Below, one piece after another: positions 1 through 51,211 of a stretch of DNA of 51,211 bases. The DNA lies in contig JAHIPV010000023.1 of NCBI GenBank assembly GCA_018902845.1, positions 1-51,211 on the forward strand, written 5' to 3'. This DNA comes from Patescibacteria group bacterium (GTDB lineage: Bacteria; Patescibacteriota; Microgenomatia; UBA12405). The position numbers and the translations under genes are program-made. The first letter of the stretch is position 1. Each line of letters starts with the position of its first letter. The notes under the pieces are model-generated. The model did not search any database, was not told the DNA's origin, and saw nothing but the letters and a program-made list of their open reading frames with translations.

Positions 1-287
1 ACGGCCATTACAAAACAAACAACCGATAATGCGAGAAGAAAGGACTGATTTTTTTTCATCCGAAAATTGTAATCTAAACTTTTAGCCAAATCTATGAGCA
101 AAACTATTCGAAAAAAGCACACTTTTCTTTACTTAAGCCAACTTATTCAATTCCAGCCAACAGTCAAAATATAAATATAGACAAAAATTCAATTACTCAA
201 CTAATCAACAAAATTTCCCTTTATCCATTCTTTAAATTTCATTTTTATATTCCCGTTCTCTTTATAGTCATATTTTTCTTCCTATTT

Positions 288-575
288 TTGGCCATAAGTG
301 TCAGCAAATATTCCATTGTTTTTATTTACTCAATTATTCTATTTATAACTATCACGGTTTTATACAAAAAATCATCTCAAACTAAATCTATTCTCAACTT
401 TTCCAAAACTACACAACTCACTATTCATTCAAGTACTCCCATAATACTCGCCTCTGACATATTCGGTTATTTCAATATTCAAATATCATCTTTTCTCAAA
501 TTGGCTACTTTTATCGTTTGGAGCCTGCTTTGCATCAGCCACCTCAATCCACCCTCTCGTTCTTCTAACTCTTAA
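288..575 (+). CDS. hypothetical membrane protein, probably the C-terminal part of a longer or degraded ORF
   Basis: ORF track; hydrophobic segments; non-ATG start and upstream sequence also looks coding-like. Confidence 0.3.
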   Translation: MAISVSKYSIVFIYSIILFITITVLYKKSSQTKSILNFSKTTQLTIHSSTPIILASDIFGYFNIQISSFLKLATFIVWSLLCISHLNPPSRSSNS

Positions 576-805
576 TCCCTCTTCTCGTCATTCTGATCAC
601 CCGCAGGGGGAGAAGAATCTAGTCAAGCTTTTTTTCGTCATTCTAAGTAAGTCTTACGACCGAAGAATCTAGCCAAACGTTATTCTTAATTTTTAATTTA
701 ATCAATACTTTATTTCAATCTCTTAATCTCATAGTATTTTCCAAAAGACTTGACATACTTATAATTCATGTTACAATACCCCATAATAATTTATTTGATA
801 CAAAT

Positions 806-1420
806 ATGAAAAAATTAAAACTATTCACATTGGCTCTATTATCCGCCTTCTCACTTTTAGCCATTAAACCGGTCTTGGCACAATATACCCAAGAAGAAGA
901 AGTTAATCAAATTGTTGTCGATAAAACCATCAAAGGCCTAGATCAATCAGAATGGAAAGATAACTATTCATCTTCAGACATGATCTTTAAACCAGGCGAT
1001 CAATTTGAATTTAGGATTATAGTAAAAAACACCGGTAACAGAAATCTTACTTGGATTGATGTCAAAGATTCTCTTCCCTCTTCACTTGACTATATCTTTG
1101 GTCGTGGTGATTACAATGCTCATGTTGTTTCTTGGCAAATCCCCGAAATAAAACCCGGAGAAGACCAAGTAACTATCATAAGAGTCAAAGTAAACAGCGC
1201 TATCCCGGTAGAACTAAAAGAATGGTTTAATCAAGTTGATGCCACAGCTGAATCAGGTGCTTCAGATTCTGATATTTCAGCCTTTTGGACTGCAGAAGGC
1301 ACAAGTCAAAATCTGCTTCCTGTAACCGGTCCTGTCAATCAAATAGTTGTAGGAACCCTTATAAGCCTAAGCTTATTGGGTGTAGTAGCTATTTCCAGAA
1401 AATACGCCAGAGGTTACTAA
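806..1420 (+). CDS. secreted DUF11-like repeat protein with C-terminal LPXTG sorting signal
   Basis: N-terminal signal peptide (MKKLKLFTLALLSAFSLLAIKPVLAQ), DUF11-like text (FEFRIIVKNTGNRNLTWIDVKDSLPSSLDYI), C-terminal LPVTG + hydrophobic helix + RKYARGY. Confidence 0.75.
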   Translation: MKKLKLFTLALLSAFSLLAIKPVLAQYTQEEEVNQIVVDKTIKGLDQSEWKDNYSSSDMIFKPGDQFEFRIIVKNTGNRNLTWIDVKDSLPSSLDYIFGRGDYNAHVVSWQIPEIKPGEDQVTIIRVKVNSAIPVELKEWFNQVDATAESGASDSDISAFWTAEGTSQNLLPVTGPVNQIVVGTLISLSLLGVVAISRKYARGY

Positions 1421-1438
1421 ACAAAACACCTTCTTAGC

Positions 1439-1467
1439 AAAAAATCCCCGTCAGGGGATTTTTTTTA
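1439..1467 (+). terminator. Rho-independent terminator after the LPXTG protein
   Basis: AAAAAATCCCC-GTCA-GGGGATTTTTTTT hairpin plus T-tract just after the stop at 1420. Confidence 0.85.
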
Positions 1468-1476
1468 TCCCATAAC

Positions 1477-1505
1477 TTGACATTACCATCCTCCTAATAT
1501 ATAAT
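1477..1505 (+). promoter_or_regulatory. consensus sigma70-type promoter
   Basis: TTGACA (1477-1482), 17-nt spacer, TATAAT (1500-1505). Confidence 0.7.
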
Positions 1506-1511
1506 ATAGGT

Positions 1512-1583
1512 TATAATAAGCAAAGGAGAATGGGATGTAAGATTCTTATGATTAGTACATCCCTTCTCCTTTGCTTATTTTTT
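1512..1583 (+). ncRNA. candidate hairpin small RNA (or stand-alone terminator hairpin)
   Basis: Inverted repeat AATAAGCAAAGGAGAATGGGATGTA / TACATCCCTTCTCCTTTGCTTATT followed by T7, directly downstream of the consensus promoter. Confidence 0.5.
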
Positions 1584-1855
1584 TATTCAAAACCAACCAC
1601 AAGTCTAGTATCCAAGGCCACGGCCAACTTTTTCAAAAACCTCAAAGTTGGACTCACACCACCAGATTCAAACCTAGACAAAGCTGATTGTGTTGTACCT
1701 ACTTTCTCTGCCAAGTCTTTTTGACTCAAACATTTTTTCTGTCTTAACTCAATCATTTCATCAATTAATTTATACTCAAGCTCTAGCCCATCATAAATTC
1801 TTTTTACCTCTTTATCAGCCAAAATTTTATTTTTAATTCTCTTCCAGTTATTCAT
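1583..1855 (-). CDS. XRE-family helix-turn-helix protein (HigA-like, no adjacent toxin seen)
   Basis: LRQKKCLSQKDLAEKVGTTQSALSRFESGGVSPTLRFLKKLAVAL is a typical HTH_3 segment. Confidence 0.8.
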   Translation of the reverse strand: MNNWKRIKNKILADKEVKRIYDGLELEYKLIDEMIELRQKKCLSQKDLAEKVGTTQSALSRFESGGVSPTLRFLKKLAVALDTRLVVGFE

Positions 1856-2183
1856 AATCTCAGTATAGCATCTTTGCTATATTCTTTTCAACCTATCAAA
1901 AGCTTTTTTTAATTCTTTCTTTGCCGATCGAAAGATCTACCCAAGCATGTTTTATTTTTTGTATTAGTTTTCAATTCGCCCGCCCGCTTGACTGCTTTAG
2001 CTGTCAACAGGTAATTTTATATTTTTGTATTAGTTCCTATTCATAAATCATTTTCTTCGTTTTCATTTCCAGTTATCTAATAATCCAGTTATCTAGTTAT
2101 CCAAACATCCCTATAACTTGCTTTTTATATCTTTTCATGTATAATATAGGACATTAATAAGTAAATCACTTATTAAGCGCTCC

Positions 2184-2226
2184 GTCATCCTGAGTGATCC
2201 GCCAACCGGCGGAGACCGAAGGATCT
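2184..2226. repeat. dispersed palindromic repeat, GTCATCCTGAG...CGAAGGATCT family
   Basis: gtcatcctgagtgatccgccaaccggcggagaccgaaggatct; near-identical copy at 50300. Confidence 0.8.
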
Positions 2227-2458
2227 AGCGAAGCGTAAAAATATATTAAAACCAAATCCGGAAATAAGCTTTCGGCCAAAGTTTTAATACCTGTCCTTCG
2301 TAGCTCTCTGAGCATAGGAGGATAAGTTCTTTAACAATTTGCTTGCTTAATCTCTTAAAGAGATGTGTGTAATTTCGTATTTGATACGGTAACAACCTGT
2401 CATTGCGAGGAGTCCAACGACGTGGCAATCCCGTAGGAACAAGAAACATACTACAGCC

Positions 2459-2520
2459 GGGAATATGAAACTTCGTGTACTAATTTTCAATAATCAGTAT
2501 ACAAAGTTTCATATTTACCC
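2459..2520 (+). other. long imperfect hairpin upstream of the lipoprotein gene
   Basis: gggaatatgaaacttcgtgtac ... gtatacaaagtttcatatttaccc inverted repeat. Confidence 0.6.
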
Positions 2521-2582
2521 GCAAAAACTGTATATCGTTTCGTTCAGGGCATCAAGCCCACTATCGGACAAAGGAGGAAAAA

Positions 2583-3296
2583 ATGTCCACCAAGAAATTC
2601 CGCACCATCAGTATCCTGTTCATCTTGGCAATCCTTGTCACAGGATGCCAAAATCCCCAGGCCAAAAAGGCTGGGGTGTGGTACGCTCCCTGGACGTGGG
2701 GAGACCACACACTCGAGGAATCGTTGGAAACCGGATGCGCAGGTGGCGCCACATCCACAATCATCAAGGGCTCAACCTACCCCTGCCCAGCTACCGAAGA
2801 ACCGGCCGACTCCGAAGCCCCCGTGGCCCCCACCGACGTCCCGCTCGACCCCACGGCCGTCCCCGAAGAACCCGCTGAAGAGCTCCCCAACGACGAGTCC
2901 ACTATCTGCCAAGGTGAAGGCATGTGGTCTGCTGCCGGTGAAGCTCCCCAAACACTCGACGAAGCCGCCGAAATTCTAGGTGTCAACGATTCCATCAAGC
3001 GCTACATGACACCGCTTTACCCAGAACCCGGCGACGACACCGTCATTGGATGGGTCATCGGCACCAAAGCTACCGAATCCGAAGGGCGCACTTTCAGTGC
3101 CAACATACCAGCCTGCACTACCGTAGACTATGATCCCGATGTCAGCGAGTTAACCGGCAACAGCCACTGGACAGTTGAGTTCACCCCAGACTGGCAAAGA
3201 GCGCTCATGGCTCAAAACGGCGAACTGGCCAGCATCAAAATCACTGTCTATTGGACACCCGGCGACCCTGGTGACGGCACCATCGTCAGCGAGTAG
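2583..3296 (+). CDS. GC-rich lipoprotein with Pro/Glu-rich linker
   Basis: Lipobox LVTGC after a hydrophobic signal; aaaggagg SD 5' of ATG; GC content visibly much higher than flanks. Confidence 0.8.
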   Translation: MSTKKFRTISILFILAILVTGCQNPQAKKAGVWYAPWTWGDHTLEESLETGCAGGATSTIIKGSTYPCPATEEPADSEAPVAPTDVPLDPTAVPEEPAEELPNDESTICQGEGMWSAAGEAPQTLDEAAEILGVNDSIKRYMTPLYPEPGDDTVIGWVIGTKATESEGRTFSANIPACTTVDYDPDVSELTGNSHWTVEFTPDWQRALMAQNGELASIKITVYWTPGDPGDGTIVSE

Positions 3297-3315
3297 CTCG
3301 ACAACAATCTTTCAG

Positions 3316-3348
3316 CAAGACGAAGGGCCTAAGGAACCCTTCGTCTTG
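3316..3348 (+). terminator. strong hairpin 3' of the lipoprotein gene
   Basis: CAAGACGAAGGG-cctaaggaa-CCCTTCGTCTTG; no clear T-tract, so terminator function uncertain. Confidence 0.45.
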
Positions 3349-3412
3349 CCCCTCCGGGGGGCTACTCCGGACACACACACACAAAACAAAAAGAGAGAAA
3401 AGCAAGCAAATT

Positions 3413-3481
3413 AGACGTTCGTCCGATCAATCGGACCTGATGAGTCTGCCTCTGAAAAATTCAGAGACAACGAAAACGTCT
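3413..3481 (+). ncRNA. type III hammerhead ribozyme
   Basis: Stem III AGACGTT/AACGTCT; C17 at 3420; stem I GTCCGAT-ca-ATCGGAC; core CTGATGA (3437-3443); stem II CTCTGAA/TTCAGAG with internal loop; GAA(A) at 3472-3475. Confidence 0.88.
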
Positions 3482-3501
3482 GTCAATCTAAAAACTAATA
3501 T

Positions 3502-3529
3502 TTCAACCCCGCCCTTGCGGGGTTGAAAA
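3502..3529 (+). other. perfect 12-bp GC-rich hairpin after the ribozyme
   Basis: TTTCAACCCCGC-CCTT-GCGGGGTTGAAA, no T-tract. Confidence 0.6.
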
Positions 3530-3540
3530 CTAAACAAACC

Positions 3541-4296
3541 ATGATAACTATAAATTTCGTCATACCAGCTTACAACGAACAAAAGCGTCTTGAAAAAACT
3601 TTCAAAGCCTTAAATTCTTTTCGTCCCTCAAAAGACATCAAAATCACTAAAGTCATCTTTATCAATGACGGTTCTACCGATTCCACTCTCAAAATCTTAA
3701 AAAACACCAAACTTAAATTCTCAAAAAAAATCATTTCTTATTCCCAAAACCAAGGAAAAGGCTATGCCATAAAACAAGGTTTCTTGTCAGCCAATGCCGA
3801 TTATGCTCTCTTTTTTGACACTGATATGTCAACACCCATATCAGAGCTAAAAAAAATACTACCTCTCCTAAAACAAAACATCCCCGTCATTATAGGTACT
3901 CGCAAAAACGGTCAATCTACCGTCACCACTCCTCAGCCAATCTATCGCCAAATCCTGGGTCGCTGTTTCACTTATCTTTCAAATATTATTTTAAACACCT
4001 GGGTTACTGATTTTACTTGTGGTTTTAAAGCTTTTTCTCGGCAGGCCTATCAATCAATCGCGCCATTAATGACTATCAATGGCTGGAGTTTTGATTCAGA
4101 AATTCTTTTTCTAGCCAACAAACTAAATTTTAAAATTCAGGAAAAAGCATTAATTTGGGGTAATGAAGCCAACACAAAGGTTGACCTAAAAAAAGATATC
4201 TTCATATCTTTAATTGAACTTTTCAAAATCCGCATTAATCATAGTAGCCCTCTCACCTTGCCATACTTAAAACTGGCCCAAGCTAGTGTAAACTAA
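3541..4296 (+). CDS. family 2 glycosyltransferase (dolichyl-phosphate sugar synthase-like)
   Basis: NFVIPAYNEQKRLEKT, INDGSTDST, FFDTDMSTP; ATG 3541 preferred over TTG 3523. Confidence 0.85.
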   Translation: MITINFVIPAYNEQKRLEKTFKALNSFRPSKDIKITKVIFINDGSTDSTLKILKNTKLKFSKKIISYSQNQGKGYAIKQGFLSANADYALFFDTDMSTPISELKKILPLLKQNIPVIIGTRKNGQSTVTTPQPIYRQILGRCFTYLSNIILNTWVTDFTCGFKAFSRQAYQSIAPLMTINGWSFDSEILFLANKLNFKIQEKALIWGNEANTKVDLKKDIFISLIELFKIRINHSSPLTLPYLKLAQASVN

Positions 4297-4303
4297 ATCA
4301 TAA

Positions 4304-5563
4304 ATGAAATATGATTTAATCGTTATCGCAAGCTACCCCCCACAAAACCAAATTCACGGCAAAGGCACAGTCGGCGTCGCTTCTTATACCAAAAACACCC
4401 TGCTTTCTATTTCTAAAACCGCCAAAAAAACACCAAAAATTCTCGTTCTCGCCGAAAAACTCCTTAATCAGAAAATAAAATACCAAGAAAAAAACATTAC
4501 CATCATCCGTTGCTGGCAAAGAAATTCTTTTTTCGCCTATTTTCAAATACTAAAACAAATTAATACCCACCAAGCCAGCAATATTCTCATTGAGTTTGAA
4601 ATGGCCATGTTTGGTAATCCAATTCTAAACAGCCTCTTACCCTTACTACTTCTTTTCCTAAAAATTAAAAACAAAAAAACTACTATTGTTCTCCACCAAA
4701 TAGTTTTAGATTTTAACAAAATCAGCGGTCACATCGGTCAAAAACAAAACAGTTCCTTAAATTATCTTCTCTCTTTTCTTTCAAAAATCTTTTATAAACT
4801 TATAATCAGTTTTTCTTCTCAAATTATAGTTTTTGAAAGGTTTCTAAAAGACAAACTGGCCACAATAGCTAACCCCAAAAAAATCATTATTATCCCACAC
4901 GGAGTCGAACCTAAAAATATAAAAACCAATACTAAAACTGTCTCACAGCAACTCAACATCTCTTCAAAAGACTTCGTTATTACTACTTTCGGTTTTCTAG
5001 CTTGGTACAAAGGCACTGATTGGCTAGCCAAAACAATGAGTAACTATCTGGACAAATTTCCAAACTCAAACCTCAAATTAGTCATTGCCGGCGGACCAAA
5101 TCCAAACCACCTTGACAAACCTTTTTATCAAAACTTCATCAAAAATCTAAAAAAACTAACCCAAAAACATCCAAAAAACATAATAATCACCAACTTTGTA
5201 GACGAAAAAGACATTGCCTCTTATTACTCTCTGTCTCACTTGATTGTTCTCCCTTATCGCACCGGCATGTCCTCTTCCGGACCTCTTTCTTTGGCCTTTA
5301 CTCATCGCAAGGCCTTTTTACTTTCAAAACCCATTTCTCCAATTCTAGGCACTAAAGACATCGACTCATCACTAAAAAAACTAAACCTGAATAATAAAGA
5401 TATTACCTTCAATCTGTCTTCGCAAGATTTTATCACCAAAGTCAAACAACTTAAAAAAAATCCATCTAAATTAGACTTACTTTCCAAACTAAGCCAACTT
5501 GTCTATCGCCAGCGTCTATGGACAAACATAGCCAAGCAATACATTCAAATATTAAATATATAA
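4304..5563 (+). CDS. family 4 glycosyltransferase
   Basis: GT-B pattern: IIIPHGV, ITTFGFLAWYKGTDWLAK, VIAGGPNP, LIVLPYRTGMSSSGPLSLAF. Confidence 0.8.
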   Translation: MKYDLIVIASYPPQNQIHGKGTVGVASYTKNTLLSISKTAKKTPKILVLAEKLLNQKIKYQEKNITIIRCWQRNSFFAYFQILKQINTHQASNILIEFEMAMFGNPILNSLLPLLLLFLKIKNKKTTIVLHQIVLDFNKISGHIGQKQNSSLNYLLSFLSKIFYKLIISFSSQIIVFERFLKDKLATIANPKKIIIIPHGVEPKNIKTNTKTVSQQLNISSKDFVITTFGFLAWYKGTDWLAKTMSNYLDKFPNSNLKLVIAGGPNPNHLDKPFYQNFIKNLKKLTQKHPKNIIITNFVDEKDIASYYSLSHLIVLPYRTGMSSSGPLSLAFTHRKAFLLSKPISPILGTKDIDSSLKKLNLNNKDITFNLSSQDFITKVKQLKKNPSKLDLLSKLSQLVYRQRLWTNIAKQYIQILNI

Positions 5564-5570
5564 TTAGTTA

Positions 5571-8500
5571 ATGCCCCTTAAGTTTTTCAAAAAACATTGG
5601 CCAATCTTTTTTTTAAGCGCAACTCTCGTTGTTCTCTTTTATAAAAATTACACACCAAACACATGGCTTCTGGGTTGGGATAACTTGCAGATAGAACTAA
5701 ATCCCCTGTTAAATATAAAACGTTCTCTTTTATCTGTCTGGCAAGAATACCAAGGCTTAGGACTTTTAACCGGCATGGCCCACGCTTCTGACCTACCAAG
5801 GCAAATCTTCGTTCTACTTATCTCTTTCTTTCTACCACAACATTTTATTCGCTATTTTTACCACTTTCTTATGATAGCTTTAGCTACTTTTGGCTCATAC
5901 TCTCTAACAAAATACATCCTAAAAGAAAACAAATCTCAAAAAATCACACCCGTTATCAGTAGTCTTTTCTATCTTCTCAATTTTGGCACCATTCAATATC
6001 TAAATCTGCCATTCGAACCATATTCTACTTTTTTCGCCGCATTTCCCTGGCTTCTTCTTGTCATTTTTAAATTATTAAAAAAACCAAACAAAAAAACATG
6101 GCTAAATTTTATTATTATCCATTTTTTAAGTATCCCCAGTTTTTATGTCCAAACAATTTTTCTTGTTTACAGCATCTGCCTTTGTCTAATCTTGTTGGCT
6201 CATTCATACAAAAAAAATCTACCCAAACAATTCAAATTCAAATCTAAAATATTAATTACCATCTTCTTAATTAATTCGTTTTGGTTATTGCCAAATATTT
6301 ACTTCACGCTAACTCAAATCAATACAACCCAAAACGCCTTTGCTAACAAAATTATTACAGACCAATTTATCGAAGAAAACAAAAAACACGGCCATCTAAA
6401 AGATTTTGCACTGTTGATAGAACCATATTACGATCAACAAAATAATCACAAACAAAACAATTCATACCTGCTTCCAATTTGGCACAAACATCTTGACCAA
6501 ACAACAATCCAATTCATAGGCTACATCCTCTTTATTATCTCTGTTTTGGGCTTATTTACCAAAAATAAACACAAAAAATACTTTACCCATATCCTTCTTT
6601 TTACATCAATCGGCTTACTTTCCACAACCTTTCCATTTAAATATATAAATTCACTCTTTCTTTCAATTCCTATTTTAAAACAAATCTTTAGGAATTCTTT
6701 CACCAAGCTTTTAATCCCCACAACCCTTTCACTATCAATACTCCTTGGCCTCTCAATAAATCAAATAAAAATACCAAAAAAAATAAAAAACTATCTATAC
6801 ATCCTTCTGGTTCTTTTAATATTTATATTTTCTTGGCCATCGTTTAAAGGATATTATTTCAATCCAAAAATGCGTTTATCCCTTCCTTCTCAATACCTAC
6901 ACCTCACAGATTTCTTCAAAACCCAGCCCAAAACCTCCCGCATCATGAATTTACCACTAAGCAATTTTTGGGGTTGGCACGATTGGCGCTGGGGACAAAA
7001 AGGTTCCGGTTTTCTTTGGTACGGAATCGAGCAACCGATTCTAGACAGGGCTTTTGATGTCTGGAATTTAAAAAACGAGCAATATTATTGGGAATTGTCT
7101 TATGCTCTCCAAAAAGAAGATTTAAGTCTTTTTGAAAATATTTTACAAAAATACAACATTTCCTATGTTCTTGTTGACAACAATATCTTTTTTCCATCCA
7201 ATAAAGAATTTTCAAAAATTCATACTCAAACCGAAAAACTTATTAACAGATCAAACAACCTCAAACTAATGTTCGAAGTTGGTAAAATTACCGTTTATAA
7301 ATACTTGCCAACCAAAAGTTCAATTTATGTCACCAATAACCTAACCACAACCCAAAACTTCAACGGCTTTATTAACGCTGATCCTGTTTTTGGTAACTAC
7401 GGTGACTATACGTTTTCATCTTCACCTCAAGTCATATATCCATTTACCAATCTTTTTACCAATAGATTACCCTCAGAATTTCCCTACAACGTCTCCGTCC
7501 AAAACAACAATATTGTCATAGAAAAACCGAACTTCCACTCTACCATTCCAATCAATCAACAAATCCCACTAACCATCAGTCCCCCTACAGACATCATTCT
7601 GAACTCGTTTCAGAATCCCATTGTTACTACAAGCCTTCAAGACACCATAAATATCCCCGTCTCCGAATTTATCAACCCTCATCTCTGCGCACCCCAAAAC
7701 CAAAACAGCAAATTCAGTTCAGAAATCAAAGATGACACCCTAACTCTTTCCGCCACCGGCACCGCTCTCTGTATTGATTGGCAAAACTACGATTTCTTCA
7801 AACAATTTAAACAACCAAAAATTATTAACCTTTCTTTTGATTACAAATCCATCTCGGATGAGTGGCCCAAATCCTGTTTTTGGAATGGAACCAAATGTTT
7901 AAACAACAAGGATCTTCCCAACTCAGGCTTTAATAATACTTGGAAATACTATAGCGAAACTTCTTATTTCGATCCAATAACCGATCAAAACACAGTTTTG
8001 AGCTTAATAATTGATTCCACTTACGATTCAAAAGATCACCAGATCTCTTACAAAAACGTTACAATGCAAATATTCGACAGTCCTAATAATACAAGCAAAC
8101 CTCAAGACTATTTCTCAATAACAAAGGATAACAATACTCTCACAGCCACTATTCCCTCAAACAATCTTTCTAACAATCTCATACAATCCAACCTCTTTCA
8201 TTTACAACCTCAAAATTGCAACTCAAAGACAGATGGATCATATTCTCGCCAGATTTTGAAAGAAAACAACAACTCTTTTATCCGTCTTTCCTCCATTAAT
8301 AACAATTCTTGTATCACATTTCCATTTCCCAACCTTCCTCTTAATCAATCATACCTAATCAAACTCACCTACCGTCATCAAAAAGGTTATCCACTACTTA
8401 CATATGCTTACAGTGACAACCAAAATTACAAATACTTCGAAACAAAATTGGAAAAACAAAAAAATTGGCAAACTGCTTGGTTTGTTATTCCTGCCTTTGA

Positions 8501-8984
8501 TAACTCAAATCACCGTCAAGGCTTGGGAATTTCTTTCAATAATAAATCTTTTAACCAATTTGAATCAATAAACGACATTCAATCAATCCAGATTTATCCT
8601 TTTCCCTATGATCAACTGTTAAACTATAAAATTACACCTGACACAAACCCGTCAGTCCCCTCCACTTCTACTCGCACTTATCTCCCATCCATCTCCAACA
8701 TTTTTTATTACAAAACAAAACTCCGACTCAATCCTCTAACACCCCAAAGCACTATAGTGCTAAATCAATCCTTCGACTCCGGCTGGATCGCTTTCTATTT
8801 CAACGGCATCAAGCCTGTTTTTCTAAAAAATCACATTTTAGTCAACAACTGGGCTAATGGCTGGAATATTGATAATATTCCACAAAATGCTAATCTCTAC
8901 ATCTTCTTCTGGCCCCAACTTTTGGAATTCCTCGGCTTCGCCCTCCTCATCCCCGTTTTCATTTATATTTTCAAATCACTCTAA
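5571..8984 (+). CDS. large multi-pass membrane protein, YfhO/GT-C glycosyltransferase-like
   Basis: Many N-terminal TM segments, extracellular region, NQSFDSGWIAFYFNG near C-terminal TM helix. Confidence 0.6.
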   Translation: MPLKFFKKHWPIFFLSATLVVLFYKNYTPNTWLLGWDNLQIELNPLLNIKRSLLSVWQEYQGLGLLTGMAHASDLPRQIFVLLISFFLPQHFIRYFYHFLMIALATFGSYSLTKYILKENKSQKITPVISSLFYLLNFGTIQYLNLPFEPYSTFFAAFPWLLLVIFKLLKKPNKKTWLNFIIIHFLSIPSFYVQTIFLVYSICLCLILLAHSYKKNLPKQFKFKSKILITIFLINSFWLLPNIYFTLTQINTTQNAFANKIITDQFIEENKKHGHLKDFALLIEPYYDQQNNHKQNNSYLLPIWHKHLDQTTIQFIGYILFIISVLGLFTKNKHKKYFTHILLFTSIGLLSTTFPFKYINSLFLSIPILKQIFRNSFTKLLIPTTLSLSILLGLSINQIKIPKKIKNYLYILLVLLIFIFSWPSFKGYYFNPKMRLSLPSQYLHLTDFFKTQPKTSRIMNLPLSNFWGWHDWRWGQKGSGFLWYGIEQPILDRAFDVWNLKNEQYYWELSYALQKEDLSLFENILQKYNISYVLVDNNIFFPSNKEFSKIHTQTEKLINRSNNLKLMFEVGKITVYKYLPTKSSIYVTNNLTTTQNFNGFINADPVFGNYGDYTFSSSPQVIYPFTNLFTNRLPSEFPYNVSVQNNNIVIEKPNFHSTIPINQQIPLTISPPTDIILNSFQNPIVTTSLQDTINIPVSEFINPHLCAPQNQNSKFSSEIKDDTLTLSATGTALCIDWQNYDFFKQFKQPKIINLSFDYKSISDEWPKSCFWNGTKCLNNKDLPNSGFNNTWKYYSETSYFDPITDQNTVLSLIIDSTYDSKDHQISYKNVTMQIFDSPNNTSKPQDYFSITKDNNTLTATIPSNNLSNNLIQSNLFHLQPQNCNSKTDGSYSRQILKENNNSFIRLSSINNNSCITFPFPNLPLNQSYLIKLTYRHQKGYPLLTYAYSDNQNYKYFETKLEKQKNWQTAWFVIPAFDNSNHRQGLGISFNNKSFNQFESINDIQSIQIYPFPYDQLLNYKITPDTNPSVPSTSTRTYLPSISNIFYYKTKLRLNPLTPQSTIVLNQSFDSGWIAFYFNGIKPVFLKNHILVNNWANGWNIDNIPQNANLYIFFWPQLLEFLGFALLIPVFIYIFKSL
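7594..7619. repeat. dispersed palindromic repeat copy inside CDS
   Basis: tcattctgaactcgtttcagaatccc, translated in frame as ILNSFQNP. Confidence 0.6.
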
Positions 8985-9300
8985 CACCAGTCTTCTTCAC
9001 TTCCTGCGCTAAAGAATCATATTTATCATCAAATTGATCTAGTGAAAAAGAATGCGGCTCAATCAATCCACTAACCTTAGACGCCAAATAAAACAATTTT
9101 GCCATTTCAGCAATTCTATCTTTTCCAAAATCACTCGAAACCACAGAAACATCTAAATCGCTCCATTTGTGACCACCACCTCTTATTCGTGATCCAAACA
9201 AATACAACCCATCAACACTGATACCCTCATTTTCAATCAACTTAGCATATTTTTTTGCAATATCAATATATTTCTTTTTTATCATCTTACAATTCCCCAA
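8971..9300 (-). CDS. MNT-type nucleotidyltransferase
   Basis: GSRIRGGGHKWSDLD = GSX10DXD motif; overlaps HEPN gene. Confidence 0.85.
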   Translation of the reverse strand: MGNCKMIKKKYIDIAKKYAKLIENEGISVDGLYLFGSRIRGGGHKWSDLDVSVVSSDFGKDRIAEMAKLFYLASKVSGLIEPHSFSLDQFDDKYDSLAQEVKKTGVRVI

Positions 9301-9772
9301 ACTTCTTATAAAATTTCTTGCATATTTTTACCCATTTTATCGCATATTCCTTAGTCGCCTTTTTATACAAAGCATATCTTATCGTTTCATAGCGAGCTTC
9401 AACATTAAAAGTATTAATCTCGGCTAATTTCTTCTTCTCTTCCTCTATTAAATTTATTTTGGCTTTCTCGCACAAAACAATCAAATTGTGAACCCACGGA
9501 ACTTCTCTACTTTGCTGTACAATCCTAGCCTTTATTGTTTTCTCTAAAACCAAATGCCAAAAAAACAAGCACCAATCATAATGCTTCATTTTAAAACTGT
9601 CACTAGCTACATTCGCATTTCTTCTGGCACCATCCATCCACATTCTTACCATTTCTTTCTTACTTGACATGAAGTATTTTAGCACAAACAAGTTTCTCTT
9701 CTCCAAACCCTCATTATCAAAATCAATTTTCAGTCCACAATCATAATAATTCAATCTCTTTCTCAATCCCAA
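9287..9772 (-). CDS. HEPN domain protein
   Basis: KHYDWCLFFWHLVLEKTIKARIV...REVPWVHNLIVL pattern of HEPN (PF05168-like), paired with MNT. Confidence 0.75.
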   Translation of the reverse strand: MGLRKRLNYYDCGLKIDFDNEGLEKRNLFVLKYFMSSKKEMVRMWMDGARRNANVASDSFKMKHYDWCLFFWHLVLEKTIKARIVQQSREVPWVHNLIVLCEKAKINLIEEEKKKLAEINTFNVEARYETIRYALYKKATKEYAIKWVKICKKFYKKFGEL

Positions 9773-9787
9773 GCTTTACAATCATTC

Positions 9788-10399
9788 CTAGCTCTTCATT
9801 TTTAATTTATCCATAATCCCAACCAAAAAAAATGTTCCCAAAAGAGAAACAATACCCACCAAACAAAACAAAAACTTATATCCAATAGATACAGCCAAAA
9901 ACCCACCCAATCCAGCCGCCAAAGCCGCTCCCAAATCAACTGTAGTAAAATAAAAACTCCACTCAAAAGCTTCTTTATTTTTGTCAATATGTCTGGTAAA
10001 AATCGCCAACCAGGAAGGATAAGACAAAGCCCCGCCCAAACCATTAACCACCTGAATGGCATAAACATGCCAAGGTAACTTTGCCCACATAAACAAAAAC
10101 GCCGACAAACTAATCAAAAGCGAACCGGTAATCATCACCCAAAAATCATCCCTTTCCCCTTTTCCACCGTCAATCCATTTTGCCACCGGTATCTGTAAAA
10201 AACACTTAACTATAAAATAAACAGTCGTTGACAAACCAACCAATTTTACGTCTCCTCCAACAATCTGATCGGCTACAAAAACAGCCAAAATCGGGCTTAC
10301 TAATCCCCAACCAGACATCATCAATATATCAGAATAAGTCAAAAACTGAATAATCTTGTTTATGTTGATTTTAAATTTTCTTTTTCTAGGCCAATCCAC
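9788..10399 (-). CDS. half-size MFS-like transporter (about six TM)
   Basis: hydrophobic TM pattern and VAKWIDGGKGERDDFW loop; only 203 aa. Confidence 0.6.
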   Translation of the reverse strand: MDWPRKRKFKININKIIQFLTYSDILMMSGWGLVSPILAVFVADQIVGGDVKLVGLSTTVYFIVKCFLQIPVAKWIDGGKGERDDFWVMITGSLLISLSAFLFMWAKLPWHVYAIQVVNGLGGALSYPSWLAIFTRHIDKNKEAFEWSFYFTTVDLGAALAAGLGGFLAVSIGYKFLFCLVGIVSLLGTFFLVGIMDKLKMKS

Positions 10400-10406
10400 A
10401 ACTTAA

Positions 10407-11627
10407 CTATACAATAAACTTTTTTAAAAAACTTCTTACCTCTTTCTTAATTTTCTCCAGTTCAACTTTATTATCTATATTATCAACCGCTCTTTTTATA
10501 AACCCTGCAATTCGTTTCATATCATCTTCCTTCATCCCTCTAGTAGTCTCTGCTGGTGTTCCAATTCTAATTCCAGAAGGACTCATAGCCGTCCCTTTTT
10601 CGCCGGGAACCGTATTGTAATTTACAATAATCCCTGCCTCATCCAAAGCTTCGGCCGTTTTTCTCCCTTCTCCAACACCAAACTCCACCAACATCAAATG
10701 ATTCTCGGTTCCAAATACCTTAAAACCAAAGTTTTTCAACTCGTCGGCCAAAACCTTAGCATTGTTCACCACTTGTTTGCCATACTGTTTAAACTTAAGG
10801 TTACTTGCCTCCTCAAAAGCCACCCCAATTCCAGCGATATTGTTAATATGCGGACCTCCCTGCATCCCCGGAAACACAGCCTTATCAATTTTTCTGGCCA
10901 ATTTACTATCTTTACTAAGCCCAGTTTTTGTAACCGCAATAAAAGCTCCTCTTGACCCTCTTAAAGTCTTGTGTGTCGTTGAGGTTACAACATCTACATA
11001 ATCAACCGGTGAAGGATGCACACCAGCCACTACCAAACCGGCAATATGGGAAATATCAGCTATTAGCCACGCCCCTACACTACCAGCAATTTCAGAAAAC
11101 TTTTTCCAATCCAAAATCCACGGATAAGCCGTCGTGCCCACCCATATCAATTTCGGTTTTTCTTTTTTAACTAGCCTTGTCAACTCATCATAATCAACCT
11201 TTCCGTTTTTGTTTACACCATATTGAACTGTATCAAAATATTTCCCCCCAAAAGTAATCTTTGGATGACCATGAGTCAAATGTCCTCCAGCCGATAATTT
11301 CATCCCACAAATTTTATCCCCTGGTTCTAACAAGGCAAACAAAACCGCCTCATTGGCTGGACTGCCGGAATAAGGCTGAACATTCATATATGGCACCCCA
11401 AAAAGTTCTTTTCCTTTTTCAACAACCAAATTCTCAATCTCGTCAATTATTTTATTTCCTTGATAATATCTCCTCCCCGCATACCCTTCAGCATATTTAT
11501 TGGTTAAACAACTGCCTATTGCTTTCAGTACATTTTCAGACACAAAATTCTCACTGGGAATCAAATGAATCTGACTCTTTTGCCTCGCTTTTTCTTTCCT
11601 AATCAATTCAAAAACCATATCACTCAT
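10407..11627 (-). CDS. glyA: serine hydroxymethyltransferase
   Basis: IHLIPSENFVSENV, NKYAEGYAGRRYYQGN, VVTSTTHKTLRGSRGA. Confidence 0.97.
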   Translation of the reverse strand: MSDMVFELIRKEKARQKSQIHLIPSENFVSENVLKAIGSCLTNKYAEGYAGRRYYQGNKIIDEIENLVVEKGKELFGVPYMNVQPYSGSPANEAVLFALLEPGDKICGMKLSAGGHLTHGHPKITFGGKYFDTVQYGVNKNGKVDYDELTRLVKKEKPKLIWVGTTAYPWILDWKKFSEIAGSVGAWLIADISHIAGLVVAGVHPSPVDYVDVVTSTTHKTLRGSRGAFIAVTKTGLSKDSKLARKIDKAVFPGMQGGPHINNIAGIGVAFEEASNLKFKQYGKQVVNNAKVLADELKNFGFKVFGTENHLMLVEFGVGEGRKTAEALDEAGIIVNYNTVPGEKGTAMSPSGIRIGTPAETTRGMKEDDMKRIAGFIKRAVDNIDNKVELEKIKKEVRSFLKKFIV

Positions 11628-12035
11628 TCACAAATTATACATCTTCAACCCTTTTATTCCTTCAAAATCTTTTGCATTTTGTGTCACCAACACTAAATCA
11701 TTCACAACACAAGTTGAGGCAATCAACAAATCCATAACAGGTCTCATCCTCCTTTTTTTCATAAACTCTGCTTGCAACTTCGCATATTCCATCGCCACTG
11801 AATTTTCTACTGACAAAATTTTAATACTACCAGCCTTAACAAAATTCTTAAAATTACTATCTTGCAAAACATAATTATTCGACCTAAAAGCTCCTTGATA
11901 ATACTCAATTACAACCACAATGCTCAAAAACAACCCTGACCTCTCAATTTTTTTGAAAATTTCTAATACATTATTTCGATTTTTAAAAAAATCAATAACA
12001 ATATTCGTATCTAATAAATATTTCTTCATTACCAA
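11628..12035 (-). CDS. PIN-domain toxin (VapC family)
   Basis: YLLDTNIVIDFFKN, PVMDLLIASTCV, LVTQNAKDFEGI. Confidence 0.9.
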   Translation of the reverse strand: MVMKKYLLDTNIVIDFFKNRNNVLEIFKKIERSGLFLSIVVVIEYYQGAFRSNNYVLQDSNFKNFVKAGSIKILSVENSVAMEYAKLQAEFMKKRRMRPVMDLLIASTCVVNDLVLVTQNAKDFEGIKGLKMYNL

Positions 12036-12316
12036 TCTACAGGAGTCGCTCTGGCAGGCAACTTTCTGCTTTTCTTTATAACATCTTTCATGATTTTATA
12101 AGTTTCATCATCCATTACTCCGGCAAAATCTAAAATACTTTTCTTTTTTGTCTTTGCTTCAACAACAGGTTTAACTAATTTAACCATTGGCTTATTATTT
12201 TTAGTAACAAGCACTTGTTTATTACCATAATAAACCTGATTCATTATTTCAAATAAATTATCTCTAAAATTAGTTGCAGAATAAGTTATTAATCCATTCA
12301 TAGCCACATTGTACAT
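12029..12316 (-). CDS. Phd/VapB-like antitoxin
   Basis: SATNFRDNLFEIMNQVYYGNKQVLVTKNNKPMVKLV; overlaps vapC. Confidence 0.85.
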   Translation of the reverse strand: MYNVAMNGLITYSATNFRDNLFEIMNQVYYGNKQVLVTKNNKPMVKLVKPVVEAKTKKKSILDFAGVMDDETYKIMKDVIKKSRKLPARATPVDW

Positions 12317-12356
12317 TAAATATACAAACTTGTCAAACTTTACAATATGTACACTG

Positions 12357-12557
12357 TTACCATCCTCTCATTGACACTCCACCCTCTCTCCTTCCATCTT
12401 CCCAAACCACACCTTTCTCAAGCGACACTCTCCCAACCGGCTTAGCCTGAATGCAAGTGTTTCTCCTTTCGCACCCTACCATTCCACACACATTGCCATC
12501 ACCATCATAACAATGCATCCTTGGCACCCTATCACTGCTAATCACTCTTGCTTTCAT
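12357..12557 (-). CDS. small Cys-containing hypothetical protein
   Basis: ORF only; G/V/R-rich composition typical of minus-strand genes here. Confidence 0.35.
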   Translation of the reverse strand: MKARVISSDRVPRMHCYDGDGNVCGMVGCERRNTCIQAKPVGRVSLEKGVVWEDGRREGGVSMRGW

Positions 12558-12585
12558 TTCTTAATTCTACACCACTCAAAATCAT

Positions 12586-12798
12586 CTACAACACAACAAT
12601 ATTCTCTACTGGTCCCCATTTCCCAATTACAGGTATTCTCCTTCTCTGTACTGCTTCAGCAACTATCACCGCTCCTTCATGAATAGGAGCCCTTTCTTCC
12701 CACGGCTGTGCTAACGCTGTCCTCACCGACTCATCACACATCCGTTCTTTCACCAAAGACCTTTTCCTTCTTAAACACATCGGCAATCCTAATCTCAT
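12586..12798 (-). CDS. small hypothetical protein
   Basis: ORF only. Confidence 0.35.
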   Translation of the reverse strand: MRLGLPMCLRRKRSLVKERMCDESVRTALAQPWEERAPIHEGAVIVAEAVQRRRIPVIGKWGPVENIVVL

Positions 12799-12835
12799 TT
12801 TTTTCCTTCATTAACTTATAACTATTCTTATCTTA

Positions 12836-14302
12836 TCATACAAACTTATAAAAATATTCTTTTTCAATACTCCCTCTGCTATCCAACTCTTTTTCTTCAA
12901 AAAACAATTTCATAATCTCCGGATATTTTTTCTTAGCTTCTTCCAAAATCGCCATGGCAATTCTTCTATAAGCAAAATTCCCCGCTTTTCTAGCTCTTAA
13001 TCTAACAAAATAAAACAATTCTCTTAAATTCATTTTCATCAAAAACCTTCTATTATGCGCTTTAGTTACCAAATATTGCGCCGAAATCGGATATTTTTTT
13101 CTGATTTCAAAATACGCTTCTTCTGCTTTTTTTATAACTTCATTATATTTTTTATCCATCCCAATTTCTTTAATCATTTTTGGCATCATATATCCATTTT
13201 CCACTCCAAGATCTTGCCTGATCTGTGTCATCATCCTATTTCTTTTAAAATCATAATAAGCCCCCTGATCACACAAAACGTCAAAGCTTATATAAATATG
13301 CTCAAAATCCCTTGGCAACCTATCATGCTCAGTTCTATTCTTTAAAAGTTTTTTTAACACATCTATTTTATATTTTTTACTTTTGGCTTTTAATTTTCTT
13401 TCGATTTTCTTATATTCTCCAAAACTTTTTTTATAAATCAAAGACGCAACTATCTTATCTAAAGCATCTCTATCCCAATCCACCACCCTCACCGGTTTCT
13501 TGTTTTTATTTTTTGTAATTTGTAATTTATGATTTGTGATTTGCTGAAAATAAATATCCTTTAGGTATTTATTTTCAGCAGCATATTTAACTAAAACCGG
13601 GCAACTTTTTTCCACTTCTTTTTTCACTTCTTTTGCCATATCAATTACCTCATCTATTCCACTAGATAGCCATTTGGAAATCGCATACTCCCACACTCTT
13701 GCATTAGCTGTCATTCCTAAATTCGCCATCATACCAGCAGGTAACAAAAATCTAGCCTGATCCATACACATCCCTTTAATTTTTGCCTCAGAATACTCTT
13801 GCCCGCTCAACTGCTTCAAACACTGACAATTCAAAGGTTCAATCATTTCATGATAAGCACCCAAAAGCCCATCCGCTGCGTTTTTATATAACTTCAAAGC
13901 TCTTTTGTCCCTTTTAACATCCTCTGGAATTACATACCTATTCTTGTCATATATCTGATATCTGGACGATTTTTCCGTATAAGAAGCCAGTCTATTATCT
14001 TGTATCCATTCAACCGCCAGTAAAGACACATTTTCCATCGCCAATCTGACTACTGCATGTTCAGCTACAGAACTATGTCCATACCCCACTACCCACTTTT
14101 CATGAAATTTCCCACTTTTTTCATCACTCAATTCTTTGGCAATCACATCAAAAGTTTCGCCACTTCTGGAACATTTGGCAAAACACACCGCCAAAGTCTC
14201 TTCAGACAAACCATTCAAACAATATATTCTTCTTTTATTATTCATAATCCCTCCAATATTTACTGGCCGTTGGCCCTTTTTGCCCTTGATACTTATTTCC
14301 AA
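12836..14302 (-). CDS. thyX: ThyX-like FAD-dependent thymidylate synthase family protein, tandem-domain
   Basis: GHSSVAEHA, DNRLASYTEKSSRYQ (ThyX motif-like); second-half FDVLCDQGAYYDFKRNRMMTQ. Confidence 0.8.
   Translation of the reverse strand: MEISIKGKKGQRPVNIGGIMNNKRRIYCLNGLSEETLAVCFAKCSRSGETFDVIAKELSDEKSGKFHEKWVVGYGHSSVAEHAVVRLAMENVSLLAVEWIQDNRLASYTEKSSRYQIYDKNRYVIPEDVKRDKRALKLYKNAADGLLGAYHEMIEPLNCQCLKQLSGQEYSEAKIKGMCMDQARFLLPAGMMANLGMTANARVWEYAISKWLSSGIDEVIDMAKEVKKEVEKSCPVLVKYAAENKYLKDIYFQQITNHKLQITKNKNKKPVRVVDWDRDALDKIVASLIYKKSFGEYKKIERKLKAKSKKYKIDVLKKLLKNRTEHDRLPRDFEHIYISFDVLCDQGAYYDFKRNRMMTQIRQDLGVENGYMMPKMIKEIGMDKKYNEVIKKAEEAYFEIRKKYPISAQYLVTKAHNRRFLMKMNLRELFYFVRLRARKAGNFAYRRIAMAILEEAKKKYPEIMKLFFEEKELDSRGSIEKEYFYKFV
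13543..13579. repeat. 37-nt palindrome inside the thyX-like CDS
   Basis: GCTGAAAATAAATA ... TATTTATTTTCAGC perfect 14-bp arms. Confidence 0.7.
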
Positions 14303-14792
14303 TCAAACTATCCCCATACAATCTTTCCGGTTCACTACTCATTTTCAAAAAACAAATCTGGGCAATTCGCATCCCTTTATAAATCTTAATCGGCAACCTT
14401 GATAAATTTCCAATCTCAAAAGTCAACCAACCCTTAAAACCGGGATCTACATACCCGGCAGTAGCATGAATCACCAATCCAAGTCGACCCAAACTGCTTC
14501 GTCCTTCTAACTTGGCACATAGCAAACTAGGAATTTCAAAATATTCTTGAGTAGAACCGAGTATAAAATCTCCAGGATGTATCATAAATCCATCACCATT
14601 TAATTTCACTATTCTTGTCAAATCAACTTTCTTTTTTGTATCAATAAATCCTGTTTTATAATTATCAAAAACCCTAACTTCTCCATCTAATTTCAAATCA
14701 TAGGTAGAGGGTTGTAAAAACAATTTTTTAAAAGGCTTAATCACCAACCCCCGCTTTAACCATTTTTTGATATCCCTATCTGACAAAATCAT
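14238..14792 (-). CDS. dcd: dCTP deaminase
   Basis: MILSDRDIKKWL, LQPSTYDLKL, EGRSSLGRLGLVIHATAGYVDPGFKG. Confidence 0.95.
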   Translation of the reverse strand: MILSDRDIKKWLKRGLVIKPFKKLFLQPSTYDLKLDGEVRVFDNYKTGFIDTKKKVDLTRIVKLNGDGFMIHPGDFILGSTQEYFEIPSLLCAKLEGRSSLGRLGLVIHATAGYVDPGFKGWLTFEIGNLSRLPIKIYKGMRIAQICFLKMSSEPERLYGDSLIGNKYQGQKGPTASKYWRDYE

Positions 14793-14852
14793 TCCCTCAT
14801 CCTACCAAACTTCTACCCAATTTTTTAATAAGCAAATTCACCGCAAACCCTA

Positions 14853-15059
14853 TCAAGAACTTTTACCAAAAGCTCTCATTAGCTGACCCCATGGTTTCCC
14901 GACATTCCTCTCCTTCATTCCAACTTTTAATAATCCTTCCCTTCTTTTTCTTATTTCCTCACCAGCTTCCACTTGCAACCGCCACATTTGTTCAGGGTCT
15001 ACTTGTGCTGACACAACCGCCAAACAATCCGGTCTCAATAAACGATCATATCCTGCCAT
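14853..15059 (-). CDS. small hypothetical protein
   Basis: ORF only. Confidence 0.35.
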   Translation of the reverse strand: MAGYDRLLRPDCLAVVSAQVDPEQMWRLQVEAGEEIRKRREGLLKVGMKERNVGKPWGQLMRAFGKSS

Positions 15060-15148
15060 ACCCTATTTATACCACATTTTGTCTTATTTTTCTTCCTTTT
15101 GGAAATTTAGATTTTAAATTTTAGATTTTAAGTTCTATACTAAACTTT

Positions 15149-15793
15149 ATGCAACAAATTCTAAACTCAATTCTAGAACTCATAAAAACCAACGGTCTTT
15201 TTGCTATGTTTCTTGGCGGTTTTGTCGAACAAATTATAGTGCCAATTCCCTCTCCTATTATCACCATGGCCGGAGGTGCTTTTCTCATCTCACTCAATCT
15301 GCCAATTTTTGAAACCATCTTCCAAATTTTCAGTAAAGTTTCTCTTCCTTATACCATCGGCGCTACCATTGGTACCAGTCTTGTTTACTTCTTGGCTTTT
15401 TTTGGGGGCAAACCAATTCTTGACAAATTTGGTAAATATATTGGTATTAGCTGGAAACTAATCGAAAAAATTAAAAAGGATTTTCAAAAAACCATCAAAG
15501 ATGAACTATTTATTCTCATCGCCTGCAGTATTCCAATCGTACCTGTCTCCTTAGTTACCGCTTTTTGTGGCGGTTTTAAAATTTCTCCCAAAAAATTCTA
15601 TCCCATGCTTTTTTTGGCTCTTCTTATCCGTGCTACCCTGTTAGGTTTTATCGGTTTTCAAATGGGTGAAACATTCGAATCCTTAGCCCACGGTCTAGAC
15701 AAAATAGAGTCCCTTTTAACCATCATCGGCATCTTTCTAATTCTCGGCTTCCTCTACCTCAAACGAGAAAAATGGATCAAAAACAACAGCTAA
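15149..15793 (+). CDS. DedA/VTT-domain membrane protein
   Basis: FLGGFVEQIIVPIPSPIITMAGGAFL, CSIPIVPVSLVTAFCGGFKISPKKFYP. Confidence 0.85.
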   Translation: MQQILNSILELIKTNGLFAMFLGGFVEQIIVPIPSPIITMAGGAFLISLNLPIFETIFQIFSKVSLPYTIGATIGTSLVYFLAFFGGKPILDKFGKYIGISWKLIEKIKKDFQKTIKDELFILIACSIPIVPVSLVTAFCGGFKISPKKFYPMLFLALLIRATLLGFIGFQMGETFESLAHGLDKIESLLTIIGIFLILGFLYLKREKWIKNNS

Positions 15794-16818
15794 TCGCACA
15801 CACTTCCACAATCCTCTTTTCTAGTCCCGCAATGCGGACAAACAGTAATTCCCCTACCCGAAGCAATCGCCCCCCCACATTTGGGACAGTCAAAAGTTCT
15901 ATCCACACTTCTCGAAAACTCGCCCCCTCCCAAACCAATAGCAAAGACCATATCAAAACTACCCCCGCTGGATAATCTGCTCAAAGCCTCTGTGTTAGAC
16001 ATTCCACAGCTTCCTCTTGACTGTAATCTCACCCCCCCCAACTGCTGTAACATTCTCTCCATTTCCGCCCCTACTTTTAATCTTTCGTAACAATCATCAG
16101 TTCTCATACCTGCCAATCTCGCCTCCATTCTACCAACTACCATTTCAGCTAATCCTCTTTTGCTTGCCTGGTCCCTTACATCTCCTCGTTCTTTAACAGT
16201 TCTCCACACTTCCGGCATATCAATTACTCTCCCCAGTACATCCACCCAATTCCCCTTGCCAACTACAAATGGAATCGGTCTATTCCTCAATTCTTCCGCC
16301 CTACTCACCTCCAAACCCAAATTCCTTGCAATTTTCACACACTCATCAGTACTTTGCTCTCCACAAATCCCCCTACACTCCAACACCACCTCTTCACCAA
16401 CACTCCTAACTACAGCTACCACAAACCTACTTTCTTTATACCCAATCTCCCCCGAGGGTGGGCTAATCCACAACATATGTTTCCATCCTTCTTTTGCTAA
16501 ATCTCTCATCCCAGACAAAGCCTCATTTTCAGCAAAATCAGCTTTCGTTTTCCATCTCAATTCGAAATTCGGCATTCCATCTTTACCAAATCTTATCTCA
16601 AAAGGAGTAATTCTTTCTTCCAACCCAACTCCAGCCCTATTCTCCGCCATTAAAGCAGTCAAATCCTCTCCCATTCTTCTCCGATCTACCCCACCACCCC
16701 CATCAACATATGCTCCAATATCAAAATAACTTCCCTCTACTCTCATATTCACTTTTGCTCGAAAGATTCCAGGTTCCGGACTTTTACCGTTGCGGCACAG
16801 CTTGGGACTTCCACCCAA
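15790..16818 (-). CDS. uncharacterised protein with C-terminal zinc ribbon
   Basis: C-terminal CPKCGG-X11-CPHCG; no other domain recognised. Confidence 0.6.
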   Translation of the reverse strand: MGGSPKLCRNGKSPEPGIFRAKVNMRVEGSYFDIGAYVDGGGGVDRRRMGEDLTALMAENRAGVGLEERITPFEIRFGKDGMPNFELRWKTKADFAENEALSGMRDLAKEGWKHMLWISPPSGEIGYKESRFVVAVVRSVGEEVVLECRGICGEQSTDECVKIARNLGLEVSRAEELRNRPIPFVVGKGNWVDVLGRVIDMPEVWRTVKERGDVRDQASKRGLAEMVVGRMEARLAGMRTDDCYERLKVGAEMERMLQQLGGVRLQSRGSCGMSNTEALSRLSSGGSFDMVFAIGLGGGEFSRSVDRTFDCPKCGGAIASGRGITVCPHCGTRKEDCGSVCD

Positions 16819-16834
16819 TTCCCTTAAAACTAAA

Positions 16835-17317
16835 TTAACTCAAGCTTACTCCCAACATAAACAAATAACTGGACAATCTATTTAAATAAGACAAAATATC
16901 CTTATCTACTTTTTTTTCTTTAGACAAGCTCACCACTCTTCTTTCTACTCTTCTGGCCACACTTCTACAAATATGTAAAACTGCATCAAGCTCATTTTTT
17001 CCTGGTACTACAAACCCTTTCGGTCTTGGTAAACTCTTTTTTAATTTAACAATCTCTTTTTCCATCTCTCCAACCTCTTTTTTACCTTCCCACTTCCCAC
17101 ACCCTACCAATTCACTGCTAATCCCCATCAAATCTTTCTGTATTTCTTCTATTTTTCTTCGCCTCGCCATAGCTTTCAGCGACGGCGGGTTTTGTCTTTT
17201 CCTGTCATTCTTAATTTTTACCTTTGCCCATCCCAAAAAACACACCAGCTCATCAATACTCCCCACCGCTTCTAACACTGCTCCATCCTTATCAAACCCT
17301 CTCTGTTTTTTATTCAT
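16835..17317 (-). CDS. cob(I)alamin adenosyltransferase (PduO/MMAB type)
   Basis: VGSIDELVCFLGWAK, LDAVLHICRSVARRVERRVV, LSYLNRLSSYLFMLG. Confidence 0.88.
   Translation of the reverse strand: MNKKQRGFDKDGAVLEAVGSIDELVCFLGWAKVKIKNDRKRQNPPSLKAMARRRKIEEIQKDLMGISSELVGCGKWEGKKEVGEMEKEIVKLKKSLPRPKGFVVPGKNELDAVLHICRSVARRVERRVVSLSKEKKVDKDILSYLNRLSSYLFMLGVSLS
17164..17195. repeat. palindromic repeat inserted in adenosyltransferase CDS
   Basis: cctcgccatagctttcagcgacggcgggtttt; encodes NPPSLKAMARRRK. Confidence 0.8.
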
Positions 17318-17379
17318 AATTGTTTTAATTTTTGTCTTTTTTGGAAATTTGAATTTTAGATTTGGAAATTAAAATGTTC

Positions 17380-19911
17380 TCAAGAACATTTTGAATATCC
17401 ACAAAAAGAATTAATGCATTTCAAACAACCTTCTTGTGCACAAAGCTGACTGCCACAATCAGGACAAACCATAAATCTACTTTCAACACTAACTTGTTTC
17501 ACCCTCAACTCCGATAAAACCTCATTATCAATCTCTATTTTCTCTTCCATCATTTCCAATCCCTTTTCAACCTCAAACAACTTTAACTGTTCTCCTCTGG
17601 AAATCTCCAAAAGAGATTTGCCAACAGCATCAAACATACTCAAAACCGCCTTATTCCCCATCCCCACTCTCTGTCCACAAGAAATCCCCACCATCTCCTC
17701 TGCCACTTCTTCCAAACTAGCTCCATATTTCAAACTCAGTGAAGCCAGTCTTCCCGTCACCTCAGCCGCTCCTGCCATATAACCGCCACCTTTACCCAAA
17801 ACCACAAAAACCTCAACTGGCCCATCTCCAGACTCAAAAAAAACTGATGTATATACATTACCAACATCACAAGTTTTTTTCATTCTCACCCCTCTTGCTA
17901 TTTCCGGGGTTTTCTTTTTCCTTCGCCTCGCCATAGCTTCTAGCGACGGCGGGTTCCCATCCTTTCCGTTACCTTTCTTATCAGTACTACTCAACACCTC
18001 TTTCTCTCTTGATCCTGCCCGATAAATGGTTATACCCTTCGTCCCCAACCGATAGGCTAACCGATAAGCCTTTTCAACATCCTCCGCACCAGCTTCCTTG
18101 GGAAAATTAATAGTTTTTGACACCGCATTATCTACATATTTCTGAAAAGCTCCCTGTATTCTCACATGCCATTCAGGCTCAATCTCCAAAGCCGTCTTAA
18201 ATACGCTCAACTCTTCTTCGCTCAACCCAAATTCCTTCAATCCTATTAATTTACCACCATTGTCCGCTATCCTTTCCATTAATTCTTCTGAATACAAACC
18301 CATTTTTTTAAGCTTACTGACAAAAACAGGATTAACACTAAACATTGTTTTACCTTCCACCATGTTTTTCTTATAAACCAAAGAAAAAACAGGTTCTATA
18401 CCCGATGAAGCATCTGCTACAATACTTATAGTTCCCGTTGGGGCAATGGTTGTTAATGCCATATTTCTAGGCCTGTAAGAAGTATTCGCAAACACACTTA
18501 TCTCCCAGGCCGAAAACACACCTCTCTCACTCGCCAGCTCAACTGTCATTTCTTTTGCCTTTCTATTAATAAATTCCATCACCTTTTCCGCCCACTCAAC
18601 TCCTTTTTCTGAATCATAAGCTATTCCTAACTTAAACAACATATCAGCAAAACCCATCACTCCCAAACCAATTCTTCTGGTTTTACTAACCATTTCTTTA
18701 ATTTTTTCAATCGGAAATCTATTAACTTCAATTACATTGTCCAAAAAATGTACCGCCAATCTAACCACTTTTTCTAGTTCACTCCAATCCAAATCATTGT
18801 CTTCATCCACAACAAAATTTGACAAATTAACACTCCCAAGGTTGCAGGCATCATAAGGAAGTAGTGGTTGTTCCCCACAAGGATTAGTAGCCTCAATCCG
18901 TCCTAATTTTGGCACCGGATTCGAGCAAGGCTCATTCATCCTATCAATAAACACCAAACCAGGATCTCCATATTGCCACGCCAGTCTAGTCACCAGTTTA
19001 AATACTTTAAACGCATTTAATTTCATCATCGACTCCCCGGTTCGTGGATTAATCAAGTCATATCCTTCTTCTTTTTCTTTCGCCCTGGCCCATTCATATA
19101 ATTTTCTCACTTCCTTCTCTACCCTCCTTGTCTTAACATCAACATCTCTATTTCCCTGAATTTCTTTAATTTTCTTCACGATTTCTTCCGGTATCGCCAT
19201 ATTTTCTACATACTTTTTGTCTGTTTCCATCTGTTTCATGAAAACGTCTGTTACCGCCAAAGAAATATTAAAATTAGTCAAAGAAAACTCATCCAGTTTA
19301 GCTACCGCAAAACGCAACACATCCGGATGGTCGATAGATAACATCCCCATGTTTGCTCCTCTCCTTACCCCACCTTGCTTAACTTGAGCCGTTAAATCAT
19401 TATAAGCCTGCAAAAATGACACTGGTCCTACCGTCGTACCTCCACTACTGGCAATATAATCTCCACAAGGCCTCAATTTGCTAAAAGAAAAACCTGTCCC
19501 ACCACCACTTTTATGAATCCGAGCCATATCACCCATAGTCTCAATAATTGATTCCATCGAATCCTCGATTGGCAAAACAAAACAAGCTGACAACTGTTGA
19601 TTTTCTTTACCTGCGTTGAATAAACAAGGAGTATTGGGCAAAAAAATTTGTTCGGCCATAACCTGATAAAAACTTTTTGCCAAACTCTCCACCCATAAAT
19701 CATCTTTGCCAAAATTCTTATCACCTTTAGCAACATTTATAGCTACCCTCCAAAAAATATCCTTAACACTTTCCAAAATCTTCCCAGACCTATCCTTCAT
19801 TCCATAGCGAGTCTGAGCCACATAATTGGCGTTCTCAGAAAGCTTAGGTTCCAACAAAACACTTTTATCAAAAGCATCCAAAGATGATCTATTCACTCTT
19901 CTTACCTCCAT
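17380..19911 (-). CDS. nrdJ: adenosylcobalamin-dependent (class II) ribonucleotide reductase
   Basis: FLPNTPCLFNAGKENQQLSACFVLP, NPCGEQPLLPYDACNLGSVNL, C-terminal Cys-rich zinc ribbon. Confidence 0.95.
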   Translation of the reverse strand: MEVRRVNRSSLDAFDKSVLLEPKLSENANYVAQTRYGMKDRSGKILESVKDIFWRVAINVAKGDKNFGKDDLWVESLAKSFYQVMAEQIFLPNTPCLFNAGKENQQLSACFVLPIEDSMESIIETMGDMARIHKSGGGTGFSFSKLRPCGDYIASSGGTTVGPVSFLQAYNDLTAQVKQGGVRRGANMGMLSIDHPDVLRFAVAKLDEFSLTNFNISLAVTDVFMKQMETDKKYVENMAIPEEIVKKIKEIQGNRDVDVKTRRVEKEVRKLYEWARAKEKEEGYDLINPRTGESMMKLNAFKVFKLVTRLAWQYGDPGLVFIDRMNEPCSNPVPKLGRIEATNPCGEQPLLPYDACNLGSVNLSNFVVDEDNDLDWSELEKVVRLAVHFLDNVIEVNRFPIEKIKEMVSKTRRIGLGVMGFADMLFKLGIAYDSEKGVEWAEKVMEFINRKAKEMTVELASERGVFSAWEISVFANTSYRPRNMALTTIAPTGTISIVADASSGIEPVFSLVYKKNMVEGKTMFSVNPVFVSKLKKMGLYSEELMERIADNGGKLIGLKEFGLSEEELSVFKTALEIEPEWHVRIQGAFQKYVDNAVSKTINFPKEAGAEDVEKAYRLAYRLGTKGITIYRAGSREKEVLSSTDKKGNGKDGNPPSLEAMARRRKKKTPEIARGVRMKKTCDVGNVYTSVFFESGDGPVEVFVVLGKGGGYMAGAAEVTGRLASLSLKYGASLEEVAEEMVGISCGQRVGMGNKAVLSMFDAVGKSLLEISRGEQLKLFEVEKGLEMMEEKIEIDNEVLSELRVKQVSVESRFMVCPDCGSQLCAQEGCLKCINSFCGYSKCS
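17928..17957. repeat. palindromic repeat inserted in nrdJ CDS
   Basis: cctcgccatagcttctagcgacggcgggtt; encodes NPPSLEAMARRRK. Confidence 0.8.
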
Positions 19912-20347
19912 TAAAACCTTTAATCAATCTTTCAAATCCTTTTACATCTTTTATATCCAAATAAACAGTAGCAAAGCGAATATAAGCTACCGGATCAATT
20001 TTTTTTAACCTATTCATCAACATTCTGGCAATTTCTTTACTGGGTATTTCCACACTAGGCCAATTCAAAAGTTCCATTTCAATCCCATCCAGCATTTTTT
20101 CTCTCTCATCCGTACTCATCCGCCAACAAGATTTTTCCAAACATCTTCCCAGCTTCTCTCTATCATAATCTTCTATTCTTTTGTCTTTTTTGACTACTTT
20201 TAAATCAACTCCCCCTGCTTCCTCATAGGTAGTAAACCTTTTTTTGCACCCCAAACACTCTCTCCTCCTTCGAGTCGCCTTGGCCTCACGAGCATCTCTA
20301 CTCTCCAAAACATTAGAACCATTAAAACTACAATAAGGACACAACAT
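19889..20347 (-). CDS. nrdR: transcriptional repressor NrdR
   Basis: MLCPYCSFNGSNVLESRDA...RRRRECLGCKKRFTTYE. Confidence 0.97.
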   Translation of the reverse strand: MLCPYCSFNGSNVLESRDAREAKATRRRRECLGCKKRFTTYEEAGGVDLKVVKKDKRIEDYDREKLGRCLEKSCWRMSTDEREKMLDGIEMELLNWPSVEIPSKEIARMLMNRLKKIDPVAYIRFATVYLDIKDVKGFERLIKGFNGGKKSE

Positions 20348-20368
20348 ATTTTCACAAAAACTAACAAC

Positions 20369-20416
20369 ACACTATTCCTAGTGTATAAACTACATCCTAT
20401 CCACTATCCCCAGTAG
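20369..20416. promoter_or_regulatory. NrdR-box-like pair upstream of nrdR-nrdJ
   Basis: ACACTATTCCTAGTGT (20369-20384) and weaker CCACTATCCCCAGTAG (20401-20416), 32 bp start to start. Confidence 0.7.
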
Positions 20417-20506
20417 TCGTCAACTAGAAACATCTATGCAAATCCACCACAGACTAAATCAATTTTAAAAACTAGACAAAATAGCCATTTATGCTAAAAT
20501 GACCAT

Positions 20507-20761
20507 ATGAACCAAAACTTAGTCAGCATTACCGATTTAAAAGACAATATTTCAGAAATTTTCAATCATGTCTATTACAACAAGGGTTCCACAATTATAG
20601 AAAGATACGGAAAACCTATCGCAAAAATCACCCCAATCAGTATAAAACCACAAAAACAAAAAGTATTTCTTAACAATAATTCTCTATTTTTTGGTTGTCT
20701 TCCAAACTTTCCTATAGTTACCAAAAAAAGATATAGAAAAAAACGCAAAATAACTTTATGA
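20507..20761 (+). CDS. Phd/VapB-like antitoxin
   Basis: VSITDLKDNISEIFNHVYYNKGSTIIERYGKPIAKITP. Confidence 0.85.
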   Translation: MNQNLVSITDLKDNISEIFNHVYYNKGSTIIERYGKPIAKITPISIKPQKQKVFLNNNSLFFGCLPNFPIVTKKRYRKKRKITL

Positions 20762-21147
20762 AAAAATATCTCCTAGACACAGATACAATAATATATTTTC
20801 TCAGAGGCAAGAAAAAAATTAATATTAAAAATCCCAACCCGTCTTTATCAATAAGTCTCATCACCTATGCCGAACTATTATATGGAGCATACAAATCTAC
20901 AAACCAAAAAAAATCCATCCAAACAATAAAAGATTTCATCAAAACCTTTAATATCGATATATTAAATCTAAACCAAAAAATAATTTCTATCTATTCAAAA
21001 ACAAAAGCCAATCTGGACACCACTGGTCAAAAAATCGACGACTTTGACCTCTTCATCGCCTCAACTGCAATATTTTATAAACTTACTATAATTACCAACA
21101 ATCTCCGCCATTTCTCCCGCATCCCCAATCTTCAAATCCACCACTAA
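20758..21147 (+). CDS. PIN-domain toxin (VapC family)
   Basis: YLLDTDTIIYFLRG, IDDFDLFIASTAI, ITNNLRHFSRI. Confidence 0.9.
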   Translation: MKKYLLDTDTIIYFLRGKKKINIKNPNPSLSISLITYAELLYGAYKSTNQKKSIQTIKDFIKTFNIDILNLNQKIISIYSKTKANLDTTGQKIDDFDLFIASTAIFYKLTIITNNLRHFSRIPNLQIHH

Positions 21148-21189
21148 ATCAAAAACCTATCTTCCTTTTCTTCCCCAACCCCCCTCCCC

Positions 21190-22455
21190 CTAAATCAACC
21201 AAACAGGCAACCGCCCATCATAAGACACAAAAAATAAATCAATCTCGGGATATTTCTCTTTAAATCTCTTATATTTACTCTCTTTTTTATTTTTTTCATT
21301 AAATTTCACTTCTATTCCAACATTTTTCCTCAAGTTAGAACCAATTAATATTGGATTCTTCAAAATAAAATCCACTTCATTATCTTTATATCTCCAAAAC
21401 CTTGTTACATTAGCCAATCTATTTCGAACTTGAATATATACCATATTTTCAAAAAGCCCGCCTTTATCATCCCTGGTTAACAATGGCTCAAAACTATCAA
21501 CCAAATAGTTCCTAAGTCCAATATCACTAAAAAATACTTTTTTCATTTTAATCAATTCTCTCCTTATATTCGTTGTAAAAGGTGATATTAAATTAATATG
21601 AAATGACTTTTGTAAAACATATAAATACTTTTCAACTGTCATCCTAGACAAACCAAGTACATCAGAAATCGAATTTATATTTACTAAATTGCCAATCTCA
21701 GAAGCCAATAATCTAATCAAATTATAAAAAGCATTCTCATTTCGAATATCTGACTCAAAAATATCTTTTTTCAAATAAGAATCGGCAATATCCTTCAAAA
21801 CATTAACCTTTTCATCAACAGTCTCACTTAATACCACCCGCGGATAACCGCCAAATAGGCTATACTCAGCAAAATATTGCCTCAACTCCTCCGCTTCTGT
21901 CAAAACTATTTTATTTTTATAATCCCTAATCTTGCCACAAAACAAATTCCTCAACATTCCAAAATCCCTAACCTTCTCAACCAACCTCCCTCCACTCCTA
22001 TAATTTACAAACTCAGTAAAACTTAAAGTATTAAGTCGAAAAATATATTTTCTGCCAACCAACGAATCTTTAAACTTTCGATCTATATAAAAAGAAGATG
22101 AACCGGTAACCACCAATTTAATTCTGCCTTTGTAAACATCATAAAAATATTTAATAAAATTAGTGGGATCATCTAAATACTGAATTTCATCAATCAAGCA
22201 ATATGTCCTTAAATTAGATGATAAAGAAATAATTTCAAGCAATTTTTTTGGATCCTCATTTAACAATTCCAGATACTTCTTATCTTCGAGACTAATCAAG
22301 CTTACATTCTTCTTCTTCTTCTTAAGTCTCTTAAAAATCTCATTTAATAAATAACTTTTCCCTGTTTGCCTGGCCCCAACAAGCACAACAGTCTCTTTAT
22401 TCTCAATTTTACTCCACATTTCCGCCAATACATCTCTTTTTATATTCTTCTTCAT
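21190..22455 (-). CDS. AAA ATPase with DUF4143-like C-terminus
   Basis: Walker A VLVGARQTGKSYLL, LIDEIQYLDD, TGSSSFYI, C-terminal FENMVYIQVRNRL and EVDFIL. Confidence 0.88.
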   Translation of the reverse strand: MKKNIKRDVLAEMWSKIENKETVVLVGARQTGKSYLLNEIFKRLKKKKKNVSLISLEDKKYLELLNEDPKKLLEIISLSSNLRTYCLIDEIQYLDDPTNFIKYFYDVYKGRIKLVVTGSSSFYIDRKFKDSLVGRKYIFRLNTLSFTEFVNYRSGGRLVEKVRDFGMLRNLFCGKIRDYKNKIVLTEAEELRQYFAEYSLFGGYPRVVLSETVDEKVNVLKDIADSYLKKDIFESDIRNENAFYNLIRLLASEIGNLVNINSISDVLGLSRMTVEKYLYVLQKSFHINLISPFTTNIRRELIKMKKVFFSDIGLRNYLVDSFEPLLTRDDKGGLFENMVYIQVRNRLANVTRFWRYKDNEVDFILKNPILIGSNLRKNVGIEVKFNEKNKKESKYKRFKEKYPEIDLFFVSYDGRLPVWLI

Positions 22456-22460
22456 ATCTC

Positions 22461-22510
22461 CTATTATACATTTTCCCCCACTTTTTGCAATTCCTACTAT
22501 ACATTTTCCC
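22461..22510. promoter_or_regulatory. two direct 17-bp repeats upstream of the ATPase gene
   Basis: ctattatacattttccc (22461-22477) and ctactatacattttccc (22494-22510), 33 bp apart. Confidence 0.5.
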
Positions 22511-22565
22511 TTTTTTTAAACTTACTTCCCTCACTCTCCCCCAAAACCATCTATAATAAAACCAT

Positions 22566-22991
22566 ATGACAGGACTACCCCTTCCAGATGAAATTAAAAA
22601 TATTGCACAACCACCTCAACCAGAAACCCCAACTGCCCAAGAACTAGCCTCCACTCTCATCTCTCAAATACATGCACTAAACACCAATTGGGATCCAAGT
22701 GAACGAGAAAAACTCCAAGAGCAACTCGTAGCAACCCAACAACAAATAGCAGAAGGAAATCAACAAGAAATACTCCAACTATTATTACTACAAGAACAAC
22801 AAACAAGAGGCCGCATTCAAGAAAAAATTCATTGGACAGTAAGGCAAACAACAGTAACTCCAGAAAATACCGTACAAATCAACGACGCAACTAACAACTA
22901 CATTCAAGAGTATTTGGTCCCTTTTGCCAACATCAGCCAAGCAAAACAAATTGTCGTCACAATTCAACACCAAAAATCCAAATCCCAATAA
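22566..22991 (+). CDS. Gln-rich hypothetical protein
   Basis: ORF; start shortly after an AT-rich promoter-like region. Confidence 0.5.
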   Translation: MTGLPLPDEIKNIAQPPQPETPTAQELASTLISQIHALNTNWDPSEREKLQEQLVATQQQIAEGNQQEILQLLLLQEQQTRGRIQEKIHWTVRQTTVTPENTVQINDATNNYIQEYLVPFANISQAKQIVVTIQHQKSKSQ

Positions 22992-23129
22992 CATTTTCTC
23001 GCCTTTCCTCACCGATCTCATTCTCAATTTCATCCACAATTTTTTTGTTTTGTTTAAAAAATTTTGAATTTTGAATTTATTTAGAATTTAGATATTAGGA
23101 TTTAGAGTTTATTTTAGTATAATTCCCTC

Positions 23130-23444
23130 ATGTCAAAAATCATTAAATTTATAAACGAAGTTAGAGCCGAATTCAAAAATATCACCTGGCCCAAAAAAGA
23201 AACTTTAATTCAACTCTCAATTGTGGTAATATCAATCTCGATTATTGTTTCAATAATTCTAGGAGGATTCGATTATTTATTCACCAAGTCCTTTGCTCTT
23301 CTAACTCAATCTTTAGAAAAGAATCAAACGCAAAATACTCTACCAATCGATCCAAAACAATCAGAATCAACCGATTCTGCTCAAACTACTGAATCTGCTA
23401 CATCAGAAATCGAAAATTTTAACTTAGAAAACATAAACAACTAA
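23130..23444 (+). CDS. secE: preprotein translocase subunit SecE
   Basis: INEVRAEFKNITWPKKETLIQLS; followed by nusG. Confidence 0.93.
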   Translation: MSKIIKFINEVRAEFKNITWPKKETLIQLSIVVISISIIVSIILGGFDYLFTKSFALLTQSLEKNQTQNTLPIDPKQSESTDSAQTTESATSEIENFNLENINN

Positions 23445-23446
23445 AC

Positions 23447-24085
23447 ATGCCAAAAACAATAAAACAAGCAAAAGCGAAGTCACCCGAAGGGAGAAAAAAG
23501 AAAAAAATCAAAAAAGAAGACAAGTTCATCTTTAAGCTCTCCTCTTCTCTACCAACTATCGACGCGGTTTGGTACGCCGTTAACACCTACTCTGGCCATG
23601 AATACAAAGCCATAAATGCTCTAAAAACCAGAGTTCGTACTATGGGACTAGAAGACAAAATCTTCAAAGCTATTGTTCCAATCCAAAGCAAAATGATTAT
23701 CAGACGTGGACAAAAAGTAAAAATCAAAGAAAAAACCCTACCAGGTTACGTACTTATTCAAATGATAATAGACGACAATTCGTGGACCACAGTCCGCACT
23801 ACTCCAGGGATCACCAACTTCATTGGTATAGACAACAAACCATCCTCAATTTCACAAGAAGAAATAGACAAAATTATCAAAATAGTCAAAAAAGATAAAC
23901 CACAATACCAAACACCCTTTTCTATAAACGAAGTAGTCAAAATTACCAATGGACCATTCACTGATTTTATTGGTACAATCGAGTCTGTCGATACCAAAAA
24001 AGGCAAAGTTAAAGTTCTGGTCTCTTTCTTTGAACGCGAAACTCCCGTTGAGCTCGACTTTTTACAAATTACCAAAGAACTTTAA
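23447..24085 (+). CDS. nusG: transcription termination/antitermination protein NusG
   Basis: WYAVNTYSGHEYKA, LPGYVLIQM, GPFTDFIGTIESVDTKKGKVKVLVSFF. Confidence 0.95.
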   Translation: MPKTIKQAKAKSPEGRKKKKIKKEDKFIFKLSSSLPTIDAVWYAVNTYSGHEYKAINALKTRVRTMGLEDKIFKAIVPIQSKMIIRRGQKVKIKEKTLPGYVLIQMIIDDNSWTTVRTTPGITNFIGIDNKPSSISQEEIDKIIKIVKKDKPQYQTPFSINEVVKITNGPFTDFIGTIESVDTKKGKVKVLVSFFERETPVELDFLQITKEL

Positions 24086-24090
24086 TCGAC

Positions 24091-24519
24091 ATGGCCCAAA
24101 AAATCTCTACCATCGTTAAACTAACCATTCCAGCCGCTTCGGCTACACCGGCTCCTCCGGTCGGTACCGCCCTCGGTCCTCATGGAATCAAAATGCAGGA
24201 ATTTTGTTCTGAATTCAATGAAAAAACAAAAGACAAAAAAGGATCTCTTATTCCAGCCGTTATCACTATTTATGAAGACAGATCGTTCACGTTTATACTC
24301 AAAGAACCGCCAGTTTCTGACATGATCAAAAAAACTCTGGGGTTAGAAAAAGGATCCCAAAAAACAGGTTCTGAAAAAATTGGTAAATTAACCCAAAAAC
24401 AATTAGAAAATATCGCCAAAGCCAAAATGTCGGATTTTAATACAAAAGATATTTCTGCCGCCAAAAAAATAGTAGCCGGCACCGCTCGCTCTATGGGAGT
24501 AGAAATCGAGCACAACTAA
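24091..24519 (+). CDS. rplK: 50S ribosomal protein L11
   Basis: KLTIPAASATPAPPVGTALGPHGIKMQEFC. Confidence 0.97.
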   Translation: MAQKISTIVKLTIPAASATPAPPVGTALGPHGIKMQEFCSEFNEKTKDKKGSLIPAVITIYEDRSFTFILKEPPVSDMIKKTLGLEKGSQKTGSEKIGKLTQKQLENIAKAKMSDFNTKDISAAKKIVAGTARSMGVEIEHN

Positions 24520-24542
24520 AAACAATTATTAAACAAAAAAAC

Positions 24543-25238
24543 ATGACATCAAAAGATCAAAAACCAACCAAAAAACCTACAACTAATACAGAGGCTAGTT
24601 CAAATACTAATTCAAAAAAAGTATCATCACTCACTCGTCAACCCAAAACTCGATCCAAAAAATATCTTGAGGCCAAGAAAAAAATCAAACAAGATAAATT
24701 ATATCCACCAGAGGAAGCCATCAAACTCGCACAAAGCACATCTCTCTCAAAATTCGACGGCAAAATCGAAGCTCACATTGTCACACTTCACCAACCGGGA
24801 AAAATAGGAGAAATCTCCTTCCCACACATAAAAACAGCCGACAAAAAAATAATTATCGCCGACAATTCAGTCATAAAAGACATAAAAAATAACAAAATCG
24901 ATTTTGATATTCTCATTGCCACTCCGGCTTTCATGCCAAAACTTTTACCACTAGCCAGAATCTTAGGACCAAAAGGCCTTATGCCTAATCCCAAAAACGG
25001 TACACTTACAGACAAACCTGAATCAACCATAAAAAAACTGGCCGCCGCCAAAACTATAATCAAAACTGAAAAAAAGGCTTCAATAATTCACATTGTAATC
25101 GGTCAAGTTTCTCAAAAATCAAAAGAAATCGTAAAAAATCTCCAGGAATTAATTAAAACAATTCAACCAAGTAAAATCAAAAAACTTGCCATCTGCGCCA
25201 CCATGGGTCCGTCAATAAAGGTAAAAATAGAAAAATAA
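24543..25238 (+). CDS. rplA: 50S ribosomal protein L1
   Basis: LARILGPKGLMPNPKNGTLT. Confidence 0.96.
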   Translation: MTSKDQKPTKKPTTNTEASSNTNSKKVSSLTRQPKTRSKKYLEAKKKIKQDKLYPPEEAIKLAQSTSLSKFDGKIEAHIVTLHQPGKIGEISFPHIKTADKKIIIADNSVIKDIKNNKIDFDILIATPAFMPKLLPLARILGPKGLMPNPKNGTLTDKPESTIKKLAAAKTIIKTEKKASIIHIVIGQVSQKSKEIVKNLQELIKTIQPSKIKKLAICATMGPSIKVKIEK

Positions 25239-25252
25239 GCTAAAATAACTTA

Positions 25253-26467
25253 GTGAAAAAACAAATCTCTTTCTTCTTTCTCAACTATTTAAGAATCCTC
25301 GCCAAAATCCAGCTAAGCAAAACCAAGCTTCTCTGTACTATCAAATACAAATCCCCTCTGACAATCATTGGTATCACCGGCTCCGCCGGCAAAACCTCTA
25401 CCCTATCAGCCACTTACGCCGTTTTAAAAAACCACTACAAAACTGTCACAAACTTCGATGCTAATTCAGAGTCAGGTATACCTCTAAATATTCTCGGCCT
25501 AAAAATAGACAACTACTCATGTACAAATTGGCTAAAAATTGCCTTTTTGGCCCCCATAAAACTTTTGACCAACTGGAAAACATACCAAGTCTATATTGTT
25601 GAAATGGGTATTGACGCTTCTTACTCCCCCAAAAATATGGAATATCTCTTAACAATCATCAAACCTCAAATAGCTGTTTTTCTAAATGTCACACCAGTCC
25701 ACTTAACAAATTTCAGCAGTTTAAACCAAATCGCCCAAGAAAAAGCCAAGATATTAAAAAACGCCAAATATGCCATTCTCAATCTAAAAGATCCTCTGGT
25801 CAAAAAACACTCCCAAACCAATACCAACATTATTCCCATAAAACCAATTAAAATTAAAACCAAAAAATATCCCTTACCTCAAATCTATCAAATCTCCTTT
25901 GGCGCCGCTATTGCAATTGCCAAAATTTTAGGCATCAAAAAATCCATAGCCATAAAAAACATCCAAAAACATTTTAAGTTACCTCCAGGCCGCGCTTCCA
26001 CCTTTAAAGGTATCAAAAACTCAACCATAATCGACTCCTCCTACAACTCCTCTCCCTTAGCCTGCCAAGAATCATTAAAATTCCTATCCCGATTCCATTC
26101 ACCCAAAATCGCCATACTGGGCGATATGAGAGAACTGGGCAAACAAACAAAAAAGTCCCACCAAAATCTTTATAAATTCGCCCAAAAACATTCAGACAAA
26201 ATCATTTCTATAGGACCGGAAACAACCAAACATTTTGGACCAAAAGCCAAAAAATTCACCTATTGGTGGCAAGCCACCGGCTTTCTCCACCATCATCCCA
26301 AATTTATTTCAAAATCCCATATTCTAGTCAAAGGCTCCCAAAACACAATCTTTTTGGAAGAACTGGTCAAATCCCTACTCAAAAATAAATCCGATTCATC
26401 CAAACTCTGCCGTCAATCTCCCTATTGGCTCAAGCTCAAAACCCAATTCAAGCAACAAAACACTTAA
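25253..26467 (+). CDS. MurF-like Mur ligase (GTG start)
   Basis: GITGSAGKTSTLSATYAVL, YIVEMGID, NVTPVHL, ILGDMRELG. Confidence 0.85.
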   Translation: MKKQISFFFLNYLRILAKIQLSKTKLLCTIKYKSPLTIIGITGSAGKTSTLSATYAVLKNHYKTVTNFDANSESGIPLNILGLKIDNYSCTNWLKIAFLAPIKLLTNWKTYQVYIVEMGIDASYSPKNMEYLLTIIKPQIAVFLNVTPVHLTNFSSLNQIAQEKAKILKNAKYAILNLKDPLVKKHSQTNTNIIPIKPIKIKTKKYPLPQIYQISFGAAIAIAKILGIKKSIAIKNIQKHFKLPPGRASTFKGIKNSTIIDSSYNSSPLACQESLKFLSRFHSPKIAILGDMRELGKQTKKSHQNLYKFAQKHSDKIISIGPETTKHFGPKAKKFTYWWQATGFLHHHPKFISKSHILVKGSQNTIFLEELVKSLLKNKSDSSKLCRQSPYWLKLKTQFKQQNT

Positions 26468-26471
26468 ATAC

Positions 26472-26495
26472 CCTCTTTACACAATCCCACTTTCA
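26472..26495. repeat. 24-bp direct repeat, left copy
   Basis: CCTCTTTACACAATCCCACTTTCA; identical at 27901-27924. Confidence 0.9.
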
Positions 26496-26505
26496 GTATA
26501 TAATC
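26477..26505 (+). promoter_or_regulatory. abiE promoter embedded in the left repeat
   Basis: TTTACA, 17-nt spacer, TATAAT, just upstream of ATG 26515. Confidence 0.6.
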
Positions 26506-26514
26506 ATACTTAAT

Positions 26515-27078
26515 ATGGAATCGTCTACAACACTAGAAATAATTAACAAAATCGAAAATCTAGGCATAAAGTTTATTGATTACTCTACTCTGTCAAAAAT
26601 CACACAAAACTATAATCAAAACTCAATCCAAAAAATCATCTCTCGCCTTCAACAAAAAAATATCTTACAAAAACTTTACAACGGCAAATATTTATACACA
26701 AAATCAAAAACCACCGACTTTGAAACAGCCAATTATCTCTATCAGCCCTCCTACATCAGTCTTCAATCAGCCCTATCTTTTTACGGCATTCTGCCCCAAT
26801 TTGTCTACTCTATCACCAGTATAACCACCAAAAAAACTCGCGCACTTATCACTCAAAACAAAGAATTCACCTACGGTCATATCACGGCATCTCTTTTTCA
26901 TCACTATACAAAAACAAACAATTTTCTAATTGCACTACCCGAAAAAGCTCTTTTTGATAGCTTATATATGGCATCAAAAGGGCTAATAAGTTTAGATATA
27001 AACGAACTGGATCTATCAATAATCAATAAAACAATATTCAAAAAACTTTGTAAAAATTATCCTAAACTAAAACTATGA
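26515..27078 (+). CDS. AbiEi-like antitoxin/transcriptional regulator
   Basis: N-terminal winged-helix-like segment, YLYQPSYISLQSALSFYGILPQ typical of AbiEi; overlaps AbiEii. Confidence 0.85.
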   Translation: MESSTTLEIINKIENLGIKFIDYSTLSKITQNYNQNSIQKIISRLQQKNILQKLYNGKYLYTKSKTTDFETANYLYQPSYISLQSALSFYGILPQFVYSITSITTKKTRALITQNKEFTYGHITASLFHHYTKTNNFLIALPEKALFDSLYMASKGLISLDINELDLSIINKTIFKKLCKNYPKLKL

Positions 27079-27830
27079 TCAGTATCCAAACTGCCTCACA
27101 ACTTTCAAAAAAACTTCAAATCGATAAATACACTATTTATCGTGAATATATTCAAATCGCCTTTTTAAACCTTTTTTATCAACAAAAACACAAAAACATA
27201 TTTTTTAAAGGCGGAACAGCTTTGCGATTAATGCATAATTCAAAAAGATTCTCTGAAGATCTGGATTTCAATATTACCCCCAAAAACCAATCCAAAATTA
27301 AAAACATTCTTAGTCAAACCATAAACAAGCTAAAACTCCAAATCCCAAATATCAAACTTAAACCTCTAAAATCTATTACTGGTATTAGCTACAAAATCTA
27401 TGTCGATATAAATATTGCCAATCAGCCTCTAACCATAAAACTAGATTTTTCTTCCCGCGACAAAACAAAAAATTGGATTCAAAAACCAATTGAAACTGAA
27501 TTTCCGGTAACATCTTTTACTCTTATTCAATCTCAATCGAAACAAGAAATCTTGGCAGAAAAAATTCATGCCTTATATTTTCGCGCCAAAGGCCGTGATA
27601 TTTACGACATCTGGTATCTTCTCCATCTAAGCACTCCCTTAAACATCAAACTGGTCAACTACAAACTCAAAAAAGATAACACCAAATTCGATAAAAACAC
27701 TGTCATAAAAAAAATCAACCAATTCAATCCAAAAAAATTAAAACAAGACCTAAACAATTTTCTTCCCCTATCTCAACGCCTCCTAATTCCCCAACTCCCA
27801 AGCCTAATTCTAGAAAAACTTAATTTATAA
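27075..27830 (+). CDS. AbiEii-like nucleotidyltransferase toxin
   Basis: FFKGGTALRLMHNSKRFSEDLDFNI, EILAEKIHALYFRAKGRDIYDIWYLL. Confidence 0.93.
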   Translation: MISIQTASQLSKKLQIDKYTIYREYIQIAFLNLFYQQKHKNIFFKGGTALRLMHNSKRFSEDLDFNITPKNQSKIKNILSQTINKLKLQIPNIKLKPLKSITGISYKIYVDINIANQPLTIKLDFSSRDKTKNWIQKPIETEFPVTSFTLIQSQSKQEILAEKIHALYFRAKGRDIYDIWYLLHLSTPLNIKLVNYKLKKDNTKFDKNTVIKKINQFNPKKLKQDLNNFLPLSQRLLIPQLPSLILEKLNL

Positions 27831-27839
27831 ATCTACTCT

Positions 27840-27886
27840 GTCATTACGAGGATCCGCCAGCTGGCGGAGACGTGGCAATCCCGTCG
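27840..27886. repeat. dispersed palindromic repeat (GTCATTACGAGG...GTGGCAATCCCG)
   Basis: gtcattacgaggatccgccagctggcggagacgtggcaatcccgtcgg; related to 2399 and 34934. Confidence 0.75.
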
Positions 27887-27900
27887 GAATTTTTAATCAT

Positions 27901-27924
27901 CCTCTTTACACAATCCCACTTTCA
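27901..27924. repeat. 24-bp direct repeat, right copy
   Basis: identical to 26472-26495. Confidence 0.9.
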
Positions 27925-27927
27925 ACT

Positions 27928-28125
27928 TTATTCCCTCTTTGGCTCACCTCTTCCAAAAGGTACATCAACCATACTCCTATTCTCAACTAGCTGACCCATA
28001 GTTCCCGGCGTAACGCCTCTCAACTCACCACTCCTCACTTTAGCTCCTTCTGTAAACTGTCCTCCAGTTGCACTGTTTAAAAAATCGTTTAAATCAAATC
28101 TATAACTTTCTGGTCCTCCCATCAA
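27928..28125 (-). CDS. small hypothetical protein
   Basis: ORF only. Confidence 0.4.
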   Translation of the reverse strand: MMGGPESYRFDLNDFLNSATGGQFTEGAKVRSGELRGVTPGTMGQLVENRSMVDVPFGRGEPKRE

Positions 28126-28180
28126 AACCTCCTTACTTATCCGCCTCTGGCGGAAAAAATATTAACGTTATACTATAAAA

Positions 28181-28678
28181 CTATAAGATACTTAATACTT
28201 TGTCAAGAGGCAAATTCATCCCATATAAAATTCTATCTACCCCCTTCGTCTTAAATTCAATATATCTCTTTACAAACTCCCTTGTTGAAAAGTTCAAATC
28301 CATTTCCAAAGCTTTATCTGGAACAACCCAAACAAAACTATCCAACTCATCATTCAAATTCATCTCCCCGCCTGTTTTTCGACAACAATAATCCAAAAAC
28401 ACCATATGTTTCTTTTTATAAAACTCCAACGAAAACAGGCTTTCCAAAACAACAACCAATTCAATATCATCAATCTCCAAACTAGTTTCCTCTTTTACCT
28501 CCCTCTTTACACACTCTTCCAATCTTTCGCCCAATTCTAACTTTCCACCACAAACAACATACTTATTACCCCACTTATGGCTTCTAAACAAGAGAATTTT
28601 CCCATCATGATCATAAATTATCACACCAACCAAAATTTCAGGAACTTCCATATCCTCACTTTTTTTCATAAAACTCAA
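28181..28678 (-). CDS. NUDIX hydrolase
   Basis: GGKLELGERLEECVKREVKEETSLEI Nudix box. Confidence 0.9.
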   Translation of the reverse strand: MSFMKKSEDMEVPEILVGVIIYDHDGKILLFRSHKWGNKYVVCGGKLELGERLEECVKREVKEETSLEIDDIELVVVLESLFSLEFYKKKHMVFLDYCCRKTGGEMNLNDELDSFVWVVPDKALEMDLNFSTREFVKRYIEFKTKGVDRILYGMNLPLDKVLSIL

Positions 28679-29244
28679 GCCTTAAAACTCACATCTTTCC
28701 TCATCTGTTTCTCAATCAATCCTCTCAAAAACACCGATCTAGGTATTCTTTTTGTCTTAGCCACCCAATCCAAATAATTCAAAATCTTCGGACTTACAAA
28801 AAAATTAAACCTAACATCATTCTTTCCCACCGCCTCAGACAAAGCTTTCTTCAGCTTCTCTTCCAAACTACTCTTGTTATAAACAAAACTAATCAATTTA
28901 TCTGAACTCAAACTCCTAAATATTGTCAAAGGTTTCAAATCTTGTCCCATCACAATCACAGACTTACCATGTTCCAAGGCATAATTGACCAAATAACCTA
29001 TCGACAAACTATGTAAAGAAACTTCAAAAATACAAATATCAGCCAAATTAATCGCCTTATTCACTTTCTTTTGATGACTATCAAGCTCTTTTACCCCCAG
29101 TTTATAAAACTCAACCGGAGAAACATTTTTCACCCAATCACTAGTATGTCTACCTCCAAATTTCACTATCAAACTATAAATATCACCAATTAACTTAGGA
29201 TATTTATCTTTTATCCTTGGACTCGTGCCAAAATATACTTTCAT
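28675..29244 (-). CDS. nucleoside 2-deoxyribosyltransferase-like protein with C-terminal RHH-like segment
   Basis: MKVYFGTSPR..., INLADICIFEVSLHSLSIGYLVNYALEHGKSVIVM; C-terminal VAKTKRIPRSVFLRGLIEKQM. Confidence 0.6.
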   Translation of the reverse strand: MKVYFGTSPRIKDKYPKLIGDIYSLIVKFGGRHTSDWVKNVSPVEFYKLGVKELDSHQKKVNKAINLADICIFEVSLHSLSIGYLVNYALEHGKSVIVMGQDLKPLTIFRSLSSDKLISFVYNKSSLEEKLKKALSEAVGKNDVRFNFFVSPKILNYLDWVAKTKRIPRSVFLRGLIEKQMRKDVSFKA

Positions 29245-29260
29245 ACAGCAATGATACTAT

Positions 29261-30277
29261 TTATTTTCTAATTTTTCCAATAAACGCTTCTAAGCTCTTA
29301 ACTAAACCTTCAGCATCCCTCTTCTTAACCAAATCCCATAAGTCTAAACTAATCTTTCTTCTTAAAAGACAACCAGAAACTATCAATTCAGGACCAATCT
29401 CAATACCATAAGACATCAAACCTTCTTGGCAAAAAGGTGCTAAATTACATTTCCGACATAAATCGGGCAACTTGTCGTCAAACTTATGATAAAAAACATC
29501 TGTCTCCAATTCCAAACCATTCTTTAGTTCCCAAATAAGTCTGTCTCTTCCCGCCATCTTGTATCTCCTAATCTCCTTCAAATAGGCATTTCTCCTCAAA
29601 AATACTGACAAAGCCTGCCATGGACTATAATTCTTAAAATAATCTTCCCCTTTCATCCCTTCAGACCATATTAATTGATAAAGCTTAACCGCCGTTATTT
29701 TGTTCACTACAGCCCAATCAAAAAAAGTCATCAAATCATCCCACAAACCATCAAAATTAAGTAACACCCTATTGATCTTTATTTTTCTAAAACCTAATCT
29801 ACTTGCTTCCTCAACCGACTTCTTAACTCGATCAAATCCATCCACCCTAGTGATCTTTCTATACATATTCTCGCTAAAAGCATGCATACTCACTGTTAAA
29901 GTGTCTAAACCCGATTCCCTAAGTTGTTTTGACTGGTTTTGCAAAAAATAACCATTGGTAGTCAAGCTAACTTCGGCACAACCTAAATTTTTCAAACCAG
30001 AAATTAGTTCAGTTATACCAGCAAACAACAATGGCTCCATAGCTCCAATCTTCACCTTTTTTATTCCAAATGCTTTCTTTAAACTACCCACCAAAAACAA
30101 AAAATCGTTTATTGATGCACTCTTATATATACTAGAAACACCACAACAAATACCATCTCCATGGCACCATTTAATGCCAGTCTCTGGAAAACTACAGCTA
30201 TAATTACACACATTGTTCACCAAAAGCCTTATTTCTTCCAATGAATCAACGTTTTTTATGACTAAATTCTTATTCAT
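29261..30277 (-). CDS. MoaA-like radical SAM protein with C-terminal Cys cluster
   Basis: RLLVNNVCNYSCSFPETGIKWCHGDG, KVKIGAMEPLL, TTNGYFL, ITRVDGFDRVKKSVEEA; C-terminal CRKCNLAPFC...GC. Confidence 0.85.
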   Translation of the reverse strand: MNKNLVIKNVDSLEEIRLLVNNVCNYSCSFPETGIKWCHGDGICCGVSSIYKSASINDFLFLVGSLKKAFGIKKVKIGAMEPLLFAGITELISGLKNLGCAEVSLTTNGYFLQNQSKQLRESGLDTLTVSMHAFSENMYRKITRVDGFDRVKKSVEEASRLGFRKIKINRVLLNFDGLWDDLMTFFDWAVVNKITAVKLYQLIWSEGMKGEDYFKNYSPWQALSVFLRRNAYLKEIRRYKMAGRDRLIWELKNGLELETDVFYHKFDDKLPDLCRKCNLAPFCQEGLMSYGIEIGPELIVSGCLLRRKISLDLWDLVKKRDAEGLVKSLEAFIGKIRK

Positions 30278-30295
30278 AAGACTTCAAATCATACA

Positions 30296-31129
30296 TTATA
30301 AACAAATTTCACGCAACCGTTTTCTTAACAAACTATCTATTCCCCACCCTTCAACAGATAAAGAGGCCATCTCGCAAGCCACTTTTAAAGATTTTTTCTT
30401 TGATTTGCCAAGCAACCTCAATGCCAAAAACACTCCAGCCACTACCTCTCCAGCACCTGTAGTATCAACAACTTTTTTCACCTTCAAAGCTGGCACCCTA
30501 AAATCAAACTTACCATTTTCATAATAACAAGCACCTTTCTCTTCTAATTTTAAAACAAGAGGCTTTTTAGTTTGATATTTTAAATTCTGCCATTCTATTA
30601 AATTTGCAAACAACAAATCACACTTCTCAAAAACCTCTTTCACCTCTCTTGGATTTTTATCAACAAAAGCCTCAAAAGTATCGACAGAAACACCAAGATC
30701 ACCATGATCAATTTTTTTTAATTCCCCAAACCAAAATAATTGTTGTTTTGCCGGAGATGTCGCCAAATGCACCCAAGAAACCTTCTCTAATAATTTTTCT
30801 TTACCAACCAAAGAAAGACTTTTAGACAAAACACCAACACTTTCAAAATCTCTCTCTCCTCTCTCCTTTTCTCGAATAATAAACTTATCAGATATCTCAT
30901 TCTTTTGCACATCAACCCCACTCATATCTACTCCAGCTTTTGCCAAAACATCCAAATCATAATCATCACCACAAACACTCACCAGCATTACAGAATTTCT
31001 AGGCAAAAAAAGTGAAGCCGCTAAGGCAACATGACAACCAGCTCCACCCCAATACCTGTTTACAACACCACCAGTATGTATCTCATTAGTCGCTAAATGA
31101 CCCACTACCATTAATTTTTTAACCAACAT
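30296..31129 (-). CDS. PfkB-family sugar/nucleoside kinase
   Basis: GGAGCHVALAASLF, DTTGAGEVVAGVFLAL. Confidence 0.88.
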   Translation of the reverse strand: MLVKKLMVVGHLATNEIHTGGVVNRYWGGAGCHVALAASLFLPRNSVMLVSVCGDDYDLDVLAKAGVDMSGVDVQKNEISDKFIIREKERGERDFESVGVLSKSLSLVGKEKLLEKVSWVHLATSPAKQQLFWFGELKKIDHGDLGVSVDTFEAFVDKNPREVKEVFEKCDLLFANLIEWQNLKYQTKKPLVLKLEEKGACYYENGKFDFRVPALKVKKVVDTTGAGEVVAGVFLALRLLGKSKKKSLKVACEMASLSVEGWGIDSLLRKRLREICL

Positions 31130-31134
31130 ATTGC

Positions 31135-32208
31135 CTAATTTACAAACAAATTCTTTTTAAAAAATTCTATATCCAATTTTACCACTCTCCCCCAATTTTT
31201 ACTCAAATTATGATCATCACCTTCATAAACTCTTAACTCCACATCCTTACCCAATTCTCTTAATCTACTTTGTAAATCCTCCTGCCACTCCACTTTGCAC
31301 CAAACATCAGCACTACCCTGATGAATCACAATCGGCCCATTTATCCAACTATAATAATTTTCAATTGCATATCTTCTAGCGTCATATTTCCCCTCAAATT
31401 CCCTTAATGCCAAAACCACCACCTCTCCCCCGTCGGCCAATTCACTGGCAGTATCCAAAATACTTTTTGGAAACGGGTTAGTCATCGGTGCCCAAAGCAC
31501 TGTAGGATAAAAAGCTCCAGTAATCTCTAAAATAGACATGGCAATTTGCCCCCCATTACTATGAGCCCAAATTCCAATTTTCTCTTTATCTACAAAATCA
31601 AGTTTTCTCACAACTCCAACCAAATCCAACACTCCAATCACCTTCTCAAACCTAGCCTCCATCATATCCAAACTTTCAGAATCAGATCCACCGTAACCCA
31701 AAAAATCTAAACTTATAGTTACAAAACCAGCCTTAGTCAACTCATCAGCCACTCGCCAACTTCCAAAGCCACTATAATACCCTTCCTTATCAGCATACCC
31801 CCTAATCATAATTATTATTGCAACGTCATCCTGAGTACAACGAAGGATCCCCTCAGTGACAAAACAACCTTCTGGATAATTAATCATTCCAGTAATCCAC
31901 TTATCTTCACTCTTATATCTAATCTGTCTTGTCTCAAATCCAAATTCCCTCGTCCTATATCCTAAGTTTTTTCTTCTCAGTTCCACCGCTTCAATTCCAT
32001 CTAAAATCTCAAAATCTCCACTCCCAAATTCTTCATTCACATATCTAGTTCTTAAACTATCAAAATCATATCTTTCCAGCCCACCTAACTGCCTTGGCTG
32101 TTGGCGGGTCTCTTTCGGACTTATAATCCCAACACTATTCCAATACAAAAAACACCCCATTCCCATTGTCACCAAAATAACTACAAAAATCCCCACAAAC
32201 TTCTTCAT
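31135..32208 (-). CDS. alpha/beta hydrolase (S9-like)
   Basis: SLDFLGYGGSDS, GIWAHSNGGQIAM, GDDHNL; N-terminal membrane anchor. Confidence 0.82.
   Translation of the reverse strand: MKKFVGIFVVILVTMGMGCFLYWNSVGIISPKETRQQPRQLGGLERYDFDSLRTRYVNEEFGSGDFEILDGIEAVELRRKNLGYRTREFGFETRQIRYKSEDKWITGMINYPEGCFVTEGILRCTQDDVAIIIMIRGYADKEGYYSGFGSWRVADELTKAGFVTISLDFLGYGGSDSESLDMMEARFEKVIGVLDLVGVVRKLDFVDKEKIGIWAHSNGGQIAMSILEITGAFYPTVLWAPMTNPFPKSILDTASELADGGEVVVLALREFEGKYDARRYAIENYYSWINGPIVIHQGSADVWCKVEWQEDLQSRLRELGKDVELRVYEGDDHNLSKNWGRVVKLDIEFFKKNLFVN
31825..31860. repeat. dispersed palindromic repeat copy inside hydrolase CDS
   Basis: gtcatcctgagtacaacgaaggatcccctcagtgac; encodes TEGILRCTQDD. Confidence 0.75.
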
Positions 32209-32280
32209 AGCACTCCAATTTTAACCCAAAAGAAAACAGATAATTCCCCCTTTATTTATTTTCTTATTTAAGTTACAATA

Positions 32281-32326
32281 CCCTCTAACCAAAGACAGTA
32301 GGCTTTGAAACGTCCTACCGAGGTCA
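32281..32326 (+). ncRNA. ribosomal protein L10 leader
   Basis: CCTCTAACCAAAGACAGTAGG...CCTACCGAGGTC immediately 5' of rplJ. Confidence 0.85.
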
Positions 32327-32328
32327 AT

Positions 32329-32847
32329 ATGCCAAATCAAGCTAAAATATACCAAGTTCAAGATATCACCCAAAAACTTCAAGACGCCAAGTCTACGGCT
32401 CTGCTTCAATATCAAGGTCTTACAGCAAAAGAGATCAACACTCTAAGAGCAAAAATCAAGGAAACCGGCGGTGTAATGGAAGTGGCTAAAAACACTCTAA
32501 TAATCCGAGCCCTAAGAAACATTGGCATCAAACTGCCGGAAAAATTAATTAAACCCACTGCCCTTGCTTACTGCAATTCTGATGAAATTGCACCATTAAA
32601 AGAAATAGACAAAGTCAACCAAGACAAAAAACTAACCGAGTTTAAATATGCCATTTATCAAAAAAAACTACTTTCAACCAAAGATTTGGAAAAACTACTC
32701 AAATTGCCAAGTCATTCCACTCTTATTGCCCAGCTCATCAGAGACCTTAATAGCCCCTTGCAAAAACTCATTTACAGCCTTAAATTCAATCAAATAAAAT
32801 TATTATTATTATTAAAAGCTCTTGCTGAAAAACAGCAAGCCAACTAA
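32329..32847 (+). CDS. rplJ: 50S ribosomal protein L10
   Basis: LQYQGLTAKEINTLRAKIKETGGVMEVAKNTL; ATG at 32329. Confidence 0.94.
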   Translation: MPNQAKIYQVQDITQKLQDAKSTALLQYQGLTAKEINTLRAKIKETGGVMEVAKNTLIIRALRNIGIKLPEKLIKPTALAYCNSDEIAPLKEIDKVNQDKKLTEFKYAIYQKKLLSTKDLEKLLKLPSHSTLIAQLIRDLNSPLQKLIYSLKFNQIKLLLLLKALAEKQQAN

Positions 32848-32848
32848 T

Positions 32849-32875
32849 GTCATCCCGAGCGCAGTCGAGGGATCT
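32849..32875. repeat. dispersed palindromic repeat between rplJ and rplL
   Basis: gtcatcccgagcgcagtcgagggatct. Confidence 0.7.
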
Positions 32876-32951
32876 CATAACCACCTAAACAAGTTAATAA
32901 AAAACCATAAATTCAAAAATTAGAAATTAAAAATTTAAAATTTCCAACAAT

Positions 32952-33380
32952 ATGACAGACAAAAAAACAAAATCCGCCTCTGGCGGAACCACCAAGCTTG
33001 ATTCCAAGCTTCAAAAAATTATAGATGAAATAAGCAAACTCTCAATTCTGGAACTTTCAGAACTGGTAAAAGCTATTGAAGGAAAATTCGATGTTCAAGC
33101 AATAGCAGCAACTCCCACCGCTTCCACAGCTCCCGTAGCTGGAAGTGAAGCTCCGGCAGTCGAAGAAAAATCGGAATTTGAAGTAATTATTACTGATGCT
33201 GGCACTAACAAAATTGCTGTAATCAAAACTGTTCGAGAATTCAAACAGGAACTAGGCTTAAAAGAAGCCAAAGACCTTATTGACGCTCCTCCAGCCAATC
33301 TTGGCACCATGAAAAAAGACGCCGCCAACGAAGCCAAAACCAAGCTCGAAACCGCCGGCGCCCAAGTGGAACTCAAATAA
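32952..33380 (+). CDS. rplL: 50S ribosomal protein L7/L12
   Basis: KSEFEVIITDAGTNKIAVIKTVREFKQELGLKEAKDLIDAPP. Confidence 0.96.
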   Translation: MTDKKTKSASGGTTKLDSKLQKIIDEISKLSILELSELVKAIEGKFDVQAIAATPTASTAPVAGSEAPAVEEKSEFEVIITDAGTNKIAVIKTVREFKQELGLKEAKDLIDAPPANLGTMKKDAANEAKTKLETAGAQVELK

Positions 33381-34889
33381 CTATCTGACTTTTTCTATCA
33401 TTCCATCCGTAGTCAACCACATCCCCAGCTTTCTAAATAATTTCTCGTCAGAAACAGAAGGCTTATGGGTTGTATGTATATAACAAGATTTTAGTCTAGA
33501 CAAAAACCTTAAAGCCTTTTTAGCCAAAGGATTATCTCTGGCAGAAACAGCTAAAGCCAACAAAGCCTCAAAACAATCCAAGCTAAATGACCTATCTCCA
33601 AGCTCTTTTTTAAATTTATTTATTTGCATAATCACAGATTTAGATATCAAATCAAAATCATCGGGAATTTTTCCAATCCTCTTAATAGCATTCAAAACAA
33701 CAGCCGCTTCAGCATGTAACAATTTAGAATTTTTACCCACAATTACTTGTCCATCATCCAGCTCAATCGCCGCTCCACAAAAAATCCCTTTTTCGCCCTT
33801 ATACTTACCTTCCATTGCCTCCCTTCTAGTCTTCCTCGCCTCCACAACAGTTTTTAAATAATTCTCACTAATCCCAATCCTATTCATAATCTCCTTCATA
33901 CGATTCAAAACCACCACATCCAGCAAACCATTTTTATACTCCTCCAAATATCTAAACCAATACAAAATTATTCCCTTTTTGGCACCTTCACACACCACCT
34001 TATCATCTATTATTCCATCATTAATACAATTTACCCCCATATCTGTAGGCGATTTATATTGCCTGGAAAAATTTTTTTTATCAAGCACCCTATCAAATAT
34101 CTCTTTAATGATCGGAAAAGCTTCTACATCCCGATTATAGTTAACAGTTTTTTTACCACAAGCTTGTTTGTGATATTTATCTATCAAATTAAAATCCCCC
34201 AAATCAGCCGTAGATGCTTCATAGGCCTCATTTACAAGATGCCTTAGCTTCAAATCCCAAACGGGAAAAGTCTCAAACTTAGCATAACCGGAATTAATTC
34301 CTCTTTTAGCATCTAAATATACTTGCCCTAAACAAGTAGACAATTTACCAGACCCCGGTCCGGCTCCCCAAACTACCACCAAAGGTTTACTTCCTTCAAT
34401 ATAATCATCTCTTCCATAACCTTTCTTAGACAAAATCTTACCTATCTCTTTCGGATATCCGTTTATTTCCATTCGTTTGTAAACTTTTACTCCCATCCTT
34501 TTTAATCTTTTCTCAAATTTTTCTACTTCTATTTCGCCATCAAAACGATTAATAACTACACCCAAAACCAATAATCCACTCTCTTTTAAAATACCTAAAG
34601 CCTTAATTGTAGCCTCATCATAACTTACACCCCAATTACCCAAAATTTTCCTCTCAGTAAGTTGTTTGGCCGATACACAAAAAATAATTCCCAAATCCTT
34701 TTTCAAACTTTTCAAAAGAGTTAACTTGGCATTGGCATCATATCCGGGCAAGACCCTACTGGCATGAAAATCATCCAAAAGCTTGCCACCAAATTCCAAA
34801 TAAAGCCTACCAGAAAACTTAGACAACCTTTCCTCAATGGCTCTTTTTTGTACACTCAAATATTTTTTGGTATCAAACCCCAATTTCAT
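33381..34889 (-). CDS. DUF1846 family protein
   Basis: GFDTKKYLSVQKRAIEERLSKF, LEFGGKLLDDFHASRVLPGYDANAK, NYNRDVEAFPI. Confidence 0.88.
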   Translation of the reverse strand: MKLGFDTKKYLSVQKRAIEERLSKFSGRLYLEFGGKLLDDFHASRVLPGYDANAKLTLLKSLKKDLGIIFCVSAKQLTERKILGNWGVSYDEATIKALGILKESGLLVLGVVINRFDGEIEVEKFEKRLKRMGVKVYKRMEINGYPKEIGKILSKKGYGRDDYIEGSKPLVVVWGAGPGSGKLSTCLGQVYLDAKRGINSGYAKFETFPVWDLKLRHLVNEAYEASTADLGDFNLIDKYHKQACGKKTVNYNRDVEAFPIIKEIFDRVLDKKNFSRQYKSPTDMGVNCINDGIIDDKVVCEGAKKGIILYWFRYLEEYKNGLLDVVVLNRMKEIMNRIGISENYLKTVVEARKTRREAMEGKYKGEKGIFCGAAIELDDGQVIVGKNSKLLHAEAAVVLNAIKRIGKIPDDFDLISKSVIMQINKFKKELGDRSFSLDCFEALLALAVSARDNPLAKKALRFLSRLKSCYIHTTHKPSVSDEKLFRKLGMWLTTDGMIEKVR

Positions 34890-34933
34890 ATATTACTCTA
34901 ATTATCTCATTCCCCAAAATCAACTCATACTCT

Positions 34934-34984
34934 GTCATTGCGAGAACTCCGACTTTACGTCGGAGGACGTGGCAATCCCGTCGG
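34934..34984. repeat. dispersed palindromic repeat
   Basis: gtcattgcgagaactccgactttacgtcggaggacgtggcaatcccgtcgg. Confidence 0.75.
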
Positions 34985-35045
34985 AATCAAAACCACATTT
35001 TTACATTTCCAACGGGATCACCACGCCGTGTCCGCCTCTGGAGGA

Positions 35046-36056
35046 TCACTTCGTTCCTCGTGATGACATTAAAAACTCCCTTATATTATCCACCGTCGTC
35101 TTTACAATTCTTTCCACTGCTTCCACAGTATTAAAAGCATTATGTGGCGTAAACACCACATCATCCCTATCTCTTAACATATGAAAACTAAGAACCTCCT
35201 TTAAATCATCCTTATTCACTCCACCCTCAGTCACCACTCGATCATCAACAACTCTTTTTTCTTCTTCTGTCACATCCAATCCAGCCCCAAATAAAATCCC
35301 TTCATTCAAAGCCCACAAAATTGATTCCGCCTCCACCACCGGCCCTCTGCAAGTATTAATCAGAATACATCCTTTCTTCATCAAACTAATATTATTTCTA
35401 TTAATCAAGTGAAATGTGTCAGGAGTAAAAGGTACATGCAAAGACACAAAATCAGACCTTTTCAAACACTCCTCCAAACTCACATACTTAAATCCCAGTT
35501 TCTTCTCCAATTTTAAATCTCTCTTCCTACCCACACCCAAAATCTCCATACCAAAACCCTTGGCCATTTCAATCATATTTTGTCCAATTCTACCCACTCC
35601 AACTACCCCCAAAGTCTTTCCAAAAAGATCCATCCCTGTCAGCCCTTCAGGGTTAAATTCTCCCTCTTCAACGGCCTGATGAGCCACTACAATTTTTTTT
35701 GCTACAGCCAAAAGTAAAGCAAATGCATATTCGGCCACAGTTCTGGAACCATATTCAGGCACATTTTTAAACACAATCTTTCTCCTCTTGCACTCATCAA
35801 TATCAATATGATCCATTCCTGTTGACCTGGTCGCTATCATCTTTAAATCCGGCAACTTAGCCAAAACTTTCTTGTTTAAAGACGAATTTACAAACACAGA
35901 CAAAACCTCATATTTCTTGGCTAATTCGATATTTTCTTCCACCACACCCTCAAAAATCCCCACCCCAAAACTATCCAAACCCGATATTTCTTTTTCAATT
36001 ATTTCCCTCTCCCAACTCTTAACTCCAAAAAACCCAATCCTAAAATCTTTCTTCAT
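35046..36056 (-). CDS. D-isomer-specific 2-hydroxyacid dehydrogenase
   Basis: GKTLGVVGVGRIGQNM, LINTCRGPVVEAESILWALNEG, FTPHNAFNTVEA. Confidence 0.93.
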   Translation of the reverse strand: MKKDFRIGFFGVKSWEREIIEKEISGLDSFGVGIFEGVVEENIELAKKYEVLSVFVNSSLNKKVLAKLPDLKMIATRSTGMDHIDIDECKRRKIVFKNVPEYGSRTVAEYAFALLLAVAKKIVVAHQAVEEGEFNPEGLTGMDLFGKTLGVVGVGRIGQNMIEMAKGFGMEILGVGRKRDLKLEKKLGFKYVSLEECLKRSDFVSLHVPFTPDTFHLINRNNISLMKKGCILINTCRGPVVEAESILWALNEGILFGAGLDVTEEEKRVVDDRVVTEGGVNKDDLKEVLSFHMLRDRDDVVFTPHNAFNTVEAVERIVKTTVDNIREFLMSSRGTK

Positions 36057-36203
36057 ACTCTAATTATATATTATCAAATTTTCTTTTTTCCTATCTTCCC
36101 ATATCTCATTTCACACCTCTCGTTTTCACCATTGACATACTAACCCACCTTATGTTTTACTGATTGTAGTTATTAATTACTTTGATATAAGAGGAGCCAC
36201 CCA

Positions 36204-36479
36204 ATGAATGATCAAACCATAGCACAAGACAATCCTGTGCAACAAATCCCTATGCAAAAAACTGCCAAAAAAAGGGTCGATGGAATCTCAATAGACAATC
36301 TCCCCGACTTACTAACAGTCGGCGAAGTAGCAGAACTCTTAAGAGTTTCCAAGCTCACCATCAAAAGATGGGGCAAAAGGGGTAAACTGCCAGCCATCAG
36401 AATCAATGCCAGAGGTGACCGTCGTTACCGAAAAGAAGCTGTCCTTTGGCTACTTGGTATCCAACCCAACGAAACCTAA
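36204..36479 (+). CDS. MerR/excisionase-type helix-turn-helix protein
   Basis: LLTVGEVAELLRVSKLTIKRWGKRGKLPAIRI...RRYRKEAVLWLL. Confidence 0.88.
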   Translation: MNDQTIAQDNPVQQIPMQKTAKKRVDGISIDNLPDLLTVGEVAELLRVSKLTIKRWGKRGKLPAIRINARGDRRYRKEAVLWLLGIQPNET

Positions 36480-37387
36480 ACTAAAATCCTGCCCTTCCTA
36501 GTCCTTTTTATCAATCCTTTTTTCATCAAATAAGGCTCATACACTTCTTCAATTGTCCCCACATCTTCTGTTAATGCCGCCGCCAAATTATCAACCCCAA
36601 CCGGTCCTCCATCGTACTGTTTTTTTATCACATCCAAATACTTTCTATCTGCATCAGACAACCCCATTTCATCTATACCCAGCATTTCTAAAGCCTCTTT
36701 CGTCTCCGCCAACCTTATCCTTCCATCACTATTTACCTGAGCATAATCTCTGATTCTCTTTAGTAATCTGTTAGCAATCCTTGGTGTGCCTCTAGATCTT
36801 TTTGCTATCTCAAATGCCGCCTTGTCATCAATTTTACTTTGCAAAAGTTCTGCCGTTCTCTTAACCACATCCTCAAGCTCTTCATCCTGATAAAAATCCA
36901 ATTGCTGAACATAACCAAATCGATCCCTCATTGGTCCACCCACCAATGCCATTCTAGTTGTTGCCCCAACAATAGTAAATCTCTCCAAATTCAGTCGAAC
37001 CGTTTTTGCCGACGGACCCTTGCCCAAGACTATATCCAAAACATAATCTTCCATAGCAGAATACAACGTTTCCTCAACAACTTTATTAAGCCGATGTATT
37101 TCATCAATAAACAAAATTGATCCTTTTTTGAGTCCGGTTAAAATAGCCGCCAAATCTCCCGCTCTAGCCAAAGCCGGCCCCGAAGTTACCTTGACAGAAA
37201 CACCCATTTCCTTTCCCAACAACATCGCCAAAGTAGTCTTTCCCAATCCTGGAGGTCCATAAAACAAAACATGATCCAACGACTCTTTTCTACCCTTAGC
37301 CGCATCCAAAAAAACTTTTAATCTTTTTTTTAACTTAGCCTGACCAATAAATTCATCTAAACTCTCTGGTCTTAACTTAGCTCTCAT
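36476..37387 (-). CDS. ruvB: Holliday junction helicase RuvB
   Basis: RPESLDEFIGQAKLKKRLKVFL, DHVLFYGPPGLGKTTLA. Confidence 0.97.
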   Translation of the reverse strand: MRAKLRPESLDEFIGQAKLKKRLKVFLDAAKGRKESLDHVLFYGPPGLGKTTLAMLLGKEMGVSVKVTSGPALARAGDLAAILTGLKKGSILFIDEIHRLNKVVEETLYSAMEDYVLDIVLGKGPSAKTVRLNLERFTIVGATTRMALVGGPMRDRFGYVQQLDFYQDEELEDVVKRTAELLQSKIDDKAAFEIAKRSRGTPRIANRLLKRIRDYAQVNSDGRIRLAETKEALEMLGIDEMGLSDADRKYLDVIKKQYDGGPVGVDNLAAALTEDVGTIEEVYEPYLMKKGLIKRTRKGRILV

Positions 37388-37397
37388 AACTTACATT

Positions 37398-37685
37398 TTA
37401 TACTACTGCCCTCTCACCCCTCCTCCACTCTCCAACACTTTCTTCACTTAAACATCTTCTCGGACCAACACCAACACACAATCCATGACCCAACGACCCC
37501 AAATCAATTACCCTTCCTCGCCTCCCTCTCTCGCGACAATCCTCGCAAACCTTTTCTCCAAAAGGACCCAAACCAGCCTCTGAAACCGGCCTCAACAAAA
37601 CCCCACCCCAAAAAGAACCAACCTGTACATCATCAGCCATAAGTAAATTATAACACCACTTCTCACCTAAAACTCTCAGCGTCAT
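37398..37685 (-). CDS. hypothetical protein
   Basis: ORF only; real start may be the internal MADDVQVG Met. Confidence 0.4.
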   Translation of the reverse strand: MTLRVLGEKWCYNLLMADDVQVGSFWGGVLLRPVSEAGLGPFGEKVCEDCRERGRRGRVIDLGSLGHGLCVGVGPRRCLSEESVGEWRRGERAVV

Positions 37686-37716
37686 CCTGAGTCACCCGCA
37701 GGGAGACGAAGGATCT
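37681..37716. repeat. dispersed palindromic repeat
   Basis: gtcatcctgagtcacccgcagggagacgaaggatct. Confidence 0.8.
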
Positions 37717-37789
37717 CTTTCCCGTTATTCTTAATTCTTAGTTTTTGTTTTATTCATAAATCATAAATCATGCTTCATAAATCAAATTC

Positions 37790-38365
37790 TTAATTTATAT
37801 TCCTCAAACACCACTCAATCTTTTGTTCCAACATTTCTACATCAACAGGTACTTTGGATACCACACCCCTGATTTCATTTTTATCAAAACCCAACTGTAC
37901 CAATCCCAAATACAACTCATCTTTTTCCAATTCAAATCCGGCCGAAGTCAAATCAAGCTCCTTTTCGCTTCCAATTTTACTTTTTAAATCTACAATTATT
38001 CTCTGAGCAGTCTTTTTCCCAATTCCTTTAATTTTTTGAAAAAAGTCTACATTAGCATCGACAATCGCTTCTCTAATATCTTCACACAAACTATTATCAA
38101 AAATCTGCATAGCGCTTTTTGGCCCCACTCCAGAAACCGAAATTAAAATCTTAAACATTTCTACATCCCTTATATCTCCAAAACCATACAAACTCATATC
38201 ATTTTCTGATACTGCCATATAAGTAAAAACTTCCACCTCCTGCCCCACTCTCCAGTTGTTTAACAATCCACTCCCCAAATTGACCAAATACCCCACTCCA
38301 CCCACATCCACCTCTCCCAGTCTTATTCCCTTTCTCAACAACACTCCTCTTAAACTCGAAATCAT
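37790..38365 (-). CDS. ruvA: Holliday junction protein RuvA
   Basis: MISSLRGVLL, ISVSGVGPKSAMQI, IKGIGKKTAQRIIVDLK. Confidence 0.95.
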   Translation of the reverse strand: MISSLRGVLLRKGIRLGEVDVGGVGYLVNLGSGLLNNWRVGQEVEVFTYMAVSENDMSLYGFGDIRDVEMFKILISVSGVGPKSAMQIFDNSLCEDIREAIVDANVDFFQKIKGIGKKTAQRIIVDLKSKIGSEKELDLTSAGFELEKDELYLGLVQLGFDKNEIRGVVSKVPVDVEMLEQKIEWCLRNIN

Positions 38366-38368
38366 ACC

Positions 38369-38836
38369 TTATGATACCAGCTCTCTGTTTGTCGTCATAT
38401 GCGTCAAAGCCACCGCCACCGCATCAACGGCATGATCCGGTTTAGTAATTTCATCTAATCCCAACAAATTCTTAACCATGTACTCCACCTGATCTTTGTC
38501 TGCCCTGCCATATCCAGTCAAAGCCATCTTAATTTGTAAAGGCGTATATTCTATTACTTCCAAACCATTCTTCACTCCACAAACTTTTATCACTCCCATT
38601 GCTTCGGCCACTTGAATAGCCGACTTAACATTTTTGGCAAAATACAATCCTTCGATAGCCATCGCCTTCGGTTTATATTTCTTAATTAGTTTCTCAACCT
38701 CACCATATATTCTCCCCAACCTATCACTCAAATCCATGCTAGATACCGTTTCAACACACCCACATCCAATCAATTTATAGTCCTCCACCACCCCCCATCC
38801 CACATTAGCTAAACCCGGATCAATTCCCAAAATCAT
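38369..38836 (-). CDS. ruvC: Holliday junction resolvase RuvC
   Basis: MILGIDPGLANVGWGV, AIEGLYFAKNVKSA, HAVDAVAVALTH. Confidence 0.96.
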   Translation of the reverse strand: MILGIDPGLANVGWGVVEDYKLIGCGCVETVSSMDLSDRLGRIYGEVEKLIKKYKPKAMAIEGLYFAKNVKSAIQVAEAMGVIKVCGVKNGLEVIEYTPLQIKMALTGYGRADKDQVEYMVKNLLGLDEITKPDHAVDAVAVALTHMTTNRELVS

Positions 38837-39034
38837 ATCTTATTATAAATCTATTCTAAACAACTTTTCTCATCTTGATAAACCAAAATTTCCTCACACT
38901 TACAAATTATAGGCTAACGCAAAACATTCCCACTTTTCCACACCACCACCCCATATATTTTTACTATCTAAAATAACCAAACACTATAAGTCTAATTTCA
39001 CACTTAAAAACCTAAAACAAGCTATAATAAAAAC

Positions 39035-40111
39035 ATGAACTATCTTAGGTTTTTTTCATCCCTAAAATCCCAATTCCCATCCCTACTTATCAAAAAAAAC
39101 TTCATCCTAGCTCCTCTAACAACACTCAAAATCGGTGGTCCAGCTGACATTTTCATCCAAACTTCCACCAATCAACAACTAATTAAAGTCCTAAAATATA
39201 TTTTTAATTGTCGTAGTTTAAAATCTCCAATCACTATTTTAGGTAACGGCTCTAATGTTTTAATCTCTGACTCCGGCATCCGTGGCATCGTCATCAAAAA
39301 CACTTCTTCCAACATAAAAATTCTCCCCAACATCTCAACACCTCTAAACACCAACACTCCAACGCACCATCTATCTACTCGCCACGCCGAATACCATCCC
39401 AAACAATACCTAAGCCTCAAAAACAAAGACTACGACGAATCAGGCTGTCCACAGGTCCTAGTTCAACTCGACGCCGGCACACCTCTTCCCTACGCCATTA
39501 ATCACTTAATCAAAAAAGGCATTACCGGTCTCCAATGGTTTGCTTATATCCCCGGTCAAATTGGCGGAGCTATTTGGTATAACATTCACGGCGGTAACCA
39601 CCATATATCAGAGTATATCCACAAGATAACTTTGTATAATCAAAGAACACAAAAACTTGAAACAATCCCTGCCACAAATTTCAAATGGAACTACGACACC
39701 TCTCCCTTTCAAAAAAAACCACATTTAATTATTCTGTCTATCACCCTTAAACTCTATAAAGGCAATACCACCAAAGCCAAAAACATTATCAAAGAATGGA
39801 TTACTCAAAAAAGTAAAATCCAACCAACCAACTCTGCCGGATCTGCTTTCAAAAACTTACCAGAAAAAACAACTGTGCCAATCTGGGGTCAGCACAAACC
39901 AACCGGCTGGATCATAGACCAACAACTAAAACTAAAAGGCAAACAAATAGGCGGAGCAAAAATTTCAGAAAAACACGCTAATTTTATCGTCAACACCGGC
40001 AATGCCACTGCCAAAGATTATCTAAAACTTACCAAATTAATTCAACAGCAATTCAAAAAACACTGGAATATAAACCTCCCCCTAGAAATCAAACCCCTCG
40101 GCCAATTCTAA
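39035..40111 (+). CDS. murB: UDP-N-acetylenolpyruvoylglucosamine reductase
   Basis: TTLKIGGPADIFI, ILGNGSNVLISDSGIRGIVIKN, GLQWFAYIPGQIGGAIWYNIHGG. Confidence 0.95.
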   Translation: MNYLRFFSSLKSQFPSLLIKKNFILAPLTTLKIGGPADIFIQTSTNQQLIKVLKYIFNCRSLKSPITILGNGSNVLISDSGIRGIVIKNTSSNIKILPNISTPLNTNTPTHHLSTRHAEYHPKQYLSLKNKDYDESGCPQVLVQLDAGTPLPYAINHLIKKGITGLQWFAYIPGQIGGAIWYNIHGGNHHISEYIHKITLYNQRTQKLETIPATNFKWNYDTSPFQKKPHLIILSITLKLYKGNTTKAKNIIKEWITQKSKIQPTNSAGSAFKNLPEKTTVPIWGQHKPTGWIIDQQLKLKGKQIGGAKISEKHANFIVNTGNATAKDYLKLTKLIQQQFKKHWNINLPLEIKPLGQF

Positions 40112-40506
40112 CCATATAAAACTTCCACCTCTTTAATTAGTTTTTTTACTATAATTCCAAATTTTTTAACTTTTTTAAGCACTTCATCCGCAGTTTTTTG
40201 TTTATAAGTATGCGCCGTTAAATTTCTTGCATCCAAAAAACCAAACCATTTGATCGAACTATCAACTAAACCCAACTTGGCCGATTCTCTTATTATTGTC
40301 TTAATGCCATAAGTCTGTTTATGTTGATCAGTCAAAACCACCTGCATCAACTTCCAACTTAACTCAAAAGTAAACTCAAATCTCTGAATTATTCCATCTT
40401 TCTCCAATCTGCTTAAATCCGGCTTATCATACCTATCATAAGCCTCATCCAATCTTAAAACAGCCTCTTTTAAATCACTTAACAGTTTATTTATTTTATC
40501 TGACAT
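40108..40506 (-). CDS. HepT-like HEPN toxin
   Basis: RNLTAHTY = RX4HXY motif; FEFTFELSWKLMQ. Confidence 0.92.
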   Translation of the reverse strand: MSDKINKLLSDLKEAVLRLDEAYDRYDKPDLSRLEKDGIIQRFEFTFELSWKLMQVVLTDQHKQTYGIKTIIRESAKLGLVDSSIKWFGFLDARNLTAHTYKQKTADEVLKKVKKFGIIVKKLIKEVEVLYG

Positions 40507-40816
40507 AATTATTCAAACTTATAACTTTTTTTAAAGCAATTTTTTTAAATTTTTCATCAACATTATAAAAATCTACCACATCTACAGTATAAGGAATATT
40601 TGATTCTTCTAATTCTTCCTCAATTGCCATCTTTTTCATTACTGACATCTTGCCTTTTGAAATCAAGCCCACATCCACATCGCTAAACTTTCTCTTCTTT
40701 CCCACAGCTCTTGACCCAAATACAAAAGCCTTTACCTTCTTCTTATCAAAATACTTAAAAACAATCTCAGCAATCTTTTTATAAACCCCCTCATCATTCA
40801 TACTCCATTCTAACAT
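40496..40816 (-). CDS. MntA-like nucleotidyltransferase antitoxin
   Basis: GSRAVGKKRKFSDVD = GSX10DXD; precedes and overlaps hepT-like gene. Confidence 0.92.
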   Translation of the reverse strand: MLEWSMNDEGVYKKIAEIVFKYFDKKKVKAFVFGSRAVGKKRKFSDVDVGLISKGKMSVMKKMAIEEELEESNIPYTVDVVDFYNVDEKFKKIALKKVISLNNYVR

Positions 40817-40969
40817 TCAAGTCCTTCAGCCTTTCTTCTTTACCAAAAAACAAAACCAACTCTTAAAACTCCAAGGTCCAAAAATCATCAAAACCTATCT
40901 AAAATATTTCAACAAATACAAAAAAGACAGCCAAACCATCGAATCACTTCTCTAAAACCAATCCTCTTT

Positions 40970-41842
40970 CTACCTTTCAACCTTCATCGTCAATACCTTC
41001 CAAATAAACTTTGGCAAAGCCAACTGTCTTTTCCACCTTTTTGGTTCTTTATACAATGAATACAGCCATTCTAAGCCCGTTTTTCTCATAACTTTAGGCG
41101 CTCTTTTAAGATCTCCACTATAATAATCCATACTTCTTCCAACTCCCATCACCAGCCTGACTCCAGCTTTCTCCAACTTTTTTAAATTCTTATCAATCCA
41201 CTCTTCCTGTTTTTTCATACCATAGGCCACAAATAATACTTTAGCCTTACTTTCCTTAATTTTCTCCAACACTTCATCATCGCTAAACTTCGGCCTCCCC
41301 TCACAACTTCCAAATTGAAAATTGAAAATTGAAAATTGAAAATTTGTTCCTGTCTTCTCGGCTCCATCTCCCCACCCTCCCAAAAAAAATACTTTCCATT
41401 TCTTTTTCGCCGCCAAAATACAAATATCTTTCATTAAGCTACTTCCAGCCACAATTCTGTCACTATACTTTCCCATCAATATACTTACCCCAACCCAAAA
41501 TCCCACCAATAGACGCCACAAAAAAATAAAAGGTTTAAAAATTAAAAATTTAAAATTAAAAATTTGAAGTTGCTTCGCCCAAACCAATCCTATTCCATCA
41601 CATACATTTAAATCAGTCTTCTTTTTTAAAATCTTTTTAAAATTTTTGTCTTTAATCGACGCTATAACAAATTCAGGATTAATCGTCGCCACAAATTTTA
41701 TACTTCCATCCTCATGTCCCATAAAAATACTTCTTTTCAAAATTTTTAGCACTTCATCACTACTTCCGCCAAAAATAGGAATGTCGAATATTTTCCATAT
41801 CTTATCGGAAACAATACCACTTTTGTCAATCCGTTTTTTCAT
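40970..41842 (-). CDS. WecG/TagA/CpsF family glycosyltransferase
   Basis: TINPEFVIASIKD, CDGIGLVWA, KVFFLGGWG, LFVAYGMKKQEEWI, VGRSMDYYSGDLKRAPKVMRKTGLEWLYSLYKEPKR. Confidence 0.93.
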   Translation of the reverse strand: MKKRIDKSGIVSDKIWKIFDIPIFGGSSDEVLKILKRSIFMGHEDGSIKFVATINPEFVIASIKDKNFKKILKKKTDLNVCDGIGLVWAKQLQIFNFKFLIFKPFIFLWRLLVGFWVGVSILMGKYSDRIVAGSSLMKDICILAAKKKWKVFFLGGWGDGAEKTGTNFQFSIFNFQFGSCEGRPKFSDDEVLEKIKESKAKVLFVAYGMKKQEEWIDKNLKKLEKAGVRLVMGVGRSMDYYSGDLKRAPKVMRKTGLEWLYSLYKEPKRWKRQLALPKFIWKVLTMKVER

Positions 41843-42366
41843 AGTTACCTGTTAATTTTACCAAAAAACAAAAAAACAAGTAAAAACAACCGTTTTTAAA
41901 GCTAAACAAACAAACAAACAAAACCATTTCTTAAAAATTAATTAATAATTATTTTAAAAAAACAATTATTCTTCTTTTTCAAAAAAGCATTTTTCCAAAA
42001 ATCAATTATAAAACCAACCTATTTAATAAAAATACAAGTACTATTTAATAAATATATCATTACTCCCCTAATCAATTTACTATAAGTCTATCTAGATAAA
42101 AAACCAACAATTAAATTTAAAACATATTGCACAAATTTATTACCCAAATATAAATCAAAAAAAATTTACACCCAAAATTCTACTTTATAACCAACCTGTC
42201 AGAAAATATCGTTATTTAGTAAAAAAATACTTGCTAAACTTCTTCACCCTAACCATTTTTTCATCCAAAACCAAAAATTTTAACAAACCAGTTATTATAA
42301 GAAAAATTAGAAATTAAAAATTAGAAATTAGAAATTAAAGATAAAAAATATTATAAACAGTATTTT

Positions 42367-43368
42367 TTATCTTAGTGCCTTTCGGTAAACGTCCAAATTC
42401 TCTATCGCTATTCCAGTTCCTTTAATTACACAAAATTGTGGTTCTAGCGCCACATGGGCTGCCACTCCAATTTCTCTGGCAATTAGTTTATTAAAAGCAT
42501 CCAGTTGTGCTGTTCCACCGCTCAAAACAATTCCACTATCCATAATATCAGCTACCAATTCAGGAGGAGTAACTTTTAAGGTTTCTCTGATTATATTTAC
42601 AATTCCACCCAACACCTCTTTAATAGCCTCAAAAATCTCAACTGAATCTACTTCTACAACTTTTGGCAAACCATATACATTACTTCTTCCCCTAACTTCC
42701 ATCTTTTTGCTTCTCTTTGGTCTCACGGCACAACCTATTCTAATTTTAATATCTTCAGCACTTTGTTCTCCAACCACTAAATCATATTTATTTCTCAAAA
42801 ATTCCATAATCGCCCAATCTAGTTTATTACCTCCAATTCGAATACTTCTGTGAGTTATCACACCCCCAAGGCTAATCACTGCCGCCTCAGCTGCTCCTCC
42901 CCCAACATCCACAATCATATTGCCAAAACTCTCTGATACTGGAATACCTGCCCCAATTGCAGCCGCTAACGGTTCGTCTATCAAATAGGCTTTTTTTGCT
43001 CCAGCTGATAAAGTAGCCTCCAATACGGCCCTTTGTTCAACTTGAGTTACCCCGGCAGGCACACATATCATCACTTCTGGTCTCATAAACCAGGCTGTTC
43101 CCATTACTTTTCTCAAAAAATATCTAAGCATTGCCTCTGTTACCTCGTAGTCAGCAATCACCCCATCCTGCATTGGCCTAATCACTTCAATATACTCAGG
43201 AGATTTTCCCAACATTACCTTAGCTTCCTCCCCAACCGCAAGAATCCTTCTATCCTCTGTTCCAATAGCCACAATAGTTGGTTCATTCAAAACTAACCCT
43301 CTACCTACCTCCCAAACCATTGAATTAGTCGTTCCCAAATCAATTGCCAATCTTCTAAATAATTTCAC
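42367..43368 (-). CDS. mreB: rod shape-determining protein MreB/Mbl
   Basis: LAIDLGTTNSMVW, VEQRAVLEATLSAGAKKAYLIDEPLAAAIGAG. Confidence 0.95.
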   Translation of the reverse strand: MKLFRRLAIDLGTTNSMVWEVGRGLVLNEPTIVAIGTEDRRILAVGEEAKVMLGKSPEYIEVIRPMQDGVIADYEVTEAMLRYFLRKVMGTAWFMRPEVMICVPAGVTQVEQRAVLEATLSAGAKKAYLIDEPLAAAIGAGIPVSESFGNMIVDVGGGAAEAAVISLGGVITHRSIRIGGNKLDWAIMEFLRNKYDLVVGEQSAEDIKIRIGCAVRPKRSKKMEVRGRSNVYGLPKVVEVDSVEIFEAIKEVLGGIVNIIRETLKVTPPELVADIMDSGIVLSGGTAQLDAFNKLIAREIGVAAHVALEPQFCVIKGTGIAIENLDVYRKALR

Positions 43369-43425
43369 ATACCAATTCTACCAAAACCCAAATCTTAAAA
43401 GTGCTAAATATTGTCTTTTTTATCC

Positions 43426-43503
43426 GTCATCCTGAGTGTAGCAAAGCATCCCGTTGGAACTAAATCTTACTCTGGGATTCTTCGCTCCCGCTCAGAATGA
43501 CGC
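43426..43503. repeat. composite of dispersed palindromic repeats
   Basis: gtcatcctgagtgtagcaaagcatcccgttgg ... gggattcttcgctcccgctcagaatgac. Confidence 0.65.
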
Positions 43504-43688
43504 CTCTCCATCCGTCATCCCGATCGATCGGGGTCTAGCGTTAGCGCAAAGTACGGCACTTCGTGCCTAGATTTTTCACGAAGCCTGTCCTAAGTATTGC
43601 GAAAGATTCAGAATAACATAACAAAACGTTTGTAAAATTTAAAATATAAATTTTAAATACTTCTAAGTTATAATTAGAATATCAGTCA

Positions 43689-44900
43689 ATGAAAAATATC
43701 AACAAAAAGGATCTCAAGGGTTTAGCTATCATTGTCTCTGTACTCACCGTCATAATCCTTTTCACCAGTCTCATTTCCCTTTTGGCTCGCGGTTACAGGC
43801 CTAATTTTAAAAAAGGTTTTACGGTCAGATCCACTGGTTTAATTTCTGCCACCTCAACTCCACAATCAGCATCGGTCTATATTAATGACAGGCTTATTAC
43901 AGCCACCGATGATACTATCAACCTCCCCCCCGATGACTATCACATCAAAATTCAAAAAGATGGTTTTCTCCCTTGGGAAAAAGATATCAAAGTCATCAAA
44001 GAAGTTGTTACTCAAACCAATGTCACTCTTTTTAAATCAAGCCCAGAACTTAAACCATTAAGTTTAAGCGGTGCTATTAATCCGGTTTTAAACCACGATA
44101 AAAACAAAATAGTCTTTTCAGTCGCTTCGGCCTCAGCCTCAAAAAATAATGGTCTTTACCTAATTGAATTAAACAACACTCCCATGCATCTGAACAAAAT
44201 CGTCCCCAAACAACTCAGCTCTAATTCTTTCAACCTTGACTGGTCAAAAGCATCTTTCGAATTCTCTCCTGACTCAAAACAAATCCTAGCTCAATTTGCT
44301 AACAACTCCACTTCATATCTTTTATCCCTAGATAACCCCATAGTTCCTCAAAACCTATACGACATTACCCACCAAATTCCCATCATAAAAAAAGAATGGC
44401 AAGAACAAGAAGCCACTGAAATTGAAACTATCTTAGGGAAACTACCAAAAGAAATCAGGCCATTAATAAGCACCGCTTCGGCTCAAAACATTCAGTTTTC
44501 TTCTTCCGAAACTAAAATTCTTTATCTTGCCAGCTCAGATCAGCAAATCTCCGACAACATCATCACTCCTCCCCCATCGCAAAGCACTCAAGCTCAGCAA
44601 CGCAAAATCCAAAAAGATTACTACTATGTATATGACATAAAAGACGATACCAACTTTCAGATAGCCAATAAATCCGATATTCCCTCCATATCTTGGATCC
44701 CCAACTCAAATAATCTTGTCTTTGTCCAGGAAGACAAAATCAAAAGTATTGAATATGACCGAACAAATCAAATTACTCTTTTCGCAGGAAATTTTGACCA
44801 AAGTTTAATTGCCCCATTAACCAACGGTCAGGAAATAGTCACTCTAACTTCAGCATACGACGGCGCTCCCAAAAACCTCTACAGCATCGGAATAAGATAA
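43689..44900 (+). CDS. PEGA-domain membrane-anchored protein
   Basis: STPQSASVYINDRLI...LPPDDYHIKIQKDGFLPWEKDIKV after one TM segment. Confidence 0.82.
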   Translation: MKNINKKDLKGLAIIVSVLTVIILFTSLISLLARGYRPNFKKGFTVRSTGLISATSTPQSASVYINDRLITATDDTINLPPDDYHIKIQKDGFLPWEKDIKVIKEVVTQTNVTLFKSSPELKPLSLSGAINPVLNHDKNKIVFSVASASASKNNGLYLIELNNTPMHLNKIVPKQLSSNSFNLDWSKASFEFSPDSKQILAQFANNSTSYLLSLDNPIVPQNLYDITHQIPIIKKEWQEQEATEIETILGKLPKEIRPLISTASAQNIQFSSSETKILYLASSDQQISDNIITPPPSQSTQAQQRKIQKDYYYVYDIKDDTNFQIANKSDIPSISWIPNSNNLVFVQEDKIKSIEYDRTNQITLFAGNFDQSLIAPLTNGQEIVTLTSAYDGAPKNLYSIGIR

Positions 44901-44913
44901 AAACCGCTACTCG

Positions 44914-45276
44914 CTACTCACAAACACTTTTTTCTATTCTTTCAATCTCTTCAATCAAGTCGTTTACTTCCTCCTCGCTCAATTCTTCACTCTCCAGGAT
45001 ATCTACCATCCACCCTATTCTATCTTCGGCAATCTCACGAGAAAGACAACTCAAACTCTCAATCTCTCTATAAGGAGCTTCCAGTCCCTCGTACAAATCC
45101 ATCTTAGCCAACTCTGCATCCGGCAAAACTACTTCTTCTTTTACTCCCAAAATCATCGCTTCCTGCACGAAATCTAAACGCATTCCTTCCTCATAAAACC
45201 TCAAAGGAACCAAAGCAAAAATAGCTACCACAAACGACACAATCAAAGTTCTAGTGTTTCTATCAAAACCTTTCAT
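44914..45276 (-). CDS. hypothetical membrane-anchored acidic protein
   Basis: ORF with N-terminal TM. Confidence 0.5.
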   Translation of the reverse strand: MKGFDRNTRTLIVSFVVAIFALVPLRFYEEGMRLDFVQEAMILGVKEEVVLPDAELAKMDLYEGLEAPYREIESLSCLSREIAEDRIGWMVDILESEELSEEEVNDLIEEIERIEKSVCE

Positions 45277-45318
45277 CCCTTCAGTATGAAATGTATGCGC
45301 CTTCTAGTCAAGAGTTAG

Positions 45319-46227
45319 TCAAGTCTTTAACTTAAAAAACAACAAAAGTAAATACAACAAAAATAATGCTCCCCCCTCTTTTCTTGAAATATCATCTTTA
45401 GACCTAATAAAGAAAAAAGTCAACAAAAGCCCCAAAACAAAAAACACAAATATCACTCCAAAATCATCATTGCTAAAAACTAATTTTCCGCTTAATCCAC
45501 TCAATACACCAAAAATCAAAGTATTAGCCGCCGCCGATCCTACATAACCCCCAAAAGCTACTTCCTTCCTCCCTTTCATAAGAGATCTGGCCATGACAAA
45601 AAATTCTGGCAAACTGGTACCAAAAGACAACAACAAAAAACTTGCCCACAGGCTAGATATACCTAAAAAATTAGAAAAATATTTTATCTGCTCTACTAGT
45701 ATATTTCCTGACAAAAAAACTACACTTATTCCAAAAATTACCTTCAATAACCAATCGCTTTCCACTTTCATCTTGCTAACCTCCCGCTTTCCTTTTATTT
45801 GAATAAACAACAAGAAATACGACAACACACACACAAGAGAGTCAAATATATTTATTTCTCTATCCAAAATCAATAAACAAGGCACCAAAACAACCAGCAA
45901 AGACAAGACTAGTTTTTCTCCTGTCAACTTTCCCGTCAATATAATTCCGTTACCCAAAATTGCTAAAATAGGAATAATCAAAAGAAATATACCAACAGAA
46001 GACCCTAATCCATCTCCCACAAACACCTCTGGTTGACCCAACAACAACGAATTCACTCCTACTGCAATCTCCGGCAAAGACATAACTAAGCCCAAAATTA
46101 AAAAAGACAAAACAAAGGCCGACAAACCTAGCTTCTTAGACAAAACCAATATCACTTCAATCATCATTTCCGAAGCAAACCACAATCCCACAAAAGCTAT
46201 CCCCATCAAAAACAATCTAAAAACCAT
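45319..46227 (-). CDS. sodium/calcium exchanger family (CaCA) protein
   Basis: two inverted repeats: SLPEIAVGVNSLLLGQPEVFVGDGLGSSVG and GTSLPEFFVMARSLMKGRKEVAFGGYVGSAAANTLIF. Confidence 0.9.
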   Translation of the reverse strand: MVFRLFLMGIAFVGLWFASEMMIEVILVLSKKLGLSAFVLSFLILGLVMSLPEIAVGVNSLLLGQPEVFVGDGLGSSVGIFLLIIPILAILGNGIILTGKLTGEKLVLSLLVVLVPCLLILDREINIFDSLVCVLSYFLLFIQIKGKREVSKMKVESDWLLKVIFGISVVFLSGNILVEQIKYFSNFLGISSLWASFLLLSFGTSLPEFFVMARSLMKGRKEVAFGGYVGSAAANTLIFGVLSGLSGKLVFSNDDFGVIFVFFVLGLLLTFFFIRSKDDISRKEGGALFLLYLLLLFFKLKT

Positions 46228-46271
46228 ATTTTTATTTACTTAAACTATTAACCTTGACCAGTTTCTAATTT

Positions 46272-47729
46272 TTAATTAATTATCTGATACAAATACCAGC
46301 CGGCCAATGCCGTATAAACCCCCCACACCAACCACAACATTAAACCGGAAACCCATCCTGATTTTATAAATTCAGGATATTTTGCCGGCAATTTTACATA
46401 ATTTAAATACCACAAAGCCGGAATATAAAACACAAAAGCAAACACAGAAATAACACCAATCAATTTCATTAACACTCCCGGTCCGGCCAACGGCATTGTC
46501 ACCAACGACACAATTATCAAAAACACTAACCAAAAATAATACCAAGATCTTTCATTCTTCATTATCCGCTTTGTCCCAAACCAGCTATATGTAAAATCAG
46601 CAAATTGCCTAGACACTCCATCTGCTAAAGCCAACCAAGTATCAACCAAAAAAGCTGCCGCTACCACCAAAAACACAACTCTGCCAATTGAACCAAAACT
46701 GCTTTCAAAAAATATTGACTGTGCCACCGTTATCGACCACCCCTCAGGATAATTTCTCTCCGGCCAAAGCAAAACAAAAGACAAAAATGAAGTCAAAATG
46801 ATCGTTAATACATTTATCCCTACCGCCAAGCCTGAATCCATGTTCAAATATCTCATCCACCCCCTCCACCTTTTTCTGTTCTTCTCATTATTCTCAAGTC
46901 GAAAACCTTCTTCCACAAATAAATCATTCTTCGAAAATAATCCAGTTATCTTTTTCGAATATTTAGCCATCCCTACTCCTTTATCTTTCATCCAATATGA
47001 ATACATCAAATTCAAAAAACCACCCATCCCGGCAAAAACCAGAGCAGTGATCAATTTAGAATAGTCAAAATTCCCCCAATCAACTCCCGCGCCTAAATTC
47101 AAAGGATTAAATAAAGCATCCGCAAAACTAACTACATTTACCCATTTTCCCACCAAAATTACAGATAATAATAATCCGGTAATAGTAATCACCGTCACAA
47201 TCTTCATTACATTTTCTATAAATTTATATATAACTTTTGACAACAATAAAGCTATCGAAAACACAATAACCAATACATATGCCCACAAAAGCGATCCTGT
47301 CTTCACACTTATCCCACTCGGCCATTTCAACACCTCATACAAAGATGATCCTCCGGCCGCCGCATAGGCTCCAAACCACAAAAAGTTAACAAAACAAAGC
47401 AAAAACAAAGGTAAAACATACCACTTGCCTATAGACAAAAAACCACTCCAAATTCCTTTTCCTGTAACCGCCGTAAACTTAGAAATCTCTCTGTTAACAA
47501 AAAACTGTATTAAGGCAAAAGGCAAAAGTAAAAACAAAAAAGCCTTGCCATACCTAGCCACCAAATAAGGCCACCAAATCAGCTCTCCGCTTCCCTGAGC
47601 CGTAGCCGCCCATACAAAAGCCGGACCAAGTAAAACCCACAAGGACCCAATCCTCGGCAAGTCCTTAGCTAAAACCTTGTTTTTTCTTTTACTCTTGCAT
47701 TCTTGCCTCACACTCCCATTATGAAACAA
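46272..47729 (-). CDS. Nramp-family divalent metal transporter
   Basis: LGPAFVWAATAQGSGELIWWPYLVARYG, multi-TM; true start may be internal. Confidence 0.75.
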   Translation of the reverse strand: MFHNGSVRQECKSKRKNKVLAKDLPRIGSLWVLLGPAFVWAATAQGSGELIWWPYLVARYGKAFLFLLLPFALIQFFVNREISKFTAVTGKGIWSGFLSIGKWYVLPLFLLCFVNFLWFGAYAAAGGSSLYEVLKWPSGISVKTGSLLWAYVLVIVFSIALLLSKVIYKFIENVMKIVTVITITGLLLSVILVGKWVNVVSFADALFNPLNLGAGVDWGNFDYSKLITALVFAGMGGFLNLMYSYWMKDKGVGMAKYSKKITGLFSKNDLFVEEGFRLENNEKNRKRWRGWMRYLNMDSGLAVGINVLTIILTSFLSFVLLWPERNYPEGWSITVAQSIFFESSFGSIGRVVFLVVAAAFLVDTWLALADGVSRQFADFTYSWFGTKRIMKNERSWYYFWLVFLIIVSLVTMPLAGPGVLMKLIGVISVFAFVFYIPALWYLNYVKLPAKYPEFIKSGWVSGLMLWLVWGVYTALAGWYLYQIIN

Positions 47730-47774
47730 AAACCCTTACTTATCCAGATCTCTAAAAAATATCATACTCGCCAC

Positions 47775-47818
47775 GTCATCCTGAGTCCAATTGATTGGAC
47801 GAAGGATCTAGCGAAGCG
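47775..47818. repeat. dispersed palindromic repeat
   Basis: gtcatcctgagtccaattgattggacgaaggatctagcgaagcg. Confidence 0.8.
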
Positions 47819-48083
47819 TTGTTTTCTCCTCAAAACCATTTATCATCCAATAAAACCACCAAAACCAAACAAAAAATTCATTAGCAATTATTCGATCTCC
47901 TCGCCAATTCGGCAATTCGCTCAGCCTTAAAGGCTATATCAAATATATTACAATCTAAAACTCTATATATCTAACTATCTCCATACTCTATTTTATTCCT
48001 CATACCAAATCATTACCGTCATCCTGAATTTATTTCAGGATCTCATTGAAATCCGAACTCTACCTCTTAATTCCCTTGCCCGC

Positions 48084-48117
48084 GTCATTCTGATCACCCG
48101 CAGGGGGAGAAGAATCC
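48084..48117. repeat. dispersed palindromic repeat
   Basis: gtcattctgatcacccgcagggggagaagaatcc; near-identical to 587-620. Confidence 0.8.
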
Positions 48118-48214
48118 CCTTGAAATCAAAATCGCATTATATAAATTGCTTTCTTTTTTAAAAATTAGAAATTAAAAATTAAAAATTGAAATTTTACATC
48201 CTAAAATTTCTCTG

Positions 48215-48286
48215 TACCCCTACCAGGAATCGAACCTGGATCTGTCGCTTAGGAGGCAACTGTTCTATCCATTAAACTATAAGGGC
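48215..48286 (-). tRNA. tRNA-Arg(CCT)
   Basis: GCCCTTA acceptor, GTTGC-CTCCTAA-GCGAC anticodon arm, CCAGGTTCGATTCCTGG T arm; no encoded CCA. Confidence 0.93.
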
Positions 48287-48292
48287 ATACTG

Positions 48293-48366
48293 TCGGGGAT
48301 ACAGGATTCGAACCTGCAACCTCTAGCTCCCGATACTAGCGCGCTAGCCAATTGCGCCAATCCCCG
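48293..48366 (-). tRNA. tRNA-Pro(CGG)
   Basis: CGGGGAT/ATCCCCG acceptor, CTAGT-ATCGGGA-GCTAG anticodon arm, GCAGGTTCGAATCCTGT T arm; no encoded CCA. Confidence 0.93.
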
Positions 48367-48369
48367 CCC

Positions 48370-48402
48370 TGCCCACCATAGCCTTGTGCGACGGTGGGTT
48401 GC
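48370..48402. repeat. intergenic copy of the CCCGCCGTCGC..GCTATGGCG palindrome
   Basis: gcccaccatagccttgtgcgacggtgggttgca; same family as copies inside adenosyltransferase and nrdJ. Confidence 0.75.
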
Positions 48403-49021
48403 ACCTATTATATCCCACTCCAAAGCAAAATCACCAAATTATTCAATATCAACTACTTTGATATTATTAAGTAATTTTCTCCGCATATTTTTAAGCTAAT
48501 AACTTTATTTCTCCGCTTTTTCTCCACTCTATTTCCGCATCTTTTTTTCCCTAATCAAATCTTCTTTCGATATAATCAAGTAACATCTCTCTACATTAAA
48601 GCAAATCTATTCTCATCAGAAAACCCTCTCTTAATCTATTTCATAAATCATAAACCGTAAATCATAAATCAATTTATCTCTTCTTACTTCTTACTTACTT
48701 TTTTCTTTATTCATTAACCTACCTGCCGATAGACAGATTAATCTTGCTTTTTCTTTTTACAATAATTTTTTCACAACAACTTTCCCGTCCACTTATTTTA
48801 CCTCCTATCATTAAAATTTCCTTCAATTTCATCACTTTTCTCTTAGCAACAAAGTATATCAATTATCTGTTTTTAACTTTTCAAAAACCATATACTTTTC
48901 CACAAAACTCAGCGACAACTCAAAGAACAACATGTTCACTAAGACACAATAAAAACTCTAATCTTTCAACCTTATCAGTTAAAATAAACTCTGCCAATTT
49001 ATGTAATTACAACCAAAAATA

Positions 49022-50251
49022 CTAACTTTTGGCTACCACTAAACGAAAAGCATCTTTTCTAAAAAACTCTTTGGCAAATTCTTTTACTTCTTTCAAGCTA
49101 ACTTTTTTATACTTCTTCAATTCATTTTCCAAACTTACCAATTTATTCTCCAAAAGCAATTTTCGACCCACAAAATCAGACCAAAAACTAGTTTTATCCA
49201 AACTCATCTCGCTCTTACCCAAAAGACAATCCTTTGCTCGGTTTAATTCAAACTCGCTTACGGTCTTGGCAAACTCCAAATACTCTCTTTTAGTCAAAAA
49301 CAAAGCTTTATCAAACTTAGCCAAGTTAACACCAATTTGTACTCCCATAAACCCTCCTTCTTTTAACATTTCACTAACCGGAAATACATAATAAGCCAAT
49401 CCGTTTTTCTGCCTAACCTGCTCAAAAACTCTTGAGGATGTATTACCACAAAGCATAACTTCTACTAATTTAGCCACATAACGCCTCTTGTCTCTATTAG
49501 ATATCGTAGGTATTCCCAAACAAAAATGTATTTGATCAACTTTCTTTTTCTTAATCAATTCTTTCTTTTTACTCAATATCAACTCCAATTTACCATCATC
49601 TACATCAAGACTGTTTAAGTCAGAAAAATACCTTTTGATACATTTTTTAATATCATTTTTGTTACCAATCTTCCCAGCTACCACCACTACCACATCTTTG
49701 GCATTCAAACATTTCTTGCGATAAGCCAATAATTTATCTCTATCCACTCTCAATACATCTTCTATAGAACCAGAAATACTCCAACAACCGCTCTTTGACT
49801 CACCATACAAAAATTCAATTAGATCAAAGGATAATCCCATCACCGGATTATCCTTATACATTTTTATCTCTTCTACTACCACACCTAGCTCTTTTTTTAA
49901 TTCTTTTTTGGGAAAAGTTGAATTTATTAAAATATCAGACAAAAACTCTAAAGACCACAAAATATTTTTTTCTACCGTACTAATATAGTAAGAAGTACAC
50001 TCAAATCCCGTCCCCGCATCATGAATCGCCCCTTTGCTATCTATCTCTCTATGAATCTCAATCGCATTTCTTTTTTTTGTTCCTTTAAAAGCCATATGCT
50101 CAAGTACATGACTAATACCAAACTCATCTTTCGTTTCATACTTAGCTCCAATTTTTACAAACACCTCAACGGTCACCGAATTCAAATGTGGCAAATCCAC
50201 CAACACTCCCCTTACTCCATTTTTTAATTCAAACACATCAAACTTCTTCAT
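49022..50251 (-). CDS. M16-family zinc peptidase
   Basis: FGISHVLEHMAFKGTKKR (HXXEH) and downstream VVVEEIKMYKDNP. Confidence 0.95.
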   Translation of the reverse strand: MKKFDVFELKNGVRGVLVDLPHLNSVTVEVFVKIGAKYETKDEFGISHVLEHMAFKGTKKRNAIEIHREIDSKGAIHDAGTGFECTSYYISTVEKNILWSLEFLSDILINSTFPKKELKKELGVVVEEIKMYKDNPVMGLSFDLIEFLYGESKSGCWSISGSIEDVLRVDRDKLLAYRKKCLNAKDVVVVVAGKIGNKNDIKKCIKRYFSDLNSLDVDDGKLELILSKKKELIKKKKVDQIHFCLGIPTISNRDKRRYVAKLVEVMLCGNTSSRVFEQVRQKNGLAYYVFPVSEMLKEGGFMGVQIGVNLAKFDKALFLTKREYLEFAKTVSEFELNRAKDCLLGKSEMSLDKTSFWSDFVGRKLLLENKLVSLENELKKYKKVSLKEVKEFAKEFFRKDAFRLVVAKS

Positions 50252-50299
50252 AGACCAACAATTTTATCACAACAACCTCGCCCTCTCTACTTTCCTCTC

Positions 50300-50344
50300 G
50301 TCATCCTGAGCGATCCGCCAACTGGCGGAGACCGAAGGATCTAG
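50300..50344. repeat. dispersed palindromic repeat
   Basis: gtcatcctgagcgatccgccaactggcggagaccgaaggatctag. Confidence 0.8.
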
Positions 50345-50414
50345 TGAAACGTTTTTCTTGTTTTCATTTTTAACTCTTAATTCGTAATTCTTAATTTTTC
50401 AGTTTAAGTAAAAT

Positions 50415-51206
50415 TTAGTGTGCTTTTTTTGAGTTATAGAGGTTTTTCCAACCGACCCATAGTTTTTTAAGATCTAAAAGATTTTTAACTCTGGAAAAAG
50501 TGAAGTACCAAAAAGCAAAAGAAACTTGTTGGGAGTATTTCATGCCTCGATGGTCGCCTAGTTTTTGTTTAAGTTGACTGTTGACTCCTTCAAGAGAATT
50601 GTTTGATTTCGGGATCTTGGAATTGCTTTGGTAAACAAAGAAAGGATCTTGATCTTTAGTTAACAACCTCCATGCTCTCCGTAAGTTTCCATGGGTGTAC
50701 CACCATTTCTTTTTGGTGTTTTCACCTATGGTTTTAACAGTCAATAATTGACCATATTTGATTTCCCAATCAATCAACTTTGTTTGCCAACTCCAGACAT
50801 CGGTTTCATCCTCAAGATAGATGATTTCTTTGGCAATATTCCTTAACTCTCTGGTGGCCTCAATTGGACTCTTTTTAGGCAATAATCTTTTGAGTGATCT
50901 TAAGACATGAATTAAACATCTTTGATGAGGAATAAATCCAAAATTACCGGCCACACCGGCCACTCCACCGCCATTCCAATCACCAATAGCTCCCAAAGGC
51001 AGATGTTTATCGCCAAGCGAACTTGATAGTTTCAGCAGGTCTTGATGATAAGCATCGTATGACTCACTCTTGTGATTTGACCACCAGATGTTTTCTCTAT
51101 TGGTTACATCTCTATGGTTTATGAGTACTCCTTTTCTTCGTAACCATTTACCATCGGTGCCATAAACCCATGGTAATCTTGAAAACAATAATTTTGGCGG
51201 TAACAA
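50415..51206 (-). mobile_element. transposase, IS256-family (IS1249-like), truncated by window edge
   Basis: GDWNGGGVAG...PHQRCLIHVLRSLKRLLPKK, NSLEGVNSQLKQKLGDHRGMK. Confidence 0.75.
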
Positions 51207-51211
51207 TCTCC

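Follow-up and report, generated by a model that had tools for sequence, protein, structure and literature searches.

The window, by which we mean the whole 51,211-nt stretch of DNA that was analysed, comes from a genome of 1.06 Mb in 24 contigs that is 93.5% complete. On its forward strand, a lipoprotein gene is followed by two hairpins, a spacer, a type III hammerhead ribozyme motif, a palindrome, and a gene for a family 2 glycosyltransferase (Table 1). The lipoprotein gene has a GC content of 58%, while its surroundings are at about 36%. Its product had no match in Pfam or PHROGs, and no homologs were found in plasmids or in 192 genomes of the class.

No plus-strand terminator was found at the first hairpin, which lacks the T-tract that an intrinsic terminator would have on that strand. 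A sequence-only reading of this DNA had proposed that the 3' UTR of the lipoprotein gene holds a type III hammerhead, which is what the evidence shows, and had placed a 12-bp hairpin just downstream of it. That hairpin is real (the palindrome of Table 1). The stronger hairpin upstream of the motif, absent from that reading, is the one that proved to be a recurrent feature. The spacer of 41 nt between the window's hairpins and the motif resembles those of a subgroup of relatives with purine-rich spacers, and the ATG of the glycosyltransferase gene lies 59 nt past the motif.

Table 1. Features around the hammerhead motif (positions in the window)
Feature	Position	Strand	Basis
Lipoprotein gene, 237 aa, lipobox LVTGC near the N-terminus	2583..3296	+	Translation
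13-bp hairpin in the 3' UTR, GCAAGACGAAGGG/CCCTTCGTCTTGC, no T-tract after it	3315..3349	+	Fold of the gap from stop codon to hammerhead, z = -7.1
Second hairpin, 7 bp	3353..3371	+	Fold of the same gap
A/C- and purine-rich spacer ending in GCAAGCAAATT	3372..3412	+	Similar in the counterparts of genomes G001 and G011
Type III hammerhead ribozyme motif	3413..3481	+	Bases, Rfam alignment, fold, Markov simulation, R1 and R3 scores
Predicted cleavage site, after C17 (3420)	3420..3421	+	Where C17 falls in the family-model alignment
Core strand CUGAUGA (CTGATGA in the DNA)	3437..3443	+	Read from the bases
Core strand GAA (G12 A13 A14)	3472..3474	+	Read from the bases
12-bp palindrome, terminator-like for the minus strand only	3501..3528	+	Terminator search
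Family 2 glycosyltransferase, conserved downstream neighbour	3541..4296	+	PF00535, E 6e-25

Some further elements were seen in the window. Upstream of the lipoprotein gene, positions 2182-2236 and 2398-2439 are short dispersed repeats with many copies in the genome (REP-like), and 2462-2515, directly upstream of the gene, is an imperfect palindrome of about 54 bp with an 81% match to its own reverse strand. An AdoCbl-II (B12) riboswitch aptamer lies at 16763-16841 on the minus strand, with 38.7 bits, barely above the Rfam threshold; its neighbour is an ORF at 15790-16818 that has no Pfam match.

The hammerhead motif of the window

Every core position that the sequence-only reading had assigned was confirmed in the bases: the window has the CUGANGA and GAA strands, the A15.1-U16.1 pair, and a C rather than a G at position 17. 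Three helices surround this core, with stems I and II closed by loops and stem III open, which is the type III permutation. Stem III pairs AGACGTT (3413-3419) with AACGTCT (3475-3481). The fold contains all three of the stems that had been described, but stem I, GTCCGA-TCAA-TCGGAC, has 6 bp and a UCAA loop and not the 7 bp proposed earlier, which are impossible because only a 2-nt loop would remain. Stem II consists of 2 bp, a bulged C, two pairs, a C.A mismatch, and 7 bp. None of 200 shuffles folds as stably as the motif region (z = -3.2).

The Rfam type III model RF00008 aligns to exactly 3413-3481 with no broken pairs, so that the window shares with it CUGAUGA, GAA, U16.1-A15.1, C17, and the open stem III from end to end. 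The window differs from the family in its long and interrupted stem II and in its score, which at 23.2 bits falls short of the gathering score of 48.5; because of this low score RF00008 gives no match in the window's own genome at its default limit. Since RF00008 is narrow, we built a generic hammerhead model (R1) from 24 made-up sequences that combine the conserved core with random covarying stems, the window being excluded, and a control model (R2) that has the stems of R1 and a permuted core. R1 scored the window at 33.7 bits (E 1.9e-7 in 163 kb), where the next best match reached 18.5 bits. A refined model (R3), seeded with 70 real matches, gives 42.2 bits, a score that is not independent because the window is one of the 70 seeds; the R1 score is independent.

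In 41 Mb of order-2 Markov sequence, a scan for the core with three stems gave 17 loose matches, none of them as strong as the window, and no site had the core together with 6 bp or more in stem I and 7 bp or more in stem III. We are nearly certain that 3413-3481 is a real hammerhead motif, and we predict that it is probably active. The contact between loop I and stem II and the rate of cleavage are uncertain in the window, because its UCAA loop I and its stem II, whose internal loop could be the partner, differ from the commonest combination, UGUGU with AAAA; loops like these (I and II, respectively) are found in the relatives.

Relatives in the family and at the glycosyltransferase locus

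Hammerheads of this kind are conserved across the family. R1 matched 41 genomes out of 384 searched in the class and 35 out of 384 in the phylum; of the 41, 21 belong to the window's family, and a genome can hold as many as six copies. R3 matched 26 of the 36 family genomes, representing 12 of 15 genera, while R2 matched none of the 36. R3 had no match among the candidates scored, a part of the total, in 14 unrelated genomes. The relatives' genomes span 0.5-1.5 Mb. On the strength of the Markov scan and of the null results with R2 and in the unrelated genomes, we rejected chance resemblance.

The alignment of the 70 matches was fitted to the structure, which favours the pairing figures, and has 97% standard pairs, and 15 of the 16 pairs show changes on both sides; when the partner strand is slid, 31-44% of pairs are standard. 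The share of standard pairs is 94% at 20 further loci, of which one overlaps a weak match found before. A GTCC/GGAC segment in stem II and a UGUGU-like loop I are conserved among the 70 matches, though R1 did not impose them. None of 20 relatives' loci reached the gathering score of RF00008. A DNA similarity search with positions 3300-3560 against 57 genomes returned only the window itself. A fixed DNA pattern run over 85,462 genomes was rejected as a means of finding relatives, since it gave 14 matches, about the chance expectation, with a best R1 score of 18.5 bits. The sequence-only reading had named a covariance score below threshold, combined with a lack of homologs conserving the core, as an outcome that would refute it. 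The score is indeed below the Rfam threshold, but dozens of homologs, including a syntenic ortholog, conserve the core, so the reading survives.

The syntenic ortholog is in genome G001, from another genus, whose glycosyltransferase (62% identical) is the only one closely related to that of the window. There, the order is a GC-rich lipoprotein gene, two hairpins, an A-rich spacer, a type III hammerhead, and the glycosyltransferase gene. The stems of the G001 hammerhead are unlike those of the window, and its 3' strand extends into the ATG of the glycosyltransferase. R1 missed it; R3, whose seeds do not include it, scores it at 40.2 bits. The lipoproteins of the window and G001 have no detectable similarity; over 40 residues at the N-terminus, that of G011 matches the window's lipoprotein at 38% identity. 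Family 2 glycosyltransferase genes sit immediately behind a hammerhead, or touch it, in about 14 genomes of the family, and in about a dozen the ATG is -2 to +9 nt from the hammerhead 3' end. Because G001 and about a dozen further family genomes share it, the position of the hammerhead at the glycosyltransferase is conserved across genera. The gene upstream of these hammerheads varies and is often membrane-anchored.

Hairpins and hammerheads at the 3' ends of genes

The window's arrangement of an ORF, a stable hairpin, and a hammerhead recurs throughout the matches. Upstream of 60 of the 70 hammerheads, at a distance of 20-299 nt (median 81 nt), lies the end of an ORF on the same strand. The gaps between ORF and hammerhead are strongly folded compared with shuffles (median z -5.1, with 56/60 below -2), whereas stretches of equal length after the hammerhead have a median z of -0.6, and the intergenic 3' flanks of other genes at the same loci have a median of -0.8 (Mann-Whitney p 4e-11), although 32% of these other genes also have a well-folded flank. 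In 50 of the 60 gaps, no more than 6 nt separate the last paired base from the ribozyme. T-tract terminators are rare, with 1/60 between the stop codon and the hammerhead and 3/60 within 200 nt after the hammerhead. The 20 new loci are for the most part built alike: 17 have a same-strand ORF, and among these the gap z is below -2 in 16 and the hairpin is within 6 nt in 13.

The upstream genes are mostly orphans; 14 Pfam families were found in all, each in only one of 59 members. Their GC content is above that of their neighbours in 54/59 cases (p 2.5e-10), and their GC3 is mostly above that of ribosomal protein genes. Import from other genomes and selection for stable mRNAs would both fit this. 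Codon optimisation is not supported as the source, because ribosomal protein genes have roughly the AT content of the background. The idea that the upstream genes mainly encode secreted proteins was also dropped, since hydrophobic segments at the N-terminus show no significant enrichment (p 0.29). At three loci (L070, L081, and L064) the hammerhead lies beside an adenylosuccinate synthetase-like gene, one of which matches the phage 2-aminoadenylosuccinate synthetase family phrog_1211. In L106 (G506:C16) and L105 (G547:C32) there are tandem arrays of gene, hairpin, and hammerhead, with five and three units, respectively, in a few kb; the hammerheads within each array are similar and the genes differ.

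The same architecture is found in viruses. A search of viral contigs for the pattern CTGATGAGTCCN{3,9}GGACGAAA found at least 120 stretches, and among the 130 pattern matches in viral contigs L113-L232, 28 have type III geometry. A hairpin ends within 6 nt upstream of 27 of these 28 hammerheads, and 26 sit 8-58 nt past a stop codon. The other 102 of the 130 lack type III geometry and are perhaps type I. One viral contig, IMGVR_UViG_3300041956_000313 (L174), carries five copies of the stem II core pattern in 4.3 kb.

A proposed role in making mRNA 3' ends

The best explanation, to which we give a probability of roughly 60%, is that self-cleavage defines the hairpin-capped 3' end of the upstream mRNA and separates it from the downstream RNA. 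The order of the module is stop codon, stable hairpin, and hammerhead as the last element of the 3' UTR. Polymerase would read through, and the RNA would then cut itself after C17. 3' exonucleases are hindered by cyclic-phosphate ends and by hairpins. The lipoprotein mRNA would keep a defined 3' end that should resist them, with a 2',3'-cyclic phosphate behind the hairpin of 3315-3349, and the downstream RNA with the glycosyltransferase gene would become a separate molecule with a 5'-OH. Cutting could also free the glycosyltransferase start for translation in several relatives, because there the start codon directly abuts stem III. We infer that cleavage would fall just behind the hairpin from the fact that the upstream gene and its hairpin are the constant partner. 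Processing of the 3' UTR, which the sequence-only reading had offered as a possibility, is the best-supported role. The recurrence of the hairpin-hammerhead architecture at gene ends across the family and in phages suggests that self-cutting, and not ordinary termination, makes these message ends. Counting against this explanation are the window's spacer, as the hairpin of most relatives directly adjoins the hammerhead, and the Rfam gathering score, which the window does not reach. We put forward more tentatively, at clearly less than even odds, a broader proposal in which, in this lineage and in phages, the hairpin and type III hammerhead replace the terminator for selected GC-rich genes. The resulting messages would resist exonucleases, and at the glycosyltransferase locus the following start codon would be released only by cleavage.

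The high GC and orphan nature of the upstream genes would also fit a ribozyme that travels as a passenger of mobile cassettes with horizontally moved, phage-like orphans and serves the element, for example through unit-length RNAs or a phage transcription programme, rather than host mRNA. The raised GC3, the presence of the same module in viral contigs, and the tandem arrays are further points in favour of such cassettes. We consider them unlikely as the main explanation, given that the place before a family 2 glycosyltransferase is conserved over many genera and that an unsystematic look saw no integrase or repeat boundary delimiting a cassette. That 5' processing of the downstream gene, freeing the glycosyltransferase start codon from stem III and leaving a 5'-OH, is the main function is distinctly improbable: it agrees with the closeness of the ATG in about a dozen genomes, but many hammerheads precede a gene that is distant or on the opposite strand, the same-strand upstream gene is nearly constant, and in the window itself the ATG is well clear of the motif. 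Least probable of all is that the window's motif is a chance resemblance or a decayed, inactive ribozyme. The sub-threshold Rfam score and unusual stem II are what such a reading has to offer, and against it stand the intact core and stems and the lack of equally strong sites in simulated sequence; as chance it is contradicted by the R1 score, the R3 matches in the family, and the orthologous hammerhead of G001 with its different stems.

Hammerheads have been described in bacteria before. In passages of Perreault et al. (2011, PMC3088659), bacterial hammerheads of types I-III are in some cases grouped around one gene and associated with phages, many being close to phage genes, with ribozymes near integrases and ardA, and their roles are unclear; those passages mention neither an adjoining 3' hairpin nor this lineage, and the main text does not contain the word "terminator". 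Type III hammerheads cleave themselves efficiently as single units (PMC6155905). They also occur in viroid-like circular RNAs and retrozymes, where they process multimeric or circular RNA, unlike the mostly single copies behind diverse protein genes seen here. Like an intrinsic terminator, the module has a stable hairpin shortly past the stop codon that would set the 3' end of the mRNA, but this hairpin has no T-tract and is followed by a ribozyme instead. In the open literature, which leaves most subscription journals and preprints outside, we found neither a report of hammerheads from this group nor a description of the hairpin-hammerhead module. Hammerheads as such are known; the 3'-end module appears to be undescribed in the literature searched, and its novelty is provisional.

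The role of prokaryotic hammerheads was listed as an open question of the field in a 2017 review (PMC6155905). The recurrence of ORF, hairpin, and hammerhead in a family of small-genome bacteria and in phages offers a concrete and testable answer, namely that self-cleavage is used to make mRNA 3' ends. As the Rfam threshold hides these ribozymes, their true frequency in such bacteria may far exceed what is annotated.
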